From Thermomicrobiales bacterium (lineage in GTDB: Bacteria; Chloroflexota; Chloroflexia; Thermomicrobiales; UBA6265), in assembly GCA_030447415.1 (NCBI GenBank), contig JAUJOZ010000029.1:1-64000 (forward strand): a stretch of 64,000 nt of DNA, in the 5' to 3' direction. Numbering within the stretch: position 1 is the first letter of the stretch; each line of letters begins with the position of its first letter. Made by a program: the position numbers and the translations under genes. The notes under the pieces are model-generated. The model was not told where the DNA came from. It was given only the letters and a program-made list of their open reading frames with translations, and made no database searches. Positions 1 through 64,000 of the stretch are shown here, one piece after another.

Positions 1-344
1 AGGGTGGCCTGGCGGGCGAAGGAGTGGAGCGTGGGCCAGCTGACCTGGAGCCACTGGCAGAGCCCGTTGTAACCGGCAAAGAGGAAGAGCAGCACCCAAG
101 AGGGCAGGCCAATACGGCCCGTGGTGGGCTGCAGGATGGTGAGCAGCAGCAGTGCTGCGATGGTGGCCCAACGCAGCCAAGAGAGCGCGCGCGTCAGGTA
201 GCGGGAGGGCTCGCCAGGGTGCGGGGTCTCGGCCGCCTTCATCTCGCCCACGGTCCTGTCTCGACGGGAGAGCGGGGCAATGTGGGTCACGACGCCCCCC
301 TCGGCGGTGCGCCGGCTGAGCCGCCCACCAGATGCGCTGTTCAT
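1..344 (-). CDS. N-terminus of a membrane protein, possibly a sensor histidine kinase (cut by window edge)
   Basis: An open frame runs from an ATG at 344-342 off the left end of the window, giving about 114 residues with no stop. After a charged N-terminus of about 50 residues there are two hydrophobic segments, one around WATIAALLLLTIL and one around SWVLLFLFAGYNGL, with a short loop between them. This arrangement resembles the membrane N-termini of Chloroflexota sensor kinases, but no kinase domain is visible, so the product class is inference. No clear Shine-Dalgarno precedes the ATG; two other in-frame ATGs are possible. Confidence 0.5.
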   Translation of the reverse strand, partial: MNSASGGRLSRRTAEGGVVTHIAPLSRRDRTVGEMKAAETPHPGEPSRYLTRALSWLRWATIAALLLLTILQPTTGRIGLPSWVLLFLFAGYNGLCQWLQVSWPTLHSFARQAT

Positions 345-1849
345 CGTGCCACAATGCCTGGGCTGAGCCAAACCGGCTCAGGAAGCACAACGCTGATCTC
401 GTACGCAGCGTTCACTCGCTCAACGTCCGCCGCTCTCTTCTCCGATCGGAGAGGGCTTCTCGGTCCACGTGTCTAGAAAACGGTCCAGCGTGTTGAAAAA
501 GTCGGATCGATGGTCTGGGATGGTGCCCGGAGTGGTTCCGGAGCCCGAATTTGCCCCCGTACGGGCCGTCATCGGGCCTTCAGTAGGCTCGAAGACCTCG
601 CCCGGGGAGTTTTTCAATAGGCTCAGCCGTTACGGGAACCGGTTACTACTACTACTACTAAGCCGTGATCTGCAGTTGTGGTGTCGTGATCTGCAGTTCG
701 GTGGTTGGCCGTCGCAAGACCAGCCTCAGCCGGTACAGGTCAACACGCCGCGTAGTGGATCTCGCACAGGTCGTTTCAACCTGGCCGGTTGATGCGACGT
801 CCGTGCGTAGGACTGGAGTTGATGTCATGGTGGCCCGGAATGAGCACCGGTCGACGCGTTGGTTTGAAGCCTCAACCGTCAGGCCCGTGTTGCTCCGCTC
901 CCGTCGTTCGATGATCGACGAACTGGAGCCACTTCTCGACGACATAACGGATTGGCGCCATCCTTCACCCAGAACCCAGGATGGATGCAGTCGAGGACGA
1001 ATAGGTGCATCTAGAGGTTCTCTTGCCGACCCTGATTGATCCTGCGTGGTATTAGCCGCTGGGCTCCTCCGGAGTTGACAGTGATGCGTTGCCGCTCATT
1101 TAGGGGCAACGTCCAGCGATGACTACAAAGTGAAGGTCGGTCGACTCGCGGGTGACTGCGCCATCGTGGCGATCCATCCTGACTAGTTGGCTGCTGGTCC
1201 ATCGCCTGTTCGGCGTGTATGGACTGCTGCAAGAAATTCAAAGGCGACGATAGAACTGCATCACCTTGACAGTATCGAGGACTCGTGCTGGGGGCGCCCT
1301 GGAATCCGAGGCGGCGAGGTAGTTTACCCGGCGGGCGTGCCCCCGAACGAATGCCAGGGCGCCGCGCGGTTTCGGACGAGGGGAGGCCGGCCTCCTCCTC
1401 GGCGCGGTCTAATGGACCGCTACCGTCGCGACGGCCGTTTCAGGGATCGTGAAGCAGGACTTGGCGCCGCTGGCGGCGGCTAGTCGCTTCACACGGCAAG
1501 CAGAGGAGCGGGGGCCCGTGTTTGGACGTCCTCGATGAATTGCCGCTCTTGCAGCGCCAAGTCCCACTATCGGAGAGGAGGCCTTGGCTGTCCGCTACGT
1601 CCGGGCCATCGTCCGTGCCGTGGGGGTGTCGTCGGTATCACCGCCGAGGGTGAAGTGCCCCAGGTGGGCGCTCCGAGAGGTGCACGCCGACGTGACGGGT
1701 CGGGAAGCGCGGCACTGTTGCTCATCTCCCGGCGTTCCCAGGACGACGACCTCTCCCTCCTCTGAATCTCACCCGAATCACGTCAGCGTCCGTTATTACC
1801 TGGACCAGTCCGACCCGAGCCCCACGCGCCGACCAGGAGTTCGACCTGA
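345..1849. other. Gene-poor stretch
   Basis: No frame gives a recognisable protein. The stretch holds a short inverted-repeat unit (annotated separately), a run of five ACT triplets near 645-659, and scattered open frames with poor codon structure. It probably belongs to the decaying integrated element whose recombinases lie to the right. Confidence 0.4.
491..619. repeat. Candidate MITE-like unit with 12-bp inverted ends
   Basis: The left end TGTTGAAAAAGT (491-502) and the reverse complement of 608-619, TATTGAAAAACT, match at 10 of 12 positions. They bound a 129-bp non-coding segment. Ends of the form TGTTGAAAAA occur at the tips of several insertion sequence families. No target duplication is obvious. 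Confidence 0.3.
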
Positions 1850-2177
1850 GCACCTTGGGCGTTGGCTACGGGCCAGGAGCACTGGATCGAGCTCGAGCGG
1901 ATCGCTTGCGAAGTCATCCGACAAGCCGTTGGGGTGATGCGCGAGGACATCGAGGAACCCGAACCCGACCTACATCGCAAGATGGGACGCGGATCTCGAC
2001 GCGCTCTACTATGTGCTGTTCTACAAGAACCGATCCCTTAACCCAGCAGAGAGCGCGCGGCTGCGCCGTATCGCCGACCTCCTTAGGATCGACGCGCCTG
2101 GGCGAAGGAACGGACGCCCGCTGGCTCCCGGTTGGTCGGCAGTCGCTACCCCCGACGACCCGGAGCCCGCTCGCTAA
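1850..2177 (+). pseudogene. Fragment of an unrecognised protein, frameshifted
   Basis: Two overlapping frames show coding-like character and join with one shift near 1955-1965. The first reads TGQEHWIELERIACEVIRQA and the second continues RWDADLDALYYVLFYKNRSL followed by ESARLRRIADLLRIDA to a TAA at 2175-2177. Neither half has a good start. Composition is that of a soluble helical protein. I do not recognise the family; it is likely cargo of the element that carries the recombinases. Confidence 0.3.
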
Positions 2178-2592
2178 CCTGCTCGGCGGGACTTCCTCCC
2201 GGGCTAACGCCCACGACCCAATCCTCGTGTCAGTCCGCTCTTGGGTTGGCCACTACAGGCGTCTCGACAAAAACTGCTGCGAGAATCTATCGACTTCCTG
2301 TGAAATGTACGTACGCTGTCGCGGTACCCTGGGTAGGGCGATGGACAGGTGGCCACGTGGGGGAGGAACGCCGCGGTATGGAAGACGGAGAGGAGCCCCG
2401 AGTGCCGAGCGCAGAGTTCGCAGCTGCTAACGGCTGCCAAGGTACTCGCAGTGCCGCGCGGATGCCAGGACTGTCCCTGTGGGATCGTCAAGATATGGAC
2501 GATAACATGGATCTGCCGCGGCGTGCGGAACTCTGCCCGAGTTCGTTGGTCCAAGCCGACGACATAGGGCAAAGCGGACGACTTCATCTTAA

Positions 2593-2799
2593 CTGCGGCG
2601 CCGTGACAAGAAAAGAAGCGCCGCCGGTCGATCCCATCGGGATAGAGGCCGCTCGTGGCGTTGCGGTCGAGATTGTGGTGATCCTGCTTCGTGCTGCGAT
2701 CGGCCGCCGGGACCCGAGTGGGGAGGCGACAGGAATCCCCACTGTCACCGCGGCGAAGATGGCTGGTACCAGCGCGGCTACTACTACTTCGACCCTTGA
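2593..2799 (+). pseudogene. Short Cys/His-rich open frame, unrecognised
   Basis: An open frame without a normal start codon reads through a basic stretch, then SWRCGRDCGDPASCCD, NPHCHRGEDG and WYQRGYYYFDP to a TGA at 2797-2799. The Cys/His spacing and aromatic end look protein-like, but I cannot assign a family. It may be the tail of a gene whose start lies in another frame upstream. Confidence 0.2.
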
Positions 2800-2843
2800 G
2801 CCGTGAGCTACAGTCAGCCGCTCGGCCCCGCGAGACGGGGGCC

Positions 2844-3869
2844 GTGACGCAACCGCTGCTCCCGGGCTTCGAAGCCTTCCCGCGTCTCCCGAACCGGACT
2901 GAGCGCCGCCCGCCGGGTGGCGTACCTGTGCAACCGTCCGCCGACGACCTCGTCCGCGCCTACCTCATCGGCTCGCCGCCCACGGTGCCATCCCAAGGCG
3001 GTCGGCGACTGGGTGCGAGCCGCGCGCCCGGATCTCTGGCCGGTTCGTGACAGCGCTAGACTGTTCCAAGATGCACGTTGCTCGGTCGTGCCGGCGCTCG
3101 TCGATGACGAACAGTGGAGCTGTCGCGGTGGACCCTGGCCCAGCGCCGGTCGGCTGTCCGGTCGTTCGCGAACTCCATGCACCCGGAGCTGCCCCGCTTC
3201 TGGCCGAGGAACCAGGCAACGTCATGGACCAGGATCCCGCGGGGCGGCCGATCGGGGGGCGGCGGGTATAATGCCCGGCGGCGCCCGCCGCCAGGGGCGA
3301 TCCGCCCCGACCGGGAGGAAGTCGCCGCGATCCTCGAGGCGGTCGGCGGCGTTCCCGGCTTCGCCGGCCACCTTCCTTCGCATCCTCGTAGAACGCTCCC
3401 GTGTCAACGCGCTGCTTCGCCTCGACGGTGCCGACTGCATCGCCCTGCCCGGGGACGACTCCGCCCTGTTCCTGCACGAGAAGGGTAAGGCAGAGGCGGC
3501 GCGGGTTGAGCCTGCGCCGAGGCGGCGCGGGCCCAGTCGTACACAGACGCGTTCAATCTCAAGGGCGGCTGCGCGCCGCTTGCGGGTCCGCGTCCGGTGG
3601 GCGAGCCGGGGCTGTCTGGCGGACCGTGGACGGCCACCGCTGGGGCTACGCCGCCGTTGCGGAGATGCTGCGGGGCGGGTGCCGCGGCCGGGGTCCCCCC
3701 TGCTCTCCCCACGCCCTGCGGCGCTCGTTCGCCTCGGACGCGGCAGGCCGGCTGCCACGGCATGTCGTGGCCCAGGCCGGGGGGTGGAAGGGGGCTCGAG
3801 CGGCTCGACGACCACTACGTCCGGCCGCGCAGGCCGGCCATCTGGGAGAAGTTGGCATGGCGCGGATGA
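2844..3869 (+). pseudogene. Tyrosine recombinase A, frameshifted
   Basis: The reading starts at GTG 2844 (MTQPLLPGFEAFPRL) and hops between frames. Pieces in order are a core-binding helix region (SRWTLAQRRSAVRSFANSMH), a catalytic-domain start (REEVAAILEAVGGVPGFAGH), the first-arginine region (VERSRVNALLRLDGADC) and the second-arginine box HALRRSFASDA followed by GGWKG and DDHYVRPRRPAIWEKLAW. At least three frame changes are needed, so it is unlikely to be made as an active protein unless these are assembly errors. It sits directly upstream of a second recombinase, a head-to-tail pair typical of integrative elements. Confidence 0.6.
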
Positions 3870-3906
3870 GGACTCCCCGAACCCGTGGCTCAGCCGGGCG
3901 CGACCG

Positions 3907-4926
3907 ATGCGGCAGTTCGCGTTTTTTGATCGGCGGGAGGAGGCCGACCGGCGGGGCCTCGACCCTCGTCGGAGGCGCTCCTGCGCGTTTGCCGAGCGGC
4001 GGTTGGGGGAGGGGGCGAGCTCCAAGGTCCGTGCGAAGGAGGTATCCCAGCTGCGCTCCATCGTCGCGAGTCCGGCGCGCTCAGTGGACCGCACTCCCCT
4101 CCGGGAGGTTTTCGCCGACGTGGGCGTCATTGTCGCCTGCGATCCGTGAACCCAGCGTACCGATCTCCCGTGCGACGGGACGGACGCGCCTCCTCGCCGT
4201 CCAGCGGTTCTACGGACGTGGGTCCGATGCTCGGCCACGACGCGGCGGCCGACCTGGCCCTGGACGCACTGCTGCCGGCATGCCCGGCGCCCGCGTGGCA
4301 CGCGGCGGGCACGCTGGTCGCCGGGGAGAGCGGTCGACGCCGGCGGCGTGGACCGACGCTCGACACGGCAGACCTGCGGCGGATCGTCGATGCGGCTGCC
4401 GCCGGCGACGCCAGCGAGCTCGGCGGTCCGCGGATCGCGCTCCTCGCCCTGCAGTGCTTCTCTGGGCTGCGCCCCGACGAGATCGTTGCCCTTCGATGGG
4501 AGGACGTTGGGACCGACCTGACGTCGTGGGGTACTACGGGGCCACAGCGTTGGTCGAGCGTCGTCCACCGTCCTTCCGACTCCCCTTGCCGGCCCCGTCG
4601 GACAGGCGCTCGAAGCCTGGGCTTTCCGTAGACGGGGGCGTCGCCGACCTATCTGGGCCAGTGTTCCGGACGACCCGGAGACCAGATGGTGCGATGAGTT
4701 ACCGGGCGGCCCGCAACGTGCTGGTCGCAGCGTGCCGGCGGGCTGACCTGCCCGCAGCGGAGGCTGCCACAGCCGGGCGGGGTGCGCACACTGGCTCCGG
4801 GCCAGGGCCTCTCGGACCACGAGGTCGCGGCCGTGCTTGGACTCGCGCGCGTACGCAGCGTTGATCGCCTGCTCGCTCGTCACGCCGCGCTCGACTGCGC
4901 AGCGGCGCGTGCGGGAGCATGTTGAG
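3907..4926 (+). pseudogene. Tyrosine recombinase B, frameshifted
   Basis: From ATG 3907 the N-terminal part includes RAKEVSQLRSIVASPARSVD. After a shift near 4130-4145 the catalytic domain shows LALQCFSGLRPDEIVALRWE, containing the first active-site arginine. A further shift leads to SYRAARNVLVAACRRADL, and another to VRTLAPGQGLSDHEVAAVLG and a TGA at 4924-4926. The final His and Tyr positions are not clear. It follows recombinase A in the same direction; the two probably acted together in integration or excision. Confidence 0.55.
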
Positions 4927-4928
4927 GG

Positions 4929-5252
4929 ATGATGGCGCAGGGCCGGACGCCGGCGAGCAAGGGCGGTGCTCACCGGCTCACCGTCCTCGCCGCGTCCCGG
5001 GATCGTCGCCGTAGGGGGCACAGGCACGGACATGAGTTCAGGGTGGGGAAGATCTCTTGGCAGACGTCGTCGACGCTGGCCCAGGCGGCCGACATGCTCG
5101 GGGTGCGGCGGAGCAATGTGAAACTGCTCCATACCGGCGTCATACCGGGCAAACGGCTCACGGCAACCCGGGTGACCACGCGCCAGGCGGTCGAGGGGTA
5201 CGCGCGAAACCGGCGGCCCCGTGGACGACCGCGAACGCCGGCGAATAAATAA
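4929..5252 (+). CDS. Small helix-turn-helix protein, excisionase or AlpA-like
   Basis: The last 60 residues contain a compact MerR/AlpA-type helix-turn-helix: STLAQAADMLGVRRSNVKLL, then HTGVIPGKRLTATRVTTRQA and a basic tail ending RPRGRPRTPANK. Such proteins act as recombination directionality factors or small regulators next to integrases. The ATG at 4929 lies 3 nt after the stop of recombinase B; a GTG near 5043 just before the domain is an alternative start and the first 40 residues look non-native. It is the only intact gene of the integration module. Confidence 0.55.
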   Translation: MMAQGRTPASKGGAHRLTVLAASRDRRRRGHRHGHEFRVGKISWQTSSTLAQAADMLGVRRSNVKLLHTGVIPGKRLTATRVTTRQAVEGYARNRRPRGRPRTPANK

Positions 5253-5389
5253 TCACAATCGTCGTAAAATGATGCTTAAAGGCGAGGGGAGCCTCGCGGC
5301 TTCCGGGTGACCGTGACGCCCGGTTGATGTATCTGCCGATGCGTCGCGGGTCAGCAATGAGGTGGCTCGTTGAGCAGGAGGTCCAAGCC
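5240..5389 (+). promoter_or_regulatory. A+T-rich leader before the serine recombinase
   Basis: The segment 5243-5280 is clearly AT-rich (AATAAATAATCAC, GTAAAATGATGCTTAAAGG) against a very GC-rich background, placing a likely promoter between the HTH gene and the serine recombinase. An AGGAGG box at 5378-5383 precedes the ATG at 5390 by the right distance. Confidence 0.4.
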
Positions 5390-7060
5390 ATGTCCCGAGA
5401 CCGGATCGCCGTCGTCTACGATCGTGCGTCGTCGCCGAGCCAGAAGGACAACTTCGCGCGAGCGGACGCCGCGCCGCTCTTCCGCTTCGCCGAGGATCGC
5501 GGGTTGCCCTGGGAGCTGCGGCAGGAGATCAAGAGCGGCGAGAGATTGCCAACCGTCCGGTCATGCGCGCGATTCTCGACGACATCGCCGAGGGCGGGAT
5601 GCCGCGCTCATCGTTCAGGACTTCACCCGCCTGTCGCGCGACGAGGACGGCATTGACGGCCGCATCGTCCGCCAGTTCTGCCGTGACCACGGCTGTCTCA
5701 TCATCACGCCGGAGAAGGTCTACGACTTTGGGAGCGACGCCGACGACGACCTTGCCGACGTGCAGTTCCTGATTGGCAAGTGGCAGAAGCGCGAACATCC
5801 GGGCCATGACCCGGGGAATGGTGGAGCGCGCCCGCCAGGGCAAGTTCCTGCCCTCAACCGCTCCGTTCGGCTACGATGTCGACTTCGAACCGAGCCTCGA
5901 TGACCCAAGCCGACCGATTCGTCGGTGGGTGATCAACCCGGTGGAGGCCGAGGTGGTGCGGCTGATCCATCGACTCTACGAGGCGATGACGATCCGCCAG
6001 ATCGCGCTGCACCTGAACCAGCACGTTGGACTAAGGCCGATCAAGAGTCGCACTCGCCAAGGGCGAACCTACGCGCATGTGGAACACGCCTACCGCGTCC
6101 AGGAGTTGGCGCAGGTCCGAACGGAGCGCGCGTGGACTCGGGTCGATGTCCGCGAAATCCTGAGCCCGCACGGCAACGCCGAGGTCTACGCCGGCTTCGT
6201 GACTTGGGGCACAGAGCGCAGATCCCGGCACACCCGCGGGGTAGACGCGATCGTCCACTTCCGGCCCGAGCTCCAAATCATCACCGTTGAGCAGCTGAAC
6301 CGCACTAAGCGCCTGCTCGCCGAGCGCGCGACGACGGCTCCGCGGAGCGTGAGAAGCCCTTACCTCTTCTCGGGTCTTCTTCGCTGCGTTCACTGCGGCG
6401 GCGCCATGTCGGGCAAGCTGACCCGCCAGCCTCGATCCAGGCGCCAGGTCGCAAGTACGTCTGCCGCCGTTATCAGGACGCTGGGAAGGCGGGTTGCACC
6501 GGTCAATCGCTCCAGGAGTCCACGGTCCGGCGGATCGTCGCCGCGTTTCTCAGGGAGGTGCTGGAGCGGCACCTCCCCCTCGACGACTACTTCGGTGACG
6601 CTGCGCGCCTAGTCGACGGCGGTCCGACCGAAGGCGAGCTGAGGCAGCAGCTCGAGGCGGAGCTGCACGAGGTGGACCGCGCCGTCGCGCGGCTCGTGGA
6701 GGCTATCGCAGGCGGGGTCATCCAAGCGGCGCAGGCGAAGGAGAAGAACTTCGAGCTGCTGGAGCGCCGGGAACGGTTAGAGCGCCGTCCAATGGCTGCA
6801 GAAGAGCGGGTCTCACTCCGGGACGATATGGTCGACGCGATGGCACTCGTCGGGAGCAACGTCGGCGACCTAATTGACGAGCTGGACGACGCGTCGTTCA
6901 AGCGCTTGGTGCGGCTAGCCTTCGCACGCCTTAGCATCGCAGGGAGCCGTCGGGGCAGCCATTTCGCTGGCGAGCTCTCCGCGCACGAGTTCACGCCTGC
7001 CTTCGCCGATCTGCTGTCCCATTCGCTTACACCAATACGTCGTCGTAGCGCGGATCACGG
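5390..7060 (+). pseudogene. Large serine recombinase, frameshifted
   Basis: From ATG 5390 (AGGAGG upstream) the resolvase domain begins DRIAVVYDRASSPSQKDN with the nucleophile serine in the RASS motif. It continues after shifts near 5543, 5600, 5790 and 6440: ANRPVMRAILDDIAEGG, ALIVQDFTRLSRDEDGIDGR, then the Recombinase domain (NPVEAEVVRLIHRLYEAMTI), a zinc ribbon (LFSGLLRCVHCGGAM and KYVCRRYQDAGKAGC), a coiled coil rich in Glu/Arg and a C-terminal FKRLVRLAFARLSI. All expected domains are present, about 540 residues. The 3' end runs into the truncated DUF2851 gene, so its original stop was probably lost on integration. Each shift is one or two bases, so assembly error is possible. Confidence 0.75.
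7010..7040. other. Presumed element-chromosome junction (attachment site)
   Basis: Here the serine recombinase frame and the DUF2851 frame on the opposite strand both lose family similarity: recombinase after LSHSLTP, DUF2851 after PRYDDVLV. Large serine recombinase genes usually lie next to the attachment site, so the crossover core should be within this interval. The partner half-site is not identified in the window. Confidence 0.4.
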
Positions 7061-7301
7061 TGATGGCCGTGCGCCGCCCACCCCCGCGTCCGCAGGTGGA
7101 CCTCGACGCTCCCGGCGCGCAACTCCCGGCCGTCGAAGAGCACCATCGCGTCCTGGAAGTCGGGACCGAATCCATGCGTCCAGATACCCCGATGAACGAC
7201 CTCGACCGTCCGGCCGTCGACCGTCCGCAGCGGTCCGGCGAAGCGCTGGGCCTGCCACGCGGCACTGAGCGCGATCTCCGGGGATCGCCGTCCGCAATCA
7301 T
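7027..7301 (-). pseudogene. DUF2851 family protein, N-terminal fragment
   Basis: The frame reads SAAWQAQRFAGPLRTVDGR, VEVVHRGIWTHGFGPDFQDA, then GSVEVHLRTRGW and HGHHRDPRYDDVLV before a TAA at 7029-7027. In DUF2851 proteins this block (GPDF-DA, GxVEIH, W-xx-HxHxxDPxYN) is followed by ILHVV and several hundred more residues, all missing here. The ATG at 7301 is one base out of frame with the domain, suggesting a second lesion near 7275. The break coincides with the end of the serine recombinase, so I infer the gene was split by integration. Confidence 0.6.
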
Positions 7302-7539
7302 CGCGTCCTCGGGTTGGGCGGTTGCTCTGCCCCAGCGGTCGCCGGCGCGAGAGCGTCATCGGGATCGGCGGGTCGTTGCACCTGGAGGATCTGCGAAGGT
7401 GATGCTTCCGCCCAGACACGATACCGATTCCGCCGCCAGGTTGGAAGGGCCTGCGTCCAGGGTCGGCAGGCTGGCTCTCGTTGGCGCGGCGGCGAGGATG
7501 GTGCGGCGCCTCCGGGATCGAGGCCGCCAGGCTGCCCGG

Positions 7540-8142
7540 TCACCACAGCGGACGGCAGCCGACGCGGCCCCAGGTACCCGGCGACCGGCGCGCCCGTTCG
7601 TGGCGCCCTCCCGGCGTTGGCCGCCGGGGCGGCGCCGCGGTGATCCGGCAACAATGATTTTTAGGGACGCGCGCGAGGCTCGTGTGGACGAGACGGCACC
7701 AGTTCTCGAAGCGGACCGCCTCGGTGCCGGCGATCACCGGCATCCCCAGGTGCTCGCGCTGGCGGTCGCGCCGGTACTGGTCGACCGCCGCCTGCAGCGT
7801 GCCGAGGGCCAGGGTGGCACACCGCACACGGCTCTTGACGACGTCGTCGCCCATCTCCTCGACCATCGTGCCAATGCCCAGCGCCTTGATCTCGTCCAGC
7901 GTCATGCCCTCGGCCAGCTCGGTGATGATCGAGGCGCCCGCCTGGCTGATCGTGCACCCCTCGCCCTGGAAACTGACCGCCTCGACCCGCTCCTCGTCCC
8001 CGATCTTCAGGTAGACCGTGATGAGGTCGCCGCAACCGGGGTTGCCACCGCCCAGCTGGACATCGGCGTCCGCCATCCGGTGCTTGTGCCGGGGGTGCTC
8101 AAAGTGGTCAAGGATGTGCTCCACGTACGCTTGGCGGTCCAC
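7540..8142 (-). CDS. NifU/SufU-like iron-sulfur cluster scaffold protein
   Basis: This cytoplasmic scaffold protein family builds Fe-S clusters with a cysteine desulfurase. The start is taken as GTG 8142 (VDRQAYVEHILDHFEHP), preceded by AAAGGA 9 nt upstream. The three conserved cysteine sites are present: GGGNPGCGDLITVYLK, FQGEGCTISQAGASI and SRVRCATLALGTLQ. Family similarity ends around residue 150-160; the frame then runs on through an atypical tail to 7540, and a one-base shift near 7661 would give an earlier stop. The gene stands alone; no desulfurase gene is adjacent in the window. Confidence 0.75.
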   Translation of the reverse strand: MDRQAYVEHILDHFEHPRHKHRMADADVQLGGGNPGCGDLITVYLKIGDEERVEAVSFQGEGCTISQAGASIITELAEGMTLDEIKALGIGTMVEEMGDDVVKSRVRCATLALGTLQAAVDQYRRDRQREHLGMPVIAGTEAVRFENWCRLVHTSLARVPKNHCCRITAAPPRRPTPGGRHERARRSPGTWGRVGCRPLW

Positions 8143-8424
8143 GAAATCGGGTCCTTTCGAAGGGTAGGGTCGAGAGCCAAAGATCATGCTTGAGAGGCGA
8201 CGCCATCGGGACAGGCGCGGCCTCACACCAACCCGCCGACGCGAAACTTCCCAAAGTATACCCGGGTGGCACCCGCCAGAACGGTCAGGAGCAACTCGTT
8301 CGGTTGTAGCGGCGTGCCGGTCCGCCTATCATGCCTCGGCTGGCCAGACGGCTGGCGATCCGGACAGGCGCTCGTCGCTCGGGACGGCCGGTACCGCGGC
8401 GGGTCGGGGAGGTGACCAAGGCGG

Positions 8425-9606
8425 ATGGAACGACGACCACGCCTCCGCGTCGGTCTGATCGGCGCCGGCACGATCGCCACGAGTGCCCACCTGCCCGCCC
8501 TGACGAGGCTGCGCGACCGGTTGGAATTGGTCGCCGTCGCCGACGTGCGGCTTGAGGCCGCCGAGGCCACCGCCGCCCGCTTCGGCGGGACGGCCACTGC
8601 CGACTACCGCACCCTGTTGGCGCGCCCTGACGTGGACTTGGTTGTCGTCGCCACCCCAGAGTTCCTCCACGCCGAGCAAACCATTGCCGCGGCTGAGGCC
8701 GGCAAGCACGTCCTCTGCGAGAAGCCGATGGCCGCCAGTGTCACCGAGGCCGACGCGATGCTGGACGCCTGCCGCCGCGCCGGGGTCAAGCTCATGATCG
8801 GTCACAGCCGCCGCTTCACCCCGCGTTACCGGGCGGTTCGCGCCGCCATCGACCGGGGCGACGTCGGCGAGGTCCGACTCGTCCGCGAGAACGAGCGGCG
8901 CCCCACCGCGATGTACACGGCGCTCGCCGGCTGGAGCGGCTACTGGACCCCGGACGGGGAAGGCGACGAGCGTCCCTGGACGACCCGCGCCGCTTATACC
9001 TATGGCGCGGCCCTCACCAACGCCGTCCACGAGATGGACCTGCTCCGCTGGTTCGTCGGCGCTGACGCCGTGTCCATCTACGCGACCAGCCGAGTCACCG
9101 ATCCCACGGCCGAGGTTCCGGACTTCATCACCTGCTCCGTTCGCTTCGCCAACGGCGCCCTCGGCGCGGCGGAGGTCGTCAATCGCCTGCCCCCCGGCTA
9201 TCCGATCGCCCACATGCTGGAGGTCTTCGGTACGGCCGGCGTGGTCCGGGCCACCGACACGACGATGTCGAGCTTGAGCGTCACCGGCCAGGGCGGCACG
9301 ACCCACCCCGCCAACTGGAGCACCCTGCTCCACGTCCCCGCCGCCTACGAGGACCAGCTCCGCAGCTTCGCCGACGCCGTCCGCGACGACGCCCCGGTCC
9401 CGCTCCACCCCTGGGAGGCTCGCCAGGCCCTCGCCATGTCCCTCGCCGCCGTCCGCTCCAGCGCCGAAGGGCGCGCCGTCCGCCTCGACGAAGGCGCTCG
9501 CTCTGACGCGGGTGCGGGGCCTCGGACGCTGGGTCCTGGGGATTCGCCCGAAGGCCGTGACGGCGGTGGACAACGGCCGGGGCGTCGCACGGAGACCAGC
9601 GAATGA
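8425..9606 (+). CDS. Gfo/Idh/MocA family oxidoreductase
   Basis: A 393-residue NAD(P)-dependent dehydrogenase. The N-terminal Rossmann motif GLIGAGTIA lies at residues 9-17, the conserved EKPMAA box near residue 94, and GHSRRFTPRYRAV near residue 120; the C-terminal half is the alpha/beta substrate domain. GGAGGTGA sits about 12 nt before the ATG at 8425. The last 40 residues are low complexity. The stop overlaps the start of the next gene (ATGA), so the two are translationally coupled and likely work on the same, probably sugar or polyol, substrate. The substrate cannot be told from sequence. Confidence 0.85.
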   Translation: MERRPRLRVGLIGAGTIATSAHLPALTRLRDRLELVAVADVRLEAAEATAARFGGTATADYRTLLARPDVDLVVVATPEFLHAEQTIAAAEAGKHVLCEKPMAASVTEADAMLDACRRAGVKLMIGHSRRFTPRYRAVRAAIDRGDVGEVRLVRENERRPTAMYTALAGWSGYWTPDGEGDERPWTTRAAYTYGAALTNAVHEMDLLRWFVGADAVSIYATSRVTDPTAEVPDFITCSVRFANGALGAAEVVNRLPPGYPIAHMLEVFGTAGVVRATDTTMSSLSVTGQGGTTHPANWSTLLHVPAAYEDQLRSFADAVRDDAPVPLHPWEARQALAMSLAAVRSSAEGRAVRLDEGARSDAGAGPRTLGPGDSPEGRDGGGQRPGRRTETSE

Positions 9607-10592
9607 GTTCAGTCCCGCCATCCACGCCCCAGCCTGCAACCCCCAGCACCCTCGCCGTGATTGGGCTCGATCCGACCGGCCTCGGACTGGCGCGGGCCGT
9701 GATGGCGCACCCCGACGCGACGCTCGCCGTCGTCGCCGACCCGGACGGGGAGCGGGGCGCCACCGCGGCGCGGCTCCTCGCGATCCCCTTTGCGCCCAAC
9801 TACCTCGACGTGTTGGACGACCCGACGCTTGACGGCCTGATCGTCGCCGGTGACCCGGCCGGCCGTGCCACGATCCTCGCCGAGGCCGCGGCCCGCGGTC
9901 GCGCCCTCCTGACCCTCCCGCCGCCGACGATGACCGCCGCCCGCCTGGACGACCTGATCCTGACTGCCGCCCAAGGCGGGGCGCGCGTCACCTGCGCCAA
10001 CCCCCTGCGGCTCTTCCCGGCCGCTGCTGAGGCCGCTCGCCTGCTGCGCGACAAGGCGCTCGGGCAACCGCTGGCGCTCTTCGCGTCGGTGCGCACGAAG
10101 CCTGCCCCGGGCGACGCGCTCGCCGAGCTGGGGCTGCCCCTCCTCGACTACCTGGTCTGGCTGGTGCGATCGGAGGTCGCCACCATTCAAGCCACCGCTG
10201 CCTCCCTCTTCGGCGGCAAGGAGCTGGACACGTGGCTGCTAATCCTTCACTTCCGCTCCGGCCTCGTCGCGACCGTGGAGTTGGCGCGTTCCTTGCCCCT
10301 CGCCTTTCCGACGGCGGCCGAGACCCGAATCGAGTTCCTGGGGACGGAGCACGCGGTCGTCGCCGAGCCCGATAACCTCAGCATCACTATCCACGCCGCC
10401 GATGGGGCCACTCGCCGCGACCCCTGCGGTCCGGATGTTGCCCACGCTCTCCTCGACGAGTTCCTCCCCACGCTCCGCGACGGCGCCGCGTCGGAGCAGT
10501 CGCTCGTCAACCTCCGTTGGGTCATGCCCCTGATCGAAGCCGCCCGCATCTCCGCCGCCCACGGTGACCCCGTCGCCATCGGCCGCCGCTAG
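9603..10592 (+). CDS. Gfo/Idh/MocA-like oxidoreductase, divergent partner
   Basis: A 329-residue protein starting at ATG 9603, overlapping the previous gene by 4 bp. The N-terminal segment LAVIGLDPTGLGLARAVM resembles a Rossmann start, but the usual GxGxxG is altered to GLDPTG and the EKP box is replaced by LTLPPPTMTAA. It therefore keeps the fold of the family while lacking key nucleotide and catalytic signatures, and may be a non-catalytic or specialised partner of the upstream enzyme. Family assignment is fairly sure, catalytic activity is not. Confidence 0.7.
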   Translation: MSSVPPSTPQPATPSTLAVIGLDPTGLGLARAVMAHPDATLAVVADPDGERGATAARLLAIPFAPNYLDVLDDPTLDGLIVAGDPAGRATILAEAAARGRALLTLPPPTMTAARLDDLILTAAQGGARVTCANPLRLFPAAAEAARLLRDKALGQPLALFASVRTKPAPGDALAELGLPLLDYLVWLVRSEVATIQATAASLFGGKELDTWLLILHFRSGLVATVELARSLPLAFPTAAETRIEFLGTEHAVVAEPDNLSITIHAADGATRRDPCGPDVAHALLDEFLPTLRDGAASEQSLVNLRWVMPLIEAARISAAHGDPVAIGRR

Positions 10593-10641
10593 CTCTCGGC
10601 GCCCGCACCTCTACTCCCCACCGGACGACCGAAGAGCTGCA

Positions 10642-10780
10642 CTTAGAGTGTGTTGCAAAACCTGGAGTCGGTCATCCAGGAGATGAAAGCTGCCCACCGG
10701 TTCCCTTGTCATGTCGCCATTCGGGGTTCGCCCTCCAGACGCGAGCCGGGCTGCGGGTGGGTTTTGAAACAGGCTCTTAG
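10642..10780. repeat. Candidate MITE with about 22-bp inverted ends
   Basis: The left end CTTAGAGTGTGTTGCAAAACC (from 10642) and the reverse complement of the right end, CTAAGAGCCTGTTTCAAAACC (ending 10780), match at about 17 of 21 positions. The 139-bp unit has no coding potential and fills the gap between the oxidoreductase pair and miaA. It looks like an internally deleted insertion sequence. Confidence 0.5.
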
Positions 10781-10834
10781 CCACACAGCCCGCCTTTTCC
10801 AAAAGTGAGAGAGCGGTTTGGGGTTGAGGGCTGC

Positions 10835-11818
10835 CTACCCTTCCAGAAACGTCTCCACCAACCCTGCCGCGCCTTCGAGCCACCCCGGCTCCGTGACGTC
10901 AATCGCGGTCAGGCGCGGGTTGCGGCGGAGCCACGTCTCCTGGTGGCGGACGTAACGGTGGGTGTCGGCCTTGATCCGCGCCATGGCTTCCCCCAGGGTG
11001 ATCTCACCTCGGAGGTACGGGACGAGCTGGCGGTAGCCGAGACCAGTCATCGAGGGTGCGTCAGGGTGTAGGCCGCCCTCCAGCAGCCGTCGCACCTCGT
11101 CCACCAGCCCGCGGGCGACCTGGTCATCGACTCGGGCGTCGATTGCGCGGTAGAGCGCGGACCGGGGCATCGTCAACCCCAACTCCAGGGTGTGGAACGG
11201 ACGCGGCCCTTTCCCTTCCTGGACCGACATTGGAACCCCAGTCGCCTCGTAGACCTCCAGCGCGCGGATCACACGCCGCAGGTTCCCGCCGGAGCGGGCT
11301 GCGGTCACGGGATCGACCGCCTCCAGGCGGGCGGCGAGCGCCGGGAGCCCCACGCGCTCGGCTTCCGCTTCGAGCGCTGCCCGCAGCGCCGGGTTCGGCG
11401 GCACCCGCGGGATGCGCCACCCTTCCACCACGGCGTTGACGTAGAGTGGCGTGCCGCCGATGAGGAACGGAACCCGACCGCGCCCGAGGACGCCGCGGAT
11501 CGCCGCCATCGCCAGGTCCTGGAAGGTGGCCAGCGACATCGCCGCGTCCGGCTCGACGATGTCGATCAAGTGGTGTGGCACCCCCCGCCGCTCCACAATG
11601 TCCGGCTTAGCGACGCCGATGTCCATCCCTCGGTAGAGGTAGCGCGAGTCGGCCGACACCACCTCCCCGTCGAAGCGCCGGGCCAGCTCGATGCCGGCGG
11701 CGGTCTTGCCCACGGCGGTCGGCCCGGCGATCACGACGAGCTTCGGGTGCGGCTCGCTCGCTTCGTCGTCCGCCGTGATGGCAGGCGCGGCGGGCGGTCG
11801 GTTGTGCAGGGTATCCAT
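10835..11818 (-). CDS. miaA: tRNA dimethylallyltransferase
   Basis: MiaA transfers a dimethylallyl group to A37 of tRNAs that read codons starting with U. The protein starts at ATG 11818 (MDTLHNRPPAAP), shows the P-loop GPTAVGKTAAGIELA near residue 30, the DSRYLYRGMDIGVAKP substrate motif, HHLIDIVEP, and the GGTPLYVNAV box; the C-terminus has RYVRHQETWLRRN. At 327 residues it is a normal length. It is divergent from mltG with about 40 bp between the starts, so a shared promoter region is likely. Confidence 0.95.
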   Translation of the reverse strand: MDTLHNRPPAAPAITADDEASEPHPKLVVIAGPTAVGKTAAGIELARRFDGEVVSADSRYLYRGMDIGVAKPDIVERRGVPHHLIDIVEPDAAMSLATFQDLAMAAIRGVLGRGRVPFLIGGTPLYVNAVVEGWRIPRVPPNPALRAALEAEAERVGLPALAARLEAVDPVTAARSGGNLRRVIRALEVYEATGVPMSVQEGKGPRPFHTLELGLTMPRSALYRAIDARVDDQVARGLVDEVRRLLEGGLHPDAPSMTGLGYRQLVPYLRGEITLGEAMARIKADTHRYVRHQETWLRRNPRLTAIDVTEPGWLEGAAGLVETFLEG

Positions 11819-11860
11819 CGCGTCTAGAATGGCCCCACTCGTGCCCGCTGGGACCGCCGC

Positions 11861-13033
11861 GTGCCCCGCATTCCGGCTCCGTACCGGGCCGCGTTCGCCG
11901 GGCTGCCCCCCGGCCCGTGCCTCCTCCCGGCCGCCCAAGGAGTCCGCGCGTTGCTCCGCGTCGTTGTCCAAACCCTCAAGATCCTGACCATCGCCGTCAC
12001 GGCCGTCCTCGTTGCCGCCGGTGGGCAGCGTTTCCTTAGCTACGCGATTGACCGGTCCGTCAGCGACGATGCCGGCCGACCGGTTCCCTTCACCGTGACC
12101 GAAGACGACACCGCCGACACCCTCGCCGCTCGCCTCCACGACGATGGCTTGATCCGCTCTGAGGCGGTGTTCAAGGGATACTTTCGCTTCACCAACGGCG
12201 AGCTGATCCCTGCCGACTACACCCTGCGCCAGGGGATGACCGTCGAGCAGATCGTGACAGAGATCACCGGCGATGCCCCCGCAGCGGGCACCGAACAAGC
12301 CACCACCTTCGAGATCACCGTTCCCGAGGGTTGGCGCATCGAGCAGATCGCCGAAGAGGCGGAAGCCAAGGGCCTGGAAGGTGGCTTCGAGGCCTTCATG
12401 GAGGCGGCCAACAGCATCGACGTCAGTCAATACGAGTTCCTCCAGAGCCGACCAGAAGGCGCCTCCCTGGAAGGGTATCTGTTTCCCAATACCTACGACT
12501 TCTACACCACCGCATCGGAGGACAACATCCGCCGCATGCTCGACACCTTCGACGCGAACTTCACCGCGTCGATGCGGCAACGGACCCAGGAAATGGGGCT
12601 CAGCATCCACGAGACGTTGACCATCGCCTCCCTCGTCGAGCGCGAGGCCCAGGTTGCCGAGGAGCGGCCGATCATCGCTGACATCTACCTCGATCGCTGG
12701 CAGCAAGGATGGGAGCTCGAGGCCGACCCGACCGTGCAGTACGTCGTCGGTACGCGGGGCAATTGGTGGCCGAACCCGCTTACCGAGGAGCAGCTCTTCA
12801 CGGACAGCCCCTTCAACACCTACCAGACTGCCGGCCTGCCACCTGGGCCGATCTGTAACCCGAGTCTCGACTCGATCGCCGCCGTGCTCACTCCCGCCGA
12901 GACGGACTACATGTTCTTCGTCGCCAAAAACGACGGCAGCGGCGAGCACGCCTTCGCCGTGACGAAGGAAGAGCAGGACGCGAACGTCGCGCTGTACCAG
13001 GGCGGGGGCGAGGAGCCTGGTGAGGCCCCGTAG
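11861..13033 (+). CDS. mltG: Endolytic murein transglycosylase MltG (YceG-like)
   Basis: This membrane-anchored enzyme cuts nascent peptidoglycan strands and ends glycan synthesis. One transmembrane helix lies near residues 35-55 (LKILTIAVTAVLVAAGG). The LysM-like and catalytic parts follow: EGYLFPNTYDFY, ASLVEREAQVAEERPIIA with the catalytic Glu, DPTVQYVVG, and SPFNTYQTAGLPPGPICNP. Length 390 residues is typical. The listed start is ATG 11861; a TTG at 11950 closer to the membrane helix is an alternative. It is followed by aroE. Confidence 0.93.
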   Translation: MPRIPAPYRAAFAGLPPGPCLLPAAQGVRALLRVVVQTLKILTIAVTAVLVAAGGQRFLSYAIDRSVSDDAGRPVPFTVTEDDTADTLAARLHDDGLIRSEAVFKGYFRFTNGELIPADYTLRQGMTVEQIVTEITGDAPAAGTEQATTFEITVPEGWRIEQIAEEAEAKGLEGGFEAFMEAANSIDVSQYEFLQSRPEGASLEGYLFPNTYDFYTTASEDNIRRMLDTFDANFTASMRQRTQEMGLSIHETLTIASLVEREAQVAEERPIIADIYLDRWQQGWELEADPTVQYVVGTRGNWWPNPLTEEQLFTDSPFNTYQTAGLPPGPICNPSLDSIAAVLTPAETDYMFFVAKNDGSGEHAFAVTKEEQDANVALYQGGGEEPGEAP

Positions 13034-13096
13034 GCTCGTGCGTGCGAGGCCGGCTCCCGATTCGTTTGCCGGTCGCGCCCCGCTTGTCGCGTCGTC

Positions 13097-13969
13097 GTGA
13101 TCGACCATTCGCCGGACGCCCGGGATCGGCTCAGGCTCGGTCTCATCGGTGATCCCGTCGCCCACTCCCTGTCACCGGTGATGCAGCAGCCGGCGCTCGA
13201 CGCCCTCGGCGTCCCGGCCGTCTACGAGCTGTGGCCGACGCCCGCCGATGAGCTGCCCGGGCGAATCGCTCGTCTTCGGCGGTCCGATGTCCTCGGCGCC
13301 AACGTCACGGTCCCCCACAAGCTGGCGGTGATGGCGTTACTCGACGAGGTGTCACCCCTTGCCCGCCGCGCCGGTGCGGTGAACACCGTCGTCCAGCGCG
13401 GCGGCCGCCTCCTCGGCGACAACACCGACATCCACGGGTTTGCGACGGCGTTGCGTGAGGTGTGCGACGATGCCGCCTCACGACCGACCCTGATCCTCGG
13501 CGCCGGTGGGGCGGCGCGCGCCGTCGTCCTCGCCCTGGAGGCGGTGGGCGTCCGGCGCATTGCCGTCGCCAACCGAACCCTTGAGCGCGCCCACCGTCTG
13601 GCCGCCGATCTCGTCCCGACGCCGATCCGCGTGGTCCCCGCCGATGCCGGATCGCTCATCCGGGAGCTCCGCAGCGCGGCGCTCCTCGTCAACGCCACCG
13701 CCGCCGGTTGGCACCCCGGCGAGGCCCCTCTGCCGCTCGACCTCGTGACCCAGCTGCCGAACGACGCCGTCGTCGTCGACCTCACCTACCGCGACACCGA
13801 CCTCCTGACCGCGGCGCGGAAGCGTGGACTGGCGACCCTCGACGGCCTCCCAATGCTCGTCCACCAGGGGGCGCGTGCCCTGGAGCTCTGGACCGGGCGC
13901 CCCGCGCCCGTCGCGGTGATGATGGACGCAGCGCAACGGGCACGCACGGCCCGCGCGGAGCGTACGTGA
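13097..13969 (+). CDS. aroE: Shikimate dehydrogenase
   Basis: AroE reduces 3-dehydroshikimate to shikimate in aromatic amino acid synthesis. From GTG 13097 the protein shows GDPVAHSLSPVMQQPALDAL, GANVTVPHK with the catalytic Lys, the GDNTDIHGF substrate loop, the nucleotide-binding LILGAGGAARAVVLAL and NRTLERA, and the C-terminal DGLPMLVHQGARALELWTG. Length 290 is normal. Its stop overlaps the GTG of the prepilin peptidase by 4 bp (GTGA), a frequent pairing of aroE with a pilD-like gene. Confidence 0.95.
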   Translation: MIDHSPDARDRLRLGLIGDPVAHSLSPVMQQPALDALGVPAVYELWPTPADELPGRIARLRRSDVLGANVTVPHKLAVMALLDEVSPLARRAGAVNTVVQRGGRLLGDNTDIHGFATALREVCDDAASRPTLILGAGGAARAVVLALEAVGVRRIAVANRTLERAHRLAADLVPTPIRVVPADAGSLIRELRSAALLVNATAAGWHPGEAPLPLDLVTQLPNDAVVVDLTYRDTDLLTAARKRGLATLDGLPMLVHQGARALELWTGRPAPVAVMMDAAQRARTARAERT

Positions 13970-14759
13970 TTCCCGTCGAGGTCGTCGCCTGCGGGGTGCT
14001 CGGGTGCTTCGTCGGCGGCGCGATCTGGGTCATCAGCCTCGCCCGGGCCATGGAGCGGCCACTCCTCGCCGGCCCGGCGTGTGCGGACCTCGACTGCAAG
14101 GCGCCCCTTCCGGTGCTGGCCTGGCTGCCCGTCCACGGCTTCGGCGCCGTCCGCCGCTGCCCCGCTGCGGCGGGCGCCAGCCCCTGCGCCGCCCCGTCTT
14201 CGAAGTGCTCGTCGCGGCTTACTACGCCGCCGCCGCCGCGCGCTTCGGGGGAGGGCGGGACCTGGCTGCCGTCCTCGTCTTTGCCGTGCCACTCCTCGTC
14301 GTGCTCCTCATCGACTGGTGGACGCGCTTCATCTACACCGACGTCATCGGCCTCGGTCTCCTCGCCGGGCTCGGGTTCGCCGTGCTCGACGGCTTCGGCG
14401 CGCTCCTCGGCGCACTGCTCGCCGCCGCCGGCGCGGTCACCGTCTTCGCCGTGTTCTTCGTCCTCGCGGCAGTCATCTACCGCAACGTCGGGGTCGTACC
14501 CTTCGGCTTAGGTGATGTCTCCCTCGCCGCCATGATCGGAGCGATGACCGGGACCGGCGGCGTGGTCGGGGCCCTCTTCACCGGCATCCTGCTCGCCGGC
14601 CTCGGCAGTATCTTCCTCCTCGGCACCCGCCGGGCCCGCCGCCGCGACGTCATCCCGTACGGTCCCTATCTCTGCGCCGGTGCCCTGGTGACCCTCCTGC
14701 TCCCCAGGGTAATGCTTGCGCCGATACAGCGGGTATGCTGCTCGTCCTGGCCCGGGTGA
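13966..14759 (+). CDS. Prepilin (type IV) peptidase, A24 family, with a frameshift
   Basis: This inner-membrane aspartic protease cuts and methylates type IV prepilin-like proteins. The start GTG 13966 overlaps the aroE stop. The first part reads VIPVEVVACGVLGCFVGGAI; the frame is lost near 14165, where TGCCCCGCTGC lacks one base relative to the expected C-P-R-C zinc motif, and continues as CGGRQPLRRPVFEVLVAAYY. Both catalytic aspartate regions are present: IDWWTRFIYTDVIG and the classic FGLGDVSLA. The missing base is in a C run, so a sequencing error is as likely as a true mutation. Several strongly hydrophobic segments follow. Confidence 0.8.
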
Positions 14760-15693
14760 TCCGCGGCCGTCAGGGTGGCGGGGCGCTGGCGCGGGGTGGC
14801 GTGCGCCCCCCCGGTCGGTGGGTACTCCGGCCGGGCGGCCGTGCTCCGAGGGGGGTGCTTCCTACCACCCACCGCTCACGTCGCGACGAACGCGAGCGGC
14901 GCCACCGGATGGCCACCGGCAACTTTCGGCCGTCGCCGATGCGGTCGAGCACAGGCGCGCTGGACGCGGAGCGGTGCTTTACGGTGACGCACGGCATCGG
15001 CCGCTAGCCTCACCGGCGGTGGCGGAGGCCGCGCATCGTTCGGTTCGTCCCGACAAGCAAAGACCGGGATGGCCGTCTTGCCGAAGGAACCGGAGGGACC
15101 GCTTCGCCGGTCCGCCGTTCGTCCAGGGGGCGCTTGACGGGTGCTCCCGGGCGCGCGCAGTGGACGGAGTGCACGCGAGAGCGGGGCGTGACGCTTCCGT
15201 GGGTTTGTCGGCGCCGCTGGCTAGCGGCCGCTCGCGGTCGGCGTGCCGTGGACGTGGCGCTGCCGTTGTCCGCCCGCATGCAAGGCGAGCGCTGGCTCAT
15301 CCCACGGGGTGCACGGCGGCGACGGCCCGCGGCCAGAGGGCGTGCATGACCCGGTGGTAAGATCCTCCCGCGGTGGCGCGACGTCGATGAATCCTCACGG
15401 CGCCTTCTTGCGTTAACCATGCGTGAGCGCGTGGCGGGCCGGTGACGGCGGCGCCCTCAGGAGGCGGAAGGCGAGGAGTCGAACGTGATGCTCGCCGGTC
15501 CGCCTGGCATCGATGTGGAGGTCACGGACGAAACGGTGCCGGCAAGGTCGCATGCCCCCTTGGTTGAGGCATGGACCGGTCCCCGTCGGCGCGGGATGGC
15601 CGGAGTATTGGGCGAGCCGCTCGGGACCGCCGGACGCCGCGTGCGGCACCCGGGAGGAACGCGACCACTTGGCGGTAGTGAGGTGGAGTAGAC
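14760..15693. other. Gene-free stretch
   Basis: No convincing protein in any frame. Open frames here have poor third-position bias. An inverted repeat around 14818-14874 (GGTGGGTA with TACCACCCACC) could form a hairpin after the prepilin peptidase gene, without a T tract. Confidence 0.4.
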
Positions 15694-16572
15694 GTGAGCG
15701 AAGCCCTCAACGGCCGGAGCCGGAGCCGCGCCAGGCGTTGGCTCCAACCCCCGGAGGCGACCGCCGACCGCCCCCACATTGATGACCTGGCGGCGCCCTA
15801 CGCGCTCGGCGCGTTGGAGCCGGAGGACGTGGGCCGGATCGAGCGTCATTGTCGTGTCTGTCGGTCGTGTGCACAGCTCGTCGCGGACACGAGCCGCACC
15901 GTTGCGTTCCTGCCGTTCGTCGCGCCGTTGGTGGTCCCCTCGCCCGACGTGAAGGCCGCGCTCTTCGCGCGCATCGTGCAGATTGAGCGGGCATCGGCCG
16001 TGGGCCAGGCTCCGCCCCGACCTCAGCCCGCGGTGCCGACGTTGACCATTCCCGCTTCCCGCATTCCGAGCTGCGAGCCTGCCGCTATCGGCGTCGAACC
16101 AGGCACCCCCGAGTCGAAGGGCCAGTGGCCTGGTTCGCTAACGGTCGGTGCCCGTGGCTTGGTTCTGTCCGGCCGGATGCTCAATTGGCCGATCGCCGCG
16201 ACGCCGTACATCGCCGCCCCGTTGATCCTTGCACTGGTGATCGTGAGCGGATGGGCGGTGTGGTTGCAAGAGGAGGGCGCCGACCACAGGGCTCAAGTGC
16301 GGACCCTTCAAGAGCAGGTGAGCACCCTGGACAGGCGCCTGGCTAACAACAACAGTTTTGGCGGCTACGACGAGGCGATGGTTTTGCCGGCCGCCCAGGT
16401 GGCAAATGGAGGCGCGCTGGATTTGACTGGTGCCTACGCCGATGTGGGAGAGAATTTCCTCGGTGCCGGCCCCGATGACACCGGGGTCGGCGAAGGCATA
16501 CAGAGCCTGACCAGCGCCGGTATCCGCGCAGATGCGTCGGATGCGACCGACGCCGATGCCGACATCGGCTAG
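15694..16572 (+). CDS. Zinc-finger anti-sigma-like membrane protein
   Basis: A 292-residue protein. The N-terminal domain carries the zf-HC2 anti-sigma signature: HIDDLAAPYALGALEPEDV followed by HCRVCRSC, a His-Cys-x2-Cys-x2-Cys zinc site. One membrane helix lies near residues 172-190 (APLILALVIVSGWAVWL), then a coiled segment (RTLQEQVSTLDRRLANN) and an acidic outer tail. GTG 15694 is preceded by a GAGGTGGAG box. No sigma factor gene is adjacent, which is unusual since anti-sigma genes normally follow their sigma partner. A paralogue lies at 51260-50484. Confidence 0.8.
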   Translation: MSEALNGRSRSRARRWLQPPEATADRPHIDDLAAPYALGALEPEDVGRIERHCRVCRSCAQLVADTSRTVAFLPFVAPLVVPSPDVKAALFARIVQIERASAVGQAPPRPQPAVPTLTIPASRIPSCEPAAIGVEPGTPESKGQWPGSLTVGARGLVLSGRMLNWPIAATPYIAAPLILALVIVSGWAVWLQEEGADHRAQVRTLQEQVSTLDRRLANNNSFGGYDEAMVLPAAQVANGGALDLTGAYADVGENFLGAGPDDTGVGEGIQSLTSAGIRADASDATDADADIG

Positions 16573-16612
16573 GAGGTCGTTTCTACCGCCACCGGCGGCG
16601 GGAACGACCTCC
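16572..16612 (+). terminator. Hairpin terminator after the anti-sigma gene
   Basis: GGAGGTCGTT (16572-16581) pairs perfectly with AACGACCTCC (16603-16612), with an inner CCGCC/GGCGG stem. It begins at the stop codon. There is no T tract, so it may be a weak or factor-assisted terminator. Confidence 0.6.
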
Positions 16613-16983
16613 CCACGGCGATCTTCGGTAAGGATGCCAGCAGAGGCGGGCGGCCGATTTGAATCCAGAGGCGGGGAGCCCGGCGGCTGACCAAAACTCC
16701 GCGCGAAGCGCTGGTATCGACGATCACCAAGAACGCAGACCAGAATTGCCCCAATCCCGCCAGGAGCCGGGTGAATGCTCGGAAAGAGTCAACAACGGCA
16801 ACACCTTGTCCCGCGGGTCAGGATTGTTCTCTGGTCTCTGGCCACGGCGCCGGTGGCCGCCGGGTTGCTCTCCAAGTAGGGGACTACGCGCTCAGTCCCT
16901 GGGGCGTGGCGCGGACGGCGCCACTCGCCGCCGTCCGCGTCTCCAGTCACCGTTCGCTGGTGTGGCTGACCATGCCTTTGGTG

Positions 16984-17384
16984 CTACCCCGCCCTGCTCG
17001 CCACCTGAGCGCCACGGAGGCAGCGAACCTCATCGACAGTCGAGGCACCCGGCGGCTGGTGCATGTAGAAAACCCAGCACAGCCCGCTCTGATCGACGGT
17101 GATAACGGCCCGCCCTTGGGCGCCGCCGTCCTCACCCTGGGTGAGGACCGTCTCGGGCCCGGCCCTGTCCGCGCCGGGCGCCGCAGCCGCCGGTCCCCCC
17201 CCGCTCTCGGTCGCCTCGCCGTTGACCGCCACCGCGCTCCCGCCCTGGGCGAGCTCGCCGCCTGCGCCACCGACCCCGTTCCCGGCCGAGTCGGCCCGCG
17301 TCCCCTGGAAGGCGGCGGGGGGGCGCCGCGAACGGCGCCCCTCCTGTCCTGCAACCCGACCGTCCGCCCACCTTGCCGCCTCGC
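16984..17384 (-). pseudogene. C-terminal remnant of a beta-propeller paralogue
   Basis: Reading the minus strand, a frame ends with ETVLTQGEDGGAQGRAVITV, LCWVFYMHQPPGAS, TVDEVRCLRGAQVASRAG and a stop at 16984. The C-terminus of the intact neighbour (18731-17388) has AILTRGEEGAQGRPVVTV, VWVLYLHEPPG and KVTEVRCLRGALV, so the two are clear homologues. The N-terminal propeller is absent and the upstream part of the frame is low complexity. I read it as the tail of a tandem duplicate. Confidence 0.65.
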
Positions 17385-17387
17385 CGC

Positions 17388-18731
17388 CTAGGTCGTGGCC
17401 ATTGGCACGAGGGCGCCCCGGAGGCAGCGCACCTCCGTCACCTTCGAGAAGCCGGGCGGCTCGTGCAGGTACAGCACCCACACCTTGCCGTCCTCGGCCA
17501 CCGTGACCACGGGCCGCCCCTGCGCACCCTCCTCGCCACGGGTCAGGATTGCCTCCGCGCTCGGCTGCGTCGCGCCGGGCGGGACCGTCACCGTCCCAAC
17601 CTGGATATTGTCGGCTCCGCCCCCACCGACGTTGTAGACGACGTGGACCGTGCCATCCGATGCCACCGCGAGCTGCGGGAAGGCGCCCCGGTTGCCTTCG
17701 CCGATCTGCACGTCCGCATCCCAGCCGTCGGCGTTGAACCGGCGCAGGAACAGGTTGGTCTTGTCGTCGCTGCGGCGGCCGAAGACGATCACCGCCCCGC
17801 CCGCGGGGTCTGACGCCACGTCCAGCAGCCGCCCGCCCATGTCGGTGCCATCCTGCTCGATCAACGTCTGTGGCGCCGCCCAGTCGGCGTCGCCCGGGCC
17901 GCGGCTCGTCCACTCCACGCGGACCGCGCTCCCCAGCGCCTCCTCCGTGATGCCGCCGTAGACGGACCAGACCGCCACCAGCCGGTCGCCGGCCACCGCG
18001 ACCTGCGGCCGGCTCGCGTTCTCCTCGGGCACCGGTAGCCGGCTGACCGGGACCGGCTCGGACCAGGTGTCGCCGTCGAGGCTGCTCGAGAAGATGTCGG
18101 CGTTGGCCGCCGCTTGCCCGCGTGCCGCCGCATCCACCGCGCGCTGGTCCTGCCAGACCACGTGGAGCTGGCCCCTGCCATCCAGGATCGCCGAGGCCGC
18201 CAACTGGTGCCCGGCGTTCTGGTCCGGTGCCACCAGCACGGGCTGCGTCCAGCCCCCGTTGCCGTCGCTGCGCGTGTAGACCAGGGTCCCGAACGACCCC
18301 GGCCCCTCGTCGGCTCGGTCCGTGAAGACCAAGTGAACCGTGCCGTCTCCGCTCACCACCGCGGCCGGCCCGAACTGGATCGCACCGCCTGGCATCGCCT
18401 TGGCCGGTTGCCAAACGCCGGCCGCCGGATCGAACCGCGACGCGTAGAGCCGCCCGCGGTGCCCTGCCGATGCGGCGATTTCGCCCTCGGGCGTATTAAG
18501 GGGATCCGCGCTGAAGAAGGCCCACCCCCCGCCGTCGCTGGTTGTCACGATCGCCGGCGACCACGACAGCCAGACCGCGTAGGACAGACCGGCGCCGTCC
18601 TGCTCGATCCGCAGCACGTCCAAGCTCGGCTGCGCCTGCGCGCCTACGCCGACGGTTGCCGACGCCGTCGCTAGGACGGCGAGCAGCATCGCGACCAGGT
18701 GCGCTCTCCTCAACGGCCTCAGAGACTTCAC
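17388..18731 (-). CDS. Secreted sialidase-like beta-propeller protein
   Basis: A 447-residue exported protein. GTG 18731 follows GAGGTAGGGAAC; the signal peptide reads RRAHLVAMLLAVLATASAT with a cleavage region near AQAQ. The body repeats blades of the type DGTVHLVFTDRAD, GQLHVVWQDQRA, DRLVAVWSVYGG and DGTVHVVYNVGGG, the Asp-box-like pattern of sialidase-fold propellers. No sialidase catalytic residues are identifiable, so a binding or structural role is more likely than hydrolysis. A truncated tail duplicate lies just downstream. Confidence 0.75.
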   Translation of the reverse strand: MKSLRPLRRAHLVAMLLAVLATASATVGVGAQAQPSLDVLRIEQDGAGLSYAVWLSWSPAIVTTSDGGGWAFFSADPLNTPEGEIAASAGHRGRLYASRFDPAAGVWQPAKAMPGGAIQFGPAAVVSGDGTVHLVFTDRADEGPGSFGTLVYTRSDGNGGWTQPVLVAPDQNAGHQLAASAILDGRGQLHVVWQDQRAVDAAARGQAAANADIFSSSLDGDTWSEPVPVSRLPVPEENASRPQVAVAGDRLVAVWSVYGGITEEALGSAVRVEWTSRGPGDADWAAPQTLIEQDGTDMGGRLLDVASDPAGGAVIVFGRRSDDKTNLFLRRFNADGWDADVQIGEGNRGAFPQLAVASDGTVHVVYNVGGGGADNIQVGTVTVPPGATQPSAEAILTRGEEGAQGRPVVTVAEDGKVWVLYLHEPPGFSKVTEVRCLRGALVPMATT

Positions 18732-19157
18732 GCGTTCCCTACCTCGCTCCCTCAGGCGTCGCGGGCGGGTTTCGAGCCTGCCCGGACACCACCGTCTTCG
18801 CCGCGCGTTGCGGCAACCCGCAGATGCTACCAGATGGCCCCTCGTACGAACACGCTCCATCGCGGCCGCCGCCACCTCCTCCCCGGTCCAGCCATCTGCT
18901 CTTCACTAGTCCAAGCGATCACGCCCCGAGCCGATTGCCCGCGCCGTGGGCTCGCCTCGCGCGTGACCGTCCGTGTCCCCGAAACCGGCGCTGCCGCCGG
19001 GCCCGCGGCTATGGATCCGCCCGCGCGGTGCGCCTGTCATGTGCAATCCGCTTCGGCCGGGTCGTGTGGGTAGCCCGTGGTCTTTGGCCCCGGGCACGAG
19101 CGACGTTGCTTCGAATCCTGCCCGGAGCCCTGCCGTTCGGCACGGATGACACGATCC
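18732..19157. other. Intergenic stretch
   Basis: Lies upstream of the propeller gene and downstream of the DUF4352-like gene, both on the minus strand, so it should contain the propeller promoter. No gene is supported. Confidence 0.35.
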
Positions 19158-20108
19158 CTAGTCGTCATTGTCGCACTCGGCCACCGCGTCGCCGCCGTCC
19201 GCGCCATCGCCGCCCGTGGCGTCGCCACCCACCGCGTCACCCCCGACGGCGTCCCCGCCGTCCGCGCCATCGCCGCCCGTGGCGTCGCCACCCACCGCGT
19301 CACCCCCGACGGCGTCCCCGCCGTCCGCGCCATCGCCGCCGGTGGCGTCAGCCCCGACCGCGTCCGCGCCCGGCGCGCCGTCGCACCCCTGGGCGGGCTC
19401 GCCGCTGGCCGAAGCGCCGGCCGCGCCGCCGCCCTCGGTCGTCAGCCGCTGCCCGAGACGGCCGCCCCCATCCAAATGGAAGTCGAACCTGGCCGGTCGG
19501 TCGTCGTCCGGTAGCGCGAAGGTGATCCAGCCTTGGAGCCGGTCGCCGGGGGCGACCTCGCCGTCCGCGATGGCCGGAGCAGGCCCGCCGGTGATCACGG
19601 CGTAGCTGCGGCCGTCGCAGGTGGTCAGACGGAAGTCCTCGCGCCCGAGACGCAGGGGCGCGTCTGTCCGGTTCTCGATCGTGACCTCGACCGCGAAGGC
19701 TTGTGCGTCCGCCACGGGCGGGGGCGTCACCGGGGCGTTCGGACGCGCCTGGAGGATGTCTAGGGTGATGCCGTTCGCCGTCGCCGCGCCGCCGTTGAAG
19801 TTCGTCACGGGCTTGCCGCAGGCGATGGGGATTGGCGTCTCCGTCGACAACGGACCGACCATGGCTACCGTCTGCGACGTCGTCAGCTCGGCCACCCGCG
19901 CTCGCAACTCGACCACCTCCGTCCGTAGCGCCGCCAGCTCCGTCGCCTCAGCCGCACGCGTCGCCGTGGCCGCCGCGTCACCACCGTCCTGCGCGGCCGC
20001 CCACGGGTCGCCCAACCGGCCGGCGGCGAGCGCAGTAAAGAGACACGCCGCTGCAAGGGCGCCCACCCCGCCGCGCCACCGCCACCGGATTGACCGCGCG
20101 TTGCCCAT
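19158..20108 (-). CDS. Secreted DUF4352-like protein with Gly-Asp repeat tail
   Basis: ATG 20108 (MGNARSIRWRWRGG) follows AGGAGG 5 nt upstream. A signal peptide (VGALAAACLFTALAAG) is followed by a short coiled coil (LAALRTEVVELRARVAEL). The central domain, residues 90-235, has the DUF4352 pattern (FAVEVTIENRTDAPLRLG, DRLQGWITFALPDD), a telokin-like beta sandwich found on cell surfaces. The last 70 residues are three copies of a 21-residue Gly-Asp repeat ([18 protein letters not shown]), closely resembling the repeats of the giant protein at 22912-26504. It ends with AECDNDD. Confidence 0.75.
   Translation of the reverse strand: MGNARSIRWRWRGGVGALAAACLFTALAAGRLGDPWAAAQDGGDAAATATRAAEATELAALRTEVVELRARVAELTTSQTVAMVGPLSTETPIPIACGKPVTNFNGGAATANGITLDILQARPNAPVTPPPVADAQAFAVEVTIENRTDAPLRLGREDFRLTTCDGRSYAVITGGPAPAIADGEVAPGDRLQGWITFALPDDDRPARFDFHLDGGGRLGQRLTTEGGGAAGASASGEPAQGCDGAPGADAVGADATGGDGADGGDAVGGDAVGGDATGGDGADGGDAVGGDAVGGDATGGDGADGGDAVAECDNDD
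19182..19370 (-). repeat. Three 63-bp tandem repeats inside the DUF4352-like gene
   Basis: Two nearly identical 63-bp units and one diverged unit encode the 21-residue Gly-Asp motif. They are in frame, so copy-number change would lengthen or shorten the tail without breaking the gene. Confidence 0.8.
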
Positions 20109-20321
20109 ATCCGCCTCCTCAGTCCGGCGTGCCAGCGCGCCGGACTCGGGACCGAACCGTTCACCTCGGCTTACGCCCCGCGGCGCCGTCCGGTTCGCTC
20201 GGTGGCGCCGGGCCGATCGCTTAGGGGTTTGGGGGACCCTCACCGGTCCACGACGACGGCGGCAGGGCCGCCCATTTCAACGGGCAGCCTCGCCGTCTTC
20301 CTGCTGCTCCCGTTCTGCCGA

Positions 20322-21605
20322 CTACGCCGGGCCGATGAAGTCGGCGGCAATGAACCCGGTCTGGCCCGTGGCGACGACCTCCACCGGATACCAGAGGAAG
20401 TCGCCCCCCTCCTCGGGCGGGCCCGTGATCACCAGCTCCTCGCCCAGCGTCAGCTCGTCCACGATGTCGCCCTCGGTCGACGGCTCGGCCCGCAGGTTGA
20501 CGACCTCAGCCTCCGAGCCAGGGTTGACGACGACGGTGTCCCCCTCGACGAAGGCGCCCATGGCGGCGGTCGCTTCCGGGGCCGCCGCGGCAGTCGGCGT
20601 CGGCGTCGGCGTCGGGAACCCGCCCTCCGGCGTGTTGACCACGATTACCGCGGCCGCCTCGGCCGCTGGCGTCGCCGCGGCGTCCTCGCCCTCCGCGCTC
20701 GTGCTCAGGCGAACGATCACCAGCTCGCCGGCGCCCTCGACCCGCGCCGCTTCGGCAAGACCCCGCGGGAAGAACAGGGCGTCGCCCGGCGCCAGCGTGA
20801 GGTCCTCGCCCTCCTCTACCTCTAGCTGCAGTTCCGCCGTCGCGCCCCGGTAGACCTGAGCCTCGCCGGACGCAAGCGTGATCTCGAGCGCACCGGATTC
20901 AAGCGACAACAGCGCCGGGCCCGCATAGCCGGGGACCGGCGCCCCGTCCTCGATGGTCAACCGCTCGATGGCGACGACCGCCGCATTGGGCGGAAGCGCC
21001 GTCGCCACGGCGTCGCCGAGGATCAGGGGGGAGACGCCCTCGAACGCGTCGGCCGACGGCGTCCCGTCGGGGTAGGAGATGCCCGCCGGCCGCTGGTTGC
21101 CCGCCGGCAAGAACACCGCGGTCAGGATGACGGCCGGTTCGTCGTCCTCGTTGCGGAACTCGATCGCGGTACCGGCCGGGTAGGCGATCCGGTCGCCCGG
21201 CTCCAGCGCGAAGTCCTCGTCGTCCGGGGCCGGTCCCGGCTCGCCCTCGTCCACGCGCTGCAGCGTGGCCTCGCCTTGGACCCGGACGGTCAACTCGCCC
21301 TGCTCCAAGCGGCCGAACTCTGGCCCCGGGTGGGTGTGGTTGACGGAGATCGCCCCTGGCTCCAGGGTGATGCGCAGGAGCCGCAGGAACGACGGGGCCG
21401 CCGGCAGGTCCGCCCTGAACGCCAGCAACTCCTCGCTCTCCGCGTCCGCCGGCCCCGCGGTCCCGGTCGGCCCGGCCTGCGCCATGGATCGTGCCTGAGC
21501 CTGGTCCGCCCTCCACTCCCGGCCGGGGACGGCGACCGCGGCGGTGAAGATGACCAGCCCGAGGCTGAAAGCTAGCACCGAGGACGTCGTTGCTGAACGT
21601 TGCAT
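20322..21605 (-). CDS. Secreted double-cupin protein with C-terminal SH3-like domain
   Basis: A 427-residue exported protein from ATG 21605 (GAGAGG upstream). The signal peptide reads SVLAFSLGLVIFTAAVAV. Two cupin-like beta barrels follow: the first has SVNHTHPGPEFGRLEQGEL and LEPGDRIAYPAGTAIEFRN, giving a plausible metal site; the second (LSLESGALEITLASGEA, LAPGDALFFPRG) lacks obvious metal histidines. After a Thr/Pro/Ala linker the C-terminus is a bacterial SH3-like domain (VVNLRAEPSTEGDIVDELTL, WYPVEVVATGQTGFIAADFI). Similar SH3 tails are on the matrixin-like proteins in this window. Confidence 0.78.
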   Translation of the reverse strand: MQRSATTSSVLAFSLGLVIFTAAVAVPGREWRADQAQARSMAQAGPTGTAGPADAESEELLAFRADLPAAPSFLRLLRITLEPGAISVNHTHPGPEFGRLEQGELTVRVQGEATLQRVDEGEPGPAPDDEDFALEPGDRIAYPAGTAIEFRNEDDEPAVILTAVFLPAGNQRPAGISYPDGTPSADAFEGVSPLILGDAVATALPPNAAVVAIERLTIEDGAPVPGYAGPALLSLESGALEITLASGEAQVYRGATAELQLEVEEGEDLTLAPGDALFFPRGLAEAARVEGAGELVIVRLSTSAEGEDAAATPAAEAAAVIVVNTPEGGFPTPTPTPTAAAAPEATAAMGAFVEGDTVVVNPGSEAEVVNLRAEPSTEGDIVDELTLGEELVITGPPEEGGDFLWYPVEVVATGQTGFIAADFIGPA

Positions 21606-22911
21606 GCAATCCTCTCCGGGGCGAAGGTTCCCGTGCGGGCGCGGCCTGGCTCGGTTGAGGCTGGGCCCGCGGACCGCCGTGCCAGGCCCGCGGCGGGACT
21701 CCCCGGGCCCGCATCGTCCGGCATGCCGGCTCGTACGTTCCCTCCGGGCGTCCTTACCTGGCATCCTTCTTTTTAGCACAGTACGCCGACACGGTACGCC
21801 GGCGCGCTGACAGAAACCAGGCACCAGCGATCACGCCGTCTGGCGGGAACGCTCCGCGCCGGCGCCTCCAGCGGCCGTGGGCGCCCGACCGTTATGTTCC
21901 GCCGACCCATTGGGCGCCGGCCGTCCTGGCCGAGGTCCCAGCGTTCCTCGCAACGCCACGCTCGCAGGACGGTACCCGCCGAATCGGCCGGACGCGAGAA
22001 GAGACGCGAAGCAGGAAGGACGATGGGGGCGCGGGTGCATGAACTCCACTCGCGGTGCCGCCGAAGCGACGTGCCGGTCGGCCGTCCACCGCGTCTTGCG
22101 GCAGCGCTTGGCCGCACCGCCCTCCCGGAGCCACGCGAGGCGGACCGCCGGCGGCACGGCTCGAGGCTCCAGGAGGCGGTCCGCCGGCCGGCACGGGGGT
22201 GCCATCGCACGCCGACCACGCCAAAAGCCCTGCCCCTCCTTGTCATGCTGAGGGATGTCTGCTAGTCTACGTGCGGGGTGAGGGCTTGGATTTCTCTCTT
22301 GCGTGTCGTGTGCTGGGATATCACGGGGCGAACCGGTAGGGAACCGGTCCCGGACCCGAAGCGGCGCACCGGACCGGGTGGCCTCGGCATGAGGGAGCCG
22401 GCCGCCCACGGGGCGCCAAGTCCACCACGCGATTCACAGTCAATCCAAATCACTCTCGCTCGGCGGCTCGCACCAGCTCTCGTCCAGGCCGTAAGGAACG
22501 GATCGACCGCACCGGGTGTCGCGCCGGCTGGCGTGACGGGGGGGACGAGCCGGTGGCACTCAGACGAGCCAACTCAACCGACGACCACGTCGGCACACGG
22601 CGCCGTGACGCGGCCGTTCGGCGCCCGCCCTTTCAAAGAGACCCAATTCCCCTGCCGCCCGGCCGCAGTGGCACGGCGGATGCCATGATGGCTAGGTCGT
22701 CCCCCGGGCGTCCTCTCGAGAGCCGGATCCGACGCGGCGACGCGCGGACCGGCGAGGAGATCGAAAAGCGTGGCCGGGGGGTAGTTCGTTCCGGGGGGGG
22801 CCGGAGCTGAGAGGAGGTGCAAGGGGATACGAGGAAGCGGTAACAGTCCCCGTGATGCGCTCGGGGAAGGGAGGCTCCAAGGGGGGCCTCAGGACTTGGG
22901 AGGTCAGACAA
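21606..22911. other. Gene-free stretch upstream of the giant repeat gene
   Basis: No supported gene on either strand. It separates the divergent cupin and giant repeat genes and must contain both promoters. A GAGAGGAGGTG stretch near 22810 has no good open frame behind it. Confidence 0.4.
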
Positions 22912-25900
22912 GTGAAAATGACACAATGGGCTCTGGTACTGCGCGTGGTCGGCGCGCTGGCGATGATCGCCAGCCTGCTGACCTTCGCCGTCGGCCAGAC
23001 GCTCGCAGCGCCCGGGGGCGTGGCGCCGTCGGCGACCGCGGCGCAGTTCCAGGACGACACGACGGCTGAGGGGGGCGACGGCGTCGGCGCCGTGCGCGGC
23101 GACGCCGACGGCGGCGACGGCGGCGAGGGCGGCGAGGGCGGCGCCGGCGACGACGACGGCGGCGGCGCTGGCGGCGAGGCCTGCGGCGGCGCCGCCGGCG
23201 GCGGCCAAGGCACCGGCGGCGACGCCGACGCCAGCGGCGGCGACGCGCAGGGCGACACCTTGGCGGCGACACCACCGGCGGCGACACGACCGGCGGCGAC
23301 GGCGGCTTCGGCGGCGACGCCAACGGCGGCGAGGGTATCGGCGGCGACGCCGCCACCGGCGACGCCGAGGGCGGTGACGTTGTCATCATCGTCGACGGCG
23401 CGGTCGACCAGGTGGCCGTCGATGACGTGGCCGTCGACGACGGTGTGGCCGTCGACGACGTGGCCGTTGACGCGGTCGACGCGGTTGACGCGGGCGGCGG
23501 CGGCGCGGTTCAGGAGGTCGACGCGGTCGACGTGGTCGACGTGGTCGACGACGAGATCGAGGACGATATCGCCGGTGGCGACGCCGAGAGCGGCGACGCC
23601 GAGGGCGGCGACGTGGACGGCGGCGACGCCGAGGGTGGCGACGCGGACGGCGGCGACGCCGACGGTGGCGACACCGAGGGCGGCGACACGACCGGCGCGA
23701 ACAACACCGGCGGCGACGGCGGCATCGCGGTCGGCGGCGACGGCGAGGGCGGCGACGCGGACGGCGGCGAGGGCGGTGACGCCAGCGGCGGCGACGGCGG
23801 TGACGCCAGCGGCGGCGACGGCGGCGAGGGCGGCGACAGCGGCGACGCGATGAGCGGCGACGCGGACGGCGGCGACGGCGGCGATGCCACCGCGACGAGC
23901 GGCGGCGCCGACACCGGCGACGGCGGCGACGGCGGCGACGGCGGTTGCGAGAAGGAGTGCGACGGCGACGGCGGCGACGGCGATGGTGACGGTGACGGGT
24001 CCGCCACGGCCGTTGGCGGCGACGGCGGCGACGCCACCAGCGGCGACGCCGACACCGGCGATGGCGGCGACGGCGGCGACGGCGGCGACGGCGGCGACGC
24101 CAGCGGCGGCGATGGCGGCGACGCCAGCGGCGGCGATGCCACGGCCGGCGACGGCACCGGTGGCGACGCCGACGCCAGCGGCGGTGACGCGCAGGGCGAC
24201 ACCGAGGGCGGCGACACCAACGGTGGTGACATCGACCGGCGGCGCCGGCGGCACCGGCGGCGACGCCGACGGCGGCGACGGCGGCGAGGGCGGCGACGCC
24301 GATACCGGCGATGCTGAGGGCGGCGATGTCGTCATCATCATCGACGAGGACGAGGACGAGGCGGTCGACGTGGTCGACGTGGTCGACGTGGTCGACGTGG
24401 TCGGCGTGGTCGACGTGGTCGACGTGGTCGACGTGGTCGACGTGGTCGACGTGGTCGACGTGGTCGGCGTGGGACGGCGACGTGGTCGGCGGGCTCCGGG
24501 AGGTCGACGCGGTCGACGTGGTCGACGTGGTCGACGTGGTCGACGACGAGATCGAGGACGATATCGCCGGTGGCGACGCCGAGAGCGGCGACGCCGAGGG
24601 CGGCGACGCGGACGGCGGCGACGCCGAGGGTGGCGACGCGGACGGCGGCGACGCCGAGGGTGGCGACACCACCGGTGGCGACACGACCGGCGCGATCAAC
24701 ACCGGCGGCGACGGCGGCATCGCGGTCGGCGGCGACGGCTTTGGCGGTGACGCGGACGGCGGCGACGGCGGTGACGCCAGCGGCGGCGACGGCGGTGACG
24801 CCAGCGGCGGCGACGGCGGCGAGGGCGGCGACAGCGGCGACGCGATGAGCGGCGACGCGACCGGCGGCGACGGCGGCGATGCCACCGCGACGAGCGGCGG
24901 CGACGGCGGCGCGACCGCGACCGGCGGCGAAGGCGGCGACGCCGACACCGGCGGCGAGGGCGACGACGCCGACACCGGCGACGCGAACCCGGACGGCAGC
25001 GGCGGCGAGGACGATACCGGCGGCGACGCCGACACCGGCGGCGACGAGGCGATGGCCGGCGTCTTCCAGTTCATCGACGAGGACGGCGACGGCGTCGATG
25101 ATCGCCCCGAGGCCGGCGACGGCGAAGTCCGCACAACCTCGACCGGTGACGGCGACGCCGACACCGGCGGCGAGGGTGAGGGCGACGACACTGGCGACGA
25201 TGGCGGCGACGCCGGCACCGGCGACGCCGACACCGGCGATGGCGGCATGGGTGGCGATGGCGGCGCGGGTGGCGACGCCAGCGGCGGCGATGGCGGCGAC
25301 GCCAGCGGCGGCGATGCCACGGCCGGCGACGGCACCGGTGGCGACGCTGACGCCGGCGGCGGTGACGCGCAGGGCGACACCGAGGGCGGCGACACCAACG
25401 GTGGTGACACGACCGGCGGCGCCGGCGGCACCGGCGGCGACGCCGACGGCGGCGACGGCGAGGGCGGCGACGCCGATACCGGCGATGCTGAGGGCGGCGA
25501 TGTCATCATCATCATCGACGAGGACGAGGCGGTCGACGTGGTCGACGTGGTCGACGTGGTCGACGTGGTCGACGTGGTCGACGTGGTTGACGTGGTCGAC
25601 GTGGTCGACGTGGTCGACGTGGTCGGACGTGGTGACGGCGCCGGCACGGTTCGGCCCGCAGGAGGTCGACGCGGTCGACGTGGTCGACGTGGTCGACGAC
25701 GAGATCGAGGACGATATCGCCGGTGGCGACGCCGAGAGCGGCGACGCCGACGGTGGCGACGCGGACGGCGGCGACGCCGATGGTGGCGACGCGGACGGTG
25801 GCGACGCCGATGGTGGCGACACCGAGGGCGGCGACACGACCGGCGCGATCAACACCGGCGGCGACGGCGGCGCTGCGGTCGGCGGCGACGGCGAGGGCGG

Positions 25901-26504
25901 CGACGCGGACGGCGGCGAGGGCGGTGACGCCAGCGGCGGCGACGGCGGTGACGCCAGCGGCGGCGACGGCGGCGAGGGCGGCGACAGCGGCGACGCGATG
26001 AGCGGCGACGCGACCGGCGGCGACGGCGGCGATGCCACCGCGACGAGCGGCGGCGGCGGCGGCGCCGGCGGCGACGGCGGCGACGGCGGCGGCGAGAAGG
26101 AGCGCGCCGGCGGCGACACCGGTTGCGAGAAGGAGTGCGACGGCGGCGACACCGGTTGCGAGAAGGAGTGCTGCGACACCGAGTGCGACAGCGACGATGG
26201 TGGTAACACCAACACCAACACCAACACCAACACCAACACCAACATCGTCAACGTCTTCTTCGGCGACAAGCACTGGGGCGGTGGTAGCTCCAGTAACTCG
26301 AGCAGCAGCTCGGGCAGCAGCAGCTCGAGCAGCAGCAGCTCGAGCAGCAGCCGCTCGGCGGTAGCTGGTGTGAGCAAGCTGCCGAACACCGGTGCCGGCA
26401 TCGTGGCCGGTGAGGGCGGCGCGAACGAGGGGCTGCTCCTCCTCGGCTCGATCGTGGTCTTCGCGGGCGTGGGCTACGGCCTGCGGCGGAAGGTCGCGGC
26501 CTAG
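22912..26504 (+). CDS. Giant Gly-Asp repeat surface protein with LPNTG anchor (frame interrupted four times)
   Basis: GTG 22912 follows GGGAGG by 8 nt. A signal peptide ([17 protein letters not shown]) leads into roughly 1190 residues of acidic repeats. The repeat is organised as about two and a half large modules: Gly-Asp blocks ([31 protein letters not shown]), a hydrophobic strand VVIIIDED, a long Val-Asp tract, then [18 protein letters not shown]. Before the end come a Cys cluster (GCEKEC three times), an Asn-Thr run, a Ser-rich stalk and a sorting signal: KLPNTG, a hydrophobic span ([17 protein letters not shown]) and RRKVAA. Four one-base shifts (near 23262, 24230, 24472, 25622) must be bridged; comparison of modules shows single extra or missing bases. 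Likely anchored to peptidoglycan by sortase; Ca-binding is a guess from acidity. Confidence 0.75.
24362..24472 (+). repeat. 9-bp tandem repeat GTCGACGTG, first tract
   Basis: About twelve copies of GTCGACGTG encode Val-Asp-Val. One GTCGGCGTG variant interrupts it, and a one-base shift occurs at its right end (GTGGGAC). Confidence 0.85.
25532..25623 (+). repeat. 9-bp tandem repeat GTCGACGTG, second tract
   Basis: About ten copies of the same 9-mer, again ending in a one-base shift (GTCGGACGTGG). One unit has GTTGACGTG. Confidence 0.85.
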
Positions 26505-26547
26505 ACCCGGCGAGGGCAAGGCCCTCGACCCGCTCTGCGGGTAAGCG

Positions 26548-26582
26548 AACGGCGCCCCGGTCGGTTGGACCGGGGCGCCGTT
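26548..26582 (+). terminator. Strong intrinsic terminator of the giant repeat gene
   Basis: AACGGCGCCCCGGTC (26548-26562) pairs perfectly over 15 bp with GACCGGGGCGCCGTT (26568-26582), loop GGTTG, followed by a pyrimidine stretch TTCTTTCTCTTT. It lies 44 nt after the stop. Confidence 0.92.
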
Positions 26583-27026
26583 CTTTCTCTTTGTCGGTCT
26601 TCGTCAGGGCTGGTCCCGCGCACCGTCCTGCGCTCAAAGGAGGGCCAGCCTCCGCCCGACGAGGCAACTCATCCCCGGCACCATCGAGGCGACAAGCTCG
26701 GCATCCCTCCGCTCGCGTGACCCGCTCGGCGGGCAGGGCGTGCCACCGCGCCGGCCAGGACGCTCCTGGCGTGCGCCGTGTCCGAGCGGCCGTCGGAAAC
26801 CTCCTCCCCCGCTACGGATGCCCGTCCGAGGCAGTGTTCGCGCTCGCTCACGGTTCACCTGGAGGCAAGCGTTGCGTCGGCATGCGCGAGCAGGGTACGC
26901 TGGGTTCGGCGCCCACGAAGGACGGTCCGCGCGCCGGATGCACCCGGTCGTCTCGGTAAGGGGCGACCAGACGGCCGTCCCCGATGGCGTCACCGCCGTC
27001 CTGTTGACGGGGAAGGGGAACAAGCG
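26583..27026. other. Intergenic stretch before the CAP gene
   Basis: No gene is supported. The promoter of the CAP protein gene is expected here. Confidence 0.35.
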
Positions 27027-27644
27027 ATGAACCGCGTCTCGGTCTTGCTCGGGAGCCTCGTGCTTGCCGTCGCCACCCTCGTCGGCACCGCCGGAGCCGC
27101 TCCCGGGCCAGGCGCCTCGCCCGAGCACAGGAGGACCATCGCGACGGCGGACGACTGCGCGGACGTCGAGGAGTTGGCCTTCCTGGAGCTCATCAACGAC
27201 TACCGCCACCAGAACGGCAAGCCGGCCCTCGCCCTCACCCGGACGTTGAGTGACGCCTCCCGGCATCACAGCGTCAGCATGGCCAACCACAACTACTTTA
27301 GCCACGACCTCACCCCCGAGGCGGTGACCTGGTCGCAGAACATGATCGACCACGGCTACGCCTACGACACCTACCTCGGCGAGAACATTGCCGCCGGCTA
27401 CGCGACAGCCTTCAACACCTTCCTCCAGTGGCAGAACAGCCCCAGCCACAACGCCAACATGCTGAATGGCAACTTCACGGCGATCGGCATCGGTCGGGCC
27501 TTCGGCTCCGACTCGACCTACGGCTGGTACTGGACCACCGTCTTCGGCGGTGTCGTCGACGCCGCCGCGTGCGGCGCCCCGGCCCCGCCGCCAGGCGAAA
27601 TGCCGGACGAGGCGCAGACGCCGGGCGAGGCGCAGGCCGTGTGA
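27027..27644 (+). CDS. Secreted CAP (SCP/PR1) domain protein
   Basis: A 205-residue exported protein from ATG 27027 with GGAAGGGG upstream. Signal peptide SVLLGSLVLAVATLVG. The CAP domain has the usual order: FLELINDYRHQNGKPALAL, the first His in SDASRHHSVSMANHNYFSH, the YLGENIAAGY motif, WQNSPSHNANMLNGNFTAIG with the second His, and WYWTTVFGG. Function of bacterial YkwD-type CAP proteins is poorly known; an extracellular, perhaps membrane- or wall-related role is likely. The C-terminal tail is Pro/Ala/Glu-rich. After the stop, the same frame continues into Gly-Asp repeats. Confidence 0.88.
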   Translation: MNRVSVLLGSLVLAVATLVGTAGAAPGPGASPEHRRTIATADDCADVEELAFLELINDYRHQNGKPALALTRTLSDASRHHSVSMANHNYFSHDLTPEAVTWSQNMIDHGYAYDTYLGENIAAGYATAFNTFLQWQNSPSHNANMLNGNFTAIGIGRAFGSDSTYGWYWTTVFGGVVDAAACGAPAPPPGEMPDEAQTPGEAQAV

Positions 27645-27840
27645 GCCGAGGGCGGCGACGCGGACGGCGGCGACCCGGACAGGGCGACCAACACCGGCGG
27701 CGACGGCTTTGGCGGTGACAGCGGCACGGCGGAGGCTGGCTCCGCGAGAACGCCGCCGAAGGGCGACGAGGGCGTGGCTCTCATGCTTCGGTCCCGGGTA
27801 GGTGAACGGTGCCCCGGCCTTGGGCCCAGGGCGCCGTGCT
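27645..27840 (+). other. Gly-Asp repeat and terminator remnant after the CAP gene
   Basis: In frame with the CAP gene but behind its TGA, the sequence encodes [20 protein letters not shown] and GGDSG, matching the giant protein's repeats. It ends in a decayed terminator, ACGGTGCCC (27806-27814) against GGGCGCCGT (27829-27837), preceded by GTAGGTGAACGG, close to the leader of the giant gene's terminator. I infer a deletion fusion between CAP and a lost repeat gene. Confidence 0.55.
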
Positions 27841-28288
27841 GTCTAGCTGCCATCCGGCTCGTCGGTGATCGCCACGGCGAGGTGCCGCCGTCTGCCAGCG
27901 CCGGCTGCCGGTGGCGACGGACGGGCCGGCGACGGGGCGTGATTTGCACGGTACACGCGGCCCGGGGCCATGAGCGGCGCCGTCTGGTGCCGCGCTACCT
28001 GGCGCGTCGTCCGCCGGTTCGGCATCCCCGTCCCGCTCAGCGACAACCTGCCGCGTGCCCCGGCGGGAGGCGACAGAGCCCGACGGCGGATGGATCCAGG
28101 GCGTCGTTCTCCTCCGATGCCTTGACCGCTCGACGGGGTTCGGCCGTCTTTCCGGCCGAGGCGAGCCCGTGGGCTTGACCGCCCCCGGTGCAGCCGTCCC
28201 CGTTCCGGTCGCGGCATCCCTGGGCAGCGGCTTCGGCGCCTCGGGCGGACGACCGCCGGGCCGATCAGGACGGATGCGACAGGCCCCT
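27841..28288. other. Gene-poor stretch left of the IS630 remnant
   Basis: No supported gene. It may include scrambled remains of the rest of the transposase, but I cannot recognise catalytic motifs. Confidence 0.3.
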
Positions 28289-28697
28289 TCAAGCGAGGTG
28301 AGGGTGTCTTTGTCTGAGCGGCAACCCCAGCTTGGCCAGCAACCGGGACATCGTCGCCGTGCGGACCCGCCCCCCTGCCGCGTCCCGCCACCGCGCGCAG
28401 TGCGCGGCCAGCGTGGGCTCCGGATCGGCCGGCACCTGGGCGCGCAGCAACGACCACTGCTTGGACCGGATGGCACGCCTCCGGCCGGCGTGGGCGGAAT
28501 CCGCCAGGGAGCCGCGCTCCCGCTGCCGCGGCCGCCAGCGGCGCAGCGTGCGAGCACTGATGCGGAAGGTGCGCACGACCCCGGCCGCCGGCAGGTCGGC
28601 ATCCATCGCCTGCAGCAGCCGCTCCTGGAGATCGGCAAGGTAGCGGGGCTTCACGCCCATCACTGTGCCAGATGGTCACGCTTAACCTACCCCGCTC
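28289..28697 (-). mobile_element. IS630-family remnant, transposase N-terminus only
   Basis: A transposase start (GTG near 28654) reads VKPRYLADLQERLLQAMDAD, SARTLRRWRPRQRERGSLAD and ATMSRLLAKLGLPL, the helix-turn-helix half of an IS630 transposase. It is clearly related to the copy at 36325-37318 (VKPYPVDLRERLLQAEDAG, EATMSRLLARVG). The right end has the same tip, TAGAGCGG read on the minus strand, with TA at 28698-28699. The catalytic half and left end are missing. Confidence 0.7.
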
Positions 28698-28699
28698 TA

Positions 28700-29352
28700 G
28701 TGCACATCAAGGGTTTGGGCCTCCGGTCGTCGGCCGCCGCACCGGTTCGACGCCGTGGCCAGTGCTGACGCGGCAAACCTGGAGCCGGCCGCCGTCAGGC
28801 GCGGGCCCCGTCGCGCCAGAGACCTTGACACCGCACGCGGTAGCAACGTACTCAACGCCCTCCGCGATCCGACCGTTCCGGATCGCCGATGTCAGGGCCC
28901 CAGATCCGCGAGTCGATGAGGTGAAACCCGGCGGCGACGCGACGGGCGATCGCGAACATCCGTCGCCACAGCGGGCAGGAGGGGCCGGTGACACAACGGC
29001 TCCCCCCGTGGCGACCCCCGCTTCCGAGTGCTCGACCAGCTCGTCATCGGCACACTGCCGCTTGCAGATCGACTCCTCACTGAAGTAGTGTTGGGTTCGG
29101 GGTGACCCGGACGGTCGGTGAGCCCGGGGCTAGTATGTCCGGCATGACCGCGCGAAGTCGGCACACGCCTACGGCGGGACAGCGTCACGAACGCAGTCGC
29201 GGTAGCAGGATCGAAACCGGGGAAACCGGGACCCAGGGAACGCTGCGGCGAACGCACCGTATGGCTCGGTGTCGTGCCTTCGAACACACGGCGTCCCGGC
29301 CGCCACGCGGCGGGACGGTGGGCGACGCGACGCGCGCAAGGGAGGCTCGCAT
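28700..29352. other. Gene-free stretch before the HTTM gene
   Basis: No gene is supported on either strand. A GGGAGG box at its right edge serves the HTTM gene. Confidence 0.35.
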
Positions 29353-31053
29353 ATGGCCGCCATATGCAAGGACGCCCCGGCACTGCGCTGGGGACGCGCG
29401 AAGGTTGTGGAGGTCTTCGAGGCGGACCTGCGCTCGCTCGCGGCGTTCCGTATCGTCCTGGCGGTCATCGTCCTCGTCGATCTCGCTGTTCGGGCCGGCA
29501 ATCTTTCCGCGCATTACACCGACGAAGGGGTCGCGCCGCGCGCGCTTGCACTCGCAGCATTGAAGCGCTCGCAGTGGTCGTTGAATCTGATGAATGGGAC
29601 GGCCTTCTTCCAGGCGTTGTTGTTCGGGATCGCGGCGTTGGCGGCGCTGGCGCTGCTCGTCGGCTATCGCACGCGCCTGATGACCGTGGTCGTGTGGGTG
29701 ATGGTGTACTCAATTCAGTGGCGTAACCCCTGGTTGCTGAACGCCGGCGACGCCTTGCTGCGCGTGCTCCTCTTCTGGGCCATGTTCATCCCCCTTGGCG
29801 CCTACTGGTCGGTTGACCGCGCGCGCACGACCGTGTCCGGGCGGTTGTCGATGCGCTTCTTGTCGCTGGGTGTGGTCGGCTTGTTCCTGCAGATCGCGTT
29901 CTTGTACTTGTTCGCTGCGGTCCTCAAGTCGGGCCCAGAGTGGCGCGAGCAGGGCACCGCGATCTATTACGCGTTGAGCCTCGACGACCTCACCACGCCG
30001 GTTGGTTCGTACCTTTATCAGTTCCCCACGCTGCTCAAGGTGCTGACGATCGGCACCCTCGGGCTTGAAGCCTTCGGACCCTTCCTGCTGTTCTTCCCGG
30101 TCCTCACCGGTCCCGTGCGCACCGGGGCGGCCATGGCCTTCATAGGTTTGCAACTGGGCATCCTGGTGACGATGGATTTTGGGCTCCTTTCCTGGCTTAG
30201 CGCGTTGTGTATGGTCTGCTTCTTCCCCAGTTGGTTCTGGGACGAGGCCCTGCCCAAGCTTCGCGCCGCCTTTCCGAAGCGATTCAACATCGCGCAGCGC
30301 CTGCGGCCTATGGCGGCACGCCTGGCTCACGTCCACGGGTTGCCCCTCCGGGCGCGGTTGTCCGGGTGGGGGAGTGTCGGACAGCCCTCCCTCGTGGGGA
30401 TCACGGCGAGCATGGCGGCAGACGCCAACGCCATCCGACCCGGGAGCCATGCTGCGCGCGCGAGCGTGCCCCCGCCGGTGGAGACAGCCGCGAGGACGGG
30501 CGTTGAGGCGACGAGCGGACGGTCTTCGCTCGGGCTCAATCTCCTCGCCGCGTTTTTCGTGCTCTACGTCTTTGGCGCGAACCTCGCATCCGTCAACGCC
30601 TTCACGATGCCGGAGCCGCTCCGCCCCGTCGGTCACGTGTTCGGCATCAACCAAGGATGGCGGATGTTCGCTCCCGGCCCGTTCAAGGCCAACATGTGGT
30701 ACGTCATCCCTGGGACCCTGCGTGATGGGCGGCAAGTCGACCTGCTGTTGCCCGTCATCCACAACGATCCGCACCTGTTCAACGAGGTATCGTGGGAGAA
30801 GCCGTCAAACCTCGCCGACGTCTTCGAGGACAAGTCCTGGCGCAAGTATCTAACGGCAATGGCGAACAAGCGTGCCAACACTGAGCGCAGTTATTTCGCT
30901 AGATATATCTGCCGCATGTGGAACGCGACTCATGCAGGGACCCCCTCGGAGCTGACGACCCTTGAAATCGTCCGTGTGATAGAGCGGACCTTGCCGGACT
31001 ACGAGCGGGGTAGGCCGGAACGGGAGGTGCTGTCGGAGCACAGTTGTGGGTGA
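29353..31053 (+). CDS. HTTM-domain membrane protein (vitamin K carboxylase-like fold)
   Basis: A 566-residue multi-pass membrane protein from ATG 29353, preceded by GGGAGG. The start FEADLRSLAAFRIVLAVIVL is the characteristic HTTM entry helix. Further helices include FFQALLFGIAALAALALLVG, the region WRNPWLLNAGDALLRVLLFW with the conserved N-x-GD, and AFLYLFAAVLKSG. A soluble C-terminal part begins with WRMFAPGPFKANMW. HTTM proteins resemble the membrane domain of gamma-glutamyl carboxylase; as I recall they often neighbour or fuse with DCC (DUF393) proteins, and one lies 6.5 kb away at 37947. The stop TGA coincides with the tip of an IS3-like end, so the native C-terminus may have been longer. 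Confidence 0.85.
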   Translation: MAAICKDAPALRWGRAKVVEVFEADLRSLAAFRIVLAVIVLVDLAVRAGNLSAHYTDEGVAPRALALAALKRSQWSLNLMNGTAFFQALLFGIAALAALALLVGYRTRLMTVVVWVMVYSIQWRNPWLLNAGDALLRVLLFWAMFIPLGAYWSVDRARTTVSGRLSMRFLSLGVVGLFLQIAFLYLFAAVLKSGPEWREQGTAIYYALSLDDLTTPVGSYLYQFPTLLKVLTIGTLGLEAFGPFLLFFPVLTGPVRTGAAMAFIGLQLGILVTMDFGLLSWLSALCMVCFFPSWFWDEALPKLRAAFPKRFNIAQRLRPMAARLAHVHGLPLRARLSGWGSVGQPSLVGITASMAADANAIRPGSHAARASVPPPVETAARTGVEATSGRSSLGLNLLAAFFVLYVFGANLASVNAFTMPEPLRPVGHVFGINQGWRMFAPGPFKANMWYVIPGTLRDGRQVDLLLPVIHNDPHLFNEVSWEKPSNLADVFEDKSWRKYLTAMANKRANTERSYFARYICRMWNATHAGTPSELTTLEIVRVIERTLPDYERGRPEREVLSEHSCG

Positions 31054-31254
31054 CCGGCACCCCGAAAACTCGCGCACCTGGAGGGTTAGGATGGAGATGG
31101 ACATTGACCCGAGAGAAGGCTCCCCATGAAGAAGCCGCCCTTTTCCGAGGAGCAGGAGGTCGACGCGCGGCGCCAGGCGGGAGCCGTTGCCCCGGCGGCC
31201 GCTCGCCGTAATCTCAGGATCAGCCAGCAGACATTTTACCGCCGGAACTGGTAG
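31051..31254 (+). mobile_element. IS3-family remnant: terminal repeat plus truncated orfA
   Basis: TGACCGGCACCCCGAAAA at 31051 resembles IS3-family ends. It is followed at 31126-31254 by a 42-residue frame, MKKPPFSEEQEVDARRQAG then RISQQTFYRRNW, which is the start of an IS3 orfA (typical MKKSRFTEEQI and GISEQTFYRW) with substitutions and an early TAG. The rest of the element is gone. Confidence 0.6.
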
Positions 31255-31327
31255 TACGCCGGGACACGCCTCGTCGGCGTAGCCGGGTTAGCCACTTTTC
31301 TGTCGCAGAAGGAGAGGAAGAGGCGCC

Positions 31328-32251
31328 GTGCCGCGTTACGTCCCGCTGATGAACTGGACCGAAGACAGCGAAGACAGCGAGGCGCGCGCCGTGCGTCGGG
31401 TGACCGCGTCGCTGTTGGTCTTTGCTGCCATTCTCGTCGTCGCCACGCTGCTCGTCGCCTCGCCGCGCGTCGGCTTGGCACTCGATTACCGGGCAACGGT
31501 GCGGATCGGGGGGGCTGTGGTCGATGCCGAGGTGGCGCACACCTCCTCGGAGCGGCAGCGCGGGCTGTCCTTCCGCGACGGCCTGGCGCCGGGCACCGGC
31601 ATGCTCTTCGTCTACAGCGGTGCCGATTACCGGACCTTCTGGATGAAAGACATGCGCTTCTGCATCGATATCGTTTGGATCGAGGGCGGCCAAGTGGTCG
31701 GAGCCGTGCAGAACGCGTGCCCCTCACCCGCGGGAACGCCAGACTCGCAGCTGCCGCGCTACACCTCGCCGGTTCCCGTGCGCTACGCGCTGGAGGTGCC
31801 AGCCGGCTGGCTGGCGCGCAACGGGCTCGGCCGCGGCGCCCCGGTCACCATCACCTGGACGGGGATCGCACTCCGCATTGTCAATAGCGGCCGTACCAGC
31901 AACTCGGTCACCTCGCTCTACGCCTACGACAACGACCTGGCCACCTCCTGGCGTACCAATAGCTCGACCCCACCGAGCTCCGCCTACGTCTGGTTCGACC
32001 TCGGCGCCACCAAGTCGATCGGCACCATCAAGTGGCTGTTTGCCCAGACGGGGTACGCCGACGCGCTCACGATCCAGGCCAGCAACGACGGGGTCACGTG
32101 GGCGACCCTCGCGACGCCGGGCGGTGCTGCCGCCGGCACCTGGCAGTCACTCAGTACCCGCGTCTCGGCGCGCTACGTCCTGTTCTCTTTCGGCAACCCG
32201 AATCGTGATCCACAGCTCGGTTACCTGAGCGAGGTCCGAATCCTCTCGTAA
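31328..32251 (+). CDS. DUF192 domain fused to an F5/8-type C (discoidin-like) domain, membrane-anchored
   Basis: A 307-residue protein from GTG 31328 with AGGAAGAGG upstream. A membrane helix (TASLLVFAAILVVATLLVAS) exports the rest. Residues 55-175 form a DUF192 domain with its typical ERQRGLSFRDGLAPGTGMLF, FWMKDMRFCIDIVWI and ALEVPAGWLARNGL. Residues 180-307 form a discoidin-like sandwich (YDNDLATSWRTNSS, VWFDLGATKSIGTIKW, RYVLFSFGN), a carbohydrate-binding type fold. The fusion suggests a surface role in carbohydrate or wall binding; DUF192 has no settled biochemical function. Confidence 0.8.
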   Translation: MPRYVPLMNWTEDSEDSEARAVRRVTASLLVFAAILVVATLLVASPRVGLALDYRATVRIGGAVVDAEVAHTSSERQRGLSFRDGLAPGTGMLFVYSGADYRTFWMKDMRFCIDIVWIEGGQVVGAVQNACPSPAGTPDSQLPRYTSPVPVRYALEVPAGWLARNGLGRGAPVTITWTGIALRIVNSGRTSNSVTSLYAYDNDLATSWRTNSSTPPSSAYVWFDLGATKSIGTIKWLFAQTGYADALTIQASNDGVTWATLATPGGAAAGTWQSLSTRVSARYVLFSFGNPNRDPQLGYLSEVRILS

Positions 32252-32722
32252 CCCCTCGGCACGGCGGGACCCGCCTCTGAGGGGTGGTCACGGCAGGAGC
32301 GACGATCGCGCGTCTCAACGCAAGGCCGGCCACGGCCTTCTGCGGTCCGTCCCGCTCCAGCAGGTCGCGCCACGGGGGCCGGTCCGCAGGAGCCAGAGGA
32401 GGCCTGCAAAGGCCGTGCGGGGGTCTCTGGCGGACCTTCCGCTCCGGGGTTTCTGCTAGTCGTCGGTCAACCCCCGCGCCTCGCGCTCGCGGGTGCCGCG
32501 CCATCGGGTTTGCAGACGCACCCTGACCCGCCGGGGGAACACGACCACAAGAAACGCCACCCAACCCCACCGCCGCAACGCCACGAACGCGACAGGCGGC
32601 GCGCTGAGCGGCTCTAGCCGCGCGAAGTGGGTCGAGATGGGCGGACGCGCTATACTTATGGCCACGCACGGGGGAAGCGGAAGTAGGCCCTGTGGGCCAC
32701 GCCGCGAGGAAGGGAGCGGGGC
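32252..32722. other. Intergenic stretch with a weak hairpin
   Basis: CCCCTC and GAGGGG shortly after the stop at 32251 could pair, without a T tract. No gene is supported; the promoter for the following exported protein should be near 32640-32720. Confidence 0.35.
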
Positions 32723-34144
32723 ATGGTTCGGGTCGGCGGGACGTGGATACTACGGGTCGTTGTTGGGCTGGTCGTCGCGGTCGCGGCGGTCGCGCTGCCC
32801 TCCCCAGCCGGCGCGGGCCACGCGTGGGGCAGCTACCACTGGGGACGCACGGCTAATCCGTTCACCGTCCAGCTCGGCGACAACGTAAGCAGCACCTGGG
32901 ATAGCTACCTCGGCACCGCCTCGTACGATTGGTCGAGGTCGACGGTCCTCGATGCGCCGGTTGGCGCGGGGCGCACCAGCAGTCTAAGCACGTGCGCGCC
33001 GACCTCGGGCCGCATCGAGGTCTGCAGCGCGGCGTACGGCCGCACCGGCTGGCTCGGCGTCGCTAACGTCTGGACCTGGAACGGACACGTCGTACAGGGC
33101 GCCGTCAAGCTGAACGACACCTATTTCAACACCAGCACGTACAACACGCCGGCGTGGCGGCGCCTCGTGATGTGCCAAGAGGTGGGCCACACCGTCGGCC
33201 TCGACCACACGGACGTCACCTCCAACAACGCGAACCAAGGCACGTGCATGGACTACACGAACGACCCGAACGGCGGCGCGGGGGGCGCCAGCAGCACCGA
33301 CCCGAGCAACGAGCACCCAAACCTGCACGACTACGAGCAGCTGGCGTCGATCTACCGTCAGCACGCGGACACCACGACCACCGCCGGCAGCACGTCCGCA
33401 GCGCAGACGGCCGGGCAGAGCGGGCAGGCGATCCACGACCCGGCCGGCCCTGAGCGGGGCGGCGTCTCCGCCTTCGTCACTGAGCTCGGCCGGGGCAACC
33501 GGGTGATCACCTTCGTCATCTGGGCCGACGCCAACCTGATGGCGGCAACGCACGCCAATCCCAATGCCCCGGTCGCCAACACCACGACCGACGAGGAGAG
33601 CTTCCCGGTCGACGGTGGCACGCACGACCACGAGGGGGAGGCGGCGCTCGATAGCGACGCCGACAACCTTGACGACGCGGCCGAGGCGACGCACGGCACG
33701 GATTCGGCCAACCCCGACACCGATGCCGATGGCCTAGCCGACGGCGACGAGGTGCACACCTACGGCACGACCCCGCTGGTCTGGGACACGGACGGGGACG
33801 GGGTGAGTGATGGCAACGAGATCTTCGGCGTCGGCACCAACCCGCTGGTCGCCGATGGGGCCACCCTCAACGGCGGGACGAGCGGCGCGGTGGCCGCGCC
33901 CGAGGCGGGCGCGGGCTTCGCGGTCGGGGCCACCGTCGTCACCACCGACGCGGTCAACCTGCGGGCGACCGCGTCCCGGCAGGGGGAGATCGTCACGGAA
34001 TTGGCGGCAGGCACCGTCCTGACGGTGACCGGGGCAGCCGTGCAGGCGCAGGGGCTAACCTGGTACCCCGTCGTGGTCGTTGACCCGGCGACCGGGCAGT
34101 CCCTGGCCGGCTACGTCACCGCCGACTTTCTGGACGTGGCGTAG
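32723..34144 (+). CDS. Secreted matrixin-like protein with thrombospondin-type-3 repeats and SH3 tail
   Basis: A 473-residue exported protein with signal peptide RVVVGLVVAVAAVALPSP. The metalloprotease-like domain has MCQEVGHTVGLDHTD near residue 150, which fits the matrixin HExxHxxGxxH box except that the first His is Gln. Asp/Asn-rich repeats follow (DSDADNLDD, DTDADGLADGDE, DTDGDGVSDGNE), the calcium-binding thrombospondin type 3 pattern, and then an SH3-like domain (VNLRATASRQGEIVTEL, WYPVVVVDP). Loss of one zinc ligand questions proteolysis. A broken paralogue at 40489-39449 shows the same CQEVGH. Confidence 0.75.
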   Translation: MVRVGGTWILRVVVGLVVAVAAVALPSPAGAGHAWGSYHWGRTANPFTVQLGDNVSSTWDSYLGTASYDWSRSTVLDAPVGAGRTSSLSTCAPTSGRIEVCSAAYGRTGWLGVANVWTWNGHVVQGAVKLNDTYFNTSTYNTPAWRRLVMCQEVGHTVGLDHTDVTSNNANQGTCMDYTNDPNGGAGGASSTDPSNEHPNLHDYEQLASIYRQHADTTTTAGSTSAAQTAGQSGQAIHDPAGPERGGVSAFVTELGRGNRVITFVIWADANLMAATHANPNAPVANTTTDEESFPVDGGTHDHEGEAALDSDADNLDDAAEATHGTDSANPDTDADGLADGDEVHTYGTTPLVWDTDGDGVSDGNEIFGVGTNPLVADGATLNGGTSGAVAAPEAGAGFAVGATVVTTDAVNLRATASRQGEIVTELAAGTVLTVTGAAVQAQGLTWYPVVVVDPATGQSLAGYVTADFLDVA

Positions 34145-34229
34145 GCCGATCGCTCGTTTGGCGGATGGGCGGGCCACCGCGGCCCGTCCATCCGCTCAGC
34201 ATCGATGGACCGGAGGGACTCAAGCGATC

Positions 34230-34957
34230 ATGGGACGTCGTTGCCCTCGTGCGCGTCACGTATGGCTCGGCCTAGTGGCGCTCGTGCTCCTGCTCGGCCC
34301 ACTGGCCGCAGGCGTGGTCGACGCCGCGGCCAAGCCGCCCGGTCCAAGCACCGGCGCTGGGTGCCTGCGGGCCGATGGCACGACCGGCTCCGCTGAGGTC
34401 GTGCTCGACCCGGGTCACGGTGGCGGCGATACGGGCGCCGTCAATGCTACCTACGCTTTAGTCGAGAAGGAGCTGACCCTCCAGGTTGCCGCCCGCGCGG
34501 CCGAGCTTCTGGGGACCAGCCGCGTGGCACTCACCCGCTACGACGATCGGGCGCTGGGTAACAGCGAGCGGGGGAGATCGCCAACGCCTGCGGCGCCGCC
34601 GTCTTTGTCTCGATCCACTTCAACGCCGCGAGCGACCCAAGCGTCGACTACACGAAGACGTTCTGGGGGAAGCGGCGCAAGGACGAGGCCTTCAGCGGGG
34701 TGATGCACGACGCGTTGGTCGGGCAGCTTGGGATCGCCGGTGGTGGGGTCGGTCAGTTCGCCACCGGCTCGCTCCTGCAGGCGGAGATGCCGAGCACCCT
34801 CGCCGAGACCGTCTTCCTCTCCAGCGACGCGGAAGCGCAGCGGATCGCGACCGACGACGGTGCCCGCCTCGAGCAGATTGCCCAGGCGATCGCTCGCGGT
34901 GTGGCTGACGGACTTTTGGGGCCGCCCTTTGCCCAAGCCCAAGGTAACGGAGGCTAA
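34230..34957 (+). CDS. N-acetylmuramoyl-L-alanine amidase (Amidase_3), frameshifted
   Basis: ATG 34230 follows CGGAGGGA. Signal peptide WLGLVALVLLLGPLAAG. The catalytic domain starts VVLDPGHGGGDTGAVNA with the zinc His, then KELTLQVAARAAELL and RVALTRYDDRALGNSERG. At 34570 GCGGGGGAGATCGCC lacks one G, after which the +1 frame gives IANACGAAVFVSIHFNA with the next zinc His, then SGVMHDALVGQLGI and an ending RLEQIAQAIARGV. Total about 242 residues. The break is in a G run, so it may be a sequencing artefact. The enzyme would cleave the peptide from cell-wall glycan outside the cell. Confidence 0.78.
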
Positions 34958-35270
34958 TACCGACTGCCGCTGCACTTTGATACCGTCACCAACGCCACCG
35001 CGTCGACGCCTAACGTGCTTAGACCTGCCAGGTGCGCAGCTAGGGATGGTGGTCCGGCCCGGTACCTCGGTCGGAGCAGAAGCGCCATCGCAGGGCGCTG
35101 GGCGGCCTGGCGGGCATCTCCGCCCGTGTGGGCGTCGTGGAGAGCGCCGGCGCGGCGGGTTCCTTGTGGGTGATTTGCCTTGGCCGCAAAGCGTCCAAAA
35201 CAGGCAGGAGATTGTACGGACTCTACCGGTCAGACTCGGTGGTTGCGATGCTGCCCACGAGGAGGGCGTG
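34958..35270. other. Intergenic stretch
   Basis: No gene is supported between the amidase and the first IS630 pseudogene; part of it is probably the left arm of that element. Confidence 0.3.
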
Positions 35271-36322
35271 ATGGCCACCACCGACGGCGAGCTAACCCAC
35301 GAGCCAAACGGGCACGAGCTCGACGAGGGGGCTGTTCGGTTTGAGGCCTCGCCATCACGGTGCTGCGGGTGTGCCAGCAGCTCGCGGCCGAGGGCCTGGA
35401 CGCGACGCTGGAGCGCAAGTACCGTGACCGCGTCTACGAGCGCGCATTGGACGGCGAGCAGGAGGCCCGCCTAAGCCCCCTCGCCTGCAGTACGCCCCCG
35501 GACGGCCAGGCTCGCTAGACGCTTCGCCTGCTCGCCGACGAGCTCGTCCGCCTGGAGGTGGCGGAGACGATCTCCCACGAGACTGTCCGCCCGGCACTCA
35601 AAAATGCGCTCAAACCCTGGTTGAAGGAGCAGTGGTGCCTCGCCCCCACCGCCGACCCGATCTTGGTCTGGCGCATGGAGGACGTGCTCGCCGTCTACCA
35701 GCGGCCGCCCGATCCCATCGGGCTCATCGTCTGCCTGGACGAGGCGAGCCGCCAGCTCCTCGCCGACACGCGTCCCCGCCTGCTCCTCGCGGCCGGCCAG
35801 CCCGCCCGCCACGACCCCGAGGACGTGCGCGGCGGAATGGCCAACGTTTTCCTGGTGACCGAGCCGCTGTGCGGCTAGCGCACCGTCTTAGTCAGTGAGC
35901 AGCGGACCCGGCTGGGCTTCGCCGCCTGGGTCAAGGAGTTCGTCGATGTCCATTACGCCGCCGAGCAGATCGTGCTGGTGCTGGACCAGCTCAACACCCA
36001 TTCCCCGGCCTCCCTCTCCGCTGGCTTCCCGCCCGCCGAGGCGCGGCGCCTGGTGGAGAAGCTGGAGGTCCACCACACGCCCAAACCGGCAGCTGGCGCA
36101 CCAATGGCGGAGCTTGAGTTGAGCGTCCCGGAGCGGCAGTGCCTGGGCCGGCGGTTCGGCGACCGCGGGACGCTGGAGCGGGCGGGCGCCGCCTGGGCCG
36201 GGCGCCGCCTGGGCCGGGCGCCGCAACGCGGGCGCCTCGACCATCCGCTGGCAATTCACCACCGCCGACGCCCGCATCAAGCTCCGCTGCCTCTACCCGG
36301 CGAATCAGCCCCGACACTCGAC
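35271..36322 (+). pseudogene. IS630-family transposase copy 1, inactivated by nonsense codons
   Basis: From ATG 35271 (MATTDGELTHEPNGHELDEG), after one shift near 35350, the protein reads VCQQLAAEGLDATLERKYRD, LADELVRLEVAETISHETVR, LKPWLKEQWCLAPTADPILV, VCLDEASRQLLADTRPRL and IVLVLDQLNTHSPASL, the order of an IS630 DDE transposase. Two Trp codons are TAG: in QAR-stop-TLRLL at 35517 and LCG-stop-RTV at 35877, both TGG to TAG. Further damage follows near 36080 and 36200, ending TIRWQFTTADARIKLRCLYP. It ends where the next IS630 begins. Confidence 0.8.
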
Positions 36323-36324
36323 TA

Positions 36325-37318
36325 GAGCGGCGTTCATAACAGTTGGCCGGGGAGCAGATAGCCGGCGGCGCGGTAGAAGCCGCGGGCGTCGGCTGGGGTG
36401 AGTGCGGCGAGGGCTGGCCCGGCGGCGTCGACGAGCGCCTCGAAGGTGCACGCCTCCGCTCGACGCAGCTGCTGCTTGAGCTTGGCGAAGGCGGGCTCGA
36501 TCGGGTTGAAGTCGGGCGAGTACCGGGAGGAAGCGCAGCCGGCACCCCGCCGCCTCGACCACCCGCCGGGCACGGGCGCTCTTGTGCACGTTGAGGTTGT
36601 CCAGCAGCACCGTCTGCCCCGGGCGTAGCGCCGGTACCAGCTCCTGCGCCACCCACGCCTCGAAGGCGGGGCAGTCCAGCGCCCCCGGCAGCATCACCGG
36701 GGCAGCCACCCCGTCGGGCGTCAGGGCGGTGACGAGCGCCACCTGCTTGCGCCGCCCCCGCGGCACCCGGCCCATGGCCGCCCCCCGCGCGGGGCGCGGG
36801 CTCGCAGCGGGGTCAGCGTCGTCGGGGTGTCGGTCTCGTCCAGGAAGACCAAGTCGGCCGGGGCGAGCGCGGCCGCCCCGGCGCGGAACGCCGCCCGCTC
36901 GGCCTCGTCGCGCTCCCGGGCAATCAGCGTCTGTTTTTGAGTGGCAGCCCCAACCCGGGCCAGCAGCCGTGACATCGTCGCCTCGCTCACCCGCGCGCCC
37001 TGCTCCGCCGCCCAGCGGGCGCAGTGCTCGGCCAGCGTCGCGTCGGGGTGCGCGGCCACCTGGGCACGGAGAGCTGACCAGCGCTCCGGCGGCAGGAGCG
37101 GGGCGCGGCCCGGACGGGGTCGCGGGGCCGGGCTGCCCTGCTCCCGGTGCAGGCGGCGCCACCGCGACAGGGACCGGGGGCTGATGCCGAAGCAGCGGGC
37201 GATCTCGGCGCGCACGAGCCCGGCGTCCTCGGCTTGCAGCAACCGCTCACGGAGATCGACGGGGTACGGCTTCACGCCCCAAGTGTCCCCCCGAAGACAA
37301 CTCCATCGCAAGCCGCTC
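36325..37318 (-). mobile_element. IS630-family element copy 2 (994 bp) with TA target duplication
   Basis: The ends are inverted: GAGCGGC at 36325 and GCCGCTC ending 37318, each flanked by TA (36323-36324 and 37319-37320), the IS630 target dinucleotide. The element holds one transposase gene on the minus strand. It inserted right after the remains of IS630 copy 1. Confidence 0.85.
36334..37275 (-). pseudogene. Transposase of IS630 copy 2, two frameshifts
   Basis: GTG 37275 starts VKPYPVDLRERLLQAEDAGL, a helix-turn-helix domain with ISPRSLSRWRRLHREQG. The DDE domain begins ADLVFLDETDTPTTLTPLR, then after a shift near 36775 reads RRKQVALVTALTPDGVAAP and VLLDNLNVHKSARARRVVEA, and after another shift near 36535 RYSPDFNPIEPAFAKLKQQL, ending RAAGYLLPGQLL. 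All three catalytic regions are present. IS630 elements sometimes use programmed frameshifting, so one of the two shifts could be functional. Confidence 0.8.
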
Positions 37319-37320
37319 TA

Positions 37321-37581
37321 GATAGCCGCAGATCACCCAACGACCGCAGTCTGCAGACGCGCGCCATCCTATCCCAGCGTCAGCCGGCGCGCTCGAACCG
37401 CGGGCCGGCAGCACAGCTGCCCCGTAGCACGCGGTGCTCCCCTGGGGGCTGGTCGGCCGCGCGCCCACGGTCCGACCAAGCATCTGACCGGCCCACCCAC
37501 CTCGTGAGCGACCGCTACACCGCGGATGGTCCGTCCCTTTCCCGGCACCACGCTCATGTCTCCCGTGTCGCGGCTACGCGA
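37321..37581. other. Short intergenic stretch
   Basis: Lies between IS630 copy 2 and the 3' end of the DCC gene. No gene is seen. Confidence 0.3.
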
Positions 37582-37947
37582 CTACTCGGATCGAAACATG
37601 AATCGGCCGAAGAACGAGCGGTTCCGCGCGACGATCCAATAGCCCACCTCGATGAGCCAGATGAATGGCCGCCGCTGGCCCAGGCGAGCCAGGACCGGAT
37701 GCCAGCCGATCTCCTCCAAGACAAACAGCACTGCGCGCCCAGCGGAGAGCCGGGTTCCATCATGCGTGATGACCTGGATGGCCCGTCGCGCTCGCTCCTG
37801 GAGTTCAGGCGTCATCGGCGGGCTCGGACACTCCTGGTAGGGGACCGTCCGGAACTTCTCTCGCTGGTCGAATCGCCTGACCCAGGCGATAATGTTTCTT
37901 CAGAAGCTTCAGCCGCCATCCCAGATGAGCCAATGTTGGTCCGGCAT
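37582..37947 (-). CDS. DCC-family (DUF393) thiol-disulfide oxidoreductase, probable UxxU selenoprotein
   Basis: ATG 37947 follows AGGAG by 10 nt. The frame reads MPDQHWLIWDGG, TGA, Ser-Phe, TGA, RNIIAWVRRFDQREKFR, then TVPYQECPSPPMTPELQERA, RRAIQVITHDGTRLSAGRAV, LFVLEEIGWHPVLARLGQRR and IEVGYWIVARNRSFFGRF to a TGA stop, 121 residues. DCC proteins start with a DG-x-C-x-F-C-R motif and continue with a YQE and an ARxRxxF tail, all matched; the two TGA codons (37911-37909, 37902-37900) fall exactly on the two active-site cysteines. The rest of the frame is undamaged. I infer selenocysteine at both sites. A pseudogene is the alternative but would need two independent TGC/TGT to TGA changes at just these codons. 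Confidence 0.72.
37872..37890 (-). promoter_or_regulatory. Candidate bacterial SECIS hairpin
   Basis: On the minus strand ATCGCCT (37890-37884) pairs perfectly with AGGCGAT (37878-37872) around the loop GGGTC. The loop starts 17 nt after the second TGA and 26 nt after the first, within the distance known for bacterial SECIS elements, and contains the GG/GGU that SelB recognises in the E. coli fdhF hairpin. Folding and SelB binding are untested. Confidence 0.6.
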
Positions 37948-38001
37948 GCGCGGTCGTCTCCTTCGGGGAGCGTTGGACGAGAAACCGGAAAGTGGACCCA
38001 G

Positions 38002-38029
38002 AGGGTAGCACAACGAAAATCCCTAGCAA
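38002..38029 (-). promoter_or_regulatory. Possible promoter of the DCC gene
   Basis: TTGCTA (38029-38024) and TACCCT (38007-38002) are separated by 16 nt on the minus strand, about 55 nt before the ATG at 37947, in a locally AT-richer stretch. Confidence 0.3.
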
Positions 38030-38520
38030 GAGACGCCGGCAACCCGTTGCTCATGGTTATCCTCGTGGGATCGCGACAACTCTTCCCTGGTGTGAATCGG
38101 CGCCATGACCGGTGGCAGCGTCCGCGAGGCCGCGTGCCCGACGCCAATGCCTACTACCGCGGCTATGGGCGGGACGTGGGCGCGCGGGGCGCCGCCCACG
38201 AGAGCGAGCCCATCCACCCGGCACCGTCCCCCGTCCGGTGACGGTCGTGCGCCGAGCTGGTGATGGGACGTGAGGAGCCGGGTGGACCACGAAGCTGGGA
38301 CGGGGGGCAGGCGACCGGCGGCCGGAAAGGGGAGCGACGGCCGTGACGGGGACGAAACCGGCCAGGCAATCGACGGCGCGGGTACCAGCGTCGCGACCGC
38401 GAGCTCGGCTACTCGAGCGGCCGACTGAGCGGGGCGTGGAACATAGCAGGTTTGGCGAGGTCCAACGGCGTCGGACCGACCAACGTACTGAACTGGACCG
38501 CATCCCGAGGCCGCGCCGGG
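38030..38520. other. Intergenic stretch
   Basis: Divergent region between the DCC gene and the first rhomboid-like gene. No gene is supported. Confidence 0.3.
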
Positions 38521-39282
38521 ATGGATGCCATGGTAACCAATGGACCGACGGCGGCGACGCCCTCCGCCCGAACAGGCTCCGGCCCCACGTGGTTACCCTG
38601 GACCGACGGCACGGGTCGCCCCTGGCCCGGGCGGACCCGGCTGCCGCGCGCCGCGCCCGCCGTCCTGGTCTACCTTGTTCTCTCCTGGGTGCTCTTCCTC
38701 CCGGCGGCGGAGCGGACGAAGGGCAACTACACGATCGACCAGGACCGAGTGCTCGCCTTCCTCTACCGGATCCCGGACCTCAGCCGCGATTTCCCGCGCG
38801 CCCTTCGCTCACTGGCGACCGCGCCGTTCCTCAACCACAACGCCATCCAGCTTGTCTACGTCACGGCGCTGCTCCTCCTGGTCGGACTCATCTTCGAGGC
38901 GAAGGAAGGGACGCCGCGGACGATCGGGCTCTTCTTCGGCACGTCGTTCGCCGGTGCGCTGGGTGCCGGACTCCTCCTCCACACCATCTACCCGGAGCTC
39001 CTGGACAACGGGTTCCTGGATCATGCCTGGGAACGGACGTGGAGCGGCGGCAGCGCCGGTGCCTTCGGCCTGATGGGCGCCCTCGCGGCGCGCGCCCGGA
39101 TGCCGTGGCTGCTGCTCGCCGTGTTCGTGGCGTGGGAGTTGAACGTCGTCTTGTGGTACCTGCGGGAGTTCACCCCCGCCTTCCACCTCACCGCGCTCCT
39201 GGTCGGCTACCTCGTGACGCGCTACGCGCTGCCCCCTCGGCGTCCGCCGAGTACGGTCGTCGCCGGGGGCGGTCACGCCTGA
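38521..39282 (+). CDS. Rhomboid-like membrane protein, copy 1
   Basis: A 253-residue, multi-pass protein. The start ATG 38521 is chosen because it aligns with the ATG of the second copy at 56598. Hydrophobic helices include VLVYLVLSWVLFLPAA, LVYVTALLLLVGLIFEA and TIGLFFGTSFAGALGAGLLL. WSGGSAGAFGLMGALAARA resembles the rhomboid serine motif (GxSG), with GGSA here, and FHLTALLVGYLVTRY carries a His in the place of the catalytic one. Proteolytic activity is possible but the glycine after Ser is replaced. It is almost identical to copy 2 after the first 25 residues. Confidence 0.7.
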   Translation: MDAMVTNGPTAATPSARTGSGPTWLPWTDGTGRPWPGRTRLPRAAPAVLVYLVLSWVLFLPAAERTKGNYTIDQDRVLAFLYRIPDLSRDFPRALRSLATAPFLNHNAIQLVYVTALLLLVGLIFEAKEGTPRTIGLFFGTSFAGALGAGLLLHTIYPELLDNGFLDHAWERTWSGGSAGAFGLMGALAARARMPWLLLAVFVAWELNVVLWYLREFTPAFHLTALLVGYLVTRYALPPRRPPSTVVAGGGHA

Positions 39283-39441
39283 TCCCGCACACCGACGTCC
39301 CCACGGGTCCGCGCGGTCCAGATCCACGGCCATTGCCGGCCGATCCGGATGCCGCTTCCCTCGTCCCGGAGATCGACGGCCCTGCTAGAGCCGGACCTCC
39401 CGCCACGGAGCGCGACAAGGGTTGCCGGCGCACGCCCAGAG
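38521..39441. repeat. Segmental duplication, copy 1 (partner 56598-57519)
   Basis: The rhomboid-like gene and about 160 bp downstream match 56598-57519 with only scattered differences. The downstream part encodes, on the minus strand, the last residues of the C45 peptidase (ACAGNPCRAPWREVRL), although the rest of that gene is absent here. The similarity stops abruptly at about 39441. Confidence 0.85.
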
Positions 39442-39448
39442 GGCGCGC

Positions 39449-40489
39449 CTACGCCGGGGCGAGGAGGTCAGCGGCGACGTAGCCGGCGCGCCCGTCGGCG
39501 GTCGACACCGGATACCACGCCGGCGCCAACCCGCCCCCGGGCCACGGCCGGGCCGGTGACCGTCAGGGGCGTGCCGGCGGCGAGGACTGCCAGGACCCGC
39601 CCGCTCATGGACGGGGCATCACGCAAGTTGACGCCGTCGGCCGCGACGGTCATGGCGGCCCCGGTCGCGAAGACCGGTGCGGATGCGCGCGCCGGTGAGC
39701 CGCCATCGACCGGTCCGTGGCCAGGGTTGCCCGGCTCGGCCCAGAGCACGGAGGTGACCCGGAGACGGCCGCGGCCGAGGTCCTCGACGATGACCGAGGA
39801 GCCACCCTGCTCGGGTCCAACCGGGTCGGGGATACTGACTCCGCCGCGGTGAACGTCGCCACCGCCGCGGTGCTAACCGTGGTTGTGCCGTCGCGGTGCG
39901 AGTGGATCGCGGCCAGCTGCTCGTAGTCGTGGTAGTTCGGGGCAACGTAGCTGGCGTAGGACAGCGTGCTGGCGCTGTCGTTCATGCAGGTCGTGCCGCC
40001 CGTGTGCCAGAGCCCGAGGGCGTGCCCAACCTCCTGGCAGAGGACGTGCCGCCGGGCGTACGCGTTGTTGTAGCGCGAGGTGGCGAAGTAGGTGTCGTTC
40101 AGCTTGACGGTGCCCTGAGTGAAGTGGCCACCCGAGAACCAGGCCGTCGCCACGCCGAGCCAGCCGTTGAAGCCTTAGCTCCGGTTGCACACTTCAACGC
40201 GGCCGGCCTGCGCCGAGCAGGAGCTGCCGCCCTGCCCCGCGACGACCGCCGTGTCAAGGACGGACGAGGCCGACCAGTCCGCCGACACCGACCCGAGGAG
40301 GCTCCGCCAGGTGGAGGTGGTCAGGTTGTTGCCGAGCGGGAGGACGAACGGGTTGCCGGTGCGCGCCCAGCGCCAGCCGTTCCACGAGTGGCCGGCTTCG
40401 GCTCGGGCCGGTAGCGCCGCTACGCAGAGCGCGGCGACCAGGCAAATGATGAGAACCCGCAGAGCCACGGCCTTACCCTGATGCTTCAT
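39449..40489 (-). pseudogene. Second matrixin-like protein, broken
   Basis: ATG 40489 starts MKHQGKAVALRVLIICLVAA, a signal peptide, then HSWNGWRWARTGNPFVLPLG as in the copy at 32723. An in-frame TAA at 40177-40175 interrupts EVCNRS and GFNGWLGVATAW. The frame then continues through VLCQEVGHALGLWHTGG (again Gln for the first zinc His) and NYHDYEQLAAIHSHRDG. Further shifts follow near 39830 and 39530, leading to an SH3 tail (VNLRDAPSMSGRVLAVL, AWYPVSTADGRAGYVAAD) and a TAG at 39451-39449. The thrombospondin repeats are missing. Confidence 0.75.
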
Positions 40490-41525
40490 GCGCTCCCTCC
40501 CTTCGCCCCCCGGTTACGGAGGTGTAATGGCTCGGTCGTCGATGCCATGGCGGCCGGTGCGCCCGCGCGGCCGCCGGCCGCCCCCCGGTTGCGGTTTCCT
40601 AGGATACCGGTGTCGAGACTAACACGTGACCCAGCCTATTACACGCACCCGCTCGGTCGTCAAGCTCGTCCGAACGGCCGCACGGCGGCTGTCCCATCGT
40701 GCGGCATGAAACCGGCGGGGCGTGGCCGACGAAGACCCGAGCCAATTGCAAGCCGCCGGGGCGCCGCACACCCCCCACCCCTTCCCTCCGCGAACCCGGC
40801 CCCGCGCGGCTGGGCTCGCGGTTTTACCTCGCCCATCACGGAACCGTCTGCATGGCCGGCGCGTTCCAGATGTGGTCGGGGCTTGGGCGTAGGGGTCGCC
40901 GCCCTGCCGACGACCCCCGAGCCGAACGGCAGCGCCCGCCTCACCCGCCGCTCCGCCCGCTCAGACGGCGCGAGAGGCGCCGCCACGCCAGCGGCCCTAG
41001 AGGAAGGCCCCGCCGGCTCCGGCCCGCTCGCAGTCGGCGGTTGCGCTGCGGGCGTATTCCGGTCGACATCGTAGGCGGCGAGGGCCTGCAGCCGCAATGC
41101 CGCGAGTCTCTTCACCGGGTTGCGTCCCGCTCCGCCGGCAGGAGGTCGACGACCTGGTCCACGAGCGCACGGTTGGTGGCGTCGCGCGCGTCCACCGTCG
41201 AAACCTCGGCGGCGAGGTCATTGCGCTCCCGTGCAGCGGCCCGTTCTTTCGCGACAACACCTTGATCCGGATCCGGGTCACCAGCCGTGCCAGATACGCG
41301 TCCCGGATCCCCTCGAGCCGGGCGGGGGCGGTCGACGACACTGACGCGCGCATGCCTATCATCGGCCCGGTCGCGCCGCCTCGCGTCGCGTCCGTCGTGT
41401 CTTGTCCTGTGGCGACCGTCGTGTCGCCACCGTCGTGACGCGCCCGGCCGAGTCGACGCCGGTGAGGACAGCTGCCAGTGGCCGGCGACCTTTCACCGGG
41501 TGATCTGGCCATGTTCGATGCGCTA
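40490..41525. other. Gene-free stretch upstream of IS630 copy 3
   Basis: Open frames occur on both strands but none resembles a known protein. It should contain the ancestral promoter of the broken matrixin-like gene. Confidence 0.35.
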
Positions 41526-42639
41526 AGCAGCCTCAGAGAAGTCTTGGACCGGTGCGTGCGGCGGCGGGGGCGGAGGTGCTGCGATGGCCCCACCCTCGCG
41601 CCGCGCGCCGACGATCTCCGGGGCCTGACCCGGACCGACCCCGACCCCGCGGGTGCGTCGGCGGGCGCACGCCCTGCTGCTGGTCGCCGAGGGGCGTGGA
41701 CCGTGGCCGCGGTCGCGCGCCTGTTCGAGACGGGGCCGAACCGCATCCGCGCTTGGCGGGCCCGGTTTCTGGCGGGCGGCCGCCGGGGCCTCGCCGACGA
41801 GCCGCGCTCGGTCGCCCGCCCAAGCTGAACGCCGCGGCGCTGGCGTTCCTCGCGGAGGCGCTGGAGGCGAGCCCCCAGGCGTACGGGCTGCCGGTCACGG
41901 TCTGGAGCATCCGCGACCTGCGCGAGGTGCTGGCGGCACGCCTGGGTGTCCGTCTGCACCGCGACCGTGCACCGAGCGGTGCAGCGCTTGGGCTACCGGT
42001 ACCGCCGCCCCCGCCACGACCTGCGGCACCGCCAGGACCAGGAGGCGGTCGCGGCGGCCGAGGAGGTCCTGGCGTGGCGGCGAAAAAAGCGTTGGCGCCC
42101 CTGGCGAACTCCGCCTCGTTTACTTGGACGAGTGCGAGGTCCACCGTCACCCCCGCCTGGCGAAGGTGTGGCAGCGGGGGGTGCCCGCTGGTGCCGGCCG
42201 CCGAGGAGGACGGCAAGTTCGCCGTCTTCCGGGGCGCTCGACTACGCCACCGGCCGGCTCGTCTGCAGACCGCGGAGCACAAGGACGGCGCCGCCTTCGT
42301 CGCCTTCCTCGACCACCCTGGCCGCGGCGTTCCCCGACGGGGCCGCTGGTCGTGGTCCTGGACAACGTCGGCTACCACAAGGGGCGGCGCGCCAAGGACT
42401 GGTGGATGGCCCAGCAGGACCGGGTCCGCCCGCTGTGGCTGCCCGCCTACGCGCCTGAGCTGAACCTGATCGAGCGCGTCTGGCGTCACCTCAAGGACAA
42501 GCTGAGCTGCCATCGCTGGTGGGCCGACCTGCTGGCGCGGGAGGTGGCCGCCGCCGCCCTCCTCTCGCGGACCGAGGCGCGCTTTCACCAGCCAGACCCG
42601 GGCGGCATCGCCCTGGTCCAGAACTTCTGTCAGGCTGCT
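41526..42639 (+). mobile_element. IS630-family element copy 3 (1114 bp), transposase with many frameshifts
   Basis: The ends are inverted repeats of about 22 bp (AGCAGCCTCAGAGAAGT at the left; AGCAGCCTGACAGAAGT read inward from the right), flanked by TA at 41524-41525 and 42640-42641. The transposase pieces on the plus strand are TVAAVARLFETGPNRIRAWR, LNAAALAFLAEALEASPQAY, TATVHRAVQRLGYRYRRPR, LRLVYLDECEVHRHPRLAKV, LVVVLDNVGYHKGRRAKDWW and LPAYAPELNLIERVWRHLKD, ending LVQNFCQAA at the right tip. At least five frame changes occur, so it is dead as read. Confidence 0.8.
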
Positions 42640-42768
42640 TAGGTCGTGTCCGCAAAGTCTGGAGGCGCTTCGCAGATTCCTGGGTATGCCGCGCTGCTAT
42701 CGCCGAAGTCGGCTGATAGACTCTCCATCTCAGATAGGGGCGACCAGCATTGGGAGCGGTGGGGTCAT

Positions 42769-43580
42769 CCCTTGAGCACCATCCGCACGGCGACCGGGCG
42801 GCGCATCTTCTACGACGAGTCGGGATCGGCCCCCCGGTCCTCTGATCCCGGGGCAGGGGATACTGCCGGGCTGCCTCACGCAGTTGGCCGACGCCCTCGC
42901 CCCCGCTTCCGGGTCGTGGCCATGGACAACCGCGACGCCGGCGAAGCGAGCCGGAGACCGACTACTACGGGTTCGGGGACATGGCCGGGATGTGGCCGCC
43001 CTGCTCGACGCGCTCGGCATCGATCGGGCGCACGTGCTGGGCGGCCACTCCCTGGGGGCGAGCATCGCCGCGCAACTGGTCCTCGACCATCCTGCCCGGG
43101 TCGACCGCCTCGTCCTGGTTGGCGCCGCCGTGGGCGGGGAGCCGGCGCACCGGGCCGGCGACCCGCTGCCGCCGCCCGCGGCGTGGTGGATCGACGACCC
43201 CGTCGAGCGCATGCGCCGCTGGCTGCCCGACATCCTCGGGCCGGACTACCGCGCCCGGATGGACGAGGCGGACGCGGCGACCATCGTCGAGCCGGGCGGG
43301 AGCCGGTCGACCTGGGCGGGGATGATGCGCCAAGAAGCGACGAAGGAGAAGCGACCAGCTCCTGAGACGGCTCGCCGAGGTCCGCGCGCCGACGCTGGTG
43401 CTCCACGGGGGCGCCGACGTCCCCGAGGAGGCCCAGGCGCTGGCGGCCCGCATCCCCGGCGCCCCACCTCGTCGTGCTCCCGGGGGTCGGCCACCTGCCT
43501 GGGTGGAGCGCCCCGACGCGGCGAACGGCGCGATCCTGTCCTTCCTCACGGAGGCGGGCGCGCCCGTCCCCGCGGGGTAG
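42769..43580 (+). pseudogene. Alpha/beta hydrolase, frameshifted passenger gene
   Basis: From TTG near 42772 (STIRTATGRRIFYDESGS) the protein shifts frame several times. Recognisable parts are LPGQGILP-like oxyanion region, FRVVAMDNRDAGEAS, then in one long frame DVAALLDALGIDRAHVLGGH with the nucleophile elbow GGHSLGASIAAQLVLDHP, followed by DRLVLVGAAVGGEP. Later parts read APTLVLHGGADVPEE with the acid and VVLPGVGHLP with the final His. All catalytic parts exist but across three frames. It lies between the ends of an IS5-family unit. Confidence 0.65.
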
Positions 43581-43620
43581 ATCACCGGGACCACCCTCCC
43601 GACAGACGGGTGCCGCGTCT

Positions 43621-44425
43621 TCACAACCAGAGCATGATGGCGGCGATGGTGATCATTGCGTGGTAGTTGCGCGCTCGCTTCTCGTAGCGCGTGGCAATTC
43701 GTCGGAATTGCTTTAGACGGTTGATGAGCCGCTCCACCACGTTTCGCTCTCGGTAGGCGACTCGGTCAAAGGCAGGATCCGGGGGTTGGTCGGCCTTGGT
43801 CAGGATCACCGCGCCGATCCGGCGTTCCTTCAAGTACCGTCGAACCGAAGAACTGCTGTAGCCCTTGTCCCCGGCGACGCGGTCCGGTCGTATCCGGGTC
43901 GTCCTCGCCCCGGGCGCTTGACCGCTTCCCTGCTCCATGAGAACGGGGAGCACCGATTGCTCATGGCGTTCTCCTCCGGTTACCACGAAGACCATCGGCC
44001 TGCCGTTCCGCTCGCACCGAAGGTGATCTTCGTGGTAAAGCCGCCGCGGCTGCGGCCAAGGGCCTCAGCTGCCGATCTTTGGCACCGGCGGCGTGCTGGT
44101 GCGCCCGGACGACGGTGCTGTCGACGAAGTGCAGCGACCAGTCCAGCCGGCCTTCGGCGTCGGCCCGCCGTTGCAGTTCGGCCAGGATCGATCCCACACT
44201 CCGCCTTCTGCCAGCGGTAGAAGCGGCTGAGACCGTCTTCCAGGAACCGTAGCGCGCGGGGCGGCAGCGCCAGGGGCAGCCCGTGCGCAGCACCCAGAGG
44301 ATGCCGTTGATGACGGTTCGGTGGTCGTTGGCGGGGCGGCCGGTCGGTGGCTTCTGCGGCGGCAGCAGCGGGCGAAGCCGTTCCCACTGCGCGCGTCGGT
44401 CAAATCCTCGTTGCCATGCCGCCAA
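43621..44425 (-). pseudogene. IS5-family (IS427-like) transposase, frameshifted
   Basis: ATG 44425 begins MAAWQRGFDRRAQWERLRPL, then GRPANDHRTVINGILWVLRT with the IS5 N-terminal pattern, LDWSLHFVDSTVVRAHQHAA with the first catalytic Asp, and in the last frame VFVVTGGERHEQSVLPVLM, RVAGDKGYSSSSVRRYLKER with the second Asp and ERNVVERLINRLKQFRRIAT with the Glu. Shifts near 44210 and 44040 are needed; two-frame IS5 transposases are known in this group, so at least one could be programmed. Confidence 0.75.
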
Positions 44426-44459
44426 GCATAGGCGTCCCGGGGTTTGCGGACACGCCCTA

Positions 44460-44883
44460 GCGGACGGCGCCGGCGGAGGTGCCGACGAGGTGCACCGCCA
44501 CCGTGACGCTCACGGATACGTCGCTGGCGGCCCCGTCGGTCCCGTTGCGTTCTGTCTCGTCGTTTGCGCCGGGTTTCGCCAAGTTGTCGCGCGTGGCTCG
44601 GCATGGTCGCCGACCGGCCCCGCCGGCGCAAGGCCATCCGTCTACTGGATGGACAAAGGGAGCTTCTGTTTCAGCGTGAAACGAAAGTGTGAACGGCTTG
44701 GGAACTTCGAGGGGGTCAGCACGCGCCGGTCAGGAAAATGGATACCGTGTCCGAAACAGCTTACTGTGAAGGTTTGCAATGAGCACAGGGCTGTGATTGA
44801 TAACGCTTGTTAGTGAGCAGCAAAGCGAACGGCCCCCGAGCCACAGCCTGAGGCCGCTACGTTGCGTTGTTGTAACGCCAGGG
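44460..44883. other. Intergenic stretch
   Basis: A minus-strand frame ending VSVSVTVAVHLVGTSAGAVR at 44458 may be the tail of an unrecognised gene, but no start or family is visible. Confidence 0.25.
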
Positions 44884-45279
44884 CTACGCTGGCGTCGGCG
44901 CCGCCGGAGTCGGCACCGTCCCGCAGCCGACCCCGTCCGGGCACGCGTCTCGCTCGCCGGCGTAGGCGCACCGGGAACCGTCGTGTAGGCTGCCGATCCC
45001 GTCGCAGGGCCGGCACTTGCGCACCGGGCCGACGAGCGCGAGCCGGAGGTTTTCGTAGCCGGCGTGGCCACGGATGTCGGCCAGCCATGCGTGACCTGCC
45101 ATGCCAATGGTGGCCTCGTCCATCTCCTGCCATGTGTGTCTCCTCGGCAGGGCGGCTGGTGACAGGAGCGCGGCGTGCGTGGCATTGCTCGTCTGCGTGT
45201 ACTCGGCCATTGCCTCTAGGGCGATGTGGCTGCACAACTCGTGTAGGTCGAGTCCGTCCAGCTCGTCGGCGAAGCTCAC
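44884..45279 (-). CDS. Small hypothetical protein with a Cys-rich zinc-binding tail
   Basis: A 131-residue protein from GTG 45279. The N-terminal half is acidic and helical (SFADELDGLDLHELCSHIAL, WQEMDEATIGMAGHAWLAD). The C-terminal half holds CRPCDGIGSLHDGSRC followed by CPDGVGCG, a DnaJ-type Cys-x2-Cys-x-Gly zinc pattern. I do not recognise the family. It lies back to back with the LPDTG fragment, 21 bp between starts. Codon use is normal, so it is probably a real gene, perhaps from a phage or plasmid. Confidence 0.5.
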   Translation of the reverse strand: MSFADELDGLDLHELCSHIALEAMAEYTQTSNATHAALLSPAALPRRHTWQEMDEATIGMAGHAWLADIRGHAGYENLRLALVGPVRKCRPCDGIGSLHDGSRCAYAGERDACPDGVGCGTVPTPAAPTPA

Positions 45280-45300
45280 GCGGTCATAGACATCGCCCTA

Positions 45301-45537
45301 GTGTCGTGCGCTCCGTCCCTCATCGTTGCCGGGGCGGGAGGGGCGCTGCGCAGGGTCGCGGCGGGTTGCACCGTGGGCGGCACCGACGGCACGGGCGGCC
45401 AGACCGTGTCGGCGTTGCCGGACACTGGTACGGACACCGTCCTGAGCAACAACGCCACGAACGGTTGGCTGCTCCTCGCGGGGGCGCTCGTCGACGTCGC
45501 GGGCGTGGGCTACCACCTGCGGCGACGGGCTGCCTAG
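45301..45537 (+). pseudogene. C-terminal LPDTG anchor fragment, paralogue of the giant repeat protein
   Basis: The frame contains GGTDGTGGQTVSALPDTG, then NGWLLLAGALVDVAGVGYHL and RRRAA. The giant protein ends [25 protein letters not shown] and RRKVAA, so the two are clear homologues: sorting motif, membrane span and basic tail. The N-terminal 30 residues are not a signal peptide, so as it stands it would not be exported. Downstream comes a terminator of the same family. I regard it as the fossil end of a second repeat-protein gene. Confidence 0.6.
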
Positions 45538-45580
45538 CGCGGCCCCACCTCCGGGCCCTTGCCCCGAGACGTAAGTGAGC

Positions 45581-45617
45581 GAACGGTGCCTCGGCCCCCT
45601 TGGTCGGGGCATCGTTC
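45581..45617 (+). terminator. Terminator related to that of the giant repeat gene
   Basis: GAACGGTGCC (45581-45590) pairs with GGCATCGTTC (45608-45617) with one wobble, plus an inner CGGCC/GGTCG stem. The leader GTAAGTGAGCGAACGG resembles GTAAGCGAACGG before the giant gene's terminator. Confidence 0.7.
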
Positions 45618-45726
45618 TGTTGAGCGACGCGCGTGCGTGCCCGCCGGAGGCGAGGCGCGCGCGGCGTCGCAGCTCGCGGTATGATGCCGAACGGACGTTG
45701 TGGCACGCCAAGGCAGGAGGCTGGCG

Positions 45727-46662
45727 GTGCGTGACGATGACGCTGTGTGGGACGGACCGATCCACGGCCTGCGCGGGGTTCTCGCCGACGACGGAGAACG
45801 GGCACAGTGCCATATTTGCGGGGGCTTCTACGGCAACCTCGGTGGGCACGTCCGCCGGCAGCACGATGTCGGCCCCGCCGACTACAAGAAACGCTTTGGG
45901 CTGAAGGCGGGGACCGGGCTCGTTGGACCCGCCCTCAAGGACGTCCGTCGGCGGCAAGCGCTGGCGCGTATGGAGCAACCCGCGTACGCGGCGTTCGTCG
46001 CCGCGGCGAAGCGGGCCGTGGCGGAGATGACCCCCGAGCAGCGCTCGCCTCGAGGTCGGCGACGGCGACTGGAACTCCGCCTCGATCCTGCGAGGGCAGC
46101 CAATGATCTGGCGGCACTGGAGCGGGCGAACGAGGTCCTCGCCCAACGCCGCAGCCAGGGAACCTACCAACCGTCCGGCTGGGGCGGTCAGGATCCCAAG
46201 ACCCTCTCGGCGAAGGGGATCGCCCGGCTCGCCGAACTCCGCGCCGACCCGGCGTGGCGAGAGAACTTTGCGGCGACGGTGTCGAAGGCGCGCGGTGGCC
46301 GGCTTTGGGTCCAGTGCGTCGTCTGTGGCACCCGCTTCCAGGAACCGCAATCGCATCGTCGTCGCAAGACGTGCGGTGACGGCTGTTGGCGAGAGCTCAA
46401 CCGCCGTATTGCTCGGGAGCAACAGGAGAAGGTGGCGGCCGACCGGGAGGAGCGTCGTCGGCTTGGCCAGTTGCTCGCGGCGCACCGGCGCGCGCAGGGA
46501 TTATCCCTTGAGCGGACCGCGGCGCTCACTGGCCTCTCGGCCTCCCACCTCAGCTGCATCGAGCGCGGCCTCAACACCCCTTCCACGGCGGCGCTCCATC
46601 GCATTGCCAAGGCGCTAGGTACCACCATCGAAGCGCTGGAGGGGGCGCCACAGGCGGGATGA
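45727..46662 (+). CDS. MucR/Ros-type zinc-finger protein with C-terminal XRE helix-turn-helix
   Basis: GTG 45727 is chosen because GCAGGAGG lies 6 nt upstream; the protein is 311 residues. The N-terminal Ros/MucR finger reads CHICGGFYGNLGGHVRRQHD with DYKKRFGLKAG. A middle basic region leads to a second zinc site (CVVCGTRF, then CGDGC), and the C-terminus is an XRE HTH: RAQGLSLERTAALTGLSASH, LSCIERGLNTPSTAALHRIA. It should bind DNA as a regulator. Combining the MucR finger, a second zinc site and XRE in one chain is uncommon. No obvious operon partner. Confidence 0.78.
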   Translation: MRDDDAVWDGPIHGLRGVLADDGERAQCHICGGFYGNLGGHVRRQHDVGPADYKKRFGLKAGTGLVGPALKDVRRRQALARMEQPAYAAFVAAAKRAVAEMTPEQRSPRGRRRRLELRLDPARAANDLAALERANEVLAQRRSQGTYQPSGWGGQDPKTLSAKGIARLAELRADPAWRENFAATVSKARGGRLWVQCVVCGTRFQEPQSHRRRKTCGDGCWRELNRRIAREQQEKVAADREERRRLGQLLAAHRRAQGLSLERTAALTGLSASHLSCIERGLNTPSTAALHRIAKALGTTIEALEGAPQAG

Positions 46663-46929
46663 CCAGACGGGCCGGATCCTTCGCTGCACGCCGCGGTACA
46701 CGTTCGCGACGTGACGGCCATCCCCGGCATCAGGCTCGGAGATAACCGTTCCTCGGCAGGGCTTGCCCGCTCCCAGCGTGCGGTTAGGTGCCTGGATGGC
46801 CGTGAGGCGGTGCCGTCGGTTAGCGGGCACAGGGCGCCCGGCCACCAAGTACCGGTCTATCCGTTCCCATCCTTCACCCCCTTCGCCTCCGCTCCCTGAA
46901 ACCCGTACACCTCCTGGTCTCAGATTGGC
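46663..46929. other. Intergenic stretch
   Basis: No gene is supported. Confidence 0.3.
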
Positions 46930-47010
46930 TGTTCTCGGGTGGCTCCGCAAGGAGTCGAACCCTGAACCGTTGGACAAACAGCGCCCGGTGGTGCAACCAG
47001 GGTTAGGTTG
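46930..47010 (-). other. tRNA-like relic
   Basis: Read on the minus strand, CAGGGTTCGACTCCTTG forms a good T arm followed by CGGAGCCA as a possible acceptor strand, and GCTGT-TTGTCCA-ACGGT forms an anticodon-like arm with a 7-nt loop (GTC in anticodon position). No 5' acceptor strand pairs with CGGAGCC and the variable loop is far too short, so this is not a working tRNA. Confidence 0.3.
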
Positions 47011-47132
47011 CATGTTGCCCGCCTCGACTGACGCATCGTGCAGCGCGGCCGGCCCGATTGGCTCACGTCCTCGCGATCTGCCGATCCAGCGGCGGCGATT
47101 GGCCGCCCGTTCGAGTTGGCCGCTGGGTATGC

Positions 47133-47220
47133 TACAATTGCATCAGAGAACGCCCGGGTTCCCTCCCACGTTCTCCTCCCCGCCGGCCCCTCGCTGCCCC
47201 AATGGCGAGGGGCCGGTTTG
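47133..47220 (+). ncRNA. Candidate small RNA with two hairpins
   Basis: A TACAAT box (47133-47138) is followed by a hairpin GAGAACG/CGTTCTC (47146-47152 with 47169-47175) and then a 12-bp perfect terminator-like stem CCGGCCCCTCGC (47183-47194) with GCGAGGGGCCGG (47205-47216) and TTTG. A -35-like TTCGAG lies 17 nt before TACAAT. No open frame fits this unit. Confidence 0.4.
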
Positions 47221-47862
47221 TGCCCCCCGGCTACCGTCCTACCACCCCGCACCAGCGTTGCTCTCCGACCCCGCTTGACCACCGCAGAAATAGAACATAT
47301 GGTCTATTGTGCCCCGAGCGCTTCACCGGCGGACTTGGCCTTCGCGCCGGCGGCCCTCCCGGCGAGCGGCCAGGCGTGTCTGGCGTGGGGGGCGACGGGG
47401 CCTGGCTGGGTCAGCCCCCCGGCCAGTTGCCTGGTCGTCGGGTTGAGCGCTGGAGTCGGCGCGGGGGCTGGTCGGGGCGTTGCTGGCGATCGCCCGCGAT
47501 CGACGCTGCGACGCTCGGGAGCCGGATCGGTGGACTGGCTGAGCCATTTGCCCGCCCAGCCGGGGGCGCTGGTGGGGGCGGTCGCCGCGCTCGTGGTGGC
47601 TTTGCCGTGCGGGAGGTCGTGGCGGGGGCACTTGGCGCCATGGGGGGAAGGATCTGTGGGGTAGACCAAGCGGCGGGCGACGCGCGGCCCTGGGGCCGCG
47701 GGCGGTAGTGGCTAGGCAGGACGCGAGAATCTGCGGACCGAGGCGAGGTAACGCTGCGGCAGGAGCGTCGGGCCCGGACGGAGCGGCCGCAAGTGGGGCT
47801 GGCTTTACCCAACACGGATAGGTGCCGCTGACCGGTTTGCCCGAGATGGTCACGTCTGCCGA
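47221..47862. other. Gene-free stretch
   Basis: Long open frames exist in several registers because of high GC, but none has recognisable motifs or a good ribosome site. Confidence 0.3.
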
Positions 47863-48315
47863 TCAAGGCGAACGGCTGCCCAAAGGCCACGGCGTCTCCT
47901 CGTCAGACTGAAACCCCAGGAATCGGTCGATGCCGTTGCTCGTATTGGTGAACCCGTTGCACCACGCGTCAGCGCGATGTGGCCTACCGGGGGCTCCGGT
48001 CGGCGGGCGGTCTGGCGCGCCCTCCCGCGCCGGCTCGGTTAGAACGTCGTGCCATTCGCGGACCGATCAGGTGCTGACCATGCCGTTCCGCACGAACGGA
48101 TCGCCCCTGGCGAACGCCTCGGCGGCGTCGCGGGTGGTGAAGAGGCCCATGGTGGAGAGGACCTTCCCGGGATCGGAGAAGGGGCCGGACATCAGCAGCG
48201 TGCGCTAGGCGCGGCACTCCGGCATGCGCGCCCGGTGGGCGCGGAAGGTCTGGGGGCGCCTCGCGAGAACCTCGGCGGCGGGTTCGGAGAACGCGACGAT
48301 GAGGACGCACTTCAT
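47863..48315 (-). pseudogene. YCII-related protein with an in-frame TAG
   Basis: ATG 48315 follows GGGAGGAG. The frame reads MKCVLIVAFSEPAAEVLARR, FRAHRARMPECRA, then TAG (48207-48205), then RTLLMSGPFSDPGKVLSTMG, LFTTRDAAEAFARGDPFVRN and GMVSTWSVREWHDVL. YCII proteins have exactly this order (a ferredoxin-like fold with GPF and FxxxDPF), so the TAG interrupts a conserved stretch by substitution, not shift. Family similarity ends near residue 93; the frame runs on about 45 residues further, so the original stop also seems lost. Confidence 0.65.
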
Positions 48316-48844
48316 GGGGCACTCCTCCCGATCACCATACGTCCGGGAGTGCGGTCGGGACGCAACCGCCGCCGACGCCGCAAAGGGACAACGTGTGTCG
48401 GTCTGCTTCTGGGCCTCGCCCCTCCGGAACGATATCATCCCCGTCGTGCCCAGCGAAGTGGTTCGCCGACATCGCGCATCGTCCCCATCCGCGCTGAGAC
48501 CACGGAGCCGCATACGGGACGGGCGAACGGCCCCGGGTGCGGCCGGGGCCGTTCGCGAAACGGAGGGTTACCGGCGTCGGTGCTCGACGACGCCGGCCCG
48601 CGCATTGTCACCGAGGTCTGGCGCCAAGGCAACAACCCCTACTGAGAGTAACGGCCGCCACCCCCTCCTTAGCGAAAGGGGTGCTCGCCCGGCGTCGCCC
48701 CACCAAACCCGCCCTTTGACTGGTGCGCGCCGCGCCGCGCCCCCGTCAGACTGGACCACGTGACGACCCGATGGTCGTCGCGCGGTGACGGGCGGCGGCG
48801 CGGGCCGGCACGATCGGCGCAGTGCACGCCTGAGGAGGACTAGC
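48316..48844. other. Intergenic stretch
   Basis: Divergent region between the YCII-like and Cys-rich genes. No gene is supported. GAGGAGGA at its right edge serves the Cys-rich gene. Confidence 0.35.
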
Positions 48845-49750
48845 ATGGATGGGATGCGGTTTGACGAATTGACGAAGGCCCTCGCATCCAACGTGTCCCG
48901 CCGCCGTCTCGTCCGGGGCGCCGTGGGCGGTGCCATGGGCGCGCTCGGCGCTGCGCTCGGTGGACGGGGGACCAGCGCCGAACACACCACTACGGCCTGC
49001 GCTCGCTACACCGGCCTCTGTTCGGTCAGTTGCTGCTGTACCACGGCTGGCGCCCAGTGCGTCTGCTACAGCCGCGACAACTGCCGCTGCCTCTGTCCCG
49101 AGGGCGCCTCATTCGACTACGCTACCAATGCCTGCGTCTGTACCGCCGAGACGGAGCAGGCACCATGTGGCGGCGTCTGCTGCCCCGCCGCGCCGGCCAA
49201 CGCCACGGCCGCCTGCACCAACGGGCAGTGCGATGTCGCGTGCCAGCAGGGCTATCAGCTGTGCGGCGGTCAGTGCACGAGCACCGCCTGCCCGGCGGGG
49301 CGACCTTCAGCCTCACCACCTGCGGGTGCGTCTGCACTGCGACGGGCCAGGCTCCATGCGGGACCGGCACGGCGGCCACCTGCGCGTGCGAGGTCGCGTA
49401 CGGGGAAGCGTGCGACCAGAACACCGACTGCCAGGCGGGCTCCGTCTGCCGACCGCCCGACACGCGGTTTGACCAGACCTGCACCACGACGGGCCCGGGC
49501 GGGGCGTGCTGCCTCAACACCGCGGTCGCGGAGGCCCGTGTGACGAGGCCGCCGATTGCCGCGGCTTCGGGGAGAACGACCCGTGCCAGGCCGTGACCTG
49601 CGAAGGCGGTGTGTGCGTGGTTCGGGGGTGCCGTGCTGCACCGGCCTGGCCGACAACGCGACCTGCTTCAACATCAGCCAGATCCAGGTCTGCTGCGGGG
49701 GCGTCTGCTGCCCTGTGGGGCAAAGTTGCGTCGGCCGGACGTGCCAATAG
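48845..49750 (+). pseudogene. Secreted Cys-rich protein with Tat-like signal, frameshifted
   Basis: ATG 48845 follows AGGAGGA. The N-terminus MDGMRFDELTKALASNVSRR continues RRLVRGAVGGAMGALGAALG, a twin-arginine-like signal common in Thermomicrobia proteins of this type. The body is very Cys-rich (LCSVSCCCTTAGAQCVCYSR, CGGVCCPAAPANATAACTN, CDVACQQGYQLCGGQC), with repeated C-x-CG spacing. Shifts near 49295, 49500 and 49630 are needed to reach FSLTTCGCVCTATGQAPCGT, ADCRGFGENDPCQAVTCEGG and the end IQVCCGGVCCPVGQSCVGRT. Disulfide-stabilised extracellular repeats are likely. Confidence 0.65.
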
Positions 49751-50257
49751 CGGTCAGGGCGGCCGAGGTCCCGTGAGAGGGGGCGTCACCCGGCGCCCCT
49801 CCATTCCAAAGTTGTGTTTAGGATTAGTCCGCCGCGAGGGCTCCATCTCCCGCCGTGCCCACCGCAGCCGGTGCCGTCGTGTCCATGCCGGGGTGATCGC
49901 CAGCTGCGTCCAGGCGACGGCGCACCTCTGCTCGGATCCGCGATGATGCGCTGGTCGGCGCGGAACAACGGCGCTGGCACGCCTCCAGGTGGCGAACGGC
50001 CTCGGCGACGCCCGCTCGGACTCGTTGGCTAGCCCCTGGCGCGGGCATGGCTACTCGGCGACGATGCCGGCCATGCGCGAGCGGGACACGGCGATTCTCG
50101 CCATGTGCAGCGATCCGACGCCCTGGTGCGAAACCGCGCAGGGTATTCGCGCGTCCTAGGGCCGTCGGCCGGGCCCCCTCCCGGTCCCGCCGGCGCTGCA
50201 CCCCCGGGGGTCCCGGCTTCCCACCCGGCCCCGGGGGCTGCCCTTCTTCCAGCTGCC
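49751..50257. other. Gene-free stretch
   Basis: Runs of G and C form many possible hairpins but no protein is supported. Confidence 0.35.
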
Positions 50258-50296
50258 TAAAACCGACGAGTCCGGCCTGTGCGGGGCCGGACTCGT
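50258..50296 (-). terminator. Intrinsic terminator read on the minus strand
   Basis: ACGAGTCCGGCC and GGCCGGACTCGT form a perfect 12-bp stem (50266-50277 with 50285-50296). On the minus strand it is followed by CGGTTTTAGG, giving a short U tract. It lies about 190 nt beyond the anti-sigma-like gene at 51260-50484. Confidence 0.65.
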
Positions 50297-50483
50297 GGGG
50301 GAGAGGGGTGGGGGCGGGGAGACGCCCCCGGGACTTGGGAGTCATCCAGGTCTACGTCGTCACCGCGACAATGGATGCGTGGGCGCCGAGGCCGCGTCTC
50401 CCGCAACCGCCGGCGCGCCGGCTCAGCATCCCTGATCGTGACGCTGGGCTAGCGGCCCGAGAGGCGCTCGGACCCGTGGCGGC

Positions 50484-51260
50484 TTAGGGCGTGTCGTCGT
50501 CGCCCGGGTCCAGCACGCCCGTCGTCACCAGGGCGACACCGCCGCCGATGCCGGACCCAAGCCCCTCGGCGCTGGGCGCGACATCACGGCTTGTCCCTGG
50601 CTCCACCCCGCTGAGCATCAAGCGGTCGCGCGGCGCCGCGGCCGGCCCGGCGGAGCCGATGAGGGTCTCCCCGGCGGTGCCCCAGTGGTCGCTGCCCGCC
50701 TGCGTCTGTGGAAGGAGCCCGGCGGTCGGGCGGTCGTCGACCGGCGCCTTCAGGTGCAGTGCCCAGCCCCCGACGAGCGCCAGCGCAAGGACCAAGGCCA
50801 CCGACCGCGACACGGCGAACGGGACCGGAGACCACCGGTGCGGTGGCGGCGCGGCAAGCGTCGGCACCGCGGGCTGCGGCGGGCGGGCTTCGGGGTGCCG
50901 GGGCGCGGGACGCCCGAGCCACGCGCGCGGCGCGGCGGGCCGCACGGAGGCGGCCTGGGCGGCGGCGACGCGGGCGAGGAGAGCGGCCTTGACCACGGGG
51001 CGGGGCGCGGCGGGGGGAGCCAGCAGGCCCAGCGGCGCGACGGCTCGACGGTTCGCCGCCACCAGCCGGGCACAGCGCCCGCAGCCACGGCAGTGGTCCT
51101 CGACCCGCACCCGCTCGACCGGCTCGAGGGCGCCGAGCGCGTAGGCCGCGGCGAGGTCGTCAACGTGGAGGGGACGGGCCCGCCGCCCCGTCTCCCGTCG
51201 AGACGGGGACCGGCGTCGAGGCTCGTCCGGATGCTCGTGGCCGTCGCTCATCGTGCCCAT
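50484..51260 (-). CDS. Zinc-finger anti-sigma-like membrane protein, second copy
   Basis: A 258-residue protein from ATG 51260 (an in-frame ATG at 51251 is also possible). The zf-HC2 region reads HVDDLAAAYALGALEPVERV followed by HCRGCGRC, matching the paralogue at 15694 (HIDDLAAPYALGALEPEDV, HCRVCRSC). A membrane helix lies in SRSVALVLALALVGGWAL, then an outer tail. As with the other copy no sigma factor gene is adjacent. It is first in a minus-strand run with the cupin-like and sortase genes, which may place the surface locus under sigma/anti-sigma control; this is inference. Confidence 0.78.
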   Translation of the reverse strand: MGTMSDGHEHPDEPRRRSPSRRETGRRARPLHVDDLAAAYALGALEPVERVRVEDHCRGCGRCARLVAANRRAVAPLGLLAPPAAPRPVVKAALLARVAAAQAASVRPAAPRAWLGRPAPRHPEARPPQPAVPTLAAPPPHRWSPVPFAVSRSVALVLALALVGGWALHLKAPVDDRPTAGLLPQTQAGSDHWGTAGETLIGSAGPAAAPRDRLMLSGVEPGTSRDVAPSAEGLGSGIGGGVALVTTGVLDPGDDDTP

Positions 51261-51468
51261 CCCTCGGCGCCCGCCCCGCGCGCTCCACTGGCTGTCGGCG
51301 CCTGGTCGCGTCGCAACCCTGCCCTGCGCTGGACCGCCACGGCTGGCCCTGGGCACACCGGGCGCGCCGGCGGGCCCGAGGGTCCTGCATGGTATACGTC
51401 GACTGTCCCGCCTCCGGATGTCGCGGGTGTCCACCGCCGCACCTTCCCGCGGTCGGCGCGCACGACCG

Positions 51469-52293
51469 TTACGGCACCGGGGCGACCGTGAGCACGTAGA
51501 CCGCGATCGGGGCGGCGCCCGGGTTGCGCACCACCCCGTCGGCGCCCGTTGCCACCGCACCCGTCACGGCCGCCACCCACTGGCCGGTCCCCGGTGGGGT
51601 CACCGGCACCCCGGCTCCCGGCGCCAGCGTCAGGCGTCGCAGGCGGACGGCCAGCGGCCCTGCCGGCACCGCTTCCAGCGCGGTCCTGAGCAGCACCCGG
51701 CCGGTGGCACCGGTCACGGCGAACGGGGTCCACCACTCGGACCCCGGCCGCCGCAGCACGACGGCCACGGCCTCCAGCGCCTCTGGTCCCGTGCTGCGCT
51801 CCGCGAGGGAACTGACCCCCAGCGGGTAGAGGATGCTGTCGCCTGGACCCAGGGTAACCTCGGTCCCGCCCCGGACCGTCGCGGGCCCGGCCGTCGGGGT
51901 AGTGGTACCGGCGCTGCGGGTGACGACCATGTTGACGGGGGTGCGGACCGCGTAGCCACCGCGCAGGACCGTGACGATCGCCGCGGCCGGGTAGGTGCCC
52001 GGGCCGGTTACCACCCCCGGCATCGCGCCACCCGTGACTCCGTCTTTGTCCCCGCCTCCCGCCGCCTGGTGGATCTCTCCCACCAGCAGCAGCACGACCC
52101 GCGAGGGGGGCGACGTCCGCGGCGACGCGCGGGGCACGAACTCGGCCGGGACCACAAGGTCAATCAGGGTATCGCCGGTGATGGCCGGTGGTGCCGCGGG
52201 GAGTGCCTCCTGGGCCGCGGTGGGGGCATAGCCGGCGCCCAGGAGGGCGAGGGCCAGGGCAACGCGGACGGCGACGACCGAGCGGCGGCGCAT
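51469..52293 (-). CDS. Secreted cupin-like protein
   Basis: A 274-residue exported protein from ATG 52293; signal peptide VAVRVALALALLGAGYAP. The body has two cupin-like half barrels: GTEVTLGPGDSILYPLGVSS in the first and LRRLTLAPGAGVPVTPPGTG in the second. The metal-binding histidines of typical cupins are not evident. Similar to, but shorter than, the cupin/SH3 protein at 21605-20322. It lies between the second anti-sigma gene and the sortase on the same strand. Confidence 0.65.
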   Translation of the reverse strand: MRRRSVVAVRVALALALLGAGYAPTAAQEALPAAPPAITGDTLIDLVVPAEFVPRASPRTSPPSRVVLLLVGEIHQAAGGGDKDGVTGGAMPGVVTGPGTYPAAAIVTVLRGGYAVRTPVNMVVTRSAGTTTPTAGPATVRGGTEVTLGPGDSILYPLGVSSLAERSTGPEALEAVAVVLRRPGSEWWTPFAVTGATGRVLLRTALEAVPAGPLAVRLRRLTLAPGAGVPVTPPGTGQWVAAVTGAVATGADGVVRNPGAAPIAVYVLTVAPVP

Positions 52294-52771
52294 AATGGCT
52301 CCCCGTGCGTGCGGTGGCCCGGCGGCGCCGGTGCGTCGCATCATACTCGACCGGGCGCCAGCGCGCGGCGCTCGGCGCCTCGGCGGACGCGGCCGCCAAG
52401 CGGGGCTGAGGCGTGCGGCGGGGCGGGCGCCGCGCGGGCGGCCCGCGCCCCGCGTCGGAGAGGGCGGGGCTGGTACTGCAGCGCGCCGAGTCTCGTATCC
52501 GTTGCGCCGTTCCGTGCCGCCGGTTGGGGGAGGCGGGGGCGGCGACACCTGCGGTGAGCACGCCGGCGCCGTAGTGGGCCGCCACCCGGCACGGGAACCA
52601 CCAGGCGGGGACGGCCAATGCGGCGGTCCGGCCCGCCGTTCCACGTTGGCACCGGCGCTCTCCCCGACGCGAACCCGGCCGTTGGCCGCCATCGCACGGC
52701 ACTCGAGCAGGATGCTCCAGGCGCGGCCCGGGTCGCAGACGCGCCAGGCCACGACGCGGCCGCGCTGGGGG

Positions 52772-53384
52772 CTAGGCGACGCGTCCGGCCCGGGCCACCA
52801 GCCGGGCGAGGTATTCGCCCGTGGCCTCGTCAAACGCGCCACCACAGGCCATCAGCGTCAGCGCCGGCGTGTCGGTCGGGCCCACGATCGCCTGGAGCCG
52901 CTCCGGCGCAAGCTCGGCCACGGGGTAGAGGGTGCTCCACTGCACCCGGTAGGTGTAGACGGTACCGTCGTCGCCGGTCACATGGATCTCGTCACCCCGG
53001 CGTCAACGCCTTGAGCGACCAGAAGACCGCCGGTCCGACCGCCCAGCCATCGACGTGCCCGGCCATGACGGTATTGCCGATCCCGCCGAGGCGGGCCGAA
53101 TCCTGGTACCAGGCGACGACCCAGGGACCGCTCGGGTTCTGCATCACCCCGTCGACGATGGCGACCGTCTCGACCGCGGCGTCCACCCGAGCCGCGTCGA
53201 TCCGGATGGCCGACGGGCGGACCCGGTGAGAGCCGGTCCTAGCGGGCAGCACGCGGCCGAGGGGGCCGGCGCGCGTCCCGCCCCAGATGGGCACCTCACC
53301 GACCGGGGACGCGGTAAGTGGGGCCTGGGCGACGACCGTCGCCGTACTCCCGTCATCCTGATCGCCAGCGCTCAGCCGGGACAC
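52772..53384 (-). CDS. Sortase (class D/E-like transpeptidase), frameshifted in a G run
   Basis: Sortases cleave LPxTG-type signals and attach proteins to the wall. GTG 53384 (SRLSAGDQDD) is chosen because AGGAGG lies 8 nt upstream. The domain reads RIDAARVDAAVETVAIVDG, MQNPSGPWVVAWYQDSARLG and NTVMAGHVDGWAVGPAVF with the catalytic His. At about 52998 CCGGGGTGACG breaks the frame; removing one G gives PGDEIHVTGDDGTVYTYRV, then PALTLMACGG with the catalytic Cys and EYLARLVARAG with the likely Arg. No N-terminal membrane helix is visible, which is odd for a sortase. Divergent from the LPATG gene 600 bp away, its probable substrate. Confidence 0.78.
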
Positions 53385-53981
53385 ACCGAGCCCCTCCTGT
53401 CGCTGGTTAGTGGCTCCATCCCCACACCAGCCGCCCACCGCTCCCCGCCTCGCTTCGTCGAGGGTCAGAGGTCGAGCCTGAGATCGTCTGATCTCGCGGG
53501 GCCACCGCAACCGTGCGGTCGGCCTGGCCGGAGGGCATCCATCGCTCGCCGCCTCCCCCACCTGCCAACTTGCCGACTCCCCGTCTAGCCGACTACCCGT
53601 CTAGCCGACCAGCCGACCAGCCGACCAGCCGACTTGCCGGCTTGCCGTCTCGCCGCCTCCCCGCCCCCCTGTGACTTCCCGGCGCTTGCCCACCGGCCCC
53701 GGAGTTGTTACGATGCCCGCAGACAACGGAGCAGTCCGGGCGTCCGGCCCTGGCTGGCCTCGACCGCGCGGAGGGCGCGCGACTGGCCGCCGGGAACCAG
53801 CGGGGCGCCGCGTTCGGGATCCGAACCGGGCTGCCGGCTGTTCTGTTGCACGACGAACCTCGTTCCGCACGATCCCTGAGCACGGCCCCCCGCTGGTTGG
53901 ACGGTGGAGTGATCCGTGCCCAGGAAACCATCCGCGGAGCCAACGGGGGCGCACGAGGGGACTCGGTAGGGGAGGGGAACC
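53385..53981. other. Divergent intergenic region between sortase and LPATG gene
   Basis: It holds an 8-bp tandem repeat (annotated separately) and must contain the promoters of both genes. GTAGGGGAGGGGAACC at 53965-53980 is the ribosome site for the plus gene. Confidence 0.4.
53590..53650. repeat. Short tandem repeat AGCCGACC
   Basis: Three to four perfect units of AGCCGACC with flanking degenerate CTTGCCGGC and CGTCTAGCC copies. Non-coding. Confidence 0.8.
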
Positions 53982-56390
53982 ATGAAGCGAGCGGTGATGA
54001 GCGTCCGGCTCCTGGTCGGCCTGATCTTGCTGGCGGGCCTGTTGGGAGTCGCGAGCCCGACCGTCCGCGCCCAGGACGCCGGCGATGGATTCGGCGGCGA
54101 GCCGTCCTATCCTGTGGTCGACGAGAGCGGAGACGCCGCAGCCGGCGACGGCGCCTACACGCCGCCCGTCACCGGCGAACCGGGCGCCGACGCCGACACG
54201 AGTGGCGCCGACGCCGACGCCGATACGAGTGGTGCCACCGACGTCGACGACACGAGTGGCGCCGCCGAGGTCGACGACACGGTCGTCACCGCCGCCGAGG
54301 CGTTCACCGTCAATGTCTGGTGCGCACCGTCCGGTGACGGCCAGACGGCCTGTACCTTCACGCCCAGTGGCGATGCGGGCACGGCGATCTCCAGCTTGTT
54401 CATTCCCCTCTTCACGATCGACACCTGCAACGCCGGGGTCGTCAGTTACGGAACCGGCCAGCTCTGGCAGAACGGGGTCCGCAGCCCGGCCTCGTGGCAT
54501 GCAGGCGCCGGCCCGGCGGTCACCCTGACCTTCCACGGCACCGACGGCACGATCTTCCCCCTCAACGGGACGAGCGCGACCTACACGATTGAGGCAGGCG
54601 GCACCTCGTACAGCGCCACGGGGCCGCTTCTCGGCTGCACGAACGACGTCATCCCCGACGACGACGAAATCGTCCCCGGCGAGACCATCGGCGTACCTGT
54701 CACCGTCTGGAACTGTGACGAAAACTCGATCGAGGCCGCGGAAGAAGGCGTCGATCCCAACTGCTTCCCGGTCGCTGGCGTCGGACTCAGCGTCTCGATC
54801 GATGGCGGCACGCCCTTCACCGCCGTGACCGAGGAAGGCGGCGTCTACTACGTCGAAGGAACCCCGGGCTCGGTTGTCGAGGTTGCACTGCTCGACGGGC
54901 CGGCCCTTGCCGGCTACGAGTCGCTCGACGGCGGTGCCGGCTCGACCGAGATCGCCGACGACGCGAGCCTCGACTTCTATAACGTCCTCGTCGACGATAC
55001 GGTTGAGCCGACGCCGGCGCCGACGCCAGAGCCAACTCCGGCCCCCACGCCCGAGCCGACGCCGTCTCCCACGCCTGACCCGACCCCATCCCCAACGCCG
55101 GTTCCGGTGGCCGCCGGACGGCTCCAGATCGTCAACGGTAGCTGCCCCACCTCCGGTGACGCGCGCACCGAGTTCACCGTCATCGAGCCCGACTCCATCG
55201 TCGCCGCCGAGGTGACCTGTGCCGCCAAGGCGGGCGCGTCGCTCACCATCACCGGCGGCACCCTTCCCGCGGCCGGCCTCACCCTCACCACCGACGCCCT
55301 CGGCGCCATCCGCCATGAGTTGAGCGCCGGCGTCTACACCGTCACCGAGGGCTCCAGCGGCGAGTCGGTCACGGTCGAAGTGTTCGAGGGCGAGCTGTCG
55401 GTCGTCGTCGCGATCGATTACTTCCAGCCGCCGAGCGGCGTCCTCCGCATCGTCCGCTTCCGCTGCACCGGCGGCGACGCCGAAGGCACCACGGTCAGCG
55501 TCGTCCTCGGCGCCGACCCGGACGCCACCGTCACCCCCGGCGCTGGCTGCGTCGGCGTCAACGGCCAGTTCCAGATCGGCGACGGCACCCCGTTCGAGAT
55601 CGGTGACGACGGCGTCCTCCTCCTCCCGATCGAGATCGGCTCCTACACCCTGACTGATCTCTCCTCCGGCACTAGCGCCCAGGTCACCGTCGCGCTCGGC
55701 GCCACGACCGACGTCGTCGTCGAGGAGGTTGTCCTCACGGGCAGCGTCAGCGGCACCCACTTCTTCTGCGACGACCCGCTCTCCGGGAATCAGGACCCGA
55801 CCGACCCGGCGTACTTCGAGGTCAACTGCACCGAGCCGAATGCCAACGCGACCCTCACCCTCGTCGACGCCGACGGTAACCAGGTCGCCACGGCGACCAC
55901 CGACGCCGACGGCGGCTTCGTCTTCGCCGACCTGGTGCCCGGCACCTACGCGATCCGGGCGGCGAACGGCTGTGCCAGCTTCGTCGGTGGCGAGGATGTC
56001 TCCGGCGGCTTCGACGTCGCGGCCGGTGACGAGATCGAGGTCACCGTCTTCAGTTGCGCGGCGGCCCCCGCCCCAGCCCCCGGCGACGGCGACGGCGACG
56101 GCGATGGCGACGGTGACGGTGACGGCAATACCCCGACCGACAACGTCACCCCCGACGACACGAGCCCGGGCGGTGGCACCGCTCCGGTCGTGGACGCCCC
56201 GGCCGAGGGCACCGCGCCGAATGTCGCCGCGAGCGTCCCGTCCACCGTGGGCTCCGTGACGACGCTCCCGGCCACCGGCGCCGGACCGGGCACGATTGCC
56301 GGCCGGACCTCCGGCGGGGGGTGGGCCCTGCTCGCCGTTGTCACCGTGGCGCTCCTCGGGGCGACGGCGGCGCGCCGGCGGTTCGCCTAG
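53982..56390 (+). CDS. Large LPATG-anchored surface protein with Cna-B/SpaA-like repeats
   Basis: An intact 802-residue protein. Signal peptide RLLVGLILLAGLLGVASP. An Asp/Ala/Thr-rich segment is followed by beta-sandwich domains; the region ALLDGPALAGYESLDGG and later TTDADGGFVFADLVPGTYAI match Cna-B/SpaA-type repeats. A Pro-Thr stalk (PTPAPTPEPTPAPTPEPTP) sits near residue 345, and a (GD)n run near residue 705. The C-terminus is a full sorting signal: TTLPATG, a hydrophobic span (WALLAVVTVALLGAT) and ARRRFA. It lies divergent from the sortase and is the best candidate substrate. Confidence 0.88.
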   Translation: MKRAVMSVRLLVGLILLAGLLGVASPTVRAQDAGDGFGGEPSYPVVDESGDAAAGDGAYTPPVTGEPGADADTSGADADADTSGATDVDDTSGAAEVDDTVVTAAEAFTVNVWCAPSGDGQTACTFTPSGDAGTAISSLFIPLFTIDTCNAGVVSYGTGQLWQNGVRSPASWHAGAGPAVTLTFHGTDGTIFPLNGTSATYTIEAGGTSYSATGPLLGCTNDVIPDDDEIVPGETIGVPVTVWNCDENSIEAAEEGVDPNCFPVAGVGLSVSIDGGTPFTAVTEEGGVYYVEGTPGSVVEVALLDGPALAGYESLDGGAGSTEIADDASLDFYNVLVDDTVEPTPAPTPEPTPAPTPEPTPSPTPDPTPSPTPVPVAAGRLQIVNGSCPTSGDARTEFTVIEPDSIVAAEVTCAAKAGASLTITGGTLPAAGLTLTTDALGAIRHELSAGVYTVTEGSSGESVTVEVFEGELSVVVAIDYFQPPSGVLRIVRFRCTGGDAEGTTVSVVLGADPDATVTPGAGCVGVNGQFQIGDGTPFEIGDDGVLLLPIEIGSYTLTDLSSGTSAQVTVALGATTDVVVEEVVLTGSVSGTHFFCDDPLSGNQDPTDPAYFEVNCTEPNANATLTLVDADGNQVATATTDADGGFVFADLVPGTYAIRAANGCASFVGGEDVSGGFDVAAGDEIEVTVFSCAAAPAPAPGDGDGDGDGDGDGDGNTPTDNVTPDDTSPGGGTAPVVDAPAEGTAPNVAASVPSTVGSVTTLPATGAGPGTIAGRTSGGGWALLAVVTVALLGATAARRRFA

Positions 56391-56437
56391 CGAACCCCGC
56401 TCGCGCGGCGGGCGCCCAAGCACATCGGTGGACCGAC

Positions 56438-56467
56438 GACGGGGCGGCCATGCTTGGCCGCCCCGTC
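56438..56467 (+). terminator. Terminator hairpin after the LPATG gene
   Basis: GACGGGGCGGCC (56438-56449) pairs perfectly over 12 bp with GGCCGCCCCGTC (56456-56467), loop ATGCTT. No T tract. Confidence 0.65.
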
Positions 56468-56597
56468 GCCTACCATCTGGGGTATCTTCTCACGGGCCGC
56501 ACGCCTTGAGCCGTCCGGAACGGCAAAGGCCAGCGGGCGTCGCGGTCGCCTTCGGCAGCCAAGTTAACGGAGCCACGCCCTGGGGTCGCGCGCTGGG

Positions 56598-57359
56598 ATG
56601 GACACCATGGTGACGGACGGACCGACAGGGGCGATGGCATCGTCCCGGAGGGATCACGGCCCCGCGTGGGTGCCCTGGACGGACGGCACGGGTCGCCCCT
56701 GGCCTGGGTGGACCCGGCTCCCGCGCGCCGCCCCTTCTGTCCTCGTTTACCTCGTCCTCTCCTGGGCGCTCTTCCTCCCGGCGGCGGAGCGAACGAAGGG
56801 CAACTACACGATCGACCAGGACCGGGTGCTCGCCTTCCTCTACCGGATCCCGGACCTCAGCCGCGATTTCCCGCGCGCCCTTCGCTCACTGGCGACCGCG
56901 CCGTTCCTCAACCACAACGCCGTCCAGCTGGTCTACGTCACGGTGCTGCTCCTCCTGATCGGCCTCGTCTTTGAGACGAAGGAAGGGACGCCGCGAACGA
57001 TCGGGCTCTTCTTCGGCACGTCCTTCGCCGGTGCGCTGGGCGCGGGGCTCCTCCTCCACATCATCTACCCGGAGCTCCTGGACAATGGGTTCCTGGATCA
57101 TGCCTGGGAACGGACGTGGAGCGGCGGCAGCGCCGGCGCCTTCGGCCTGATGGGCGCCCTCGCGGCGCGCGCCCGGATGCCGTGGCTGCTGCTCGCCGTG
57201 TTCGTGGCGTGGGAGCTGAACGTCGTCTGGTGGTATCTGCGGGAGTTCACCCCCGCCTTCCACCTCACCGCGCTCCTGGTCGGCTACCTCGTGACGCGCT
57301 ACGCGCTGCCCCCTCGGCGTCCGCCGAGTACGGTCGTCGCCGGGGGCGGTCACGCCTGA
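56598..57359 (+). CDS. Rhomboid-like membrane protein, copy 2
   Basis: A 253-residue protein from ATG 56598. It is nearly identical to copy 1 from residue 26 onward, differing at scattered conservative positions (for example VTVLLLLIGLVFETKEG against VTALLLLVGLIFEAKEG); the N-terminal 25 residues diverge more. It shares the WSGGSAGAFGLMGA motif and the His in FHLTALLVGYL. It is convergent with the C45 peptidase gene, about 105 bp apart. The complete gene next door suggests this locus is the ancestral one. Confidence 0.72.
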   Translation: MDTMVTDGPTGAMASSRRDHGPAWVPWTDGTGRPWPGWTRLPRAAPSVLVYLVLSWALFLPAAERTKGNYTIDQDRVLAFLYRIPDLSRDFPRALRSLATAPFLNHNAVQLVYVTVLLLLIGLVFETKEGTPRTIGLFFGTSFAGALGAGLLLHIIYPELLDNGFLDHAWERTWSGGSAGAFGLMGALAARARMPWLLLAVFVAWELNVVWWYLREFTPAFHLTALLVGYLVTRYALPPRRPPSTVVAGGGHA

Positions 57360-57463
57360 TCCCGCACACCGACGTCCCCACGGGTCCGCGCGCGGTCCAG
57401 ATCCACGGCCATTGCCGGCCGATCCGGATGCCGCTTCCCTCGTCCCGGAGATCGACGGCCCTG

Positions 57464-58498
57464 CTAGAGCCGGACCTCCCGCCACGGGGCGCGGCAGGGG
57501 TTGCCGGCGCATGCCCAGAGGCTGCGGTCGGTGACGTCGATGACGACGCTCCCGATGGTGCCGTAGTCGAGGTCGCTTTCCGGCGCGTGGTGCTTGCAGA
57601 CCGACTTGGGATAGTTGCTGTGGTCGGCCAGGGTTTCTTTGAGCCCCTCGACGGTGATGGCCCCCCACGCCGCGTCGATGAGGCGCTCGACCCGCGCCTG
57701 ACGGAGCCGGGAGTTGAGGAGGTCGTCGTCCCGGTCGAGGTGGGTCAGGTCCGGACTGACGAAGTGGTTGGCGTGGGCCAGGAAGCGATTGCCGCCGTGG
57801 AGCAGCGCCCAGTGGCAGCCGGACACCTCGACGTCGTAGACGTCGCCCTCGGCGTTGGCGAAGAGGTGGTTGTTGCCGAAGGCGCGGGCTGGGTCGGTCG
57901 CTACCCGGATCGCCCCCTCGATCGTCGGCTGGGCGATGGCGCGGCGATACTGGAACAGCTTCGGCACGCCGGGGCGGGCGTCCCTCGCGTAGAGGGCGTT
58001 TCCCACGGAGCCGAGGCCGGCGGCATTGATTCCCTGGTGTAGAAGCAGACCGGCGTAGGTGAAGGCGGCGAAAGCGGGGGCGCCCTCGGGCTCCGCCTTG
58101 ATCACGTACGCGAAGTCGGCCCAGCCGGCGGACGCGTCTTCGTTGTGGCCGAGCAGCACGTGCCCGTTCGCGGTTCCCGCCGGCGTCACCCCGACGACGG
58201 TGCATTCAAAGGTCCCAATGGCCTGGTTCAGCTCCGCCGAGGCGTTGACGACGAAGAGGGTCTCGAAGGCCACGCCCGAGGCGTCGGCCATGCCGCGCAG
58301 CTCCGCCACGACCTCCGGCGCCGTCCGCTCGGTGGCCTCCAAGTATGGGCGAATGCCATCGCGCGGCCCGTCGCCGCCCAGCCGCCCGACCTCGGCCCGG
58401 CTGGACGCCGCCACGGCCTGAAGCTGCTCCCGCATGGCGCGGCCGACGTCGTGACCGATCTCGCGCGGGGTGCCGCCGGTTTCGATTAGCGGGATCAT
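57464..58498 (-). CDS. C45-family peptidase / acyl-CoA:6-APA acyltransferase-like hydrolase
   Basis: A 344-residue Ntn-hydrolase from ATG 58498 with GGAGGGAG upstream. The N-terminal part (MIPLIETGGTPREIGHDVGR) is the family's pro-region; the nucleophile Cys appears in IGTFECTVVGVT, followed by GHVLLGHNEDASAGW with the NED motif, YVIKAEPEG, FTYAGLLLHQGINAAGLG and FGNNHLFANAEGDVYDVEV. Such enzymes cleave amide bonds after self-processing at Cys; here the Cys is at about residue 98, so an N-terminal propeptide would be removed. The last residues ACAGNPCRAPWREVRL are also found as an orphan tail at 39395-39441. Confidence 0.85.
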   Translation of the reverse strand: MIPLIETGGTPREIGHDVGRAMREQLQAVAASSRAEVGRLGGDGPRDGIRPYLEATERTAPEVVAELRGMADASGVAFETLFVVNASAELNQAIGTFECTVVGVTPAGTANGHVLLGHNEDASAGWADFAYVIKAEPEGAPAFAAFTYAGLLLHQGINAAGLGSVGNALYARDARPGVPKLFQYRRAIAQPTIEGAIRVATDPARAFGNNHLFANAEGDVYDVEVSGCHWALLHGGNRFLAHANHFVSPDLTHLDRDDDLLNSRLRQARVERLIDAAWGAITVEGLKETLADHSNYPKSVCKHHAPESDLDYGTIGSVVIDVTDRSLWACAGNPCRAPWREVRL

Positions 58499-58906
58499 CG
58501 TGCTCCCTCCGCCCCAAGCGCTCCGCCGCCGGTGGGGCCCGTCGCCGTCTCGCCTGTCGACGCCGGGATCATGGCCTCGCTCGTTCCACGCCTGGCGCGG
58601 CTTGCCCGGAGGTGCGCTGCCGCGCGGCCACCGTCTCCCCCCATCTCCCACCGTGTCCCACCGTGTCGGGGAGGATACCCGACGCGAGACCGTTGCCTTG
58701 CCCCCTCGTGCCCGGGTGGCCAGCGGAGCGTTCACAGCCGGTCCACCAACGGGCCGCCCGTGGATATGGCAGATGCGGGGTGACCGCTACCCCCAGGCCG
58801 CGATGGTGTTGGGCGCACCTCGGCCGCGACCTGAAGGGAGTGGAGCGATCGCCGCGGGACGGCATCGGCCGGTGGACGGGGCTCACACCCCACGCTTCGG
58901 TCGTGA
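58499..58906. other. Intergenic stretch
   Basis: Between two minus-strand genes; no gene is supported. Confidence 0.35.
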
Positions 58907-59461
58907 TCAAGTTCGGTCCGTCCTCGCCCTCCATTCGTGGTCGAGGATGGCGTAGATCAGCGAGTCCATCCAGGCGCCTTTGATCCAGGCATGCTCGCGG
59001 AAATGCCCTTCCCGCCGCATCCCGACCTTCTCCAGCACGCGCGTGGAAGCCAGGTTCTCCGCCACGCACTCCGCCCAAATCCGGTGCAGGCCCAATTCCG
59101 CAAAACCGAGCTCAAGCACGGCGGACGCGGCCTCGGTGGCGTAGCCGTGACCCCAGTATCGCGGGTCCAGCTCGTACCCGATGTTTCCCTCCCGCAGGTC
59201 CGGGCCGTTGACTCGCACGCCGCAATTCCCGATCAGATTCCCCTCGGCCCCCAGGACCACCGCGAGCTGGAACTTTCTGCGCGGTCGCTCCTCCTGTGAG
59301 TCGAGAAACATTCGCACGAATGCGCGGCCGTCCTCCTCCGTGCGGTCCGTCCAAGCGTAGTAGCGGAGGTAGCGCGGGTCCGATTGGTACGCCTGCACGG
59401 CCCGCCAATCGCGCTCCTCGAACTCGCGCAAGACCAGCCGCTCCGTGCGCAGCACCACCAT
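58907..59461 (-). CDS. GNAT acetyltransferase, RimJ/RimL type
   Basis: A 184-residue acetyl-CoA-dependent N-acetyltransferase. MVVLRTERLVLREFEERDWR is the family opening; YQSDPRYLRYYAWTDRTEED follows; the acetyl-CoA loop is GYELDPRYWGHGYATEAASA; and the C-terminal HRIWAECVAENLASTRVLEK and VGMRREGHFREHAWIKGAW are standard. Target unknown (ribosomal protein, small molecule or antibiotic). Monocistronic on the minus strand. Confidence 0.9.
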   Translation of the reverse strand: MVVLRTERLVLREFEERDWRAVQAYQSDPRYLRYYAWTDRTEEDGRAFVRMFLDSQEERPRRKFQLAVVLGAEGNLIGNCGVRVNGPDLREGNIGYELDPRYWGHGYATEAASAVLELGFAELGLHRIWAECVAENLASTRVLEKVGMRREGHFREHAWIKGAWMDSLIYAILDHEWRARTDRT

Positions 59462-59935
59462 GCGTTCACATCTCCCTCACATTGATAGTATCGACCATGC
59501 TAGCGGACCGGCACAGTCTCCCCGGCGGGCTCGCGCCGCGGATGACGAGGGGTATCCCGGCCAGGTCGGATCGCTGTGACGAGGATTTACGCACGCCTGC
59601 CGCCGATTCTGGAGAGAGATGCGGCCCACGCGCTGACCGCGGTGGTCCCTGCCAGTGAGCACTGTTCATCGGGCGTTGTGTGGTCAAGTCGGCGGTCAAG
59701 GCGGCCGACTCTGCGTCGATGGAGTCGACGGCGGCGGGGATGGACCGGGCGGAGTGAAAGGTTTGTGTAAGAAGCGCGCGCTATCGTCGGGATGAGGGGC
59801 GCGGCGTGGGTGGCTCGACAGTGATGGGAGGCCGTCCATCGACGGATGGCGGTTCGACGGGATCATCCCAGCCCCACTGCTCGTTGGCGGACGTGACCTT
59901 CCGCCTCAGAGGACACAGGAAGGACGGCTGATCCT
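59462..59935. other. Intergenic stretch
   Basis: Divergent region between the acetyltransferase and the DUF4345 gene. No gene is supported. Confidence 0.35.
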
Positions 59936-60364
59936 ATGGCATCACGCGAGATCGACAGGCAGTCCTCGACTCTCGGCCACAGGTTCCCGCATGTCGTCGC
60001 GATCGCCGGCGGGGTGGGCTTCGTCGCACTCGGGGTGTGGGGGATGCTCGATCCCCGTTCGTTCTTCGACGCGGTGGCCACGTTCGAGCCGTACAACCGA
60101 CACTTTCTCCAGGACATCGGTGCATTCCAGATCGGTCTGGGCGTGGTGCTCCTGCTCACGAGCGTGTCCATCCCCGTCGATGGGCTGGCTGTTGCGCTCC
60201 TCGGGGTCGGAGGTGGGGCGGCGCTCCATGCCGTCTCCCACATTGTCGGTCGTGACCTCGGCGGCACGCCCGAGACGGATATCCCGTTTTTTGCCGCGCT
60301 GGCTGTCCTGCTCCTGGCAGCAGGCGGATTCCGGTGGAGATACGAGCGCGACTCGGCCCGCTGA
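59936..60364 (+). CDS. DUF4345-like membrane protein
   Basis: A 142-residue protein with four hydrophobic helices: VVAIAGGVGFVALGVWGML, IGAFQIGLGVVLLLTSV, GLAVALLGVGGGAALHAVSH and FFAALAVLLLAAGGFRW. The DP-x-S-FF entry and the RHFLQDIGAFQ and HAVSH motifs are typical of the DUF4345 / DoxX-like group. AAGGA lies about 13 nt before the ATG at 59936. Function is unknown; a fragment of an ABC transporter gene follows. Confidence 0.72.
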   Translation: MASREIDRQSSTLGHRFPHVVAIAGGVGFVALGVWGMLDPRSFFDAVATFEPYNRHFLQDIGAFQIGLGVVLLLTSVSIPVDGLAVALLGVGGGAALHAVSHIVGRDLGGTPETDIPFFAALAVLLLAAGGFRWRYERDSAR

Positions 60365-60377
60365 TATCGCTCGCTGA

Positions 60378-60578
60378 ATGCTCAACAGGGAAAACGCCAT
60401 GCTGAGACGGAACCGATATCACACCGAGCGCATCCCGGAGACCGACGGCTCCGACCGCGGGCCGAGGATCGCCGCGCGCGACATCGTCAAGACCTACGAC
60501 ACCGGAAGGACCAAGGTCTCAGCGTTGGACGGGGCGGACCTCGCGGTCGGTGGTGCCAGTGCTCAACACCGCGCGTAA
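60378..60578 (+). pseudogene. ABC transporter ATPase fragment (N-terminus)
   Basis: After MLNRENAMLRRNRYHTE the frame reads RIAARDIVKTYDTGRTKVSA and LDGADLAV, the opening strands of a MacB/LolD-type ATPase just before where the Walker A motif should come. It then degenerates and stops. No P-loop or further ABC motif is found downstream, so this is a truncated remnant. Confidence 0.55.
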
Positions 60579-60809
60579 CCTGAGCGAAGCGGTCGAAGCC
60601 GCCGTCACATAGGTCGGCGAAAGCCGCGAGGGACCGCTCGGCTCGTAGCAGCCGCACCCACCGCGACGGTTCCCGTCTCGTGGTGTCGATGGGCTAGGCC
60701 ATCGTGACCCGGATACGTCAGCAGGACAGGCAGCTCGACCTGCCGGCCGGTCGACCCCGGCCGTGTGCGGCACGCTCAGTTTCTCGTCTGAGTCGGGAGT
60801 GACCCGAGG

Positions 60810-63290
60810 TTGACAGCGCCGTCCTCAGTCCGCATCATTGGACTGAGCGCAGCAACCCATCGCGAGGTGCTCGGAGGCATGGCCACCGCCCTTCCTGAGG
60901 ACAGCCGGGGGAGCGCTCGGTCGGCGGCCCCTGCACCCGCTCGTCGTGACGACGCGCTGATGCCCCTGCCACTGCCGCCGACGCCACTGATCGGACGGGA
61001 GCGGGAGGCGGCCGCCGCGGCGGCGCTCCTGCGCGGGGCCAACGTTCGAGTGCTGACCCTGACCGGGCCTGGCGGTGTTGGCAAGACGCGGCTCGCCCTC
61101 CGGATCGCTGCCGACCTCGCCGCCGACTTCGCCAATGGCGTGGCGTTCGTCGACCTCGCCCCAATTCGCGACCCGACCCTGGTCGTTCCTGCGATCGCCC
61201 AGGCCCTCGGCCTCCGCGAGGTGCCGGGCATCCCCTTTTCCTCAACGTTGGTCGACGCCCTGCGCGGACGGCACCTGCTGCTCCTCCTGGACAACCTGGA
61301 GCAGGTTACCGAGGCCGGGCGGGACATCGCCGCGCTGGTAGCAGCCTGTCCCGAACTAAGCGTACTGGCCACGAGCCGGGCTCCCTTGCGCCTGCGGGCG
61401 GAGCAGGAGTTCCCGGTGGAGCCGCTGGCACCGCCTGATTCCCAAGGCGCACGCTCCGTCCAGGCGCTCGCGACCAACCCGGCGGTGGCGCTCTTCGTCC
61501 AGCGCGCCGCGGCCGTCGTCCGGACCTTCGCCCTGACCGACGCCAACGCCGCCGCCGTCGCCGAGGTCTGCGCCCGGCTCGACGGCCTTCCCCTGGCGAT
61601 TGAGCTGGCCGCCGCTCGGGTCAAAGTGCTGTCGCCGCAGGCGCTGCTCGCCCGCTTAGCCAACCGACTCGTCCTGCTCACCGCCGGCGCTCAGGACCAG
61701 CCGGAGCGGCTGCGAACGATGCGGGCGACGATCGCCTGGAGCCATGACCTGCTCATCCCAGCCGAGCAGACGCTGTTCCGACGACTGGCCGTGTTCGCCG
61801 GTGGCTTCTCGCTCGAGGCGGCGGAGGCAGTGACGCCCGGGGCGGGCGACCCGGACTGTGACGTCCTGGAGGGGGTTGCTTCCCTCGTCGACCAGAGCCT
61901 GCTGGTGCGGCGGGAGGGCCCCGGGGGTGAGCACCGCTTCGGGATGCTGGAAACCATCCGGGAGTTTGGGCTGGAGCAGCTGGAGGCGAGCGGGGAAGCG
62001 GACGCCGTCCACCGCGCGCATGCGGCCTTCTTCCGCGACCGGGCTGAGGCGGCTCGATCCGCGGTCTACGGGCGGCAGCAGGTGCTCGAGCTGGACCGCC
62101 TGGACGCCGACCTGGATAACCTCCGCGCGGCCATGACCTGGGCGCTGGAGCGGGGAGAGGCGGGAACGTGCCTCGCCATTGCCGAGCCGCTGCTGGTGTT
62201 CTGGTTCATGCGTGGTTACCTGAGCGAAGGCCGATCGTGGCTCGCGCGGGGACTCGGCGGCCACCTCGACGCGCTCGAGACCGCGCTGCGGGCACGGTCA
62301 CTTGCCGCCGCCTGCATCCTCGCCAACCACCAGGGTGACCACGCCCAGGGAGTGGCGCTCGGCGAGGAGGGGCTTGGCCTAGCCTCGTCGATGGGCGACC
62401 ACTTCGCCACCGCCCTCGCGCTGACGGGCCTCGGCGCTGCCCACGCGCAGCAGCAGCCCCAGCGGACCGTCTCGATGTGGGAGACGGCCCTGGAGTTGTA
62501 CCGGGCCGCGCAGGAGGACGCCTGGGCAGCGACGCTGATGGTGAGCCGCGGTTCCTTTGCCCGGCGGATGGGGGATATCCAGGGGGCGGAGCGGTGGCTC
62601 GAGGAAGCGCTCCGGCTGAGCCGAGTCATCGGTCACAGCTGGGCGGAAGCGTTCGCCTTGACGAATCTCGGCCAGCTTGCCTGGGACCGTGGAGACGCCG
62701 CGGCGGCCACAGACCTGCACCGGCGCAGCATCGTCATCTGGCGGGAGCACCGCAGCACGTGGGGCCTCGCCCACGCGCTTCTCGACTTGGCTGTCATCGC
62801 CGGCTCGTCGGGCGAGGTTGAGCGTGCCGTCCGACTCTTCGGCGCGGCAGAAGCGCTGCTTGAGGCGATCGGCGCCCGGGCGACCGCGGCCCATCTCCCC
62901 GCGTACGACGCGTACGAGGCCGCCGTGGCACGGCTCCGAACCGCTCTCGGCGAGGCGGCCTTCGAGGCCGTTTGGGCCGCCGGTGGGGCGCTGTCGGTCG
63001 AGGACGCCGTTGCGGAGGCATCGGCCCTGGCGGTTTGCCTCGGCGCCGCGCCGGCCCTGCCGCGGGCACCCTCCACGGCCCCGCCCCGGGTTCTCCCCGC
63101 CGGCCTCTCCGAGCGGGAGGTGGAGGTGCTGCGGCTGGTAGCTCAGGGACGGACCAACGCCCAAGTCGCCGAGTGCCTCTTCCTCAGCCCGCGCACCGTC
63201 GAGGCCCATCTGCGCCGCGTCTACGACAAGCTCGATGTCCCCACCCGCGCTGAGGCGGTCCGCTTCGCCCTCAAGCACGGCCTCGGCTGA
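60810..63290 (+). CDS. AfsR/LuxR-type regulator: NB-ARC-like ATPase with C-terminal LuxR HTH
   Basis: About 826 residues (TTG 60810 as first possible start; ATG 60879 is more likely). The ATPase opens PTPLIGREREAAAAAALLR, with Walker A TLTGPGGVGKTRLALRIAAD, Walker B RHLLLLLDNLEQV, the sensor LSVLATSRAPLRLRAEQEFP and CARLDGLPLAIELAAARV. A winged-helix and TPR-like arm follow (RGSFARRMGDIQGAERWLEE, LGEAAFEAVWAAGGALSVED). The C-terminus is a LuxR HTH: LSEREVEVLRLVAQGRTNAQ, SPRTVEAHLRRVYDKLDVPT. A cytoplasmic transcription regulator; ligand unknown. Confidence 0.9.
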   Translation: MTAPSSVRIIGLSAATHREVLGGMATALPEDSRGSARSAAPAPARRDDALMPLPLPPTPLIGREREAAAAAALLRGANVRVLTLTGPGGVGKTRLALRIAADLAADFANGVAFVDLAPIRDPTLVVPAIAQALGLREVPGIPFSSTLVDALRGRHLLLLLDNLEQVTEAGRDIAALVAACPELSVLATSRAPLRLRAEQEFPVEPLAPPDSQGARSVQALATNPAVALFVQRAAAVVRTFALTDANAAAVAEVCARLDGLPLAIELAAARVKVLSPQALLARLANRLVLLTAGAQDQPERLRTMRATIAWSHDLLIPAEQTLFRRLAVFAGGFSLEAAEAVTPGAGDPDCDVLEGVASLVDQSLLVRREGPGGEHRFGMLETIREFGLEQLEASGEADAVHRAHAAFFRDRAEAARSAVYGRQQVLELDRLDADLDNLRAAMTWALERGEAGTCLAIAEPLLVFWFMRGYLSEGRSWLARGLGGHLDALETALRARSLAAACILANHQGDHAQGVALGEEGLGLASSMGDHFATALALTGLGAAHAQQQPQRTVSMWETALELYRAAQEDAWAATLMVSRGSFARRMGDIQGAERWLEEALRLSRVIGHSWAEAFALTNLGQLAWDRGDAAAATDLHRRSIVIWREHRSTWGLAHALLDLAVIAGSSGEVERAVRLFGAAEALLEAIGARATAAHLPAYDAYEAAVARLRTALGEAAFEAVWAAGGALSVEDAVAEASALAVCLGAAPALPRAPSTAPPRVLPAGLSEREVEVLRLVAQGRTNAQVAECLFLSPRTVEAHLRRVYDKLDVPTRAEAVRFALKHGLG

Positions 63291-63540
63291 TCCCAGCCCC
63301 GGTCGCGCTGCGTCCTCCACGCCCCGCTCGGTCCCGCTCGCCCCTACTTAAGTCGACCCGACGGCTCGGCTCGCCACGCCGCCTTAAGTGGCTCCTGCCC
63401 GCCCCGATGACGTAGGGCAGGTAGGTCGTTCTACCGATTCGGTCCCGGCACGCCGCCCCTACAGTGGGGACCGTGGCAAGCGTCACCGCCCCCGCCGACG
63501 GGGGACAACGCAGACAACCATACACCGAGGAGCACGAGCC

Positions 63541-63996
63541 ATGTTCGTCAAGACCCTGTTCCGGCTGATCGGCGTGCCGCTGGCGGTCCTCGCGCTCGCC
63601 CTGACGCTCGTGACCTCCGCCCGGGCTGGCGGCGAAGATCCGTCGACCGGACCGAGCGTCCTGCTAAGCCCTCCGTCCCTCGCCCTCGACGGCCAAGGGC
63701 GGGTGGTCGTGACCGCCACCCTGGTGTGTTGGGACGAGGCGGTCGTCGAGGAGGCCCACGTGCCGCTGACCGTCATCCTCGGCCAGCCGTTGGCCGGCGG
63801 TGGCGCCTCGCTCGAGGCCACCTCCGCCGCCGAGCCCCAGCCCCTGACGTTGACTGTGGCCTCCGTCACTGGCCACGCCTTCGGCCCGGGCCGCGTCTCC
63901 GGGATCCTCGAGTACGAGGTGTACACGTCGAAGGGGGGCGGCTTCGGGGACGCCATGATCACCGAGGTCCTGCTGCCGATCCAGGCCGGCCGCTAA
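63541..63996 (+). CDS. Small secreted protein of unknown function
   Basis: A 151-residue protein from ATG 63541, preceded by GAGGAG. Signal peptide GVPLAVLALALTLVTSARAG. The mature part is beta-rich (QGRVVVTATLVCWDEAVVEE, VPLTVILGQPLAGGG, SGILEYEVYTSKGGGFGDAM) with a single Cys, possibly one Ig-like domain. I do not recognise the family. It follows the LuxR-type regulator in the same direction after 250 bp. Confidence 0.7.
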   Translation: MFVKTLFRLIGVPLAVLALALTLVTSARAGGEDPSTGPSVLLSPPSLALDGQGRVVVTATLVCWDEAVVEEAHVPLTVILGQPLAGGGASLEATSAAEPQPLTLTVASVTGHAFGPGRVSGILEYEVYTSKGGGFGDAMITEVLLPIQAGR

Positions 63997-64000
63997 CCCC

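Follow-up and report, generated by a model that had tools for sequence, protein, structure and literature searches.

A DCC-family gene with UGA at both active-site cysteine codons, a probable double-selenocysteine protein of Chloroflexota

Within the 64,000-nucleotide stretch of DNA that was analysed (the window), a short gene of the DCC family (DUF393) carries TGA at both codons of its redox-active cysteines, which raised the question of whether these codons are read as selenocysteine (Sec), are mutations in a decaying gene, or are ordinary codons of a changed genetic code. The initial annotation had described a 121-residue DCC frame with a ribosome-binding site and had favoured Sec at both positions. 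The coordinates of this frame proved exact (Table 1), and the strand, which had not been given, was the minus strand.

The gene and the predicted protein

On the minus strand the gene was read from an ATG at 37947-37945 to a TAG with its terminus at 37582, as MPDQHWLIWDGG-TGA-SF-TGA-RNIIAWVRRFD...FMFRSE-TAG. As previously claimed, the two TGAs were the sole interruption, no further in-frame stop being found in the 121 codons, and both fell on the redox-cysteine codons (DGG-U-SF-U-RN). The plus strand across 37582-37947 also contained an open frame, which was meaningless.

Table 1. Positions of the gene, its signals and the Sec-related genes of the source genome
Feature	Position	Strand	Remarks
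DCC (DUF393, PF04134) gene, probable selenoprotein	37582-37947	-	121 codons + TAG; product MPDQHWLIWDGGUSFURN...FMFRSE
AAGGAG ribosome-binding site	37958-37963	-	10 nt upstream of ATG; read from sequence
First in-frame TGA (putative Sec13)	37909-37911	-	first cysteine of DGxCxxC motif
Second in-frame TGA (putative Sec16)	37900-37902	-	second cysteine of DGxCxxC motif
Putative bacterial SECIS hairpin	37872-37890	-	AUCGCCUG-GGU-CAGGCGAU, 8 bp, -11.4 kcal/mol
tRNA-Sec, source genome	L007, 1501-1597		
selD with Sec codon (GCAG-U-ASK), source genome	L159, from about 1501		

With TGA translated as Cys, the only Pfam match of the protein was PF04134 (DCC1-like; 47.6 bits, E 4.6e-12, residues 8-112), above the curated cut-off of 27.8 bits, and none of the NCBIfam models matched above cut-off. 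The D-x-x-C-x-x-C motif was kept in spacing and flanks, with TGA in place of both cysteines, as in a Sec variant of the motif. The AlphaFold2 model built with 55 natural sequences (pLDDT 83.5) displayed a beta-alpha-beta unit, then a beta-beta-alpha unit and a C-terminal helical part, in which U13 directly preceded the helix of residues 14-26. Foldseek against the PDB returned weak matches (best E 0.0099, TM 0.41/0.53), nearly all of them thioredoxin-fold proteins (mycoredoxin, PDI, glutaredoxin, thioredoxin), and a sequence search of the PDB gave no meaningful relative. A thioredoxin-like fold is predicted from this model. No signal peptide was evident, so a cytoplasmic location is assumed, and the protein would be a thiol or peroxide oxidoreductase working through a diselenide.

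No conserved partner was found among the gene neighbours of 20 DCC loci. An HTTM-domain (PF05090) gene adjoined a UxxU DCC gene in two genomes only (L143, 5824-7515, minus strand; L142, 5861-6976, plus strand), the match in L142 being under the Pfam cut-off. In the window, two overlapping frames at 36305-37311 (-), directly downstream of the DCC gene, encoded the HTH (PF13384/HTH_Tnp_1) and DDE_3 (PF13358) halves of a transposase and resembled IS630-type elements with a frameshift, and a second DDE_3 (PF13358) transposase, also in overlapping frames, was located at 41478-42642 (+). A frameshifted stretch at 39650-40489 (-) with a weak Matrixin match was related to the intact gene at 32723-34144 (+), which is metallopeptidase-like with a TSP3 repeat and an SH3 domain, and is probably a broken duplicate of it. 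Additionally, a DUF192 (PF02643) domain fused to a C-terminal F5/8 type C domain was encoded at 31328-32251 (+), and ARAGORN reported a tRNA-Arg (gcg) at 22946-23043 (-) with 98 nt, unusually long for tRNA-Arg.

Selenocysteine machinery and exchange of Sec and Cys among homologues

The analysis drew on MAG data, and the source genome is a draft of 5.2 Mb in 125 contigs (86% complete, 6% contaminated). The initial annotation had made the sel genes a check of its proposal, and all of them were present: selA (491 bits), selB (324 bits), selD (359 bits) and, for selC, a tRNA-Sec (64.7 bits) with the anticodon TCA (UCA) according to ARAGORN. The selD gene contained one TGA of its own at the usual Sec position (GCAG-U-ASK), therefore at least one textbook selenoprotein is encoded in this genome; a hairpin, CGCAGGUGCUGCG, was observed downstream of its UGA. 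A profile search of the same genome revealed a second PF04134 gene on contig C101, likewise with two TGAs, reading VTDRPHWLIYDGD-U-LL-U-RNTVAWVRRHD... (motif DGDULLURN). It was 63% identical to the window gene and terminated with TGA.

Homologues were searched in 158 genomes of the class, 400 of the phylum and 110 of the class of genome G229, and one scan of GTDB contigs added a single UxxU gene from Chloroflexi bacterium J111 (MAG). Among 104 distinct Chloroflexota DCC sites, the motif pair was UxxU in 26, UxxC in 5, CxxU in 6 and CxxC in 67. TGA at one or both redox codons was thus present in 37 distinct genes, namely the window gene, the second copy and 35 further Chloroflexota genes; this recurrence, together with the alignment to the cysteines of homologues, bore out the assignment of the TGAs to both active-site cysteines. 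Besides J111, UxxU occurred in at least eight family-level groups (f1, f8, f28, f31, f39, f52, f63, f89), and one genome (G501) contained one UxxU and one CxxC copy. The CxxU genes formed a subclade of one genus-level group (g208: L098, L100, L103, L110, L179, L188), with Cys at the first site, Sec at the second and the apical loop GGUC. In L110 (G462 C133, 22305-22987), two DCC-like stretches were observed in tandem, one of them broken by unread bases (N). A tblastn search against PLSDB plasmids gave no match.

A tree built after masking both motif columns required no fewer than 13 changes of the motif (first site 9, second site 11); as many of its forks are weakly supported, these counts are estimates. 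Since the tree demands this many changes, Sec and Cys appear from the sequences to have been exchanged repeatedly at both redox positions. No further in-frame stop was found inside the DCC domain of 28 Sec-type genes (3,540 codons); the one extra TGA flagged among them stood ahead of the domain, at the first codon displayed. Random stops or other damage in relatives had been named as evidence against a selenoprotein, and the exchange was instead confined to the two redox positions.

The presence of selA was also considered as a discriminator of Sec-type genomes and was discarded, as most of the sampled Chloroflexota carry it (25 of 27 genomes of the Sec type, 42 of 50 with Cys forms only). Two Sec-type genomes, G447 and G243, had no selA match, yet both still had a Sec-type selD, so genome incompleteness is the likely cause. 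The tRNA-Sec scores were borderline or under the cut-off in some draft relatives.

A putative SECIS hairpin within reach of both UGAs

A 19-nt hairpin was found just 3' of the two UGAs, with an apical GGU loop whose start was 26 nt from the first UGA and 17 nt from the second. It fitted the published bSECIS model, in which the spacing from UGA to loop is 16-37 nt (PMC13188914), and both UGAs were within this range. The constraints of the model were satisfied in all 37 Sec-type genes versus 37 of 67 Cys homologues, which were scored from the Cys codon, and in 34 of the 37 Sec-type genes the best hairpin was in range of both codons. Since W-V is frequent in these proteins and the G+C content of the DNA is high, the hairpin strength of each gene was measured against synonymous-codon shuffles with matched G+C at the third codon position. 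The stem register shifted by up to four positions between clades, for which reason a single consensus structure was rejected in favour of the shuffles. The mean z was -2.20 for UxxU, -1.34 for UxxC, -1.27 for CxxU and -0.04 for CxxC genes; thus the hairpin exceeded the shuffles in Sec-type genes only, and just mildly in CxxU genes. The Mann-Whitney P was 2.6e-12, a value that overstates the significance owing to kinship among the sequences.

In the six nearest genes, compensatory changes were detected in 2 of the 8 hairpin pairs, a modest covariation whose score was reached by 17 of 500 shuffles, and pairing was 91.7% in register versus at most 43.8% when the 3' arm was slid. Two Cys-type genes, L038 (z -2.83) and L121 (z -2.12), retained a strong hairpin at the SECIS place; these are possibly relics of a Sec ancestor after a recent Sec-to-Cys conversion. 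The distance between the single UGA and the loop was 27 nt in typical UxxC genes and 17 nt in CxxU genes, and the hairpins of both were at the same place, which indicated that one hairpin position is compatible with either codon.

This shared position bears on an alternative in which one UGA alone is efficiently read as Sec and the other is read poorly or as Cys, giving UxxC, CxxU or a mostly truncated product. The existence of UxxC and CxxU forms implies that one Sec suffices in some lineages, and tandem UGAs should lower the protein yield. Nevertheless, UxxU accounted for 26 of the 37 Sec-type genes, more than any other form, and recurred in several families, so both codons are apparently maintained by selection, and the UGAs, 9 nt apart, both lie within range of one hairpin. 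We consider a single functional Sec codon unlikely. Decay of a Cys-type DCC gene, with the TGAs as mutations, is less probable again. It would agree with the IS-type transposase immediately downstream and with the commonness of Cys-type homologues, but not with the recurrence of TGA at exactly these two codons across 37 distinct genes, a DCC domain without other stops, or the conserved hairpin. The dN/dS of the window gene against its two nearest homologues was about 0.18 and 0.24 (NG86), which points to purifying selection. Genome-wide reassignment of UGA (e.g. to Cys or Trp), for which nothing speaks beyond the in-frame TGAs themselves, is hardly credible, because, in two stretches of the source genome, TGA is the stop codon of 8 of 18 long ORFs; moreover, several Sec-type DCC genes themselves end in TGA and the UCA tRNA found is tRNA-Sec. 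Sequencing error was rejected as well.

Proposed function and relation to known selenoproteins

Our work supports with high confidence the reading of the window gene as a functional, small, cytoplasmic DCC oxidoreductase of the thioredoxin fold, in which Sec, decoded through SelB and the hairpin, replaces both active-site cysteines (UxxU). The machinery, the motif recurrence, the hairpins and the use of TGA as an ordinary stop make decay, sequencing error and recoding of the whole genome unlikely. On the sequence evidence the gene very probably encodes a genuine selenoprotein that has Sec in both places, as first proposed; the sel machinery, the Sec/Cys exchange at the redox site only and the SECIS-like hairpin all support this. 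How the UGAs are decoded, how the diselenide works and what it acts on are inferred as follows. SelB with Sec-tRNA would be recruited by the single hairpin just 3' of the UGAs, and this one hairpin would allow both UGAs to be decoded as Sec. The product would then probably cycle between a diselenol and an Se-Se bond, with the cycling probably coupled to the reduction of disulfides or peroxides. It also seems likely, with somewhat less assurance than for the window gene, that these genes constitute an undescribed, phylum-wide selenoprotein family in which selenium at the DCC site most often takes the form of the diselenide UxxU, one short SECIS serves two UGAs 9 nt apart, and repeated independent exchange of Sec and Cys has produced all four variants.

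Such a family would be an addition to the prokaryotic selenoproteome. Gene callers shorten or overlook its members because the first UGA falls within about the first 20 codons. UxxU, UxxC, CxxU and CxxC provide a natural series of one small redox protein, through which the old question of the advantage of Sec, and especially of a diselenide, over Cys can be tested directly. The locus also illustrates how a single bacterial SECIS may be placed to serve two UGAs. A review of May 2026 claims the most complete inventory of prokaryotic selenoproteins, with 119 families, and PF04134/DCC/DUF393 is absent from it. According to the initial annotation, a DCC protein with a UxxU site is not known to have been described, and likewise no DCC selenoprotein was found in the open-licence full texts searched, which leaves room for a description elsewhere or a silent RefSeq annotation.

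Several known systems share parts of this design. With the DCC family the window protein shares a whole-length match, the invariant DG-x-C-x-x-C positions and a predicted thioredoxin-like fold in which helix 1 begins at the motif, but the redox site there has cysteines, whereas the window gene has TGA, presumably Sec, at both; plant DCC1 is a mitochondrial Cys protein and acts as a reductant of carbonic anhydrase 2 in complex I (PMC7598583). Thioredoxin and glutaredoxin selenoproteins of the UxxC type also place their redox motif at a helix start within a thioredoxin-like fold, but they contain one Sec and belong to another sequence family, whereas the window protein would contain two. A UxxU redox motif with two Sec is known from selenoprotein L (SelL) and from Prx-like proteins. 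For SelL a diselenide bond is reported in a paper's title (Shchedrina et al., 2007, as cited in PMC2398784), and Prx-like UxxU sequences exist in prokaryotes according to the literature; these proteins have the AhpC/TSA domain PF00578, which was not matched by the window protein, only PF04134 being found. Among prokaryotic families, NF041115 (metal-binding/mercuric-reductase-like) and FmdB likewise contain two Sec as UxxU (PMC13188914, Table 1), but their domains are unrelated and the window protein matched neither in NCBIfam. The double-Sec DCC protein therefore represents an apparently undescribed, new family for the known UxxU motif.
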